From the NCBI GenBank assembly GCA_947088675.1, contig CAMUHN010000029.1:1-38229 (forward strand): 38,229 nucleotides of DNA. The letters run 5' to 3'. The notes under the pieces are model-generated. The model worked only from the letters and a program-made list of their open reading frames with translations, ran no database searches and was not told where the DNA came from. Source of the DNA: an uncultured Roseburia sp. (GTDB lineage Bacteria > Bacillota > Clostridia > Lachnospirales > Lachnospiraceae). Positions within the stretch are counted from its first letter, which is position 1. The number at the start of each line of letters is the position of its first letter. Positions 1 through 38,229 of the stretch are shown here, in pieces. Position numbers and translations under genes: made by a program.

Positions 1-422
1 CGCGTTTTGACGTGACGGAGCTTTTGGCACAGGATGAAAAAAAGCCGAAAGAAAAGGGAACGTTTACACTTTACATCAAAGATCACTGGTTTTTGTGCAG
101 AGTGCGTGAAGCGGACAGGCATACCGGCGATCCGGTTGCAGGGCTTGATGTTTCTATTCTGCAGAACAGTTTTTTGGAGCCGGTACTTGGAATCAAAGAT
201 CCAAAGACGGACGGCCGTATCGACTTTGTCGGCGGGATTCGAGGTGTGGAAGAGCTTGTAAGGCGCTGTAAAACAGATTGCGCCGCAGCGTTTGCCATGT
301 ATCCGACCTCTATAGCTGAATTATTTGCCGTTGCAGACGCAGGGCTTTTGATGCCTCCAAAATCCACCTGGTTTGAACCGAAACTTCGGAGCGGTTTATT
401 GATCCATGAGATCGAACCGTAA
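1..422 (+). CDS. DUF1015 family protein, C-terminal part (5' end outside window)
   Basis: The reading frame is open from base 3 and continues upstream of the window, so only about the last 139 residues are seen. The visible part (RFDVTELL near its start, then TLYIKDHWFLC, DGRIDFVGG, AAFAMYPTS, MPPKSTWFEPKLRSGLLIHEI) matches what I know of the C-terminus of DUF1015 proteins, which are cytoplasmic, of unknown biochemical function, and often sit beside serA/serC in clostridia. The internal ATG at 12 is not the true start. A hairpin terminator overlaps the last codons. Family assignment is from recall of sequence character, not a search. Confidence 0.75.
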   Translation, partial: RFDVTELLAQDEKKPKEKGTFTLYIKDHWFLCRVREADRHTGDPVAGLDVSILQNSFLEPVLGIKDPKTDGRIDFVGGIRGVEELVRRCKTDCAAAFAMYPTSIAELFAVADAGLLMPPKSTWFEPKLRSGLLIHEIEP

Positions 423-440
423 GACGGATCTCATTTTTTG
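406..440 (+). terminator. Rho-independent terminator of the DUF1015 gene
   Basis: ATGAGATC (406-413) pairs with GATCTCAT (427-434) and is followed by six T. The left arm lies inside the last codons of the gene, with the stop codon in the loop. Confidence 0.7.
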
Positions 441-460
441 AGAGTGTGTCAAAGCGTATT

Positions 461-491
461 TTGGATTGCATTTCATAAGAAAAAATATAAT
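461..491 (+). promoter_or_regulatory. Probable promoter of the MscS-family gene
   Basis: A perfect -10 hexamer TATAAT lies at 486-491 and is preceded by TTGGAT at 461-466 with a long 19-bp spacer. The -35 is weak, so only the -10 is confident. It sits 25 bases before the start codon. Confidence 0.45.
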
Positions 492-516
492 AAAGATACT
501 ACAGGGAGGATGAGTT

Positions 517-1434
517 ATGTATTTTGCAGCCGGGCAGGAGGCCCTGCCGGATACAACAGAAACACTTGAGATTTTAAATCAGGCGCAGCAGAATTTACAG
601 GAAGTTGCAAAAAATCCGGGACTGATCAGCGAGTGGCTTTCCGGTTTTGTGCCGGATGTTCTTAATTTTGCATTTCAGGTTCTTGTCGCATTACTTGTCT
701 ATATCGTCGGATCCAAAATCATTAAGCTTCTGCTTAAGATGACGAAGCGCTCGATGGAGCGCGCGAATGCGGATGTGGGTGTCAAACAGTTTGTACTTCC
801 GCTGATGAAATATGCGCTTTATGTCATACTTATTTTTATCATTATGGGAATGTTTGGCATAGCGACGACATCAGCGGTCGCAGTTCTCGGTTCGGCCGGT
901 GTTGCCGTCGGACTTGCATTGCAGGGGAGCCTTTCGAATTTTGCCGGCGGCGTACTGATATTGGTCTTAAAACCGTTTAAAGTCGGCGATTATATTATAG
1001 AATATTCCGGCAAAAACGAGGGAACCGTATCGGAAATTTCGATTTTTTATACAAAGCTTCTGACGCCGGATAACCGATTGATTATTATTCCAAACGGAGC
1101 GCTTTCAAACAGCAGTCTGATGAACGTCTCACAGATGGATAAGCGCAGAGTCGATCTCAATGTCGGGATTGCCTATGAGGCGGATTTGAAAAAGGCGAAA
1201 GAGATCCTCTATCGGACGGCCGAACAGGAGCCGCTTCGTCTGCCAAAAGAAGAAATCTCGGTATTTGTCAATCAGCTGGGCGATTCCGCAGTTGATCTTG
1301 GCGTGCGCGTCTGGGTGAATGCAGCGGATTACTGGACTGTCAGGTGCAGTTTAATGGAAAATATCAAACTTTCGCTTGACGCAAATCAGATTTCGATTCC
1401 GTATCCGCAATTGGATGTGGCTATCAAAAAGTAA
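517..1434 (+). CDS. MscS-family small-conductance mechanosensitive channel
   Basis: A 305-residue integral membrane protein expected to open under membrane tension and release solutes during hypo-osmotic shock. Hydrophobic segments lie at about residues 45-70 and 95-125, followed by the Gly/Ala-rich pore helix (AVLGSAGVAVGLALQGSLSNFAGG, about 122-146), which is the hallmark of MscS TM3. The cytoplasmic beta domain follows with the usual KPFKVGDYI and IIIPNG signatures. Length fits the small MscS class (about 280-300 residues). The ATG is preceded by GGGAGG at 504-509. It has its own promoter and stands apart from rplS, which has another promoter. Confidence 0.93.
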   Translation: MYFAAGQEALPDTTETLEILNQAQQNLQEVAKNPGLISEWLSGFVPDVLNFAFQVLVALLVYIVGSKIIKLLLKMTKRSMERANADVGVKQFVLPLMKYALYVILIFIIMGMFGIATTSAVAVLGSAGVAVGLALQGSLSNFAGGVLILVLKPFKVGDYIIEYSGKNEGTVSEISIFYTKLLTPDNRLIIIPNGALSNSSLMNVSQMDKRRVDLNVGIAYEADLKKAKEILYRTAEQEPLRLPKEEISVFVNQLGDSAVDLGVRVWVNAADYWTVRCSLMENIKLSLDANQISIPYPQLDVAIKK

Positions 1435-1441
1435 AAAAGGC

Positions 1442-1470
1442 TTTACAATTGAAACGCGATGTGATAAACT
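1442..1470 (+). promoter_or_regulatory. Promoter of rplS
   Basis: TTTACA (1442-1447), a 17-bp spacer and TAAACT (1465-1470), with a TG dinucleotide one base before the -10 (extended -10). It sits upstream of the structured leader of rplS. Confidence 0.65.
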
Positions 1471-1487
1471 TTCATAGTTGTGAGAAA

Positions 1488-1530
1488 ACAGATGGTCCTC
1501 TGTTACGAAAAGACGTATTAAGAACATCTA
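1488..1530 (+). ncRNA. Probable ribosomal protein L19 leader RNA
   Basis: The leader between the promoter and rplS can fold. AACAGA (1487-1492) can pair with TCTGTT, AGATG (1490-1494) can pair with CATCT (1525-1529), and ACG/CGT can close a small inner hairpin. The alternatives overlap, as in a pseudoknot or switching structure. Low-GC Gram-positives are known to carry an L19_leader RNA at this place, thought to mediate autoregulation by L19. Assignment rests on position and foldability; a covariance-model search would decide. Confidence 0.5.
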
Positions 1531-1549
1531 ACGATCAGGAGGTCACAGG

Positions 1550-1906
1550 ATGAACGCAAATGAAATTATTAAGAAAATCGAAGATGAACAGCTCAAAAAA
1601 GAAGTGCCGGAGTTTCGCGTAGGGGATACCGTCAAGGTTCACGCGAAGATCAAAGAGGGCACACACGAGAGAATTCAGATTTTTGAGGGGATTGTCATCA
1701 AAAAGCAGGGCGGAAGCAACCGCGCCACATTTACCGTGAGAAAAATATCCAACGGTGTAGGCGTGGAGAAGACATGGCCGCTTCATTCTCCGAATGTGGA
1801 AAAAGTAGACGTTGTCCGTTACGGTAAAGTGAGAAGGGCAAAGTTATTCTACTTGCGAGGCCGCGTCGGAAAGAGGGCAAAAGTAAAAGAGTTAGTAAAA
1901 AGATAA
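1550..1906 (+). CDS. rplS: 50S ribosomal protein L19
   Basis: A 118-residue basic protein that sits at the 30S-50S interface. The family signatures are all present: [66 protein letters not shown] and [17 protein letters not shown]. Length is normal for L19. The start is preceded by CAGGAGG (1536-1542). It has its own promoter and probable leader RNA and ends in a strong terminator. lepB, rbgA and rnhB follow in the order common in Firmicutes. Confidence 0.98.
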
Positions 1907-1921
1907 TTGCCGCATATGCAG

Positions 1922-1965
1922 GCCGCCGTATTGATACAGATCTCATACGGCGGCTGTTCTTCTAT
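1922..1965 (+). terminator. Terminator after rplS
   Basis: A perfect 10-bp stem GCCGCCGTAT (1922-1931) with ATACGGCGGC (1945-1954), 13-nt loop, followed by TGTTCTTCTATT. The T-tract is interrupted but the stem is strong. Confidence 0.75.
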
Positions 1966-2055
1966 TAAAACGACAAATAAAGTTGCCGTTTACCGTAATT
2001 TTTTAAGAGTTGTGTATGACGGCGGTTGAACGTTTACAAAGGAAAGGAAGATACA

Positions 2056-2652
2056 TTGCACAGACACAGGGGAAACGGGCCTAATTTTGCAAAGCGCGAG
2101 AAAAAAGTAAACATTTCCGTCCTGAAAGAAATTTTGATATGGACGGTGGAGATTATCATTACTTTGATGTTGGCATTTACCACCGTATATTTTGCAGGAC
2201 TGCGTATCAGCGTAGTCGGCCAGTCTATGTCGGAAACGCTCAACGGCGGCGACGAAGTTCTGGTCAACCGCTTTATCTATAAAGTGACAGATCCAAAGCG
2301 GGGGGATGTCGTCGTGTTCCTTCCAAACGGGAACGAGAAATCACATTATTATGTGAAACGTGTCATCGGGGTTCCGGGGGATACCATTCAGATAAAAAAC
2401 GGTCAGATTTATATTAACGGTGCTCTCTACGAGGATGAATTTTCAGTCGGGCGAATTGAGGAAGCCGGTCTTGCAGCCGAAGAGATGACGCTGATGGAAA
2501 ACGAATATTTTGTTCTGGGCGACAATCGGGGCAACAGTGAGGACAGCCGCTATGCCAATATCGGCAATATTAAAAAAGAGTATATGATCGGAAAAGCATG
2601 GTTCCGCTATGCCCCCTGGGGCAGTATGGGGCTGATTGGTTCCGGTTCCTGA
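2056..2652 (+). CDS. lepB: Signal peptidase I
   Basis: Membrane-anchored serine protease that removes signal peptides from secreted proteins. One hydrophobic anchor (about residues 25-50) is followed by box B with the catalytic serine (VVGQSMSETL), box C/D with the general-base lysine (GDVVVFLPN, then YYVKRVIGVPGD) and box E (LGDNRGNSEDSR). This is the complete S26A set, and about 198 residues is normal. I chose TTG at 2056 because GGAAAGGAAG (2041-2050) is correctly spaced from it. A longer in-frame TTG at 2026 has no such site. Confidence 0.95.
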   Translation: MHRHRGNGPNFAKREKKVNISVLKEILIWTVEIIITLMLAFTTVYFAGLRISVVGQSMSETLNGGDEVLVNRFIYKVTDPKRGDVVVFLPNGNEKSHYYVKRVIGVPGDTIQIKNGQIYINGALYEDEFSVGRIEEAGLAAEEMTLMENEYFVLGDNRGNSEDSRYANIGNIKKEYMIGKAWFRYAPWGSMGLIGSGS

Positions 2653-2667
2653 AAAGAGAGGATTTTA

Positions 2668-2817
2668 GTGTGAAAAATCAGCTTGATAGCTGATTTTTCA
2701 CACATGAACTTGTTCATGTTGGCTATGTTGTGCCGGGAACGTCACAAATAAGCCCTGATCCGACAGGAGAAACTGCATTTGCAGATTTCTCCTGCGGTTC
2801 CTCGAACGTAAACGTTC
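2668..2817. repeat. Palindromic element copy A plus a train of hairpins before rbgA
   Basis: The lepB-rbgA gap is almost wholly palindromic. GTGTGAAAAATCAGCT (2668-2683) pairs perfectly with 2688-2703 around TGAT. ATGAAC/GTTCAT follows (2704-2717), then GTTG. Next come GGCTATGTTGTG (2721-2732) with CACAAATAAGCC (2743-2754), then CAGGAGAAA plus inner CTGCA (2764-2777) with 2780-2794, then GAACGT/ACGTTC (2804-2817). The GTGTGA...TCACAC ends and the TGAA/GTTCA hairpin with trailing GTTG recur at 35163-35243. This copy lacks the AAG bulge of the other copies and is the most divergent member. Confidence 0.7.
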
Positions 2818-2834
2818 TCGGAATGGAGATTATT

Positions 2835-3713
2835 ATGCAGATACAGTGGTATCCGGGGCATATGACAAAGGCAAAACGTCAGATGCAGGAGGATATAAAA
2901 TTAATTGATCTGGTCATTGAGCTTTTGGATGCGCGTGCGCCGGTTGCAAGCAGAAATCCGGATATTGACGAGTTGGGGAAAAATAAATACCGTCTGATTC
3001 TGATGAACAAAGCAGATTTATCGGATCCGGAAAAAAACAGGGAATGGTCTTCCTTTTTCAGGGAAAAGGGATATGCCGTGGTCAGTCTGGATGCGAGGAG
3101 CAGGGCCGGAATGAAGCAGATTACAGCAGTCATTATGGAGGTCTGTAAAGAGAAAATCGAGCGCGACAGGAAACGCGGGATTATCAATCGTCCGGTTCGC
3201 GCGATGGTTGTGGGGATTCCGAATGTAGGGAAATCGACATTTATCAACTCCTATGCCGGGCGTGCCTGCGCAAAGACAGGCAATAAGCCGGGGGTCACAA
3301 AGGGGAAGCAGTGGATACGGCTGAATAAAAACGTGGAGCTTCTTGATACGCCGGGTATTCTCTGGCCGAAGTTTGAGGATCAGAAAGCAGGTCTCTACCT
3401 GGCGTTTTTGGGTTCCATCAACGATGAGATACTGAATAAAGACGAACTTGCAGTGGAGTTAATCGAAAAGATCAGGCACGATTATCCCGGCATGTTAACC
3501 GGGCGGTATCGGTCAGAGGAAACGGATTTTTCGGAAGAAGGATCTGCGTCTGATGTTTTGCTTGGGATTGCAAGAGCGAGAAAGTGCGTCGCAAAAGGCG
3601 GCGAACCGGATTACGCGAAAGCCGCAGCGCTTTTTCTTGATGAGTTCCGCAGCGGTAAATTGGGGCGGATTACATTAGATCATGTAGTACTGGAAAAACA
3701 AAACGAGGGATAA
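2835..3713 (+). CDS. rbgA: Ribosome biogenesis GTPase RbgA (YlqF)
   Basis: Cytoplasmic circularly permuted GTPase needed for late 50S subunit assembly. The permuted order is visible: G4 (LILMNKADL) comes before G1 (GIPNVGKST), followed by G3 (LLDTPGILWPK). The N-terminus IQWYPGHMTKAKRQM is the family signature. ATG at 2835 is supported by GGAATGGAG (2820-2828) and by that conserved N-terminus. An in-frame upstream start at 2730 would translate the palindromic element and is rejected. The product has 292 residues, normal for the family. rnhB starts 3 bases after its stop. Confidence 0.96.
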   Translation: MQIQWYPGHMTKAKRQMQEDIKLIDLVIELLDARAPVASRNPDIDELGKNKYRLILMNKADLSDPEKNREWSSFFREKGYAVVSLDARSRAGMKQITAVIMEVCKEKIERDRKRGIINRPVRAMVVGIPNVGKSTFINSYAGRACAKTGNKPGVTKGKQWIRLNKNVELLDTPGILWPKFEDQKAGLYLAFLGSINDEILNKDELAVELIEKIRHDYPGMLTGRYRSEETDFSEEGSASDVLLGIARARKCVAKGGEPDYAKAAALFLDEFRSGKLGRITLDHVVLEKQNEG

Positions 3714-3716
3714 TTT

Positions 3717-4490
3717 ATGGCAGAAAAGACAATCGGGCAGATCCGGATGGAATTGGAGGCGGCAGAGGAGCAGATGCTGCCTTCTTTTATTGCGATGTAT
3801 GAAGCGGATCAGAGAAGCGGCGTTAAAAAACTCGCGGACCAGGCTAAGAGACGGATTTTAAAATTACAGACGGAGCGGGAACGCATTGAAAAACTGTGGG
3901 AATACGAGAGGATGTATGAGGCGTGCGGGATGGTCTGCGGTATTGATGAGGCGGGCCGCGGGCCTCTTGCGGGGCCGGTTGTTGCGGGAGCCGTGATACT
4001 GCCCGAAGATTGCGACATTTTATATATCAATGATTCCAAAAAGCTGACGGCCGCAAAGCGGGAGGAGCTTTACGACGTCATTATGGAGAAAGCGCTTGCG
4101 GTGGGCGTCGGTATGTCTGACCAGACCAGAATTGACGAAATTAATATTTTAAATGCAACATATGAAGCTATGCGTGAAGCTATAAGTAAATTGGCGGTAA
4201 AACCCGATATATTATTAAACGATGCCGTTACGATTCCGGGTGTGCAAATCAGGCAGATTCCGATTATAAAGGGAGATGCAAAAAGTATTTCCATCGGGGC
4301 GGCAAGTATCATTGCAAAGGTCACAAGGGACAGACTGATGGTGGAATATGACAGGGAAATGCCCGTATACGGGTTTGCTTCCCATAAGGGATATGGTTCC
4401 AGGGAGCATATTGCCGCATTGAAAAAATACGGACCGTCTCCCATACATCGGAAAAGTTTTATCGGCCGCTTTGTTTCAGCGGCAGAGTGA
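3717..4490 (+). CDS. rnhB: Ribonuclease HII
   Basis: Cytoplasmic endonuclease that cuts RNA in RNA-DNA hybrids and removes misincorporated ribonucleotides. The signature CGIDEAGRGPLAGPVVAGAVIL gives the first Asp and Glu of the active site. ILLNDAV and GDAKSISIGAASIIAKVTRDRLM supply the remaining acidic residues, and GYGSREHIAALKKYGPSPIHRKSF is the typical C-terminus. At 257 residues it carries the N-terminal helical extension (about 65 residues) usual in Firmicutes. It is translationally close-coupled to rbgA, 3 bases apart. Confidence 0.97.
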   Translation: MAEKTIGQIRMELEAAEEQMLPSFIAMYEADQRSGVKKLADQAKRRILKLQTERERIEKLWEYERMYEACGMVCGIDEAGRGPLAGPVVAGAVILPEDCDILYINDSKKLTAAKREELYDVIMEKALAVGVGMSDQTRIDEINILNATYEAMREAISKLAVKPDILLNDAVTIPGVQIRQIPIIKGDAKSISIGAASIIAKVTRDRLMVEYDREMPVYGFASHKGYGSREHIAALKKYGPSPIHRKSFIGRFVSAAE

Positions 4491-4561
4491 TCAATTAACA
4501 GTTGCGGGAAAGCCGTCACAGTGAAAACAGGCGGCCCGTTTCCGGCAGAAATGAGGGGATT

Positions 4562-6472
4562 ATGCAGATTTCCGATATGTTAGGCCAGTACAGCCGTAAT
4601 ATTACAAATGGGACAGAAGAGCTGCGCGGCGCCCAGAGCGTGCAGAAAATAGTTTCTACGTTAAATGACTTATCGGCAGGCAGTATTTTTGAGGGGACGG
4701 TAAACCATATACGAAACGGCAAAGTTACGCTTGCCTTAGGGAACGGCCAGCTGATTGCCGCCCGCCTGGATGCAAAAGTAAATTTGCAGCCCGGTGTCTC
4801 CATGTTTTTTCAGGTCAAATCGAACGATGGTATGACCGTTTCGATACGTCCGTATAACGGGATGGGAAACGCCGGTAATCCAATACTGCTAAATGCGCTG
4901 ACAGCGGCCGGTATTCCGGTCAGTGAAAAGACTCTGGCGATGGTGGATGCCATGATGAAAGAGCAGATGCCGATCGGAAAAAACAGCATTCTTGAAATGG
5001 TAAAAGTATTAAGCGGCAATCCGAATGTCAATGTGGAAGCGCTTGTGAAAATGACAAAACTCGGGATCCCGACAACAAAAGAGATGACAGCGCAGTTTCA
5101 AAATTATATGGCGGACCGTCATGCCATTTTAAATGCAATGGATACGGCAGTTTCCCAGATTGCGGATGCAATTGCAGACGAGGCGCTTCCTGCAAAAGAC
5201 GCATTTTCTCTTTACAGCAGGATTGTCGATATATTACAGGGGGATGGAGAACATATCCCGCAAATGCAGGGGGCAGACAGGGGGCAGACAGACATACCGG
5301 CGGAGCCGGCCGGGAACAAAGAAGCGCGGCCGTTTTCCTTTCTTCCGTTAGAGGAGCAGGTAAGGGACGGCGGAGAGCCGGGACGAATGGGCGTTGTCAA
5401 AGATCTGATCGCAGAAGGCGTAAAGGATGGAGCGATGCAGGCCGCGGACGGGACAGTAAAAAACGACAATGCGGGCGGTACGGGTCTGGAACAGCTGTCA
5501 AAACAGGCGGCAAATGCGGGCGGCGCGCAGCCTGGTTCTGCCGCTTCTGCGCAGATGAAGCTGGGGCAGCTCTTTTCGGAGGAGCAGCTTGCGAAACTGG
5601 CAAAACAGCTTGAGAAAGTTCCTCTGCTCTCCGGCAGCGCCGAACTTTTTCCGGCGGCCGAAGAGGAGGAAGTTTTTGTCGATACCATGACGGAGGATGC
5701 GGCGGAAGAGGCGGTTACAAAAGACCCGCAACTGCAGAAGAAAGCGGTTTTGGACAGCGAGATGCCGCTGCAGAAGTTTTTGTCGGTGATCAAAGATACA
5801 TTTTCCGAAAACGATATGGGATTTACCGGTTTAAAGAAACTGCTTTCTTCCAGAGAATTTAAAGATGTGCTGCGGGGCGCATTTTCGGAACAGTGGACGA
5901 TAAAACCCGAAGAACTGACGGAAGAGAATAAGATCAATAAGTTATATGCAAAGTTAGAGCAGCAGATGAGGCAGATTGAGTCGGCGATGAAACAGGCTGG
6001 GGTGACGTCAAATCAGTTTGCGCAGACGGCCTCTGATATCCGGGGCAATGTGGAATTTATGAATCAGGTCAATCAGATTTATGCGTATGTGCAGATTCCG
6101 CTGCAGATGACCGGGCAGAAAGCAAACGGCGAGCTCTATGTCTATACCAATAAAAAGAGGATGCGTGATCCGGATGCTGAGCTGAGCGCCTTTTTACATC
6201 TGGATCTGGATTATCTTGGTTCGACTGACGTATCCATCAAGATGCAGAAAAGAAATGTGGTGACAAAGTTTTATCTGGCGGACGACGCAACCTTTGGACT
6301 GATTGAAAAACATCTGCCAATATTGGAGAAGCGTTTGAAAAAGAAAGGCTATCATTGCTCTGTATCGCTGGAGAACAACGGAAAGAAAATAAATTTTGTC
6401 GAAGACTTTCTGTCAAGGGAGCAGCCGTCTATGGGCGCGCTGCACCGGTATTCTTTTGATGTGAAAGCCTGA
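4562..6472 (+). CDS. FliK-like protein (YlqG-type), hook-length-control C-terminal domain
   Basis: A 636-residue protein. The N-terminal third begins MQISDMLGQYSRN and contains a beta-rich block (FEGTVNHIRNGKVTLALGNG). The middle (about 230-400) is low-complexity, rich in Ala, Gly and Glu. The C-terminal about 130 residues (VQIPLQMTGQKANGELYVYTNK, then HLDLDYLGSTDVSIKMQKRNVVTKF) resemble the Flg_hook domain of FliK. Position between rnhB and an FlhB-like gene matches Bacillus ylqG, whose role is unknown to me. ATG at 4562 follows GAGGGG (4553-4558); the longer TTG start at 4502 has no conserved sequence. No flagellar genes are nearby, so a flagellar role is not implied. Confidence 0.75.
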   Translation: MQISDMLGQYSRNITNGTEELRGAQSVQKIVSTLNDLSAGSIFEGTVNHIRNGKVTLALGNGQLIAARLDAKVNLQPGVSMFFQVKSNDGMTVSIRPYNGMGNAGNPILLNALTAAGIPVSEKTLAMVDAMMKEQMPIGKNSILEMVKVLSGNPNVNVEALVKMTKLGIPTTKEMTAQFQNYMADRHAILNAMDTAVSQIADAIADEALPAKDAFSLYSRIVDILQGDGEHIPQMQGADRGQTDIPAEPAGNKEARPFSFLPLEEQVRDGGEPGRMGVVKDLIAEGVKDGAMQAADGTVKNDNAGGTGLEQLSKQAANAGGAQPGSAASAQMKLGQLFSEEQLAKLAKQLEKVPLLSGSAELFPAAEEEEVFVDTMTEDAAEEAVTKDPQLQKKAVLDSEMPLQKFLSVIKDTFSENDMGFTGLKKLLSSREFKDVLRGAFSEQWTIKPEELTEENKINKLYAKLEQQMRQIESAMKQAGVTSNQFAQTASDIRGNVEFMNQVNQIYAYVQIPLQMTGQKANGELYVYTNKKRMRDPDAELSAFLHLDLDYLGSTDVSIKMQKRNVVTKFYLADDATFGLIEKHLPILEKRLKKKGYHCSVSLENNGKKINFVEDFLSREQPSMGALHRYSFDVKA

Positions 6473-6489
6473 AACGGGAGTGGGTTAGT

Positions 6490-6795
6490 ATGGCGGGGAA
6501 AGAAAAGGAGTTTGACAGAAACAGAACAGCTGTGGCAATCGCTTACGATCCAGGCGACACTGCGCCGAAAATCCTTGCGACAGGAAAAGGAGCGGTTGCG
6601 GAGCGTATTATCGAGACGGCAAAAGAAAATGACGTTCCTTTTTATCAGGATGATAAACTTGCGCAGACGCTCTCCAAATTGCAGATCGGCGATACCATAC
6701 CGCCGGAGCTGTATGAGGTGGTTGCCGAGATCCTGGTGTTTGTGGACGATATGGATAAGATGAAAGGAAAATTAAAAAATTCCGGGCTGCTTTAG
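6490..6795 (+). CDS. FlhB C-terminal-domain-like protein (YlqH-type)
   Basis: A 101-residue protein equivalent only to the cytoplasmic tail of FlhB/YscU, the substrate-specificity switch of type III export. The core AVAIAYDPGDTAPKILATGKG aligns with the segment just after the autocleavage site of FlhB, and DDKLAQTLSKLQIGDTIPPELYEVVAEIL with its helical end. The cleavage motif NPTH is replaced by NRTA and the membrane domain is absent, so it cannot act as a complete export gate. It follows the FliK-like gene by 17 bases. In flagella FliK signals to FlhB, so the pair may keep a related interaction (inference). Confidence 0.85.
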   Translation: MAGKEKEFDRNRTAVAIAYDPGDTAPKILATGKGAVAERIIETAKENDVPFYQDDKLAQTLSKLQIGDTIPPELYEVVAEILVFVDDMDKMKGKLKNSGLL

Positions 6796-6843
6796 TGTGA
6801 GAAGTACATCTAAGGCAAGTCGCGGCAAAGCTGCGGCATGGGG
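6795..6843. repeat. Palindromic element copy B (internally deleted)
   Basis: It begins GTGTGAGAAGTACATCTAAGGC on the last base of the upstream gene's TAG stop. It then joins directly to a right-end hairpin, GTCGCGGC (6819-6826) with GCTGCGGC (6830-6837), and ends ATGGGG. The left part matches copy C (32721) and the right part matches copy D (35256-35280). The right arm of hairpin 1 and all of hairpin 2 are missing. Differences from D in hairpin 3 keep pairing as G-U wobbles. Confidence 0.75.
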
Positions 6844-6858
6844 GTAGTGGACGGGAAC

Positions 6859-7236
6859 ATGACAGAAAAGAATAAGCGCAAAACGGGAGCGTATTTTGAA
6901 CAGAAAGCCGCGGAATACCTTGCCGGGCAGGGATACCGGATTTTAGAGAGAAATCATAAGAACAGGGGCGGAGAGATTGATATTATCGCCAGAGACAAAG
7001 AGATGCTTGTCTTTACAGAAGTGAAGTTCCGCGCAAACGTCTGCTGCGGCGATCCTCTGGAAGCAGTCGATCAGAAAAAGCAGAGGCGGATCTGTACGGC
7101 TGCCGTATATTATTATAAGAAACACGGCTATGGAATGACGCAGCCCTGCAGATTCGACGTCATTGCATTTTATGGAGACGGTTTGGTCAGGCATATACAA
7201 AATGCATTTGAATTTCGGATGCAGCATTTCTTTTAA
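6859..7236 (+). CDS. yraN: YraN family (UPF0102) nuclease-fold protein
   Basis: A 125-residue cytoplasmic protein of the UPF0102 family, which has a restriction-endonuclease-like fold. The motifs GAYFEQKAAEYLAGQGYRILERN and GGEIDIIARDKEMLVFTEVKFR, with the acidic E-D-EVK nuclease pattern, are complete. The function of the family is not settled. An ATG at 6838 lies inside the palindromic element. ATG at 6859 gives the usual short N-terminus before the conserved GAYFEQKA and is preferred, though its ribosome site (GGACGGGA) is weak. Confidence 0.9.
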   Translation: MTEKNKRKTGAYFEQKAAEYLAGQGYRILERNHKNRGGEIDIIARDKEMLVFTEVKFRANVCCGDPLEAVDQKKQRRICTAAVYYYKKHGYGMTQPCRFDVIAFYGDGLVRHIQNAFEFRMQHFF

Positions 7237-7252
7237 ATCATGATTTCATAGA

Positions 7253-8140
7253 ATGAAAATAACAGAAAAGAGGCATAGTTTGTTTCAGACAAAAAATAAC
7301 AGCGAAACAATAAGAGAAGACCATTGTAAGACCGCGGACGGAAGCGATTTGGTTTTGCTTCGATTTCCGATTCTGGAGAAAACCGGAATTGTAAAGCATT
7401 GCTTTACAACGCGGCTTGGCGGCGTAAGCAAAGGCGATTGTGCGACAATGAACCTCAGTTTTTCCAGAGGCGATGATCCGGACTGTGTATTTGAAAATTT
7501 TCACCGGATTGCGGACGCGCTTGGAGTGCCGGAACAGAAGTTTGTCTTTACCGACCAGACGCATACAAAAAATGTGCGCCTTATAACAGGGGCGGATGCA
7601 GGAAAGGGACTTACCAGAAAACGCGATTTTACGGATGTGGACGCGCTTGTCACCGGGGAACCGGAGCTTGTTTTGTCCGCATTTTTCGCGGACTGCGTGC
7701 CGCTTTATTTTGTTGATCCCGTTCGTCGGGCGATTGGGCTTGGCCATTCCGGCTGGCGCGGCACAGTGAAGCGGATTGGAGCGTCGGTTATTGAGGCGAT
7801 GCAAAAAGAATTTGGCACAGATCCGGGGGATCTCGTCTGTGCGGTCGGGCCTTCTATCTGCAGGGACTGTTATGAAGTAGGGGAGGATGTGGCGGATGCG
7901 TTCTGCGATTCTTTTGCGGCGAGATGGGGGGAAATTTTAAAGCCTGCAAAAGAAGACGGGAAATATATGCTGGATCTGTGGCAGGCGAACCGCATTGTCT
8001 TAACAGAAGCAGGCGTGAAAGACGAGAATATTGCCGTTACAAATCTATGTACCTGCTGTAATGCCGGCATGCTGTTTTCGCATCGTGCGTCAAACGGAAG
8101 ACGGGGAAATATGGGCGCTTTTCTTGCGCTTGTTTTATGA
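7253..8140 (+). CDS. pgeF: Purine nucleoside phosphorylase / laccase-domain protein (YfiH, PgeF)
   Basis: A cytoplasmic protein of the YfiH/DUF152 family, reported to act as a metal-dependent purine nucleoside phosphorylase and as a peptidoglycan-editing factor. Metal-ligand motifs are present: QTHTKNV, ADCVPLYF, GHSGWRGTVKRI, GPSICRDCYEVG and TNLCTCCN. The product is about 295 residues, slightly longer than usual at the N-terminus. The ATG at 7253 has no clear ribosome site. An in-frame TTG at 7280 follows AAAGAGG with good spacing and is an equally likely start. Confidence 0.93.
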   Translation: MKITEKRHSLFQTKNNSETIREDHCKTADGSDLVLLRFPILEKTGIVKHCFTTRLGGVSKGDCATMNLSFSRGDDPDCVFENFHRIADALGVPEQKFVFTDQTHTKNVRLITGADAGKGLTRKRDFTDVDALVTGEPELVLSAFFADCVPLYFVDPVRRAIGLGHSGWRGTVKRIGASVIEAMQKEFGTDPGDLVCAVGPSICRDCYEVGEDVADAFCDSFAARWGEILKPAKEDGKYMLDLWQANRIVLTEAGVKDENIAVTNLCTCCNAGMLFSHRASNGRRGNMGAFLALVL

Positions 8141-8162
8141 TATTGCATCTCAGGGGAAAATG

Positions 8163-8218
8163 ACTCCTTTTTGGTAAGAATCAACATATGGAAGTTCTTA
8201 TCAAAAAGGAGTATTTAT
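8163..8218. terminator. Long hairpin terminator after pgeF
   Basis: ACTCCTTTTTGGTAAGAA (8163-8180) pairs with TTCTTATCAAAAAGGAGT (8195-8212), 17 of 18 Watson-Crick plus one G-T, around a 14-nt loop. It is followed by ATTTATAT and separates pgeF from the two-component module. The stem carries A/T runs on both sides, so it may act on both strands. Confidence 0.7.
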
Positions 8219-8263
8219 ATGCCAGGGCAGTTCGCCGGCTGTAAAAGGCCTGGGAAACAGGAG

Positions 8264-8292
8264 TGGAATGCAGGCTTATTATATGATATAAT
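8264..8292 (+). promoter_or_regulatory. Promoter of the two-component operon
   Basis: A perfect TATAAT (8287-8292) with a weak -35, TGGAAT (8264-8269), at 17-bp spacing. It lies about 70 bases before the response regulator start, leaving room for a regulatory leader. Confidence 0.55.
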
Positions 8293-8360
8293 GAGAGCGA
8301 AAATCTGAATGTTCACTTGAGGTGTAAGAAGAGTAAGGAAAGATATTTAAGGAAAGAAAA

Positions 8361-9023
8361 ATGCTGGATATATTAATTGTAGAAGATAACAGAGAAATAG
8401 GTATTTTACTGTGTGATTTTTTGCGCAGGGAGAATTACACGGTCAGTGTGGCCCGGACCGGTGAAAAAGCTTTGGAATTGTATGAAAAATATGGAGCCAG
8501 AGTGATTGTTTTGGATATTATGCTTCCCGGGATAGACGGATTTGCGGTTTGTTCCAAGATCAGGGAGACTTCCAATACCCATATTTTAATAGCCAGTGCC
8601 AGGGTCGAAAAGAATGATCAATTAAAAGGATTAAATCTCGGCGCAGATGATTACATTGAGAAGCCTTATGATGTAGATATTTTAATTGCCAAGATTAAAG
8701 GCATTTTTAAAAGGAAATATGGTCAGGCAGAGATTGTAGAAGGGAATATCCGGTTGAATACGGTGCAGCAGTCGATCTATGTAGATGGGCAGAAAAAAGA
8801 AGTTACCGAAAAGGAGTTTAAACTGTTAAAGCTGCTAATCGAGAATAAGAATGTAACGATGAAGAAAGAGTATCTGTTCAATACCGTCTGGGGAAGTGAC
8901 AGTGATTCGGAGATGCAGACACTGACGGTACATATTAAGTGGCTCAGGGACAAAATAGAAGAAGAACCCGGAAAGCCCAGGCATATTATTACAGAGTGGG
9001 GAGTAGGGTATCGGTTTGAGTAA
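8361..9023 (+). CDS. OmpR/PhoB-family response regulator
   Basis: A 220-residue cytoplasmic DNA-binding regulator. The receiver domain (1-120) has the acidic pocket (IVEDN), the phosphorylated Asp52 in VIVLDIMLPGIDG, and the conserved Lys in YIEKPYD. The C-terminal winged helix (about 125-220) has EKEFKLLKLLIENK and TLTVHIKWLRDKIEEEPGKP, ending WGVGYRFE. ATG follows AAGGAAAG. The kinase gene overlaps its end by 8 bases and an ABC pair follows, so it probably controls that transporter (inference). The base composition is visibly more AT-rich than in the flanking housekeeping genes. Confidence 0.96.
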   Translation: MLDILIVEDNREIGILLCDFLRRENYTVSVARTGEKALELYEKYGARVIVLDIMLPGIDGFAVCSKIRETSNTHILIASARVEKNDQLKGLNLGADDYIEKPYDVDILIAKIKGIFKRKYGQAEIVEGNIRLNTVQQSIYVDGQKKEVTEKEFKLLKLLIENKNVTMKKEYLFNTVWGSDSDSEMQTLTVHIKWLRDKIEEEPGKPRHIITEWGVGYRFE

Positions 9024-10251
9024 GTTTAAAAGTTTTATATTTTGGGTTGTCATTGCTGAGCTATTGCTTATATTTTCAGCAAACAGACTGTATTTTTATC
9101 AGAATAATGACAGTGACGGAAAATTATATCTTGTGGAAGCAAGGCGTTTGATAAAAGAAATAGAAGAACAAAAACCAGAGTTTTTCGAAATAGAAGCAAT
9201 GGATTTAAATAAGTATGAGACGATAGCAGGTATCCGGGAGTTTGTTGCCAATGAAACCTGTGATAACGAATATTTAGTGGAAGAAATAGCCGGTAAACTG
9301 TATCGGATCGAATATGCAGAGGAAAAAAGTCTCCGATTACCTTTGTATATCAATATATCTCTGCTGGGTATGATGTTTGTGACAGATATTGTGCTCGTGT
9401 ATGTGTACGATAAAGTTTTAAAACCTTTTTGGAAAATGCGTAATTTATCTTATGAGCTGGCGAAAGGGAATTTGTCCATGCCTGTTAAAGAAGAAAAAAG
9501 TAAGCTGTTTGGGCACTTCCTGTGGGGAATGGATATGCTTCGCGAAAAGCTGGAGGAAACAAAAGAGAGAGAACTTGAATTTCAAAAGGAGCGGAAGACA
9601 TTGATTCTTTCTCTGTCCCATGATATTAAAACGCCGCTCTCATCCATTGAATTGTATGCGAAAGCGTTGTCGGAGGATTTGTATGACACAAAGGAGAGAA
9701 AGGACGAAGCTTTGCGGGGCATTGCAGGGAATGTGAAAGAAATCAAGAGATACGTGAATGAAATTGTAACGGCATCCAGAGAAGATTTTCTGAATTTGGA
9801 AGTGAGTATGGGAGAGTATTACCTTTCAGAGGTTATGAAATTCACAGAAAGTTATTATAAGGATAAGTTGTCTGTCATTCACACCGAATTTCAAATGGAT
9901 GAAATTTCGGAATGTCTTGTCAAAGGGGATAAGGACCGTATGGTTGAGGTTCTGCAGAATGTTATGGAAAATGCCATAAAATATGGCGATGGCAGGCGTA
10001 TCTGTATTTCGTTTGGGGAGGAAGAGGACTGTCAGTTAATACGGATCGAAAATTCGGGGTGCAATCTGAAAAAAGAGGAGCTTCCAAATCTTTTCGATTC
10101 CTTTTATCGTGGAAGCAATAGTACCGGTATGAAAGGGAACGGTCTGGGGCTTTCTATTTGCAAAACACTGATGCGTAAAATGGATGGTGAAATCTTTGCC
10201 GGGATGAAAGAAGATATTTTCTGTGTGACGATCGTAGTCAGAAAAGCATAA
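9016..10251 (+). CDS. Sensor histidine kinase of the OmpR-partner type
   Basis: A 411-residue membrane kinase. Transmembrane segments at about residues 5-25 and 110-135 enclose an extracytoplasmic loop of about 85 residues. The dimerisation helix carries the phosphoacceptor His202 in LSHDIKTPLSSIELYAKAL. The ATPase domain has the N box (VMENAIKYGDG), G1-like IRIENSGC, and the G2 box GNGLGLSICKTLM. The start is TTG at 9016, inside the end of the response regulator gene, giving translational coupling. The signal is unknown. Adjacency to an FtsX-type transporter resembles antimicrobial-peptide sensing systems, but the loop is larger than in the Bce-type kinases. Confidence 0.95.
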   Translation: MSKFKSFIFWVVIAELLLIFSANRLYFYQNNDSDGKLYLVEARRLIKEIEEQKPEFFEIEAMDLNKYETIAGIREFVANETCDNEYLVEEIAGKLYRIEYAEEKSLRLPLYINISLLGMMFVTDIVLVYVYDKVLKPFWKMRNLSYELAKGNLSMPVKEEKSKLFGHFLWGMDMLREKLEETKERELEFQKERKTLILSLSHDIKTPLSSIELYAKALSEDLYDTKERKDEALRGIAGNVKEIKRYVNEIVTASREDFLNLEVSMGEYYLSEVMKFTESYYKDKLSVIHTEFQMDEISECLVKGDKDRMVEVLQNVMENAIKYGDGRRICISFGEEEDCQLIRIENSGCNLKKEELPNLFDSFYRGSNSTGMKGNGLGLSICKTLMRKMDGEIFAGMKEDIFCVTIVVRKA

Positions 10252-10263
10252 TGGGCGGGAAAT

Positions 10264-10292
10264 TTCAGAGTTATTTTTTTACTCTGAAGTTT
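10264..10292 (+). terminator. Small hairpin between kinase and permease genes
   Basis: TTCAGAGT (10264-10271) has a near-complementary arm ACTCTGAA (10281-10288) around a T-rich 9-nt loop, followed by GTTTTGTATTT. It could attenuate transcription between the kinase and transporter genes. The stem is short and AT-rich. Confidence 0.4.
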
Positions 10293-10373
10293 TGTATTTA
10301 AGGATTATTTCATAATTTTGATGTTACTATATCTCTTGCAGAATCGATTCGGAAGCAGGAGAGGAGTAAAAGA

Positions 10374-12740
10374 ATGTATCTGAATATATTAAAAAAAGAC
10401 TTAAAACGAAAAAGGGCAATGAATATGATTCTTCTGTTGTTTATTATTCTTGCCACAATGTTTGTATCGTCAAGTGTAAACAACATCATAAATGTTACCA
10501 CGGCACTGGACAGTTATTTTGAAATGGCAGATGCGCCTGATTATTTTGCGGCTGTTATGAATAAAAATTGTGCCGTTGACATTGATGAAACGCTAAGTTC
10601 GGCAAGTGCAGCAGATCGTTATGCAACGGAAAAAATGCTGTTTTTATCGGCAGATAATTTCATCTTTGAGGACAGGGATATCGTTATTGAAGGTACGAAT
10701 CTGCTCCACAGCGATATTTGCATGAATTATTTTCTTTCCGACGGCAGTATCCTTGAAACAGTCAGACAGGGCGAGTTTTATATGGCGGAGAGTAAAGCGG
10801 CGGATCTCGGTGTTGATGTGGGCGATAAGCTTACCATAGAATTAAACGGCGTCAGCCGCGAATTTGTGCTTGCGGATAAAATAAAGGACGCGCTTTTCGG
10901 CTCAAAGCAGTTCTCGATTACGCGTTATATCATAAGCGAGGAGGATTTTAATTATTTTCTTTCTGCAGAAAACACGGAGGAATATTACGGCGGTACGCTT
11001 GTTTATATCTATTCCCCCGATATGGAATCGGTTTTGCCGCAGATAAAACCGCTTGCAGATAACAGCGCTTTTACAATGGACAGAGCCTTTATGGAATTTG
11101 CCTATATTTTTGATATGATCGTGGTAGGTATTCTGCTTGTGGTAAGCATTATTCTTATTATAATCGCATTTGTAGTTCTGCGTTTTACCATTTCCTTTAC
11201 ACTTTCCGAGGAATTTCGTGAAATCGGTGTAATGAAAGCGATTGGTATCGGGAATTTTAAAATCCGATGCTTATACCTTGTGAAATATATGGGGCTCTCT
11301 GTAATCGGCGCAGCGATCGGTCTTGCCCTTAGCTTCCCCTTTGGTAAAACGCTTATGAGCGTTTACTCGCAGACAATTATTGTCGGAAATCAGAGTCCGA
11401 TTCTGGTGAACATTGTTTGTGCTGTTCTTGTCATCGCAGTCATTTTACTGTTCTGTTATGGCTGTACAGGCAGGGTCAGGAAATTGACGCCCATTGACGC
11501 GATCAGAAACGGCCAGACAGGGGAACGTTTCCGTAAAAAGAGCCTTATGAGTTTAGGAAAATCCAGGCTTCCGATGGCGCCTTTCCTTGCACTGAATGAT
11601 ATTGTAAGCAGCCCCAGGCGTTACAGTATTATCACGCTCACATTCTTCCTCTGTCTTACTCTTTTGCTTGTGCTTTCGGCAACTGTTTCCACTATGAACA
11701 GCAACAGCCTTGCCACAGCATTTGGAGGTGCAGACTGCGATATCTATCTGAACAGTAAAATGATTGCGGATTTTATGATGGACGACGGACGCGAAAAGCT
11801 TGAAAAGCACCTTGACGAAATGGAACAGACTCTTGCGGGACATGGCATTCCTGCAAAATGTTATCAGGAAATGATGTTTACCCTGCCCGTGTCTTTCGGA
11901 GAAAACGAGAGCAATATCTCAATCTATCAGGGTACAGGCTCCACAATGGATATGTACGAATACACAGCAGGAACAGCGCCGCAGAATACCGATGAGATTG
12001 CAATCACACGAATTGCCGCGGATAAGCTGAACGCAACTATTGGCGATACCGTTACGGTGAAAACGATTGACGGAGATAAGGAATATATCATTTCGGCTTT
12101 TTTCCAGTCTATGAATATGCAGGGCAGCGGGATCAGGCTTCACAGTGATGAATCTATAAATTACGTTCAGGCAGCCGGCTGTTATGATACGCAGATTACC
12201 TTCACGGATCATCCTGACAGCAGGGAAATTGAACGGAGAATAGAAGAAATCAAAAGGATTTTCCCCGATTATGAAAATATAGAAACCTGCGCCGAAAAGG
12301 TAGCGGATATGGTCGGTATTGCGGATACTCTTGATGCAGTAAAATTCCTTGTAGTCGTTCTTACAATTGTATTGACTGCACTCATAAGCGTACTTATGGA
12401 GCGCTCCTTTATTGCAAAGGAGCAGGGAGAACTTGCACTCATGAAAGCCGTAGGCACACGAAACGGAAAAATCTTTGCATATCATGCTTTCAGATTTTCA
12501 TTTGTGGGAGTGATTGCTGTGATGATCGGCGAAATTTTCGCAATGCCTCTTACGCACCTCTGTATTGATCCGATCTTTAAAATGATGGGGATGGAGCTTG
12601 CGGTTGACTACGTTATAAATCCTGTTGAAATGTATCTGATCTTCCCTGCGGTGATTCTTGCTACAACAACCGTAAGCGCATTCCTGACCTCACTTTACAC
12701 CGGAAAGATCAAGGCCTCAGACACTGCTAACATTGAATAA
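10374..12740 (+). CDS. FtsX/MacB-type ABC transporter permease
   Basis: A 788-residue permease with duplicated FtsX domains. One membrane helix lies near the N-terminus (about 18-38), followed by a large extracytoplasmic domain (to about 235) and three helices (about 243-275, 300-325, 345-365). A second helix set begins at about 420, followed by a second extracytoplasmic domain (about 445-655) and three final helices. EEFREIGVMKAIGIG and EQGELALMKAVGTRNGKIF are the paired coupling segments that contact the ATPase. The two large external domains fit LolCE/MacB-like permeases rather than BceB, which has one. ATG follows AGGAGAGGAG. It pairs with the ATPase 14 bases downstream. Confidence 0.93.
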   Translation: MYLNILKKDLKRKRAMNMILLLFIILATMFVSSSVNNIINVTTALDSYFEMADAPDYFAAVMNKNCAVDIDETLSSASAADRYATEKMLFLSADNFIFEDRDIVIEGTNLLHSDICMNYFLSDGSILETVRQGEFYMAESKAADLGVDVGDKLTIELNGVSREFVLADKIKDALFGSKQFSITRYIISEEDFNYFLSAENTEEYYGGTLVYIYSPDMESVLPQIKPLADNSAFTMDRAFMEFAYIFDMIVVGILLVVSIILIIIAFVVLRFTISFTLSEEFREIGVMKAIGIGNFKIRCLYLVKYMGLSVIGAAIGLALSFPFGKTLMSVYSQTIIVGNQSPILVNIVCAVLVIAVILLFCYGCTGRVRKLTPIDAIRNGQTGERFRKKSLMSLGKSRLPMAPFLALNDIVSSPRRYSIITLTFFLCLTLLLVLSATVSTMNSNSLATAFGGADCDIYLNSKMIADFMMDDGREKLEKHLDEMEQTLAGHGIPAKCYQEMMFTLPVSFGENESNISIYQGTGSTMDMYEYTAGTAPQNTDEIAITRIAADKLNATIGDTVTVKTIDGDKEYIISAFFQSMNMQGSGIRLHSDESINYVQAAGCYDTQITFTDHPDSREIERRIEEIKRIFPDYENIETCAEKVADMVGIADTLDAVKFLVVVLTIVLTALISVLMERSFIAKEQGELALMKAVGTRNGKIFAYHAFRFSFVGVIAVMIGEIFAMPLTHLCIDPIFKMMGMELAVDYVINPVEMYLIFPAVILATTTVSAFLTSLYTGKIKASDTANIE

Positions 12741-12754
12741 GAAAGGAAACCGTT

Positions 12755-13516
12755 ATGAATATCTTAGAAGTAAAAGACCTCTGTAAAACATATATCGTAA
12801 ACAAGCGCCAGAACAACGTTTTGAAAAATGTAAATTTTACTGTTTCGGAAGGAGAAATGGTAGCCGTTATGGGTCCGTCAGGCTCGGGAAAATCAACTCT
12901 CCTGTATGCCGTTTCGGGCATGGATTCGATTACCGCAGGCGAAGCAAAATTCTGTGGAAAGAATATTGCAAAAATGGGTGAAAAGGAGCTTGCCGACTTA
13001 CGCCTTGATGAAATGGGCTTTATCTTTCAGCAGATGTATATGCTGAAAAATCTGACCGTCCTCGATAATATCATTCTTCCTGCGGTACAATCGGATAAGA
13101 ATACCGAAACACGTAAGGAAACGGCCCGTCGTGGACAGGACTTAATGCGCAGGCTTGGTATTATTGAAATTGCCGATAACGACATCAATGAAGTTTCGGG
13201 AGGGCAGCTTCAGAGAGCCTGTATCTGCAGAAGTATGATCAATATGCCCAGGGTTTTATTTGCGGACGAACCCACGGGAGCTTTGAACAGAACGGCGTCA
13301 AATGAGGTAATGGAGGAACTGGTAAAATTAAACGAAGAAGGGACAACGATTATGATGGTAACGCATGATGCAAAGGTAGCCGCAAAGTGTTCCAGAGTGC
13401 TGTATATTGTAGACGGTAATATTAAAGGCGAGTATATAAGTCCGAAAGATCCGCAGATAAAAGAGAAAGACAGGGAGAGATTATTAAATAACTGGCTGAT
13501 GGAACTGGGCTGGTAA
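12755..13516 (+). CDS. ABC transporter ATPase, MacB/LolD type
   Basis: A 253-residue cytoplasmic ATPase. Walker A GPSGSGKSTLL, Q-loop FIFQQMYMLKNLTV, signature VSGGQLQRACI, Walker B RVLFADEPTGAL and the switch histidine in MMVTHDAKVAA are all intact. This arrangement is typical of the MacB/LolD/BceA subfamily, whose permeases have FtsX domains. It directly follows its permease (14 bases, AGGAAA ribosome site). The C-terminus has an extra charged tail (about 225-253). Substrate is unknown; export or membrane extraction of a peptide or lipid-like compound is the family expectation. Confidence 0.95.
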   Translation: MNILEVKDLCKTYIVNKRQNNVLKNVNFTVSEGEMVAVMGPSGSGKSTLLYAVSGMDSITAGEAKFCGKNIAKMGEKELADLRLDEMGFIFQQMYMLKNLTVLDNIILPAVQSDKNTETRKETARRGQDLMRRLGIIEIADNDINEVSGGQLQRACICRSMINMPRVLFADEPTGALNRTASNEVMEELVKLNEEGTTIMMVTHDAKVAAKCSRVLYIVDGNIKGEYISPKDPQIKEKDRERLLNNWLMELGW

Positions 13517-13604
13517 GCAGATTTCTCTTTTATTCCCGGCAGCCCCTTTTGCAAAATAAAAATTATGTTAAGAATTTCTTCATAATATCCTATAAAAATA
13601 TTTC

Positions 13605-13658
13605 TTGTTTCCAACTGACCCCTGTGCTAGACTAGGTGTACTAAAAAGAATAGTACAC
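13605..13658 (+). promoter_or_regulatory. Promoter with overlapping YtrA-type operator
   Basis: TTGTTT (13605-13610), a 17-bp spacer and TAGACT (13628-13633) form the promoter. Immediately downstream, over the expected start site, is a perfect inverted repeat GTGTACTA (13636-13643), 7-nt spacer, TAGTACAC (13651-13658), with another TAGTAC half-site at 13660-13665. Repeats of this kind are what YtrA-subfamily GntR repressors bind, and such a gene begins 26 bases further on, so autorepression is likely. Confidence 0.75.
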
Positions 13659-13683
13659 TTAGTACAGATGGGAGGTCGTCTAA

Positions 13684-14055
13684 TTGATTCAGCTAAATTA
13701 TCGAGACGCAAAACCGATATACGAACAGATTCAGGACGGATTTCGCAGGCTGATTGTCACAGACTCGCTCTCTGCCAATGAAAAACTGCCTTCAGTCCGG
13801 GAGCTTGCGGCTAATCTTGCCATAAACCCCAATACGATCTCAAGGGCGTACCGTGATCTGGAGAGCAAAGGTTATATTTACACAGTCGCGGGGAAAGGCT
13901 CCTTTGTTGCGCAGCGGCAGGAGGTGGATGATTCCAGAAAAACGGAGCTGCTTGAGGAATTTGACGAGGTGGTGGGGGAGCTGCTGTATTTATCGATTTC
14001 GAAAAGCAGTTTAGTGGAACGGATCGAGAAGTTGGAGGGAGGAAAAAAGGATTGA
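13684..14055 (+). CDS. GntR-family regulator, YtrA subfamily
   Basis: A 123-residue cytoplasmic repressor. The N-terminal winged helix (about 1-75) has PIYEQIQDGFRRLIVTDSL, KLPSVRELAANLAINPNTISRAYRDLESKGY and the wing VAGKGSFVA. The C-terminal part is only about 45 residues, which is the mark of the YtrA subfamily; larger GntR members carry a ligand-binding domain there. The start is TTG at 13684 after GGGAGG. The ABC ATPase gene overlaps its stop codon by 4 bases. It probably represses its own operon from the inverted repeat at 13636-13658. Confidence 0.93.
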   Translation: MIQLNYRDAKPIYEQIQDGFRRLIVTDSLSANEKLPSVRELAANLAINPNTISRAYRDLESKGYIYTVAGKGSFVAQRQEVDDSRKTELLEEFDEVVGELLYLSISKSSLVERIEKLEGGKKD

Positions 14056-14951
14056 TCAGGGTAACGAATCTACAGAAAGCATTTCAGGGTTTTCATGCGT
14101 TAAACGGTGTCGATATGCATGTAAAAAAGGGCGCGATTTATGGGCTTGTCGGGCCGAACGGGGCAGGCAAATCAACATTGATCCGCCATATTACAGGGGT
14201 TTATCGGCCGGATGCGGGTGATATCCTGCTAGAGGGAGAGCCGGTTTACGAAAATAAACAGGCGAAAGAGAAATTCTCGTATATACCGGATGATCTGTTC
14301 TATTTTATGCAGGCGGACACCATGGAGATGAAACGGTTTTATCAGGGGATCTACCGGGAATTTGACGAGCGCCTTTTCTTCCGGCTTCAGGAATTTTTTC
14401 CGGGTATTGACGTAAAGCGAAACATCAGACGTCTGTCAAAGGGAATGCAAAAGCAGGTTGCATTCTGGCTTGCAATCTGCTGCAAACCGAAGCTTTTGAT
14501 ATTAGATGAACCGGTGGACGGCCTGGATCCGGTGATGCGCAGGCAGATCTGGAGTATTTTGATGTCCGAAGTTGCGGAAAACCAGATGACGGTTCTGGTA
14601 TCTTCTCATAATCTGCGTGAATTGGAGGATGTCTGCGATCATGTCGGCATTATGCATCAGGGGAAAATCATGATTGAGCGGTCGTTAAGCGATCTGCAGG
14701 GGAGCGTTTCAAAGATACAGATTGCCTGTACCAGCGGCGCGCCAAAGCTGCCGGAACAATTTGAAGTGCTTCATATCTCAAACACCGGGCGCGTTTATAC
14801 AATGATTGTCAAGGGCGATGCGAAACTGGCGCAGGAAGCGCTTTCGGAGGATAATCTGATGATTGTGGATGTGCTTCCGCTGACATTGGAAGAAATCTTT
14901 ATCTATGAAATGGGAGGTGCGGATTATGAAGTCAAAGATATCCTTTTTTAA
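14052..14951 (+). CDS. ABC transporter ATPase (YtrB-like)
   Basis: A 299-residue ATPase with Walker A GPNGAGKSTLIRHITG, signature RLSKGMQKQVAFWLAI (degenerate for LSGGQ, common in this subfamily), Walker B LLILDEPVDGLDP and switch histidine SSHNLRELE. The C-terminal about 80 residues extend past the ATPase core. The start is TTG overlapping the repressor stop codon. It ends 26 bases inside the permease gene. With the regulator and permease it forms a Ytr-type transporter operon; such operons respond to cell-wall antibiotics in Bacillus, but the substrate here is not shown. Confidence 0.94.
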   Translation: MIRVTNLQKAFQGFHALNGVDMHVKKGAIYGLVGPNGAGKSTLIRHITGVYRPDAGDILLEGEPVYENKQAKEKFSYIPDDLFYFMQADTMEMKRFYQGIYREFDERLFFRLQEFFPGIDVKRNIRRLSKGMQKQVAFWLAICCKPKLLILDEPVDGLDPVMRRQIWSILMSEVAENQMTVLVSSHNLRELEDVCDHVGIMHQGKIMIERSLSDLQGSVSKIQIACTSGAPKLPEQFEVLHISNTGRVYTMIVKGDAKLAQEALSEDNLMIVDVLPLTLEEIFIYEMGGADYEVKDILF

Positions 14952-16842
14952 TCGCACGATTTTTAAAAAAAATATTACGCAGTACTGGCCTGTCTGGTCG
15001 ATATACCTGTTTTTTCTGCTGCTTTTCTGGCCGTTTAACATATGGCAGATGATGAATGTGACCTATGATCTTGAGGCGTCGCACGAGTCGCTTTCTTACT
15101 ACAGCATATTTGGCGCCGTATCAATTGGGACAGAGCCGGTGATCATTGCGATAGCTGCGGTAGTTGTAGCCGCATTTTTATTTTCTTATCTTTACACGGC
15201 CAGGAATACGAATATGATTCATGCGCTTCCCGTTACAAGATTTGAATTATTTGTCACCAATTATCTTTCCGGGCTTGTATTTTTAATCGGATCGCAGACG
15301 ATAGCGTTTCTTGTCGGCGTTCTGGTGTGCGTGGGGCTAAAGATAACCTGTATCCAGTATCTTTTTTATGGTTTTGTGTATGCTGCGGGGATGGCATTCT
15401 TCTTTTATTCTCTGGCAGTGTTTGTCGCAATGTTTACGGGAAACAGGATGGCGCTGCTTGCATACTATTTTATCATCAATATTTTGTATGTCGGCGTTGT
15501 CTATCTGCTTGCAAGCTTTCAGGCTATGGTATGCTACGGACAGGTGGAGACCATATCCCCGGGGAGACTGGCGGTATTGTCGCCGTTGGTCTATCTGGAG
15601 CGTTATGTGTCGGTTTCGGTGAACCATGACGAAATGGGGCAGGTGTTTGGGATTTATATGAACGGCGGTTTTGAAATCGGGATGTATGCGATTGCCGCAA
15701 TTTTCTTTGCGGTGGCGGCATGCCTGCTCTATCGGAAACGTAATCTGGAGACGGCGGGGGATCTGGTAAGTATTGGCGTGATAAAACCGATTTTTCGCTG
15801 GGGAGTCGCGCTGTGCGGCGGGTTTTTCATCTCCATGTTTATTGTCAGCGCAATCGGAGATGTTACCAGTATCAACTCGCTTTATCTTGCGTTTGCGATC
15901 AGTATAGCCGTTACCGGAACGATCTGCTTCTTTATTGCGCAGATGATGATCGAGAAAAATTTTCGTGTCTTTAAAAAGAAGCGGATTGTGGAATGCGCAT
16001 CTCTCTGCGGCATATGTTTTCTCGTTCTGCTGCTGTTTAAACTGGATGTGTTTGGCGTTGTGGAATATCAGCCGGATGCAGAAGACATTGAGAAAGCGTT
16101 TGTCTATCTGAACTATCCGCTTGCAGTGGACGTGGAGGATATTCCGGATTTACTGGAAATTCAAAAAGAGGTGATTGAAAAGCGGGATGAGTATCTTACA
16201 AACCAGGCGAACGGTAATTCTTATTTTACGACGTTTCGCTATTATCTGAAAGACGGCTCTACGTATACCAGAAGATATCCGGTTGCCTGCTCGCCGCAGT
16301 ATCTTGAAGATAAAAATTCACCGGTATCGCGCCTGCTTGTCTATGAAACGGATGCGGAAAGGCTGAAAAAGAAAATACTCGGTCCCTGTTATAACGACAG
16401 ATCGCGTTACTATGACGGTACAATCGAAGTGTATGATGAAAACGGCGATTACAATACGCTTCACATCGCAGAAGAAAAGCTGGGCAAACTGATGGATGCA
16501 ATTGAGCAGGATATTGAAGAGGGCAATTTTGACCGTGATTATATTTCGGGCGTTACCAGGGAAGAGGTAGTGCGCTACATCAACAATATCTGTCTGTATT
16601 ACTATATAAAGAGCGATCAGGATAATTTTGGGGACCTGGATTATTACTCGGACTACTGGGAGATTAAGAACAATACGATCGGAGAGTACGCATCTTCGCC
16701 CGAAACTTATATCACGCTGACAGAAGATTGTGTGCATACGATTGAGATGCTTGCACAGCTCGGGCTGACAGACGGAACATGGAAGCTTGTCACCGATCTG
16801 GAGTTTACCGAACAGCAGGGGAAAGAAATCTATGTAGACTAA
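14926..16842 (+). CDS. ABC transporter permease with long soluble C-terminal domain
   Basis: A 638-residue membrane protein. The N-terminal about 375 residues hold roughly eight hydrophobic segments (first WPVWSIYLFFLLLFWPF). The C-terminal about 250 residues (from VVEYQPDAEDIEKAF) are hydrophilic, rich in Asp, Glu and Tyr, with DGSTYTRRYPV and VTREEVVRYINNICLYYY. I associate such tails with Firmicute permeases annotated with DUF6449, but cannot confirm this. ATG at 14926 is well placed after GGGAGG (14913-14917 region), inside the ATPase gene; a longer start at 14905 is less likely. It is the partner of the preceding ATPase. Confidence 0.88.
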   Translation: MKSKISFFNRTIFKKNITQYWPVWSIYLFFLLLFWPFNIWQMMNVTYDLEASHESLSYYSIFGAVSIGTEPVIIAIAAVVVAAFLFSYLYTARNTNMIHALPVTRFELFVTNYLSGLVFLIGSQTIAFLVGVLVCVGLKITCIQYLFYGFVYAAGMAFFFYSLAVFVAMFTGNRMALLAYYFIINILYVGVVYLLASFQAMVCYGQVETISPGRLAVLSPLVYLERYVSVSVNHDEMGQVFGIYMNGGFEIGMYAIAAIFFAVAACLLYRKRNLETAGDLVSIGVIKPIFRWGVALCGGFFISMFIVSAIGDVTSINSLYLAFAISIAVTGTICFFIAQMMIEKNFRVFKKKRIVECASLCGICFLVLLLFKLDVFGVVEYQPDAEDIEKAFVYLNYPLAVDVEDIPDLLEIQKEVIEKRDEYLTNQANGNSYFTTFRYYLKDGSTYTRRYPVACSPQYLEDKNSPVSRLLVYETDAERLKKKILGPCYNDRSRYYDGTIEVYDENGDYNTLHIAEEKLGKLMDAIEQDIEEGNFDRDYISGVTREEVVRYINNICLYYYIKSDQDNFGDLDYYSDYWEIKNNTIGEYASSPETYITLTEDCVHTIEMLAQLGLTDGTWKLVTDLEFTEQQGKEIYVD

Positions 16843-16877
16843 ATACAACGATCAGGAATGAAATGGCACACCTTTCT

Positions 16878-16915
16878 CATACGCCGGGCAGTTTTGTGCC
16901 TGGCGTATGGCTTTG
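16878..16915 (+). terminator. Terminator after the Ytr-like operon
   Basis: CATACGCCGGGCA (16878-16890) pairs with TGCCTGGCGTATG (16897-16909) with a single G-U, around loop GTTTTG. The T-run afterwards is short (GCTTTG). Confidence 0.6.
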
Positions 16916-16987
16916 CCTGAAAGGATTGCTCCATTTACTTAAATCTTTGCAGCTTCATTTTAAATTCGCCGGATTTGAAAAAAACTA

Positions 16988-17016
16988 TTGCAAATTGAAA
17001 AACAGTATGCTAGAAT
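16988..17016 (+). promoter_or_regulatory. Promoter of tRNA-Leu
   Basis: TTGCAA (16988-16993), 17-bp spacer, TAGAAT (17011-17016), 27 bases before the mature tRNA 5' end. Confidence 0.75.
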
Positions 17017-17043
17017 ATTCCATGTTCGAAACATAAAACGTTT

Positions 17044-17126
17044 GCAGGAGTGGCGGAATGGCAGACGCATCAGACTCAAAATCTGACGCTGGCAACAGTG
17101 TGTGGGTTCAAGTCCCATCTCCTGCA
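17044..17126 (+). tRNA. tRNA-Leu, anticodon CAA
   Basis: Acceptor GCAGGAG (17044-17050) pairs with CTCCTGC (17119-17125), followed by discriminator A. The anticodon stem TCAGA/TCTGA holds loop CTCAAAA, so the anticodon is CAA, reading UUG. The T arm is GTGGG-TTCAAGT-CCCAT. A long variable arm (ACGCTGGCAACAGTGT region) marks it as class II leucine. CCA is not encoded. It has its own promoter and terminator and so is a single-gene transcript. Confidence 0.96.
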
Positions 17127-17130
17127 TGAT

Positions 17131-17166
17131 AAAAAAGAAGTGCGTTCTGCGCACTTCTTTTTTATC
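17131..17166 (+). terminator. Terminator of tRNA-Leu
   Basis: AAAAAAGAAGTGCG (17131-17144) pairs perfectly with CGCACTTCTTTTTT (17150-17163) around TTCTG. Classic intrinsic terminator, and with an A-run on the other side it could work on both strands. Confidence 0.92.
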
Positions 17167-17270
17167 TTACAGGAAATCCGCTGTTACTGTGAAGCACTAA
17201 AGCTTCTGCCGGGCTGGAAAAGGGTCGGAAAAGTATGGACAAAGCCATACAGAATCGTTATAATTGCTTA

Positions 17271-17279
17271 TGGTATAAT
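17271..17279 (+). promoter_or_regulatory. Extended -10 promoter of the DUF368 operon
   Basis: TGGTATAAT (17271-17279) is an extended -10 (TGn plus TATAAT). No good -35 is seen. It is about 47 bases before the DUF368 start and is the last clear promoter before the long co-directional gene run. Confidence 0.6.
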
Positions 17280-17325
17280 CTGACAGGAATTACATAATCT
17301 TAAAAAGAAAACAATGGGAGGACAT

Positions 17326-18204
17326 ATGGAGATTATCATACGGTTTATTCAGGGGTTTTGCATGGCGCTTGCAGACAGCGTTCCGGGTGTTTCGGGCGGA
17401 ACGATTGCGTTTCTGCTGGGATTTTACGACAAATTTATCGGATCGCTTGACGATCTTTTGACCGGTTCAATGGCAAAAAAGAAACAGTCGGTCTTTTTTC
17501 TGATTAAACTCGGGTTTGGCTGGGTTTTTGGCATGGTGCTTGCGATTCTGATCCTGACAAGTGTTTTTGAGTCCCATATCTATGCGATCAGTTCGCTGTT
17601 TATCGGTTTTATTTTATTTGCAATTCCACTTGTCGCATGGGAGGACCGCAAAATACTTTTGGAGCGTAAATCAGGCATTGTCTTTACCATAATCGGTATT
17701 GCGGTGGTAAGCCTGATTACCTGGTTCAACCCGTCGTCAGGCGGGGAGGGAGTCAGTCTGGAACATATGACGGTAAGCCTTGGTATCTTTGTGTTTCTTG
17801 CGGGGATGATTGCAATATCAGCTATGGTGCTGCCCGGTATATCAGGGTCTACGCTTCTTCTGATTATGGGATTATATGTACCGGTGATTACGGCGATCAA
17901 AGACGTGCTGCATCTGAATTTTGATTCCATTGGCGCTGTGATTTTGTTTGGGTGCGGCATTCTGGTCGGCGTATTCAGTGTCGTAAAGCTGATAAGAAAA
18001 GCGCTTGAACATTACCGGCCGCAGACGATTTATCTGATTATAGGTCTGATGATCGGTTCCATCTATGCTGTCATAATGGGGCCGACGACACTGGAGGCGC
18101 CGCAGCCTGCTCTGTCTTTTTCTACTTTTAATATTCTGTTCTTTGTGATCGGCGGCGTTGTGATTTTAGGACTGCAGAAACTAAAGGGATTAAAAGAAAT
18201 ATGA
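17326..18204 (+). CDS. DUF368 membrane protein (PopT-like polyprenyl-phosphate transporter)
   Basis: A 292-residue integral membrane protein with about eight to nine hydrophobic helices. The two halves carry related signatures, ADSVPGVSGGTIAF near residue 16 and SAMVLPGISGSTLLLIMGLY near 165, the inverted-repeat hallmark of DUF368. Members of this family (PopT) were shown to return undecaprenyl phosphate across the membrane for cell-wall synthesis; applying that here is inference from family. ATG at 17326 follows GGGAGGA; the ATG at 17314 lies before that ribosome site and is rejected. The ABC gene overlaps its stop by 4 bases. Confidence 0.9.
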   Translation: MEIIIRFIQGFCMALADSVPGVSGGTIAFLLGFYDKFIGSLDDLLTGSMAKKKQSVFFLIKLGFGWVFGMVLAILILTSVFESHIYAISSLFIGFILFAIPLVAWEDRKILLERKSGIVFTIIGIAVVSLITWFNPSSGGEGVSLEHMTVSLGIFVFLAGMIAISAMVLPGISGSTLLLIMGLYVPVITAIKDVLHLNFDSIGAVILFGCGILVGVFSVVKLIRKALEHYRPQTIYLIIGLMIGSIYAVIMGPTTLEAPQPALSFSTFNILFFVIGGVVILGLQKLKGLKEI

Positions 18205-19940
18205 AAAGTTTATTGCGATTTTTAAAGGATTACAAAAAGGAAAGTGTACTGGGGCCGCTGTTTAAGCTGCTTGAGGCATCGTTTGAACTGATTGTGCCGC
18301 TTGTGATGGCAGCGATTATAGATACCGGCGTTGCAGATGCGGACAGGGGTTATATTGGCAGAATGTGTCTGATTTTAGTTTTACTTGCGGTCATCGGCCT
18401 TGTCTGTTCCATTACTGCGCAGTATTTTGCGGCAAAGGCGGCAGTCGGGTTTGCAACCGGGCTGCGCCATGCGCTGTTTTCTCATATTGAAAAACTGTCG
18501 TTTGCGGAGACGGATACCGTGGGGACGTCGACATTGATCACACGTATGACAAGTGATGTGAATCAGGTGCAAAACGGCGTGAATCTGGTGCTCCGTTTAT
18601 TTTTGCGTTCTCCGTTTATCGTGTTTGGCGCAATGATTATGGCATTTACAATTGATGTCAGGGCGGCGCTTGTGTTTGTAGTCACAATACCGCTTCTATC
18701 GGTTGTCGTATTCGGCGTGATGCTGGTCAGTATCCCGCTCTATAAGAAAGTGCAGAGCGCGCTTGACCGGGTGCTTGGCATTACAAGGGAAAACCTGACC
18801 GGAAGCCGGGTGATACGGGCATTTAATAAGGAAGCGGATGAGATTGAAACATTTCATGAAAGTAACGACCTTTTAACGAGAGCGCAGCTCTATGTAGGAA
18901 AGATCTCTGCATTGATGAATCCGCTGACCTATGTGATGATAAACGGCGCGATTGTTGCGCTTGTCTGGACAGGCGCCGTGCGTGTGGACAACGGGTATAT
19001 CACACAGGGCGAAGTCGTTGCGCTTGTCAATTATATGTCGCAGATTTTGGTTGAGCTTGTAAAACTTGCAAACCTCATTATCAATATCAATAAATCGTTT
19101 GCCTGTGCGAACCGAATTGAGTCTGTATTTGAACTGCAGCCATCTGTCACAGAACCGGAAAAGCCAGTGTTGCACAGTGATGTCAAAGGAGAGGAGGAAG
19201 GCGAGGCGGTATCATTTTCAAATGTATGTTTTACTTATGCGGGCGCAGGAGATGAGGCGCTGACGGATCTTGATTTTACGGTGAAACGGGGCCAGACAGT
19301 CGGGATCATCGGCGGTACCGGTTCCGGAAAATCTTCGCTTGTCAATCTGATTCCGCGTTTTTATGACGTGACGGACGGCGAAGTAAGAATCAATGGAATC
19401 AATGTGAAAGAATACGGATTAAAAGAACTGCACGCACAGATTGGAGTTGTCCTGCAAAAATCCGTGCTTTTTAAAGGCAGTATACGCGACAATATGAAAT
19501 GGGGGAAACCTGACGCGACCGACGAGGAGATCTGGGAGGCGCTTTCTGTGGCGCAGGCGAAAGAGTTTGTGGAAAAAAAAGAGGGAGGCCTTGATTTTAT
19601 GCTGCGCCAGGAAGGGAAAAATCTCTCCGGCGGGCAGAGGCAGCGCCTGACTATTGCAAGAGCGCTTGTGGGAAAACCGAAGATACTGATTTTGGACGAC
19701 AGTGCATCTGCGCTTGACTATGCGACAGACGCGGCGCTGCGGCAGGCGATTTTAAATCTTCCGCAGAATATGACCGTTTTTATTGTATCACAGAGAGCGG
19801 CATCCATTTTAAATGCGGATCAGATTCTTGTACTTGAGGACGGAAAAATCGCAGGAAAGGGAACGCATCAGACGCTGTTAAAGAGCTGCAGTGTCTATCG
19901 GGAGATCTATAACTCCCAGTTTAAAACGCAGGAAGCATAG
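18201..19940 (+). CDS. ABC exporter half-transporter with degenerate catalytic motifs
   Basis: A 579-residue fusion of a six-helix membrane domain (about 1-315) and an ATPase domain (about 335-579). Walker A is GGTGSGKSSL (about 371) and the signature LSGGQRQRL is canonical. The Walker B ends ILILDDSASALD, with Asp in place of the catalytic Glu, and the switch His is Gln (VSQRAAS). These are the marks of the degenerate subunit of heterodimeric exporters such as TM287/288 and BmrCD. It overlaps the DUF368 stop by 4 bases (ATGA) and its partner follows after 18 bases. Substrate unknown; multidrug or lipid export is typical. Confidence 0.95.
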   Translation: MKSLLRFLKDYKKESVLGPLFKLLEASFELIVPLVMAAIIDTGVADADRGYIGRMCLILVLLAVIGLVCSITAQYFAAKAAVGFATGLRHALFSHIEKLSFAETDTVGTSTLITRMTSDVNQVQNGVNLVLRLFLRSPFIVFGAMIMAFTIDVRAALVFVVTIPLLSVVVFGVMLVSIPLYKKVQSALDRVLGITRENLTGSRVIRAFNKEADEIETFHESNDLLTRAQLYVGKISALMNPLTYVMINGAIVALVWTGAVRVDNGYITQGEVVALVNYMSQILVELVKLANLIININKSFACANRIESVFELQPSVTEPEKPVLHSDVKGEEEGEAVSFSNVCFTYAGAGDEALTDLDFTVKRGQTVGIIGGTGSGKSSLVNLIPRFYDVTDGEVRINGINVKEYGLKELHAQIGVVLQKSVLFKGSIRDNMKWGKPDATDEEIWEALSVAQAKEFVEKKEGGLDFMLRQEGKNLSGGQRQRLTIARALVGKPKILILDDSASALDYATDAALRQAILNLPQNMTVFIVSQRAASILNADQILVLEDGKIAGKGTHQTLLKSCSVYREIYNSQFKTQEA

Positions 19941-19958
19941 GAAAGGCAGAGTTTCGTT

Positions 19959-21719
19959 ATGGGTGGGAAAAAGGGCGGCCGGCAGAAGAAGACGCTGGCA
20001 GAAGTACTTCATTATATACGCAGATATTGGCTGTACCTGGGAATTTCAATTGTACTTGCGGCGGTAAGCGTTGCGCTGACATTGTATCTTCCGATTTTGA
20101 CCGGACGTGCGATCGACTGCATTCTCGGAAAAGGTGCGGTGGATTTTTTGCAAATCATTGATATTTTAAGGGAAATGGCTGTTGTGATTGCACTGACGGC
20201 GGCGTCCCAGTGGGTGATGAATATCTGTAATAACAGGATCACATACCGTGTTGTCTGCGATATCCGCAAAGAGGCCTTTGAAAAACTGGAACGGCTGCCG
20301 TTTCAATATATTGACGGTCATCCCTACGGAGAGATTGTAAGCCGTATGATTGCCGATGTCGATCAGTTTGCGGACGGTCTGTTAATGGGATTTACGCAGT
20401 TTTTTACCGGAATTGTCACTATTTTCGGCACATTGATTTTCATGCTGACCATCAGTTTTAAAATTACGGCTGCGGTTGTTCTGATTACGCCGATTTCGCT
20501 GTTTGTGGCAAGTTATATTGCAAAGAAAACGTTTTCCATGTTTAAGCTGCAGTCCGAGACGCGCGGCGAGCAGACCTCTTTTATTGAGGAAATGATCGGC
20601 GGAAAGAAAGTTGTAACGGCATTTGCGCACGAAGAGGAGGCAATGGAACAGTTTGACGAGATCAATGAACGGCTGGGGGAATGTTCGCTGCGCGCAACTT
20701 TTTTCGGGAGTACGACAAATCCGGCCACCCGCTTTGTCAACAGCCTGGTTTATGCGACGGTCGGCGTGTTCGGGGCGTTTACGGCGATCACGGGCGCGAT
20801 CAGCGTCGGGCAGCTCTCAAGTCTTTTAAGTTATGCAAACCAGTATACCAAACCGTTTAATGAAATATCCGGTGTGATTACCGAGCTGCAGAATGCGCTT
20901 GCCTGTGCGGCAAGGGTATTTGAACTGATCGAACAGGAGCCGGAGATTCCCGACGCAAAAGACGCCGTTGTGTTAAAGGAAGCGGACGGGACAGTAGCGC
21001 TTTCCCATGTATCCTTTTCCTATACAAAGGACCAGCGGCTGATTGAGGATTTTAATCTTGCAGTAAAGAAAGGCCAGCGCGTAGCGATTGTCGGCCCGAC
21101 CGGCTGCGGAAAGACGACGCTGATTAATCTTTTGATGCGTTTTTATGATGTGGACAGCGGAGAAATTGAAGTCAGCGGTTATGCGATTCGCAGTCTGACA
21201 AGAAAAAGCCTGCGCAGTAATTACGGGATGGTTTTGCAGGAGACATGGCTTCGCAGCGGTACGGTGCGCGAAAATATCGCAATGGGAAAGCCGGATGCAT
21301 CGCTTGAGGAAGTGGTTGCAGCGGCAAAAGCAGCGTATGCGCACAGTTTTATTAAGCGCCTGCCAAACGGTTACGATACCGTAATCGCGGAGGACGGGGG
21401 CAATTTCTCACAGGGGCAGAAACAGCTTTTGTGCATAGCGAGAGTGATGCTCTGTCTGCCGCCGATGCTGATTTTAGACGAGGCGACGTCCAGTATTGAT
21501 ACAAGAACGGAGATTAAAATCCAGCAGGCGTTTGCAGCTATGATGAAAGGACGAACCAGTTTTATTGTGGCGCACCGGCTCTCCACGATTCAGGAGGCGG
21601 ATATTATCCTTGTTATGAAAGACGGCAGTATTATTGAACAGGGAAATCACAGGGAATTGACAGAGCGCGGCGGGTTTTATGCAAATCTCTATCAAAGCCA
21701 GTTTGCGCATGAATCATAG
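19959..21719 (+). CDS. ABC exporter half-transporter, catalytic partner
   Basis: A 586-residue membrane-domain/ATPase fusion. Walker A GPTGCGKTTL, Walker B MLILDEATSSID with the catalytic Glu, and switch His in VAHRLST are canonical, but the signature is FSQGQ rather than LSGGQ. This complements the preceding subunit exactly: one composite site (this Walker A/B with the partner's LSGGQ) is active, and the other (partner's Walker B Asp with this FSQGQ) is degenerate. The N-terminus is basic (GGKKGGRQKKT) before the first helix. Same operon as the partner, acyltransferase and hydrolase downstream. Confidence 0.95.
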   Translation: MGGKKGGRQKKTLAEVLHYIRRYWLYLGISIVLAAVSVALTLYLPILTGRAIDCILGKGAVDFLQIIDILREMAVVIALTAASQWVMNICNNRITYRVVCDIRKEAFEKLERLPFQYIDGHPYGEIVSRMIADVDQFADGLLMGFTQFFTGIVTIFGTLIFMLTISFKITAAVVLITPISLFVASYIAKKTFSMFKLQSETRGEQTSFIEEMIGGKKVVTAFAHEEEAMEQFDEINERLGECSLRATFFGSTTNPATRFVNSLVYATVGVFGAFTAITGAISVGQLSSLLSYANQYTKPFNEISGVITELQNALACAARVFELIEQEPEIPDAKDAVVLKEADGTVALSHVSFSYTKDQRLIEDFNLAVKKGQRVAIVGPTGCGKTTLINLLMRFYDVDSGEIEVSGYAIRSLTRKSLRSNYGMVLQETWLRSGTVRENIAMGKPDASLEEVVAAAKAAYAHSFIKRLPNGYDTVIAEDGGNFSQGQKQLLCIARVMLCLPPMLILDEATSSIDTRTEIKIQQAFAAMMKGRTSFIVAHRLSTIQEADIILVMKDGSIIEQGNHRELTERGGFYANLYQSQFAHES

Positions 21720-21728
21720 AGGATTGTT

Positions 21729-23051
21729 ATGAAGAGAAAGTCACAGACGGAACAGAAAGAAGAGACACGGCAGAAAAGACAGGCGCCACGGGAAATTCGC
21801 TGGGATAAGCTGGATAATACGGCGCATTTGTTTCCGGTGATCGCAGGAGAGAGTATGAGCAATGTCTACCGGATCAGCGTTACGCTTGCGGAGCTGATTG
21901 ATCCCGAATTGCTGCAGCAGGCGGTAGACATTGTACTGCCCAAATTTGACGGATTTAATTTAAGGCTGCAGCAGGGCGTTTTCTGGTATTATTTTGAGGA
22001 AAACGGAAAGCCTGCGCCGCGGGTGAGGAAAGAGAGTACGTTTCCGTGCCGTTATATCCGCCAGAATAAGAACAGGAGTTATATGTTCCGCGTTACGTAT
22101 TATAAATACAGAATCAATCTGGAAGTGTTTCATGTTCTGACAGACGGAATGGGCGGTATCAATTTTTTAAAAGAACTGACTTATCAGTACCTGCGTCTGC
22201 TGCATCCGGAATTGAAAGAGAGAGTGGGGGATTCCCTCTCCAGCGATACTTCGTTAAACAGGGAAGACAGTTTTTTGAAAAATTACAAGAAAAGTTTTTC
22301 AAAAGGCTATCAGACAAAAAAGGCTTATCTGTTAAAAGGAATGCGGCTTCGTTCGGGGGAATTTGGCGTGATGCACGGCTATTTGAAAATTCCGCAGCTT
22401 AAGGATGTGACGCACCGGTATGGGGTCAGCATCAACGAATATCTGGTCGGAGTTTTTATCTGGAGCGTATATGTGGAGTACATGCACGGGATGCCGTCAG
22501 AGCGGCCGATCCGCGTTGCGGTGCCCGTCAACCTGCGTCCTTACTTTAATTCCATAACGACAAAAAATTTTTTTGTTATGGTGTCGGCTGAATTTCATCC
22601 GACAAAGGAAACCTATACGTTTGAAGAGGTTCTTTCCATTGTAAGGGAGAGCTTAAAGAGCCAGATCAACCGGGAGCATCTGGAGGAACTGTTTTCCTAC
22701 AATGTGTCAAATGAGAAAGTCGCGGCGGCCAGAGCGGTACCGCTTGTGTTAAAGAAATTAGCAATGCGTTTTGTGTATACGACCTCGGCGCTTGCAAACA
22801 CGACAACGATTACAAATATCGGAAATATCTCTGTGTCGGAGGAATACCGTCCGTATGTTGAGATGTTTCATGCGTTTCTGGCCATGTCAAAAGGGCAGCA
22901 TTTAAAAGGCACGATCTGTTCTTACGGGGATACGCTGGTGTTTAGTTTCAGCTATGATCTTGCGGATGTTTCGGTGCAGCGGGGATTTTTCCGCAAGCTT
23001 GCAGCAGACGGGCTGTCCGTAGAGGTTGAGTCAAACGGAGTCATTTCCTGA
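21729..23051 (+). CDS. Condensation-fold acyltransferase-like protein
   Basis: A 440-residue protein with the CoA-dependent acyltransferase/condensation-domain look. The catalytic-type motif HVLTDGMGG (His135, Asp139, Gly140) fits HxxxDG, and RVAVPVNLRPYF fits the later conserved arginine-containing block. The second His usual in NRPS condensation domains is Phe here, as in alcohol acyltransferases and PapA-type enzymes. The N-terminal about 25 residues are charged and probably disordered. It starts 9 bases after the exporter, with AGAGGA as ribosome site. Acceptor and donor are unknown. The neighbours (zinc-ribbon membrane protein, esterase-like hydrolase) suggest a small ester-forming and ester-cleaving set (inference). 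Confidence 0.75.
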   Translation: MKRKSQTEQKEETRQKRQAPREIRWDKLDNTAHLFPVIAGESMSNVYRISVTLAELIDPELLQQAVDIVLPKFDGFNLRLQQGVFWYYFEENGKPAPRVRKESTFPCRYIRQNKNRSYMFRVTYYKYRINLEVFHVLTDGMGGINFLKELTYQYLRLLHPELKERVGDSLSSDTSLNREDSFLKNYKKSFSKGYQTKKAYLLKGMRLRSGEFGVMHGYLKIPQLKDVTHRYGVSINEYLVGVFIWSVYVEYMHGMPSERPIRVAVPVNLRPYFNSITTKNFFVMVSAEFHPTKETYTFEEVLSIVRESLKSQINREHLEELFSYNVSNEKVAAARAVPLVLKKLAMRFVYTTSALANTTTITNIGNISVSEEYRPYVEMFHAFLAMSKGQHLKGTICSYGDTLVFSFSYDLADVSVQRGFFRKLAADGLSVEVESNGVIS

Positions 23052-23085
23052 CCGATAGATAAGCCCTGTTTGGGTGGAGGAGAAA

Positions 23086-23748
23086 ATGAGCAGATGCAGA
23101 CAATGTAATGTTGAAATTTTGGAGGAGACAGACCGCTGTCCTCTCTGTAATTCCGTTTTGGAAAAGACGATTGAGGTTGAGAATATGTATCCGGACGTGC
23201 AGCTTAGAGTGCGCAAGTGGGCGCTTGCTGCCCGCATCTATCTGTTTCTTGCGATTCTTGTGGAAGTGCTGCTGGTGTTTATCAATATTGTGTCCGAGTC
23301 GGGCATCTGGTGGAGCGCCGTCACAGGACTGGGTTTTCTGTACGGCTATCTTGTGGTGAGGTTTGCGATTCTTGGCAAGTCCGGTTATAAGAGTAAGACG
23401 ATTATTCTTACATTGATCGCAGTTCTGGTAGCGGTTGCGATTGATTTTGTAGTCGGATATCGGGGCTGGGCCGTCAATTATGCGCTGCCTGCAGGCATTA
23501 TGCTGATTGACGCAGGCATTCTGGCGCTGATGGTGATTAACCGCAGAAACTGGCAGAGTTATCTGATGTGGCAGATCTTAATGCTGTTTGCGGGATTGGC
23601 CATTTTATTATTTTATGCGTTGGGTATTATTACGGTATTTTATCCGTCTCTGGCTGCATTTGCATTGTCGCTTTTTTTGTTTTTGGGGACAGTGATTATC
23701 GGCGATTACAGAGCGCGGGAAGAATTAAAGAGGCGTTTTTATATTTAG
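23086..23748 (+). CDS. DUF6320-type zinc-ribbon membrane protein
   Basis: A 220-residue protein. The N-terminus has a zinc ribbon with Cys4, Cys7, Cys18 and Cys21 (CRQC and CPLC), followed by six or so hydrophobic helices from about residue 50 to 210. ATG at 23086 is chosen because GGAGGAG (23076-23082) precedes it and the first Cys pair follows at once; a GTG at 23074 would overlap that site. The function is unknown. I associate this architecture with DUF6320 from recall. It sits between the acyltransferase and hydrolase genes, 34 and 24 bases from them. Confidence 0.72.
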   Translation: MSRCRQCNVEILEETDRCPLCNSVLEKTIEVENMYPDVQLRVRKWALAARIYLFLAILVEVLLVFINIVSESGIWWSAVTGLGFLYGYLVVRFAILGKSGYKSKTIILTLIAVLVAVAIDFVVGYRGWAVNYALPAGIMLIDAGILALMVINRRNWQSYLMWQILMLFAGLAILLFYALGIITVFYPSLAAFALSLFLFLGTVIIGDYRAREELKRRFYI

Positions 23749-23772
23749 ATGTAATAAGATACGGGTGTAGAG

Positions 23773-24750
23773 ATGATAAAAGAGACAGAGGCGAGCATAC
23801 AGGGAAAAATACTGCGTGATCTGATCGCGAGGGCGGCAAACGACCATCTGATCGGAAAAAAAGTTCGAAACGGGGAGCTGCGAAAGCAGATCAGCGAGAC
23901 AGAACCGCCGTGGAAATGTCCGGACTGTTTTTCGCTGACAGTGGTTGAGACGGAGCAGTTTTCCATGGAATGGCTGGAGCCGATTGAGAAAAAAGAAACA
24001 GAAAAAGTAATATTGCAGCTGCATGGCGGAGGCTATGTTGCGCCGATGCGAAATGCCTATCGGATGTTTGCAGGGCTTTACAGTGAGGTGGGAAAGGGAA
24101 TGCGTGTTTTGACCATTGACTACAGAGTTGCTCCGGAACACCCGTATCCTGCGGCGCTGACGGACGCGTATACGGCGTATCACTATCTTCTGGATCAGGG
24201 GATCTCTCCCGAACAGATCATTGCAGCAGGCGACTCCGCCGGAGGAGGGCTTGCGCTTTGCCTGTGTCATTACTTAAAGGATCAAGGAGAAGAACTCCCC
24301 TGCGGTATCGTTGCGATGTCGCCATGGACAGATCTTACGGCGGGCGGCGAATCCTACGAGACAAATTTTAATAAAGATCCGTTGTTTGGTAATACAAAAG
24401 ACAGTTTGGTCTATAATAAAGATTATATTCAGGATAACGATCCGACAAATCCGTACATATCGCCATTGTTTGGCGATTTTACGGGATTTCCGCCAATGCT
24501 TCTGCAGGTCGGCTCTTATGAGATGCTGCTTTCCGATTCCGTTGAAGTTGCCGCGAAAGCAAGGGATGCGGGAGTGAAAGTGCGTTTAAGTGTCTATGAG
24601 GGGATGTTTCATGTGTTTCAGATGGCGGCAAAGATGCTGCCGGAATCCAGAAAGGCCTGGGTGGAAATCGGGCGTTTTTTTGATATTATAGAGGGCGCCG
24701 CAAAGACGCACGAAACAAAACAGGAAGATGCTGCCGCGTTTGTTACGTAG
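23773..24750 (+). CDS. Alpha/beta hydrolase, hormone-sensitive-lipase family (esterase)
   Basis: A 325-residue cytoplasmic hydrolase. The oxyanion-hole motif LHGGGYV (His84 onward), nucleophile elbow GDSAGGG (Ser155), an Asp in LLSDSVEVA (about 255) and His280 in GMFHVFQM complete the triad. This HGGG/GDSAGG pair defines the HSL (family IV) esterases, which cleave short-chain esters. No signal peptide. The N-terminal about 55 residues form a cap-like region. It follows the DUF6320 gene closely and may act on the product of the acyltransferase two genes upstream (inference). The ribosome site is weak. Confidence 0.9.
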   Translation: MIKETEASIQGKILRDLIARAANDHLIGKKVRNGELRKQISETEPPWKCPDCFSLTVVETEQFSMEWLEPIEKKETEKVILQLHGGGYVAPMRNAYRMFAGLYSEVGKGMRVLTIDYRVAPEHPYPAALTDAYTAYHYLLDQGISPEQIIAAGDSAGGGLALCLCHYLKDQGEELPCGIVAMSPWTDLTAGGESYETNFNKDPLFGNTKDSLVYNKDYIQDNDPTNPYISPLFGDFTGFPPMLLQVGSYEMLLSDSVEVAAKARDAGVKVRLSVYEGMFHVFQMAAKMLPESRKAWVEIGRFFDIIEGAAKTHETKQEDAAAFVT

Positions 24751-24773
24751 AGCGGTATGGGAATGGAGGGGTT

Positions 24774-27224
24774 ATGCAGACAATATATACGGCAAAAGCG
24801 AAAAAAGCAATTGATATCGCGTCCAGAATGTCGAAAAATTTGCATCACAATTATATAGGGACAGAACATTTACTGATTGGTCTGTTAAAGGAAGGAACGG
24901 GGGTTGCCGCGCAGGTGCTGACGGCAAACGGCGTGGAACTGGATCATATTATGTCGCTGGTGGGAGAATTGATTGCGCCGTCTGTTCAGACTGTGGATCC
25001 CAAAGAAGTAACTTATTCGCCGCGTGCAGAAGACGCGCTCTATCAGTCGGAGCGTGAGGCGGCGCGTTTTCATTCCGAAAAAACAGGAACGGAACATATT
25101 CTGATTGCGATTTTAAAGGAGCCGGAAAGTGTGGCTTCCCGTCTTTTGAATACACTGGCGGTAAATATTCAGAAATTGTATGTTGATATTCTTGTGGCAA
25201 TGGGTGAGGACGTCAATCTCCATAAAGATGAACTTTCGGACGGCAGATTTGGCAGGAGAAAAAGCAGGACGCCGATTTTAGACCAGTATGCCAGGGATTT
25301 GACGGCGCTTGCCGCTGACGGTATGCTGGATCCTGTAATCGGCAGATCAGACGAGATTGCACGAGTGATTCAGATTATCAGCAGGAGAAGTAAAAATAAC
25401 CCCTGTCTGATCGGTGAGCCGGGCGTCGGAAAAACGGCGATTGTGGAGGGAATTGCACAGCGTATTGTGACGGGAATGGTACCGGCTGCCGCAGAGGGAA
25501 AACGCGTCCTTTCCCTTGATATGTCAGGCCTTGTGGCAGGCTCGAAATACCGCGGGGAATTTGAGGAACGCATCCGCCGTGTGCTGATGGAAGCGGCGCG
25601 TGCGGAAAATGTACTGTTGTTTATCGACGAACTGCATACGATTATCGGTGCGGGCAACGCGGAAGGCGCGATTGATGCCGCAAATATTTTAAAGCCGGCT
25701 CTTGCGCGCGGCGAGATTCAGATTATCGGCGCCACGACGATTGAGGAGTACCGCAAGTACGTAGAGCGCGATGCGGCGCTGGAGAGGCGCTTTCAGCCGG
25801 TTACGGTGGAGGAGCCGACCGAGGAACAGGCGATAGAGATTTTAAAAGGGCTCCGCTATCAATATGAGAGCCATCATGCGGTGACAATAACGGATGAGGC
25901 GCTTACAGCCGCCGTGCGCCTCTCGGCGCGCTATATCAACGACCGGTTTCTGCCGGACAAGGCGATTGATCTGATGGATGAAGCCGCCGCTAAAGTGCGC
26001 CTTAAGATGGAGACGGATGTAGATAAGGTTGCCGAATATCGAAAACAGAGGGCAGAAGAACTGGAGAAACTGGAAAACGCGTTAAAAGACGGCGATATGG
26101 AAGCTGCCCGCGCAGCGAGAGCAAAAAAACAGGAGTGGGAAGATGCGATTTATGCGCTGGTTGAAAAGAGCCAGAGAAGTGTGCGCAAAAAACAGCTCTC
26201 GGTGACGGAAGACGACATTGCGGATATTGTATCCGGCTGGACGAAGATACCAGTCAGAAAACTGACCGAGGGGGAGGCTGTGAGGCTGCGCAAGCTCGAG
26301 TCTCTGCTGCACAGGCGCGTGATCGGGCAGGAGGATGCGGTCAGCGCCGTTGCACGCGCAGTGCGCAGAGGCAGGGTAGGATTGAAAGATCCAAAGCGCC
26401 CGATCGGATCTTTTCTGTTTCTGGGACCCACCGGAGTCGGCAAGACCGAGATTTCCAGGGCGCTGGCAGAGGCTGTGTTTGGAAACGAGGAGGCGATGAT
26501 TCGCGTTGATATGTCCGAATATATGGAAAAGCACAGCGTATCAAAAATGATCGGTTCTCCGCCGGGATATGTCGGCCATGAGGACGGAGGCCAGCTGAGC
26601 GAAAAGGTGCGCAGAAATCCGTACTCTGTCGTATTGTTTGACGAGATTGAAAAGGCGCATCCGGATGTATTCAATATTCTTCTTCAGGTGTTGGACGACG
26701 GGCATATCACGGATTCGCAGGGCAGAAAAGTGGATTTTAAAAATACGATTATTATCATGACGTCAAACGCCGGCGCGCAGGCGATTGTCGAACCAAAGCG
26801 GCTGGGGTTTGCCTCTTCTGCGGATGAGAAACAGGATTACGACAGAATGAGAAGCGGCGTGATGGAGGAAGTAAGGCGTATTTTCAAGCCGGAGTTTTTA
26901 AACAGAATTGACGAAGTTATCGTATTCCGTTCTTTAAATAAAGATGATATGAAACAGATTGTAAATCTGATGGGCAAAGAACTTGCCGCCCGCTGCAAAG
27001 ACAGGATGGAAATTACGCTTCTGATCCGGGACAATGCAAAAAATTATATTGTAGAAAAGGCTTATGAACCGAAATATGGCGCAAGGCCGCTGCGCAGGAA
27101 AATGCAGGAGGAGATTGAGGATAAACTGGCGGAGGAGATTCTGTTTGGACGGATCAGAAAAGGGATGCAGGTTGTGGTCACAACCAGAAAAAACGAACTG
27201 GTTCTGGAGGGAGAAGCGCAGTAA
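24774..27224 (+). CDS. clpC: ATP-dependent Clp protease ATPase subunit ClpC
   Basis: An 816-residue Hsp100 unfoldase that feeds proteins to ClpP. The order is an N-domain with two Clp_N repeats (1-145), first AAA with Walker [11 protein letters not shown] (about 214) and Walker [10 protein letters not shown], a short middle coiled-coil (about 410-475), second AAA with Walker [11 protein letters not shown] (about 551) and Walker [13 protein letters not shown], and the C-terminal small domain. The ClpP-docking loop is represented by RLGF. Start ATG follows GGAGGGG. ctsR, mcsA and mcsB, which often precede clpC, are not adjacent. It may be co-transcribed with the hydrolase 23 bases upstream. Confidence 0.95.
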
Positions 27225-27264
27225 CCGGAATCAAAAAATTCTAAGAAATGATATTTAAAAATAC

Positions 27265-27293
27265 TGGAAAAAATGTGCGGGTTAAGTTATAAT
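27265..27293 (+). promoter_or_regulatory. Promoter of the small conserved gene
   Basis: TGGAAA (27265-27270), 17-bp spacer, TATAAT (27288-27293). The -35 is weak. The start codon used is about 140 bases downstream, leaving a long leader that carries no recognised element. Confidence 0.5.
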
Positions 27294-27434
27294 ATACGTA
27301 TGAGTCAATTTATTTCTTTGATTGATGAAAAGCAAACGTGGTAACTGGTTTACGAAATGAAAGCAGGCAGAGGCGTGTTGCCATTCATCACAAAATACAC
27401 GCCGGAAATTGCCGCAGAATTACAGGAGGAAGAG

Positions 27435-27845
27435 ATGGCAGTGATCAGTGAATTGCTTCGATCGGAAGCAGACGGGACAATCAGTTTCGGAGACTACTCA
27501 TTGGGGGCAAAAGCGAAACTGGACAATTTTGAACATCAGGGAGATATCTATAAGGTAAAAACATTTCAGGAGATCACAAAATTAGAGCGCAACGGCATGT
27601 TTGTATATGAATCGGTGCCGGGAACTTCCGTCGCATCCTTAAAAGCGACGGAAGCGGGGATTGCATTTACCGTCGAAGGCCCGGAGGATGCGCAGATTAC
27701 AGTCGAGCTTGCGAGCGAGACGGAATATGATATTATCATTGATGGAAAGGATGCCGGCAGGATGAAAACGAATCTTGGCGGAAAATTGAGCGTCAGTGTG
27801 GAATTAGGCGATCATCCGGTGGAAGTTAAGATACAGAAATGCTAA
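27435..27845 (+). CDS. Small conserved clostridial protein of unknown function
   Basis: A 136-residue protein with no signal peptide or membrane helix, beginning MAVISELLRSEADGTISFGDY. It is rich in beta-forming and acidic residues and ends in a likely beta-sandwich-like half (VEGPEDAQITVELASETEYDIIIDGK, then GGKLSVSVEL). I recall similar proteins in Lachnospiraceae carrying the label endosialidase, but nothing here shows glycosidase motifs and I do not endorse that function. ATG at 27435 is preceded by AGGAGGAAGAG. An upstream in-frame ATG at 27357 has no ribosome site. It is a single-gene unit with its own promoter and terminator. Confidence 0.8.
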   Translation: MAVISELLRSEADGTISFGDYSLGAKAKLDNFEHQGDIYKVKTFQEITKLERNGMFVYESVPGTSVASLKATEAGIAFTVEGPEDAQITVELASETEYDIIIDGKDAGRMKTNLGGKLSVSVELGDHPVEVKIQKC

Positions 27846-27854
27846 AACAAGATT

Positions 27855-27892
27855 GGCGGCCGTTACGGCCGCCATTTTCGTCATTTTTTTTA
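27855..27892 (+). terminator. Terminator after the small conserved gene
   Basis: GGCGGCCG (27855-27862) pairs with CGGCCGCC (27866-27873) around a 3-nt loop, followed by ATTTTCGTCATTTTTTTT. Confidence 0.88.
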
Positions 27893-27903
27893 ATACGAAC
27901 AGT

Positions 27904-27971
27904 AACGTTTCTGCCCAAAATTTGACGTTTCTGCCAGAAATATTGTTTTCTTTTCATCATATCTGTATAAT
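27904..27971 (+). promoter_or_regulatory. Promoter of the HD-GYP sensor gene with upstream direct repeats
   Basis: TTGTTT (27943-27948), 17-bp spacer, TATAAT (27966-27971). Directly upstream ACGTTTCTGCC occurs twice (27905-27915 and 27925-27935) with a 20-bp period and partly matching flanks, ending 7 bases before the -35. That is the placement expected for an activator site. Confidence 0.7.
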
Positions 27972-28015
27972 AAAAGTCAGAGTGTTTATAACTTTGATTC
28001 AAAGTGGGGAAGCAA

Positions 28016-31000
28016 ATGGAAAAGAAAAAGAGTTATCAGATCAGCCTGTTCCTGATCGGCTGTATTTTATTTGATTATTTCGGGAAAATATTGGTGAAGT
28101 CCTTAAATCTGCCGTTGTGGTTTGATTCTCTGGGAACCTGCCTTACGGCATATACGCTCGGCCCCATATGCGGGGCGATCGTCGGAGCAACCGTGAATAT
28201 TCTGTACGGGCTGCAGTCATCTGTCTTTTATATGTCTTACGCGCTGGTCAATATTGCCGCAGGCGTTACGGTCGGCGTCTGTGCGAAAAAAGGATATATG
28301 GAACGCATCTTTGGCGTACTTTCCATCAGTTTTCTTGTCACCGTAATATCGGTAATCATTTCCACACCTTTGAATTTTATTTTCTTTGACGGAAGTACCG
28401 GCAATATCTGGGGTGACGGCGTAAGCAGGCTTTTGCAGAAAGCTGGCTGCGGCAGAGTCTTAAGCAGTCTGGCAGGAGAATTTTATCTGGATTTTCTGGA
28501 TAAGGTGGTCGCTGTGTTTGTGCTTTTCTGCGTTGTAAAAACATATCGCAGATATGGCAAAGGCAGGGCGAAACGGGGAAGCGCCTGCCTGATCTGGCTG
28601 GCTGCGGCAGGGTATATCCTGTGTTGTACCGATTCGGTGTCTGCAGAGGGCGGCGAACAGGGGAGCATTGACATTCATACCTATGTACAAACGGTTTACA
28701 ATGGGCAAAACGGACTGACAGGCGGAACGGCGAATGATCTTGCACAGACGAAAGACGGAATTTTGTGGGTCGGGACGGACAGCGGGCTTTATCGGTATAA
28801 CGGGACGAAGTTTCGGTCTATGGACGAATTTGAAACAGTAAAAAATGTAAACTGCCTTTATACGGATGAGTCAGGGCGTCTGTGGATCGGGACGGGCGAC
28901 GGTGGGCTTACGATCTGCATCAATGAACAGGTTTCCAATGTTCTGGATATGGAATCGGGACTGCCGTCTGACTGCGTGCATTGTGTAACGCAGAGTACGG
29001 AAGGGGCATATTATGTCGGGACAGCATCCGGCCTTTCGGTTGTTACATTATCGGGCGGGCTTACGGTGAGAGGAAATGTAGAGGGAATTTTGGATACAAG
29101 AAGCGTCTGCGCTGACCGGAATAAAAATGTGGCGGCAGTGACAGAGGAGGGGCGCCTGTATCTTGTCAGGGACAGTTTGGTTGCGGATCAAAAGGAAGTT
29201 CAGGGTGTGTCCTATACCAGCTGTGCTTTTGATGTGTCCGGTATGTTGTATGCCGGAACCGAAGCGGGACGGATAGACCTTTATCAGGTGCAGGAGGGGG
29301 CGCTGAAAAAGCAGAGAAGTTTATTTTGCGGCGAACTTTACGGGATTTCGTCCTTTTACTTTTCCGAGGACGGAAAAATATTTGTCTGTGCGGATAACGG
29401 AGCGGGTTATTTTGATCTGTCCGGGGAGTTTCATATGCTTGCCACAGATGATTTTGACCATGCAATCGGAAAGATGCTGATGGATTATCAGGGAAATTTA
29501 TGGTTTACATCTTCGCGCCTTGGGCTGCTTCGCATGTGCCGCTCCGTTTTTTTTGATGTGTACCGAAAAGCGGAATTGACGGATAATGTTGTAAACGCTG
29601 TGGTAAAGTGGCAGGATCAGCTGTATTTCGGAACCGATCAGGGGCTTGACGCGCAGCAGGAGATGCCGGGGTTTTTAAGAGAAGCCATGGAGGGAGTGCG
29701 CATCTGCTGCCTGATGGTAGACGGGGAGGAACATCTTTGGGTCTGCACCGAGGAAAAAGGAATTTATGAGATCGAAAAAGACGGAAAGATGAAGAATTAT
29801 AACAGCCAAATCGGTACGGCGGGCGATTCCTTTTGTACAGTTACGGAAATGACGGACGGCACGGTTGCGGCGGCGGGCGATCTCGGGATCACTTATATCA
29901 GGGACGGCAAAGTGACGGGTACTACCGGGTATCAGGATGGGCTTGGCAATTTAAAGATTCTTTGTCTGCTCGAGACAAAAGACGGCAGGCTGCTTGCAGG
30001 GACAGACGGCGCCGGGATTGTACAGGTAAAAGACGGTAAAGTGATTGATACAAGAAAGCGAAGAGATGTGTTTGGTTCCGGGGTTATTCTGCGAATGGTT
30101 TCTGATTCAGACGGCGCCGGGATCTATGTTGTGACTGGCAGCAGCATCTGCTTTCTTCGAAATGACGGTACCGTGAGACGATTCGGGAATTTCCCGTACT
30201 ATGATAATTATGATATTGTGGACAGAGGCAATGGAACTTTGCTGGTGAGCAGTTCGGCGGGTGTCTATGTGGCAGATAAGAAAGAGCTGTTTGACGGCGG
30301 CAAATTGGAGTATGAGCTTTTCGATTATCAGAGGGGGCTTCAAAAGAGGCTGACTCCGAATGCATGGAATTATCTGGACGAACAGAATCATTTGTACTTT
30401 GCAGCGAATATGGGCGTGATATGTATGGATCTGGAATATCTGGATACGGAGGTGCGTTCCTACCGTATTCTGGTGAAATCAATTCAGGCAGACGGTATTG
30501 ATTATCCTGTTGAGAGAGGTGAGGATATTCGTCTGCAAAGAGGAGTACGTACTTTTAAGATGATGCCGGAAATCGTAAATTATACGATGAATGATCCGTT
30601 TGTCGGTGTCTGGCTGGAAGGATACGAAAAAGAGCCGACGGTACTCGCGCAAAGCAGTCTGTCCGAGATTTCCTACCAGAATCTGCCGGCGGGAGCGTAT
30701 ACGTTTCATCTCTCAATTCTTGACAGGAGAGGAAAAAATGTGACGGCGGAACGTGTTTTTCGCATTGTGAAAGAAAAAGAGATTTATGATTTCTGGTGGT
30801 TCCGGCTTTATGTGATCGTGGTCTTTGCTCTTGCGATTGTCTATCTCTCCTGGCTTTTTTTCCGGACGCAGATACAGAAAACATTAAATTTGCAGAAGAG
30901 GGAAGTAGAACTGGCAAATGAGACAATTTTAACAATCGCAAGAACCGTTGATGCAAAAGACGAAAATACAAGCCAGCATTCCATTCGCGTTTCCGAGTAT

Positions 31001-31498
31001 TCCGTATTGATTGCAGAGGAACTGGGGTTTGACAGGGAATCATGCGAGGAGCTTCGAAAGACGGCTCTGCTTCACGATATCGGTAAGATCGGTATACCGG
31101 ACAGTGTTTTAAACAAACCTGCAAGACTGACAGAGGAGGAATATGCCGTTATGAAATCTCATGTGCTAAAGGGCGCGGAAATACTTAAGAATTTTACTTC
31201 GGTAAAAAATGTGGAGGAAGGCGCGCTTTATCATCATGAGCGGTATGATGGCAAGGGCTATATGCATGGATTAAAAGGGGAGGAGATTCCGATCAATGCG
31301 AGAATTATCGGAATCGCGGACGCATTCGACGCTATGACGGCAAATCGTGTATACCGCAGGAAGCTTGATCTGGATTTTGTTCTGGAAGAATTGAAAAAGG
31401 GACGGGGCACACAGTTTGACCCGCAGCTTGTCGATATTCTGTTAAAGCTGATTGAGAAAGGCGCTATCAATATGGAACAGTTATATCAGGCCGGATAA
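28016..31498 (+). CDS. Membrane sensor: ECF-S-like domain, double propeller, Y_Y_Y, HD-GYP output
   Basis: A 1160-residue protein. Residues 1-175 hold about five helices resembling ECF transporter S components (DSLGTCLTAYTLGPICGAIVG). A further helix (about 189-205) leads outside to about 14 propeller-type repeats (240-808; for example GILWVGTDSGLYRYNG, GRLWIGTGDGGL, GNLWFTSSRLGLLRM), consistent with two seven-bladed Reg_prop propellers, then a Y_Y_Y domain (820-918). After a helix (925-948) comes an HD-GYP domain (970-1158) with HSIRVSEYS, LLHDIGKIGIP, HHERYDGKGY and ADAFDAM. The metal-binding His/Asp set is complete, but the Pro of GYP is Met. Expected output is c-di-GMP or related dinucleotide hydrolysis. 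ATG at 28016 follows GGGGA. Confidence 0.88.
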   Translation: MEKKKSYQISLFLIGCILFDYFGKILVKSLNLPLWFDSLGTCLTAYTLGPICGAIVGATVNILYGLQSSVFYMSYALVNIAAGVTVGVCAKKGYMERIFGVLSISFLVTVISVIISTPLNFIFFDGSTGNIWGDGVSRLLQKAGCGRVLSSLAGEFYLDFLDKVVAVFVLFCVVKTYRRYGKGRAKRGSACLIWLAAAGYILCCTDSVSAEGGEQGSIDIHTYVQTVYNGQNGLTGGTANDLAQTKDGILWVGTDSGLYRYNGTKFRSMDEFETVKNVNCLYTDESGRLWIGTGDGGLTICINEQVSNVLDMESGLPSDCVHCVTQSTEGAYYVGTASGLSVVTLSGGLTVRGNVEGILDTRSVCADRNKNVAAVTEEGRLYLVRDSLVADQKEVQGVSYTSCAFDVSGMLYAGTEAGRIDLYQVQEGALKKQRSLFCGELYGISSFYFSEDGKIFVCADNGAGYFDLSGEFHMLATDDFDHAIGKMLMDYQGNLWFTSSRLGLLRMCRSVFFDVYRKAELTDNVVNAVVKWQDQLYFGTDQGLDAQQEMPGFLREAMEGVRICCLMVDGEEHLWVCTEEKGIYEIEKDGKMKNYNSQIGTAGDSFCTVTEMTDGTVAAAGDLGITYIRDGKVTGTTGYQDGLGNLKILCLLETKDGRLLAGTDGAGIVQVKDGKVIDTRKRRDVFGSGVILRMVSDSDGAGIYVVTGSSICFLRNDGTVRRFGNFPYYDNYDIVDRGNGTLLVSSSAGVYVADKKELFDGGKLEYELFDYQRGLQKRLTPNAWNYLDEQNHLYFAANMGVICMDLEYLDTEVRSYRILVKSIQADGIDYPVERGEDIRLQRGVRTFKMMPEIVNYTMNDPFVGVWLEGYEKEPTVLAQSSLSEISYQNLPAGAYTFHLSILDRRGKNVTAERVFRIVKEKEIYDFWWFRLYVIVVFALAIVYLSWLFFRTQIQKTLNLQKREVELANETILTIARTVDAKDENTSQHSIRVSEYSVLIAEELGFDRESCEELRKTALLHDIGKIGIPDSVLNKPARLTEEEYAVMKSHVLKGAEILKNFTSVKNVEEGALYHHERYDGKGYMHGLKGEEIPINARIIGIADAFDAMTANRVYRRKLDLDFVLEELKKGRGTQFDPQLVDILLKLIEKGAINMEQLYQAG

Positions 31499-31527
31499 AA
31501 TCAAAGCGGCGGGAAAGGATAAGAGGA

Positions 31528-32721
31528 ATGAAACGTATCTATTTGACAGCGGTGTTCAGCGCGCTTCTGGTGCTGTTTGCGGTTACTGGTTTCCGTGTTC
31601 TGTGTTTTCATGATGACGCGGATCGTACTATGAAAATCGGTTTTCTCTACGTGGGGGATGCCAGCACTTCCTATACCTCAAACTTTATAAAAGCGCAGTC
31701 GGCGGTTGAACGGGAGTATGGTGATCGTGTGGAAACAATTGCGAAATACAATGTGCCGGATGGGGGCGAGGAGGAGGCTCTGCAGGAACTGGTCGACGAA
31801 GGATGCGCTTTGATCTTCTCTACAAGTTTTGCCTACGGAAACAAAGCAAAAGAATTTGCGGGCCGTTATCCCGATATCCAGTTTTGCCAGGCGACCTGCG
31901 CAAATGCCAATGAAGAGCCGGTATATTCCAATTATCACACGTTTATGGGAGCAATCTATCAGGGGCGTTATATCTCCGGCGTCGTGGCCGGTATGAAGCT
32001 TAGAGAGCTGATCGGGCAAAACGTGATTGACAGGAGCCAGGCAAAAGTCGGCTATATCGGCGCATTTGCCTATCCGGAAGTAATCTCCGGCTATACCGCT
32101 TTTTTTCTTGGGGTCAGGTCTGTCGTTCCGGAAGCAGAGATGACAGTGACATATACAAATTCCTGGAGCGACTATGCGCTGGAGAAAAAGTATGCGGCCC
32201 GGCTGCTTGCAGAAGGATGTGTGATTCTTTCACAGCATTCGGATACGGCAGGCCCGGCTGCGGCATGCGAAGAAACTATGCGGTCGCAGGCTGTCTATCA
32301 TGTGAGCTACAACCAGAGTATGGCTGATATAGCTCCGACAACTTATCTGGTCGGCTGCAAAATAAACTGGGAGCCCTATATTCTCGCGGCAGTGCAGGCC
32401 GTATTTGACGGGAAAAAAATTGAGGACTGTATGCGGGGGAACAAAAACGGCAATGATATCGGCGCAGGGTTTGACGAGGGATGGGTTCAAATGCTGGAAT
32501 TAAATGAGCTGATCGCGGCAGAGGGGACAAAAGAAGTGATAGAAGATCTGACCAGGCAGTTTGAAAAGGGAGGTTTGCAGGTGTTCCAGGGGGATTATAC
32601 GGGAGTTGACCCGAACGATGAGACAGATGTCTGTGATCTGAAGCAGGGCTATATGGAAAACGAAAACAGTTCGGCTCCGACGTTCCACTATGTGTTAAAA
32701 GATGTGATTACAGTGGAGTAG
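31528..32721 (+). CDS. BMP-family (PnrA/Med-like) substrate-binding protein
   Basis: A 397-residue exported or membrane-tethered binding protein. An N-terminal hydrophobic segment (about 5-25) is followed by a periplasmic-binding fold of the basic membrane protein family: MKIGFLYVGDAS, ALIFSTSFAYGNKAKEFAGRYPDIQFCQ, GRYISGVVAGM, KVGYIGAFAYPEVISGYTAFFLGVRSV and VYHVSYNQSMADIAP. Family members bind nucleosides. The only early cysteine (VLCF) does not make a good lipobox. No permease or ATPase genes of a BMP transporter are near. It lies 29 bases after the HD-GYP sensor gene, so it may present a ligand to that sensor (inference). Palindromic element C starts on its stop codon. Confidence 0.88.
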   Translation: MKRIYLTAVFSALLVLFAVTGFRVLCFHDDADRTMKIGFLYVGDASTSYTSNFIKAQSAVEREYGDRVETIAKYNVPDGGEEEALQELVDEGCALIFSTSFAYGNKAKEFAGRYPDIQFCQATCANANEEPVYSNYHTFMGAIYQGRYISGVVAGMKLRELIGQNVIDRSQAKVGYIGAFAYPEVISGYTAFFLGVRSVVPEAEMTVTYTNSWSDYALEKKYAARLLAEGCVILSQHSDTAGPAAACEETMRSQAVYHVSYNQSMADIAPTTYLVGCKINWEPYILAAVQAVFDGKKIEDCMRGNKNGNDIGAGFDEGWVQMLELNELIAAEGTKEVIEDLTRQFEKGGLQVFQGDYTGVDPNDETDVCDLKQGYMENENSSAPTFHYVLKDVITVE

Positions 32722-32785
32722 CGTGAAAAGTACATCTAAGGCTCATGCCAATGGGCATTTCGCCAAGACGTACTAAGTTTCACGC
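32721..32785. repeat. Palindromic element copy C (complete hairpin 1)
   Basis: GCGTGAAA (32721-32728) pairs with TTTCACGC (32778-32785), and AGTAC with GTACT. An AAG bulge sits on the right arm, and an inner hairpin ATGCC/GGCAT is enclosed. It begins on the final G of the upstream TAG stop. Compared with copy D, end pairs T-A become C-G and an inner A-T becomes T-A, both keeping pairing. Confidence 0.8.
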
Positions 32786-32790
32786 CAGAG

Positions 32791-32862
32791 AATCAAAAGC
32801 CATGTATGGCGTTGGATTCTCCGAAAGGATTGAGCCGCAGCTGCGCTGCGGCTCAATCCTTT
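32791..32862. terminator. Bidirectional terminator between converging genes
   Basis: The main stem is 17 bp and perfect: AAAGGATTGAGCCGCAG (32824-32840) with CTGCGGCTCAATCCTTT (32846-32862), loop CTGCG. Just before it a second imperfect palindrome, GAGAATC...GCCAT/ATGGC...GGATTCTC, spans about 32788-32821. It lies between the + strand BMP gene and the - strand AIM24 gene, so it can stop both. Confidence 0.8.
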
Positions 32863-32888
32863 CAGACAGACGGTTCAAACGGACGGGA

Positions 32889-33596
32889 TCAGTCAATGCC
32901 GATTTTGATTCCGCCTTTTCGCTCCGAGGGCTGGACGACTACGCAGACAGGCTGATTGCTGTCCCATTCAAAAGAATAGGATTCGCCGGAGGCCTGCCCG
33001 ATAAATGTTTTCCAGGAGAGATCCGTCGTAATATGCGGGTCGCAGTAGCCGGACTGGCCCATCCAGCAGATAACGGCATCCGGATCAACGCAGATGGTGT
33101 TGCTGGTATTCACATTGTTTAAGACGATCGGATTTCCGTCGCAGATGACGGCGACATAGGCATTTGGGCCCTTACCGGTCAGTGTTGTCGTTGCCAGGCC
33201 TTTCTGGGAGAGGACGCCGCAGCCAAGAAAGCGAACGTCATATTTGCAGTCGTTTGTAAAGGCAAGCAGATTTTCCGATTCGACGGAGACTACCTCGTTT
33301 ACGGCCAGTTTGTATACAACGACATGCTGGCCGTAACAGGCATAATAGGTAACGGAATTGCCGGAGAACGTGACTTTCATCAGCGGGATATTTTCCCCTG
33401 TTACACGCCGCAGCAGCGAGCCTAATGCCGCCTGGCCCAGGCTGTTCTGCGGTCCGAGCAGAAGTTTTTCAAATTTGTAATTTTTTCCGTGGCAGCTGTC
33501 TCCTGCGATAAAGGCGCCGGCTTTTGTGAATAAAACGTCATTTCCGGTGCAGGTGACTTTTAAAGTCAGTTCATTGACAGTCTCAAATGTCAGCAT
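32889..33596 (-). CDS. AIM24 family protein
   Basis: A 235-residue cytoplasmic beta-rich protein resembling the AIM24/TIGR00266 family: GNDVLFTKAGAFIAGDS near the start, then the glycine- and valine-rich strands (GCGVLSQKGLATTTLTGKGPNAYVAV), and a typical C-terminus with DLSWKTFIGQASGE. Bacterial AIM24 proteins form beta-helix-like trimers; their role is not settled. ATG at 33596 is well supported by AAGGAGGA just upstream; the longer frame to 33683 overlaps the TerD gene and is rejected. It lies 16 bases after the TerD gene and is co-transcribed with it. Confidence 0.85.
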   Translation of the reverse strand: MLTFETVNELTLKVTCTGNDVLFTKAGAFIAGDSCHGKNYKFEKLLLGPQNSLGQAALGSLLRRVTGENIPLMKVTFSGNSVTYYACYGQHVVVYKLAVNEVVSVESENLLAFTNDCKYDVRFLGCGVLSQKGLATTTLTGKGPNAYVAVICDGNPIVLNNVNTSNTICVDPDAVICWMGQSGYCDPHITTDLSWKTFIGQASGESYSFEWDSNQPVCVVVQPSERKGGIKIGID

Positions 33597-33612
33597 AGAT
33601 TCCTCCTTGTGT

Positions 33613-34431
33613 TCAGACAACCTGAACTCCATAAAATTCGCAAAGTCCCGCAAGATCTCTTGCCAGACCGTTTCCGATTGCATTAAATTTCCATCTGCCG
33701 TTGTGCTGATAGATTTCCCCGATTGCCATGGAGATCACGTTTGTATAATAGTCGGTCAGACGAAAACTGAGCAGTTCACGTCTGTCTGACGGATTCAGTA
33801 TCCGGATATAGGCATCCTTTAACATTCCGAAATGCAGCTTCTTTTCGAACGCTTCATGGATCGTCATCACGAAAACAATTTTTTTCACGGCAGGATTTAA
33901 TTTTGTAAAGTCTATGGTGATCAGTTCCCGGTCGTCATTTGCATGCTCTTTTAGACAGATACTGCGGTCGGGACTTTGCGTCTGCCCGTAAAATACAAAC
34001 CAGGGATCGCCGATGACTTTTCCGGACTGGTTTAACAGAAATGCCGAGACATCGACGTCGCAGTCCGGGTTTTTTACATTCCAGCCGAAACATGCATAGA
34101 CCCGTGGAAGATTACCGTCCAACAGAAGCGATTTTTGGCCTTTTGAAACCGGATGGAGCAGTGAGGGCATACGCATGTCGGGCGGAGCCGAAACCGGCGT
34201 CCGGGCAGGAGAGTCATTCCTTTGCGCGCTGCCTGCCCGCCCGGCCGGGGGCAAAGCCGTTTTGGCGGATCCAATCGTCCGTCCGGATAAGGCTGCTCTG
34301 TTTTTTTGTTTTCGTGTATTGAGCGATAAAACGTTTTCTGCGCAGACAAAATCGTTGGAGCAATTGGCATTCAGGGAAGACAGGGTAGAACGTTCCAGAA
34401 TCCTGCCTGAAGTCATAGGTATTTGAATCAT
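33613..34431 (-). CDS. TerD-domain protein with long N-terminal extension
   Basis: A 272-residue protein. Residues about 105-272 form a TerD domain: PVSKGQKSLLLDGN, ACFGWNVKNPDCDVDVSAFLL, DDRELITIDFTKLNPAVKKIVFVMTIHEA, then FRLTDYYTNVISMAIGEIYQHNGRWKFNAIGNG. The acidic residues of the TerD calcium site (DCDVDVSAF and DDRE) are present. Residues 1-105 lack homology I recognise and include a Pro/Ala/Arg/Ser-rich stretch (ALPPAGRAGS, then DSPARTPVSAPP) that looks like a flexible linker. ATG at 34431 follows AGGAGGGGAG. TerD proteins are linked with tellurite, phage and envelope stress; the role here is not shown. Own promoter at 34507-34535. Confidence 0.9.
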   Translation of the reverse strand: MIQIPMTSGRILERSTLSSLNANCSNDFVCAENVLSLNTRKQKNRAALSGRTIGSAKTALPPAGRAGSAQRNDSPARTPVSAPPDMRMPSLLHPVSKGQKSLLLDGNLPRVYACFGWNVKNPDCDVDVSAFLLNQSGKVIGDPWFVFYGQTQSPDRSICLKEHANDDRELITIDFTKLNPAVKKIVFVMTIHEAFEKKLHFGMLKDAYIRILNPSDRRELLSFRLTDYYTNVISMAIGEIYQHNGRWKFNAIGNGLARDLAGLCEFYGVQVV

Positions 34432-34506
34432 AAAAATCTCCCCTCCTGCACCGCAATCAAATTGGTTTTCCTGTCTTTGTGCAGGCAATGTTATTTTATT
34501 CTTTCT

Positions 34507-34535
34507 ATTGTATCCCAGTTAGAATGGAATGGCAA
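34507..34535 (-). promoter_or_regulatory. Promoter of the TerD-AIM24 operon
   Basis: On the minus strand TTGCCA (34535-34530), 17-bp spacer, TACAAT (34512-34507), about 75 bases before the TerD start. Confidence 0.75.
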
Positions 34536-34578
34536 GTGCGATTTAGAGCCGGAAGTGATTGTGTTCCGTATTTGGCTC

Positions 34579-34607
34579 TTGTGGGAAAGCAGAAAATGAG
34601 TTAAAAT
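34579..34607 (+). promoter_or_regulatory. Promoter of the DUF3788 gene
   Basis: TTGTGG (34579-34584), 17-bp spacer, TAAAAT (34602-34607), divergent from the TerD promoter about 45 bp away. Confidence 0.6.
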
Positions 34608-34639
34608 ATAAAAATCGAAATCAGGAGGAACGTATCCGT

Positions 34640-35059
34640 ATGACTGATTTACAGGATAAGAAAAATTGCCCTTCCTTTCAGGAAATAAGTGAATATGTAA
34701 AAAATCCCGTCTTCGTGCAATTTTGTTCAGAAATCAGGAAGATATATCAATGTATTGAAAAAATAGAATACAGTTCGTGTAGTTGGGAAAAGGGATGGAA
34801 CATTAAATTTAAAAAAGCCGGGAAAACATTATGTACCATATATCCGCGGGAATGCTATTTTACAGTTATGATTGTTGCAGGAGCAAAAGAAAAAGCGTCC
34901 GTTGAAGCAATTTTGCCGGAATGTACACCTGAATTATCTGAAATATATCATCAGACAGAAGAAGGAAACGGACAAAGATGGTTAATGATCGACTTAGAGG
35001 ATAAAGGGAGTTTGTATAATGATGTTCTGCGTCTGATAAAAATCCGCAGAAACTGCTAA
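34640..35059 (+). CDS. DUF3788 family protein
   Basis: A 139-residue cytoplasmic protein matching the DUF3788 pattern: PSFQEISEYVKNPVFVQFC, KIEYSSCSWEKGWNIKFKKAGKTLCTIYPRECYFTVMIVAG, and QRWLMIDLED near the end. The function of the family is unknown; members look like small stand-alone alpha/beta proteins. ATG at 34640 follows AGGAGGAA (34623-34630) at 9-base spacing. The frame remains open to 34559, but without a ribosome site. It is a single-gene unit with its own promoter, divergent from the TerD operon. Confidence 0.85.
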   Translation: MTDLQDKKNCPSFQEISEYVKNPVFVQFCSEIRKIYQCIEKIEYSSCSWEKGWNIKFKKAGKTLCTIYPRECYFTVMIVAGAKEKASVEAILPECTPELSEIYHQTEEGNGQRWLMIDLEDKGSLYNDVLRLIKIRRNC

Positions 35060-35129
35060 ATTGTGGATTACGAACAGGATAAGCGTTAATTGGAGGAAAC
35101 CGGCGAGCGCTTTTCCGGGACAAAAAGAT

Positions 35130-35158
35130 TTGACTTATGCTTTCAATCTGCGTAAGAT
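35130..35158 (+). promoter_or_regulatory. Promoter upstream of palindromic element D and the G1P dehydrogenase gene
   Basis: TTGACT (35130-35135), 17-bp spacer, TAAGAT (35153-35158). Transcription would start at about 35165, within the first bases of element D, so D would be the 5' leader of the downstream gene. Confidence 0.7.
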
Positions 35159-35162
35159 ATCA

Positions 35163-35280
35163 GTGTGAGAAGAACTTCTAAAGTATGCAGCAGGGGCTGC
35201 TTCACGGGGAAGTTCTAAGTCTCACACGTGAATAAAGTTCACGTTGCAGATATAAGTCGCAGCGAAGCTGCGACATGGGG
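35163..35280. repeat. Palindromic element copy D (fullest copy, three hairpins)
   Basis: Hairpin 1 is 35163-35227: GTGTGAGA with TCTCACAC, AGAACTTC with GAAGTTCT, a right-arm AAG bulge and an inner GCAGC/GCTGC stem. Hairpin 2 is GTGAA/TTCAC (35227-35243) followed by GTTG. Hairpin 3 is GTCGCAGC (35256-35263) with GCTGCGAC (35267-35274), then ATGGGG. Copies A, B and C each share one or more of these parts. It occupies the leader between promoter and G1P dehydrogenase. Confidence 0.8.
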
Positions 35281-35323
35281 ATATCATGGCGAAAAAAATA
35301 CGGCAGACGGGAGGAATTGAAAT

Positions 35324-36394
35324 TTGAGTGCGGTGAACGGCAGATATATTGCAATCCCATCCATCCTCAAAGTGGAAGCGGGGGCATTAAAACAGATTGG
35401 CAGATATTTACAGGAGGCGGGGCTTACACATGTTGTCATCCTGTTTGGGAATGGGTTGACTGACCTGTTTGGACTGGATGTGATGGAATCTCTGAAAGCG
35501 GCTGGGATTCATGTTCTGGAATATCAGGAGATGGATACGGCGGATGTAACGGCGATATCGGATTTGGCGTTTTCCATTCCGTCGAAAACGCAGGCAGTAA
35601 TTGGAATCGGCGGCGGAAAAGTAATTGACGCGGCAAAATATTGCGGGTATTTATTAAAACTTCCGTTCATCAGTGTTCCGACTTCGGCATCCAGCGACGG
35701 ATTCTCCAGCGCAAGTGCGTCGCTGCTTGTGAATGGGCGCAGGAAATCACTTCCAGCAAAGATGGCATACGGTATTATTGCGGATACGCAGGTGATTCGC
35801 AGTGCACCCAAACATTTTTTATATTCCGGAATCGGAGATATGGTATCGAAAATAACGGCTCTTTATGACTGGCAGTTTGAACAGGAACATGGCGCAGCCG
35901 TTGTCAATGATTTTGCGATGATGATCGCAAAAAAGGCGGTGAACAGTTTTGTCCGTACGCCGTACGAGACAATTCAGGATGCGCTGTTTTTAAAGGAACT
36001 GCTCGATTCTCTTGCAATGAGCGGTATTGCGAATGAAATTGCAGGATCAAGCGCACCGACAAGCGGCAGTGAGCATCTGATTTCGCATGCGCTTGATAAA
36101 ATGTCGGATCATCCACAACTGCACGGCGTACAGGTTGGTATTGCCACCTATCTTATGGCTGTTGTGCAGGATCACAGATTTGTGCGCGTAAACGCAGTTT
36201 TTGAGAAAACCGGATTCTGGGATTATGTAAAAACGCTGAATCTGGATGCAGAGCAATATCTGAAAGCAATTGACGCGGCTCCGGCGATAAAACCCTTTCG
36301 ATATACTTATCTGCATGAGGAGAAATATCGGGAGAGAGCGAAAGAAGTGCTGCTTGGAGATGACAGGCTCAGGAACGTATTTCATCGGGGTTAG
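35324..36394 (+). CDS. egsA: sn-glycerol-1-phosphate dehydrogenase (AraM/EgsA-like)
   Basis: A 356-residue cytoplasmic enzyme of the iron-containing alcohol dehydrogenase superfamily, expected to reduce dihydroxyacetone phosphate to sn-glycerol-1-phosphate with NAD(P)H. Evidence is VVILFGNGLTD, the nucleotide-binding VIGIGGGKVIDAAK, the family-typical PFISVPTSASSDGFSSASASLL, AKMAYGIIADTQVIRSAP, the metal/substrate segment GIGDMVSKITALYDW, and SAPTSGSEHLISHALD. The start is TTG at 35324 after GGGAGG (about 7 bases). In Bacillus, AraM supplies G1P for heptaprenylglyceryl phosphate made by PcrB; no PcrB gene is nearby. Related dehydrogenases on other polyols cannot be excluded. Confidence 0.88.
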   Translation: MSAVNGRYIAIPSILKVEAGALKQIGRYLQEAGLTHVVILFGNGLTDLFGLDVMESLKAAGIHVLEYQEMDTADVTAISDLAFSIPSKTQAVIGIGGGKVIDAAKYCGYLLKLPFISVPTSASSDGFSSASASLLVNGRRKSLPAKMAYGIIADTQVIRSAPKHFLYSGIGDMVSKITALYDWQFEQEHGAAVVNDFAMMIAKKAVNSFVRTPYETIQDALFLKELLDSLAMSGIANEIAGSSAPTSGSEHLISHALDKMSDHPQLHGVQVGIATYLMAVVQDHRFVRVNAVFEKTGFWDYVKTLNLDAEQYLKAIDAAPAIKPFRYTYLHEEKYRERAKEVLLGDDRLRNVFHRG

Positions 36395-36448
36395 CAGGTT
36401 ACAATTTATGCCGCTCACAGCAATATTTGCAAATCTATTTCATATTTG

Positions 36449-36503
36449 TTCAAATAAAATATTTGAAAAAAGACTTGACATTTTAAGAGTAGTTCATTAT
36501 AAT
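36449..36503 (+). promoter_or_regulatory. Consensus promoter with upstream palindrome, before tRNA-Gly
   Basis: TTGACA (36475-36480), exactly 17 bp, TATAAT (36498-36503): a perfect SigA consensus. Just upstream lies an 8-bp inverted repeat TTCAAATA (36449-36456) and TATTTGAA (36460-36467). The tRNA-Gly begins about 120 bases later. The stretch 36510-36626 between them holds short possible hairpins but no gene I recognise. Confidence 0.8.
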
Positions 36504-36626
36504 TATTTTTGCGTTGTGGGTAATATGATGCAGGGGCTTAAGACAGGTGCTTTGCATAAATGTTTTAGTGGTCTTGTGTCTGCAGTTGATAAGCAGCAGA
36601 TATACATAGTATCGCTGCAGTACTGC

Positions 36627-36697
36627 GCGGGTGTAGTTCAATGGTAGAACACCAGCCTTCCAAGCTGGATACGTGGGTTCGATTCCCATCACCCGCT
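36627..36697 (+). tRNA. tRNA-Gly, anticodon TCC
   Basis: Acceptor GCGGGTG (36627-36633) pairs with CACCCGC (36690-36696), discriminator T. The D arm contains AGTTCAATGGTAGAAC. The anticodon stem CCAGC/GCTGG holds loop CTTCCAA, so the anticodon is TCC, reading GGA. The T arm is GTGGG-TTCGATT-CCCAT. CCA is not encoded. The 3' end is the probable integration site of the element carrying the integrase downstream. Confidence 0.96.
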
Positions 36698-36710
36698 CTA
36701 TTTTTTTGTT

Positions 36711-36750
36711 AAGGGAAGCCAGTAAAATCAATGGTTTCCCTTATTTTTTC
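36711..36750. terminator. Terminator between tRNA-Gly and integrase
   Basis: AAGGGAAGCCA (36711-36721) pairs with TGGTTTCCCTT (36732-36742) with one G-U, around GTAAAATCAA, followed by ATTTTTTCCC. On the other strand the stem is followed by AACAAAAAAA rather than T, so it mainly serves the tRNA. Confidence 0.75.
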
Positions 36751-36756
36751 CCTATC

Positions 36757-36786
36757 AGACCGACGGTACGTTCGGTACGGTTCGTA
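36757..36786. repeat. Short tandem GGTACG-type repeats next to integrase 3' end
   Basis: Imperfect repeats GGTACGTTC and GGTACGGTTC followed by GTAC lie in tandem between the tRNA terminator and the integrase stop. The shared core GTTCGGTA also appears in the array upstream of the integrase start, which suggests recombination-protein binding sites (inference). Confidence 0.5.
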
Positions 36787-36789
36787 CTT

Positions 36790-38055
36790 TTATGAAAGCC
36801 GGAGTGCCCGGTCAATCGCTTCCGCCTGTTCTTCCTGTGATTTCCGCTCAAAATTGTAATAATTATAAGTGGTTGCCAGATCATGGTGTCCGGCAAAACG
36901 CTGTACGGTACGGTTGTTGATATCCGGATTGTCCAGCAGTGTGCTGATGCAGGTCTTGCGGCACTTGTGGGGGCTTTTTGTCACAGTGTCCATACGTGCG
37001 CACAGCTTCCGGAGCTTCCGGTCAGCGGCGTTGTAGCTTAGCCGGTAGCCATAGTCCGGATTGCCGCTCTGGAAAATCCACTCTGCATTATAGCCATGCT
37101 CTTTATTGAAAACGTCTACTTCCTTTAAAATCCGCTCTGCTTCTGCCGTAAGCGGGATACTGCGGAAACTGGAAACTGTTTTTGTCTTGTCCTTTACCCC
37201 CTCATTTGTTGCCTGCCGCTGGATATAAAGGCGGTTTCCTTTTACGTCAGACCATTTCAGGCCGCAACATTCGCCAATCCTTAAACCGGTCTCAAAAAGG
37301 AAAAGAATCTGCAAACCCGCGCTTGTGGGCTGTTTTTTGTAGCGTTCCAGATCTTCATAGACCATCTGCTTAATCCGTCTGCGTTCCTCATCTGTAAATA
37401 CCTGTGATTCGTCGCTTGCTGTCGGTCTGGATGTGACAAGGCTTTTGTTCAGCTTCTTACGTGCTTTCTGCCACAGGTTTTCGGGCACGATTGCGATATC
37501 TTCATCCGAAGCGTATTCGTAGCACTGGTTAATGATAGTAAACATCCTGCTGAATTTCCGTTTGTCCGGAAGATGCTTTTTCATAAGCCCCTCCGCCCAT
37601 TCCCTAAGGTTAAGCGTCGTGATTCGTGCAAACGGCTTTTCAAGAAGTTCCCTGCTTAAAGGCTCATCCAGATAATAAGCTTTCCATGACATACGCAGAC
37701 GCTTAATGTTTTCACTGTTATTCGGTGTGGTTTTCCAGTTAATCCATTTTTCGTAGAGCTGTTCAAACGTTATGTTCCTGTCTGAATTGTCAATGTACCA
37801 TGCCGCCAGTGCATCCCACAGCTTTTCCTCACTGCTCTTGCGGATTTTGCGTTTCCCCGTTGGAGCCGATATGTCGTCTATTTCGGTAAACCATCCGCTT
37901 TTTTCTGTATGGTGGATTTCATATGGATGCAGGGCTTTTGCCTGTCGGATTCTTTTTTTCATGTTCAAAATATCCAACACTTCATCATAATCTATCATAC
38001 TTCCGGAAACATCATCTGACAATAGTATTTCCAGATATTTTTTTGATTGTTCCAT
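36790..38055 (-). CDS. int: Tyrosine recombinase / site-specific integrase
   Basis: A 421-residue integrase. The N-terminal about 65 residues may bind arm sites, about 75-210 form a SAM-like core-binding domain (TFEQLYEKWINWK, then LREWAEGLMKK), and about 230-421 the catalytic domain. The catalytic Arg259 is in TGLRIGECCGLKW, HKCR gives His363 and Arg366, GHHDLATTYNYY gives the second His and the tyrosine. All key residues are present, so it looks functional. It faces tRNA-Gly. The ATG at 38055 has only a poor ribosome site, and direct repeats lie immediately upstream, so expression may be controlled there. Confidence 0.95.
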   Translation of the reverse strand: MEQSKKYLEILLSDDVSGSMIDYDEVLDILNMKKRIRQAKALHPYEIHHTEKSGWFTEIDDISAPTGKRKIRKSSEEKLWDALAAWYIDNSDRNITFEQLYEKWINWKTTPNNSENIKRLRMSWKAYYLDEPLSRELLEKPFARITTLNLREWAEGLMKKHLPDKRKFSRMFTIINQCYEYASDEDIAIVPENLWQKARKKLNKSLVTSRPTASDESQVFTDEERRRIKQMVYEDLERYKKQPTSAGLQILFLFETGLRIGECCGLKWSDVKGNRLYIQRQATNEGVKDKTKTVSSFRSIPLTAEAERILKEVDVFNKEHGYNAEWIFQSGNPDYGYRLSYNAADRKLRKLCARMDTVTKSPHKCRKTCISTLLDNPDINNRTVQRFAGHHDLATTYNYYNFERKSQEEQAEAIDRALRLS

Positions 38056-38081
38056 TGCCTGTTATAGCAATCGGACTGTAA

Positions 38082-38149
38082 TTCGGTAGTTCGGTTTCTG
38101 GGTAGTTCGGTTTCTGGGTGGTTCGGTAAGTCGGTTTTTTCGGTTTCTG
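38082..38149. repeat. TTCGGT-rich direct-repeat array upstream of integrase
   Basis: A 16-bp unit GGTAGTTCGGTTTCTG occurs twice in tandem (38085-38100 and 38101-38116). A looser third unit (38117-38149) ends TTCGGTTTCTG. TTCGGT occurs five times in 63 bp, plus one TCGGT. The spacing and place fit arm-type integrase or excisionase sites; this is inference. Confidence 0.8.
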
Positions 38150-38177
38150 CGTCCTAAGTTGCGGTTCTCCTTTCCTT

Positions 38178-38229
38178 TTATTTTCCGGCCATGAGGGCGC
38201 GGAACGTTTCATCACTGATTATATTTCCG
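38178..38229 (-). CDS. C-terminal end of a gene upstream of integrase (partial)
   Basis: On the minus strand a frame enters from the window edge and encodes GNIISDETFRALMAGK before a TAA at 38180-38178. Only 16 residues are visible, so no family can be named. Its place directly upstream of the integrase in the same direction is where excisionase or other small element genes often lie. The competing minus-strand frame at 38012-38215 is built from the repeat array and is less credible. Confidence 0.4.
   Translation of the reverse strand, partial: GNIISDETFRALMAGK

Follow-up and report, generated by a model that had tools for sequence, protein, structure and literature searches.

Copies C and D of a palindromic repeat, found in a 38,229-nucleotide stretch of DNA from an uncultured Roseburia sp. 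(contig CAMUHN010000029.1, positions 1 to 38,229; hereinafter, the window), belong to an interspersed, patchily distributed family of elements in gut Lachnospiraceae. Probably, D, C and a third, reduced copy, B, are copies of a non-autonomous, mobile or formerly mobile palindromic DNA element of about 120 to 190 nt. The unit, as we reconstruct it, would consist of three hairpins: a long first stem, in which an unpaired TAA/AA is conserved and AAG bulges out, a second hairpin that varies between copies, and a third one followed by ATGGGGG. Such an element would move as DNA, probably through a trans-acting enzyme that recognizes the paired ends, and the need of this enzyme for paired ends would cause the spreading lineages to keep the pairing by compensatory change. 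The features of the window are listed below, with scores from R1, a covariance model of the first stem that was built from copies in the same genome and therefore under-counts weaker relatives; the second and third hairpins and the candidate target duplications were read from the sequence, and the hairpins of D were also folded.

35130 to 35158, plus strand: promoter-like sequence TTGACT-17-TAAGAT; two such sites were found against 1.2 expected in shuffles, and the hexamers are also present in a relative without D
35156 to 35162, plus strand: GATATCA directly left of D, candidate target duplication
35161 to 35227, plus strand: first stem of copy D (R1, 81.2 bits), CA followed by the stems GTGTGAGA / AGAACTTC, with the unpaired TAA conserved; the inner part contains the hairpin GCAGC..GCTGC and the AAG bulge
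35228 to 35242, plus strand: hairpin 2 of copy D, GTGAAT-AAA-GTTCAC type
35256 to 35280, plus strand: hairpin 3 of copy D, GTCGCAGC-GAA-GCTGCGAC, with the right end ATGGGG
35280 to 35286, plus strand: GATATCA at the right end of D, the first G being the last G of GGGG, candidate target duplication
32719 to 32785, plus strand: first stem of copy C (R1, 91.8 bits); TAG at 32719-32721 terminates the gene 31528-32721
32788 to 32821, plus strand: hairpin 2 of copy C, GAGAATC..GATTCTC type
6793 to 6844, plus strand: copy B, in which an internal deletion has brought hairpin 3 and ATGGGGG up to the first 24 nt; also scored as a direct repeat
2666 to 2834, plus strand: copy A, of a second and longer type whose left end is similar; GGAATGGAG closes it before the ATG of a GTPase gene at 2835

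The initial annotation described a single alignable family with four copies, at 2668, 6795, 32721 and 35163. At its core this description holds, and more strongly than first claimed. All four places carry part of it, but they are unlike each other and are not equal copies. The R1 matches of D and C (filters off) span the full 67 positions; the first stem starts with the G at 35163 in D and with the G at 32721 in C, and the model match adds the two preceding bases. Under the same settings, A scores 22.3 bits (E 6.7e-4), and B, as an internally deleted copy, is absent from the R1 matches up to E 10. The hairpin TGAA-GTTCA followed by GTTG, originally assigned to all copies, is present in A and D but not in B and C, whereas the GTCGC..GC hairpin with ATGGGG is present in B and D but not in A and C. 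The compensatory changes between C and D, that is, T-A to C-G at the second pair and AGAAC-GTTCT to AGTAC-GTACT in the inner stem, are real on reading both copies, as is the AAG bulge on the same arm of each. The predicted fold of D has an energy of -51.1 kcal/mol (z -6.09). C contains the other type of hairpin 2, followed by a different, 19-bp palindrome; this palindrome, with runs of A and T, replaces hairpin 3 at 32823-32863, lies between convergent genes and, judged by eye, looks like a bidirectional terminator. In B, TAG at 6793-6795 terminates the gene 6490-6795, which encodes a 101-aa protein whose match to the FlhB-type export family is confined to the C-terminal part. A has the left end and a TGAAC..GTTCA hairpin in common with the family, and its remainder is longer and different. 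The A-type element has seven distinct left flanks, the copy in the window included. It was also observed at loci L022, L027, L120, L351, L360 and L366, the copies being well conserved among themselves; in A and in most of the other copies followed through to their end, its long 3' part closes with a GGAATGGAG-like sequence immediately ahead of the start codons of different genes.

The anatomy of the first stem is best seen in alignment A2, which consists of 20 copies from the source genome. TA is followed by an 8-bp stem, G-Y-G-T-G-A-R-A, and a second 8-bp stem, AG-N4-TC; further inward, TAA and AA face each other unpaired, a 3-bp stem leads to an internal loop (TC/TTC), and a 5-bp hairpin closes the structure, with the AAG bulge on the 3' arm. 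At least two types of hairpin 2 occur across the copies, and behind hairpin 3 stands ATGGGGG or a similar sequence, often succeeded by TTAG. The ends of the element, GTGTGAGAAG on the left and CATGGGGG(T) on the right, are not complementary by eye. In A2, 94.4% of the cells are paired and 71 changes affect both sides of a pair, compared to 28.3 in shuffled alignments and at most 5 in slid controls. Alignment A6, with 38 sequences including copies from other genera, is fitted to the model and hence biased towards it, and its rows are related; nevertheless, 20 of the 24 pairs change on both sides, and the 168 both-sided cells compare to 48.1 in shuffled and at most 17 in slid controls. The unpaired TAA is near-invariant in A6 (36, 37 and 35 of the 38 sequences for the three positions), and the first A of the bulge is present in all 38. 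The covariation of the first stem is thus real and extends across genera, from which it follows that pairing mattered in the lineages that spread, be it as DNA or as RNA.

The family extends far beyond the window. In the source genome (G000; 3.17 Mb, 122 contigs, 87.6% complete), a BLASTN search with D yields 50 matches (E<=1), and R1 yields 48 (E<=0.01), at least one of which is an antisense reading of the same palindrome. Among 60 genomes, R1 matches were found in eight, the source genome included, all within the genus: there are 14 in G004, 13 in G020 and 15 in G023, and one or two in each of four other congeners. There was no R1 match in 28 of the 36 genus members of this first draw or in any of the 24 genomes of other families. 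G063, the closest of the relatives compared, was scanned separately and has 97 R1 matches (E<=0.01), some of which are antisense readings. In a set of 200 genomes, one per genus of the family, 16 contain R1 matches at E<=1e-4, the source genome included; scans of sets of more than 40 genomes were run with stricter filters. With a BLAST query that included the element, the element part matched in the source genome and in 11 more of 60 genus genomes (G004, G019, G020, G023, G063, G069, G070, G071, G077, G081 and G082), a set that includes genus genomes outside the first R1 draw. An Rfam cmscan of the window (E<=1) reported two tRNAs and two sub-threshold matches, none of them on an element.

Comparison of close relatives reveals differences in site occupancy. 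The flanks of 32 pieces from the source genome were joined and sought in G063, and nine pairs aligned. At the L104 site, the source genome has GGGGAATAG, the element and CATGGG, whereas G063 has GGGGAATAGAATGGG and no copy; the L098 site in G063 is also without a copy. At the site of D, G063 keeps the dehydrogenase gene and the same promoter-like sequence, with no recognizable D. In the remaining pairs, the place is occupied by part of a copy or by another small element, or the alignment is unclear. The reverse comparison shows the full copy missing from the source genome at nine of 11 G063 sites, the other two being uninformative. At several sites without a full copy, the source genome retains scraps such as TAGTGTGA or hairpin 3 in broken form. 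For L184 the two genomes correspond exactly: the source genome contains TAGTGTGA once, and G063 contains it twice with a 150-nt unit between; the tandem arrays of G063 are made of units of 133 to 153 nt. The check for target duplications found GATATCA (7 nt) on both sides of D, whereas L098 and L104 fit either a TA duplication or TTAG as the element end. The motif TAGYGTGARA occurs 79 times in the source genome, known copies included, compared to 17 for the reversed control, and many of the solo sites inspected look like left ends fused to right ends or left ends broken off at varying points. Judged by eye, the inspected sites (19 and 14 of the 79, two of the 19 being one place) are followed by elements, remnants or ordinary genes; an element carrying its own enzyme was sought behind them and rejected. 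As far as the sequences can tell, tandem units, site differences and remnants suggest an element that inserts, changes its tandem number and is eroded by deletions. The earlier suggestion of a recently spread palindromic element is borne out by high copy number, tandem arrays, presence or absence in close relatives, decayed remnants and patchy distribution.

The same sites allow a different reading, namely, integration of a site-specific recombinase type at a pre-existing TAGYGTGA core, so that the single copies in empty sites would be true targets and not scars. The empty sites L184, L181 and L182 of the source genome, which contain TAGTGTGA once where G063 has the same or a near form on both sides, fit this scenario, and so does the excess of TAGYGTGARA over the reversed control. 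However, the empty L104 site reads AATAGAATGGG, without a core; the homology of the solo sites extends for varying lengths into the element, as expected of remnants; and relatives that lack the element at the L101, L104 and L181 sites have no core there. We therefore consider this route improbable.

The source genome and its relatives harbor several hairpin families with similar ends in the same kind of place. L316 and L317 come from two genus genomes that are alike around the site; another hairpin element there, directly behind a TAG stop codon, has an internal deletion in one of the two. Further small hairpin types, for example, GCGTGAAATTAAAAATTTCAC..GAATGGGAGTTAG, were observed at L245, L306 and L367 and in the right flanks of L190, L206 and L207. 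In L365 (from position 586 onward), L372 (from 581 onward) and L376, TTAG[TC]GTGA follows an element-like right end and contains the GTG start of a gene, giving the impression that the element has come to supply the ribosome-binding site and the start codon; by eye, the L365 gene reads like a tyrosine recombinase.

Placement was analyzed on 84 non-tandem copies, 38 from the source genome and 46 from G063, G020, G023, G004 and G019. They were drawn from curated sets, namely, 45 copies kept of 71 matches in the source genome (left out were some weak sense matches of up to about 22 bits, antisense hits and duplicate readings of one place) and 61 kept of 78 in the other genomes (antisense hits and duplicates again removed, together with some sense matches that were weak or partial). 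The weak L132 was left out of the placement, stop-codon and orientation counts and kept in the wobble count discussed below; 'tandem' denotes a left-flank pattern and can err, as at L115 and L122. Genes around the loci were called with a purpose-written caller based on codon usage. The copies are strongly biased in orientation: 57 of the 84 are sense to both neighbors and two are antisense to both, with nine between convergent and eight between divergent genes and eight with one side uncalled. Removal of eight G063 loci that are known orthologs of source-genome sites leaves 52 and two, respectively (n=76). Replication strand as the sole cause of this bias was considered and rejected: with 20% of the genes assumed to be on the lagging strand, two antisense copies of 59 have a P of 2e-4. 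The sense bias exceeds the prediction of neutral insertion and may hint at a role of the transcript; of all the results, it speaks most strongly against copies that are purely passive.

The copies are also concentrated behind genes. A stop codon of the upstream gene lies at -12 to +7 of the left end in 19 of the 38 source-genome copies and 28 of the 46 others (47 of 84 in total), compared to 348 of 8,913 (4%) random non-coding positions in the same loci, elements included. In 25 of the 47 stop-adjacent copies, the stop is the TAG of the element, in eight it is the TGA of YGTGA, and in 14 it is located just before the left end. In a looser version of the test applied to the best copies from nine other genera, seven of the nine lie near a stop codon, as do 160 of 2,700 random positions. 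Of the 84 non-tandem copies, 58 have TA immediately before the first paired base, and the base before TAG varies between copies. We modeled the exact coincidences by treating each TA in the tolerated gap as equally likely, for copies with a sense upstream gene ending in TAA or TAG within 300 bp. In the pooled sample (44 of 76, the eight orthologous G063 loci dropped), TAG is exactly at the stop in 21 cases against 20.9 expected (P 0.58); taken separately, the source genome shows an excess, with 16 against 11.3 (P 0.003), and the other genomes do not, with nine against 11.3 (P 1.0). Short gaps between genes can account for the exact coincidences, and hence special targeting of stop codons is not demonstrated. 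A TAG stop is common at the L101 and L104 sites even without the element: among relatives lacking it, TAG terminates the gene in 10 of 16 cases at the former and in four of 10 at the latter (by eye). Under the mobile-element explanation, the surviving copies would be the least harmful ones, in sense orientation between a stop codon and the next gene, insertions elsewhere having presumably been removed by selection. The left end (TAG, or TGA in YGTGA) would supply or preserve the stop codon, and the right end, GGGGG or GGAGG, resembles a Shine-Dalgarno sequence; together with the stop on the left, it could make an insertion between genes harmless. The copies would later decay by internal deletion and change in tandem number.

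Selection on a folded RNA, originally offered to explain the copies, finds no support as their explanation. Selection on the sense RNA would make G-U commoner than A-C at the stem pairs, whereas the ratios are 29:26 in the 45 source-genome copies and 29:30 in the 61 copies from other genomes (58 vs 56 overall, P 0.93) and 18:18 in A6, which overlaps the other sets and is not independent of them; moreover, the genes next to the copies in the window belong to different, unrelated families. The differences between B and D in hairpin 3, noted at the outset as retaining RNA pairing through G-U, do include changes from A-T to G-U, but no family-wide excess of G-U over A-C accompanies them. Pairing is kept in the spreading lineages, and single copies drift without strand preference. 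This lack of preference fits a DNA structure that is needed for spreading, and effects on mRNA remain compatible with it. A class of structured cis-acting RNA, located in leaders or 3' untranslated regions, that regulates or stabilizes host transcripts and whose spread was selected, is an unlikely explanation. It would accommodate the sense orientation (57 copies sense to both neighbors vs two antisense to both), the conservation of the unpaired UAA, AA and AAG inside covarying stems and the proximity to stop codons in several genera, but it sits poorly with equal numbers of G-U and A-C mismatches, the decay of copies and loss of sites, the patchy distribution among congeners, and flanking genes that are unrelated as far as identified (partly by eye). 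For the discovery of RNAs, these observations carry a caution: covariation alone is no proof of RNA function given that mobile palindromes can produce it as well.

It is most unlikely that the copies are ordinary intrinsic terminators. Hairpins behind stop codons and the terminator-like palindrome that follows C would be expected of them, yet hairpin 3 is followed by ATGGGGG and not by a T run, and 57 of the 84 copies lie between co-directional genes. A scan at D gives a terminator-like site on the minus strand only, with no GC hairpin plus T run on the coding strand.

As a candidate mobilizer of the element, a Y1 transposase (PF01797) was sought in the two richest genomes, G000 and G063 (88% and 90% complete), without a match, and a resident Y1/RAYT mobilizer was rejected on these grounds; among 60 genus genomes, 20 have a PF01797 match. 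A specific form of the mobile-element explanation, possible but doubtful, is a single-strand DNA element of the IS200/IS605 or RAYT kind, inserted 3' of TTAG or TAG. In an attractive version of this route, which we take by analogy with IS200/IS605 elements, the two conserved CTAA stretches of the first stem would pair as guides with TTAG, the putative cleavage site. The TA left flank of 58 of the 84 non-tandem copies, the conservation of CTAA, the frequent right end GGGGGTTAG and the tandem junctions GGGGGTTAG-YGTGA are all in line with such a route, as is the report that GTAG REPs supply TAG stops (PMC3733652); conversely, the two richest genomes lack a Y1_Tnp match even though 20 of the 60 genus genomes have one, and some copies follow TAA or TGA rather than TAG. 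Insertion coupled to the transcript or to the termination of translation, for example, through an mRNA intermediate or a strand exposed behind a terminating ribosome, is very unlikely; if true, it would explain the near-exclusive sense orientation of the copies and their frequent location a few nucleotides from a stop, of any of the three kinds, in several genera.

D itself would be one of the insertions of the mobile element, at the predicted transcript start of a dehydrogenase-type gene. Its first stem begins 5 nt behind the promoter-like site of an iron-containing alcohol-dehydrogenase-type gene. An effect on the leader of this gene is possible, judging from the position of D, and any such effect would be incidental to the insertion. 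The genes that neighbor elements in the window belong to unrelated families, and nothing in the analysis shows that the elements act as a switch for one gene. Upstream of D, at 34559-35059, lies a DUF3788 gene; in the alignment, the G063 stretch upstream of the dehydrogenase gene appears to be without it.

For a major group of gut bacteria, the family would be an additional set of small repeats, one whose covariation is very clear and which reaches 97 model matches in a single genome. Sites differ between close relatives, and the sense placement near stop codons makes the choice of site versus survival directly testable. Literature searches, with most subscription journals outside their coverage, found no paper on this family. 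Known repeats offer several points of comparison. GTAG REPs are described in PMC3733652 as interspersed imperfect palindromes near the 3' ends of ORFs, in which TAG often is the stop codon; that text does not mention Lachnospiraceae, Roseburia, Eubacterium, Clostridi or Firmicutes. The family described here likewise consists of interspersed palindromes near 3' ends, with TAG often serving as the stop. In contrast to REPs, which measure 20-40 bp, its first stem alone measures 67 nt and is part of a three-hairpin unit, and there is no constant GTAG tag, with TA in 58 of the 84 copies and a varying base before TAG; furthermore, REPs have RAYT Y1 transposases, whereas no Y1 match was found here in the two richest genomes (88% and 90% complete). 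MITEs, such as RUP or the Correia elements, are also short, non-autonomous, structured repeats, but they are characterized by terminal inverted repeats and target duplications (PMC3049150), and terminal inverted repeats are not seen by eye in the present family. By size and by the Y1 search the family does not fit REPs, and by the reading of its ends by eye it does not fit MITEs. The BOX elements of Streptococcus pneumoniae are small modular hairpin repeats that vary in the number of modules and are thought to be parasitic; a BOX-encoded stop codon ends 36 pneumococcal CDSs, a likeness to those of ISSpn2 has been proposed for the terminal inverted repeats of BOX, and convergent gene pairs are enriched in BOX elements (PMC3049150). 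Going by this account, the present family resembles BOX in being made of small hairpin repeats that vary in unit number and supply stops, and differs in the absence (by eye) of terminal inverted repeats and in the location of 57 of the 84 copies between co-directional genes; it is set apart from BOX by description. On the best reading, then, the family works like REP or BOX repeats and is their relative in kind, filed as neither, with the judgment on BOX made by description.
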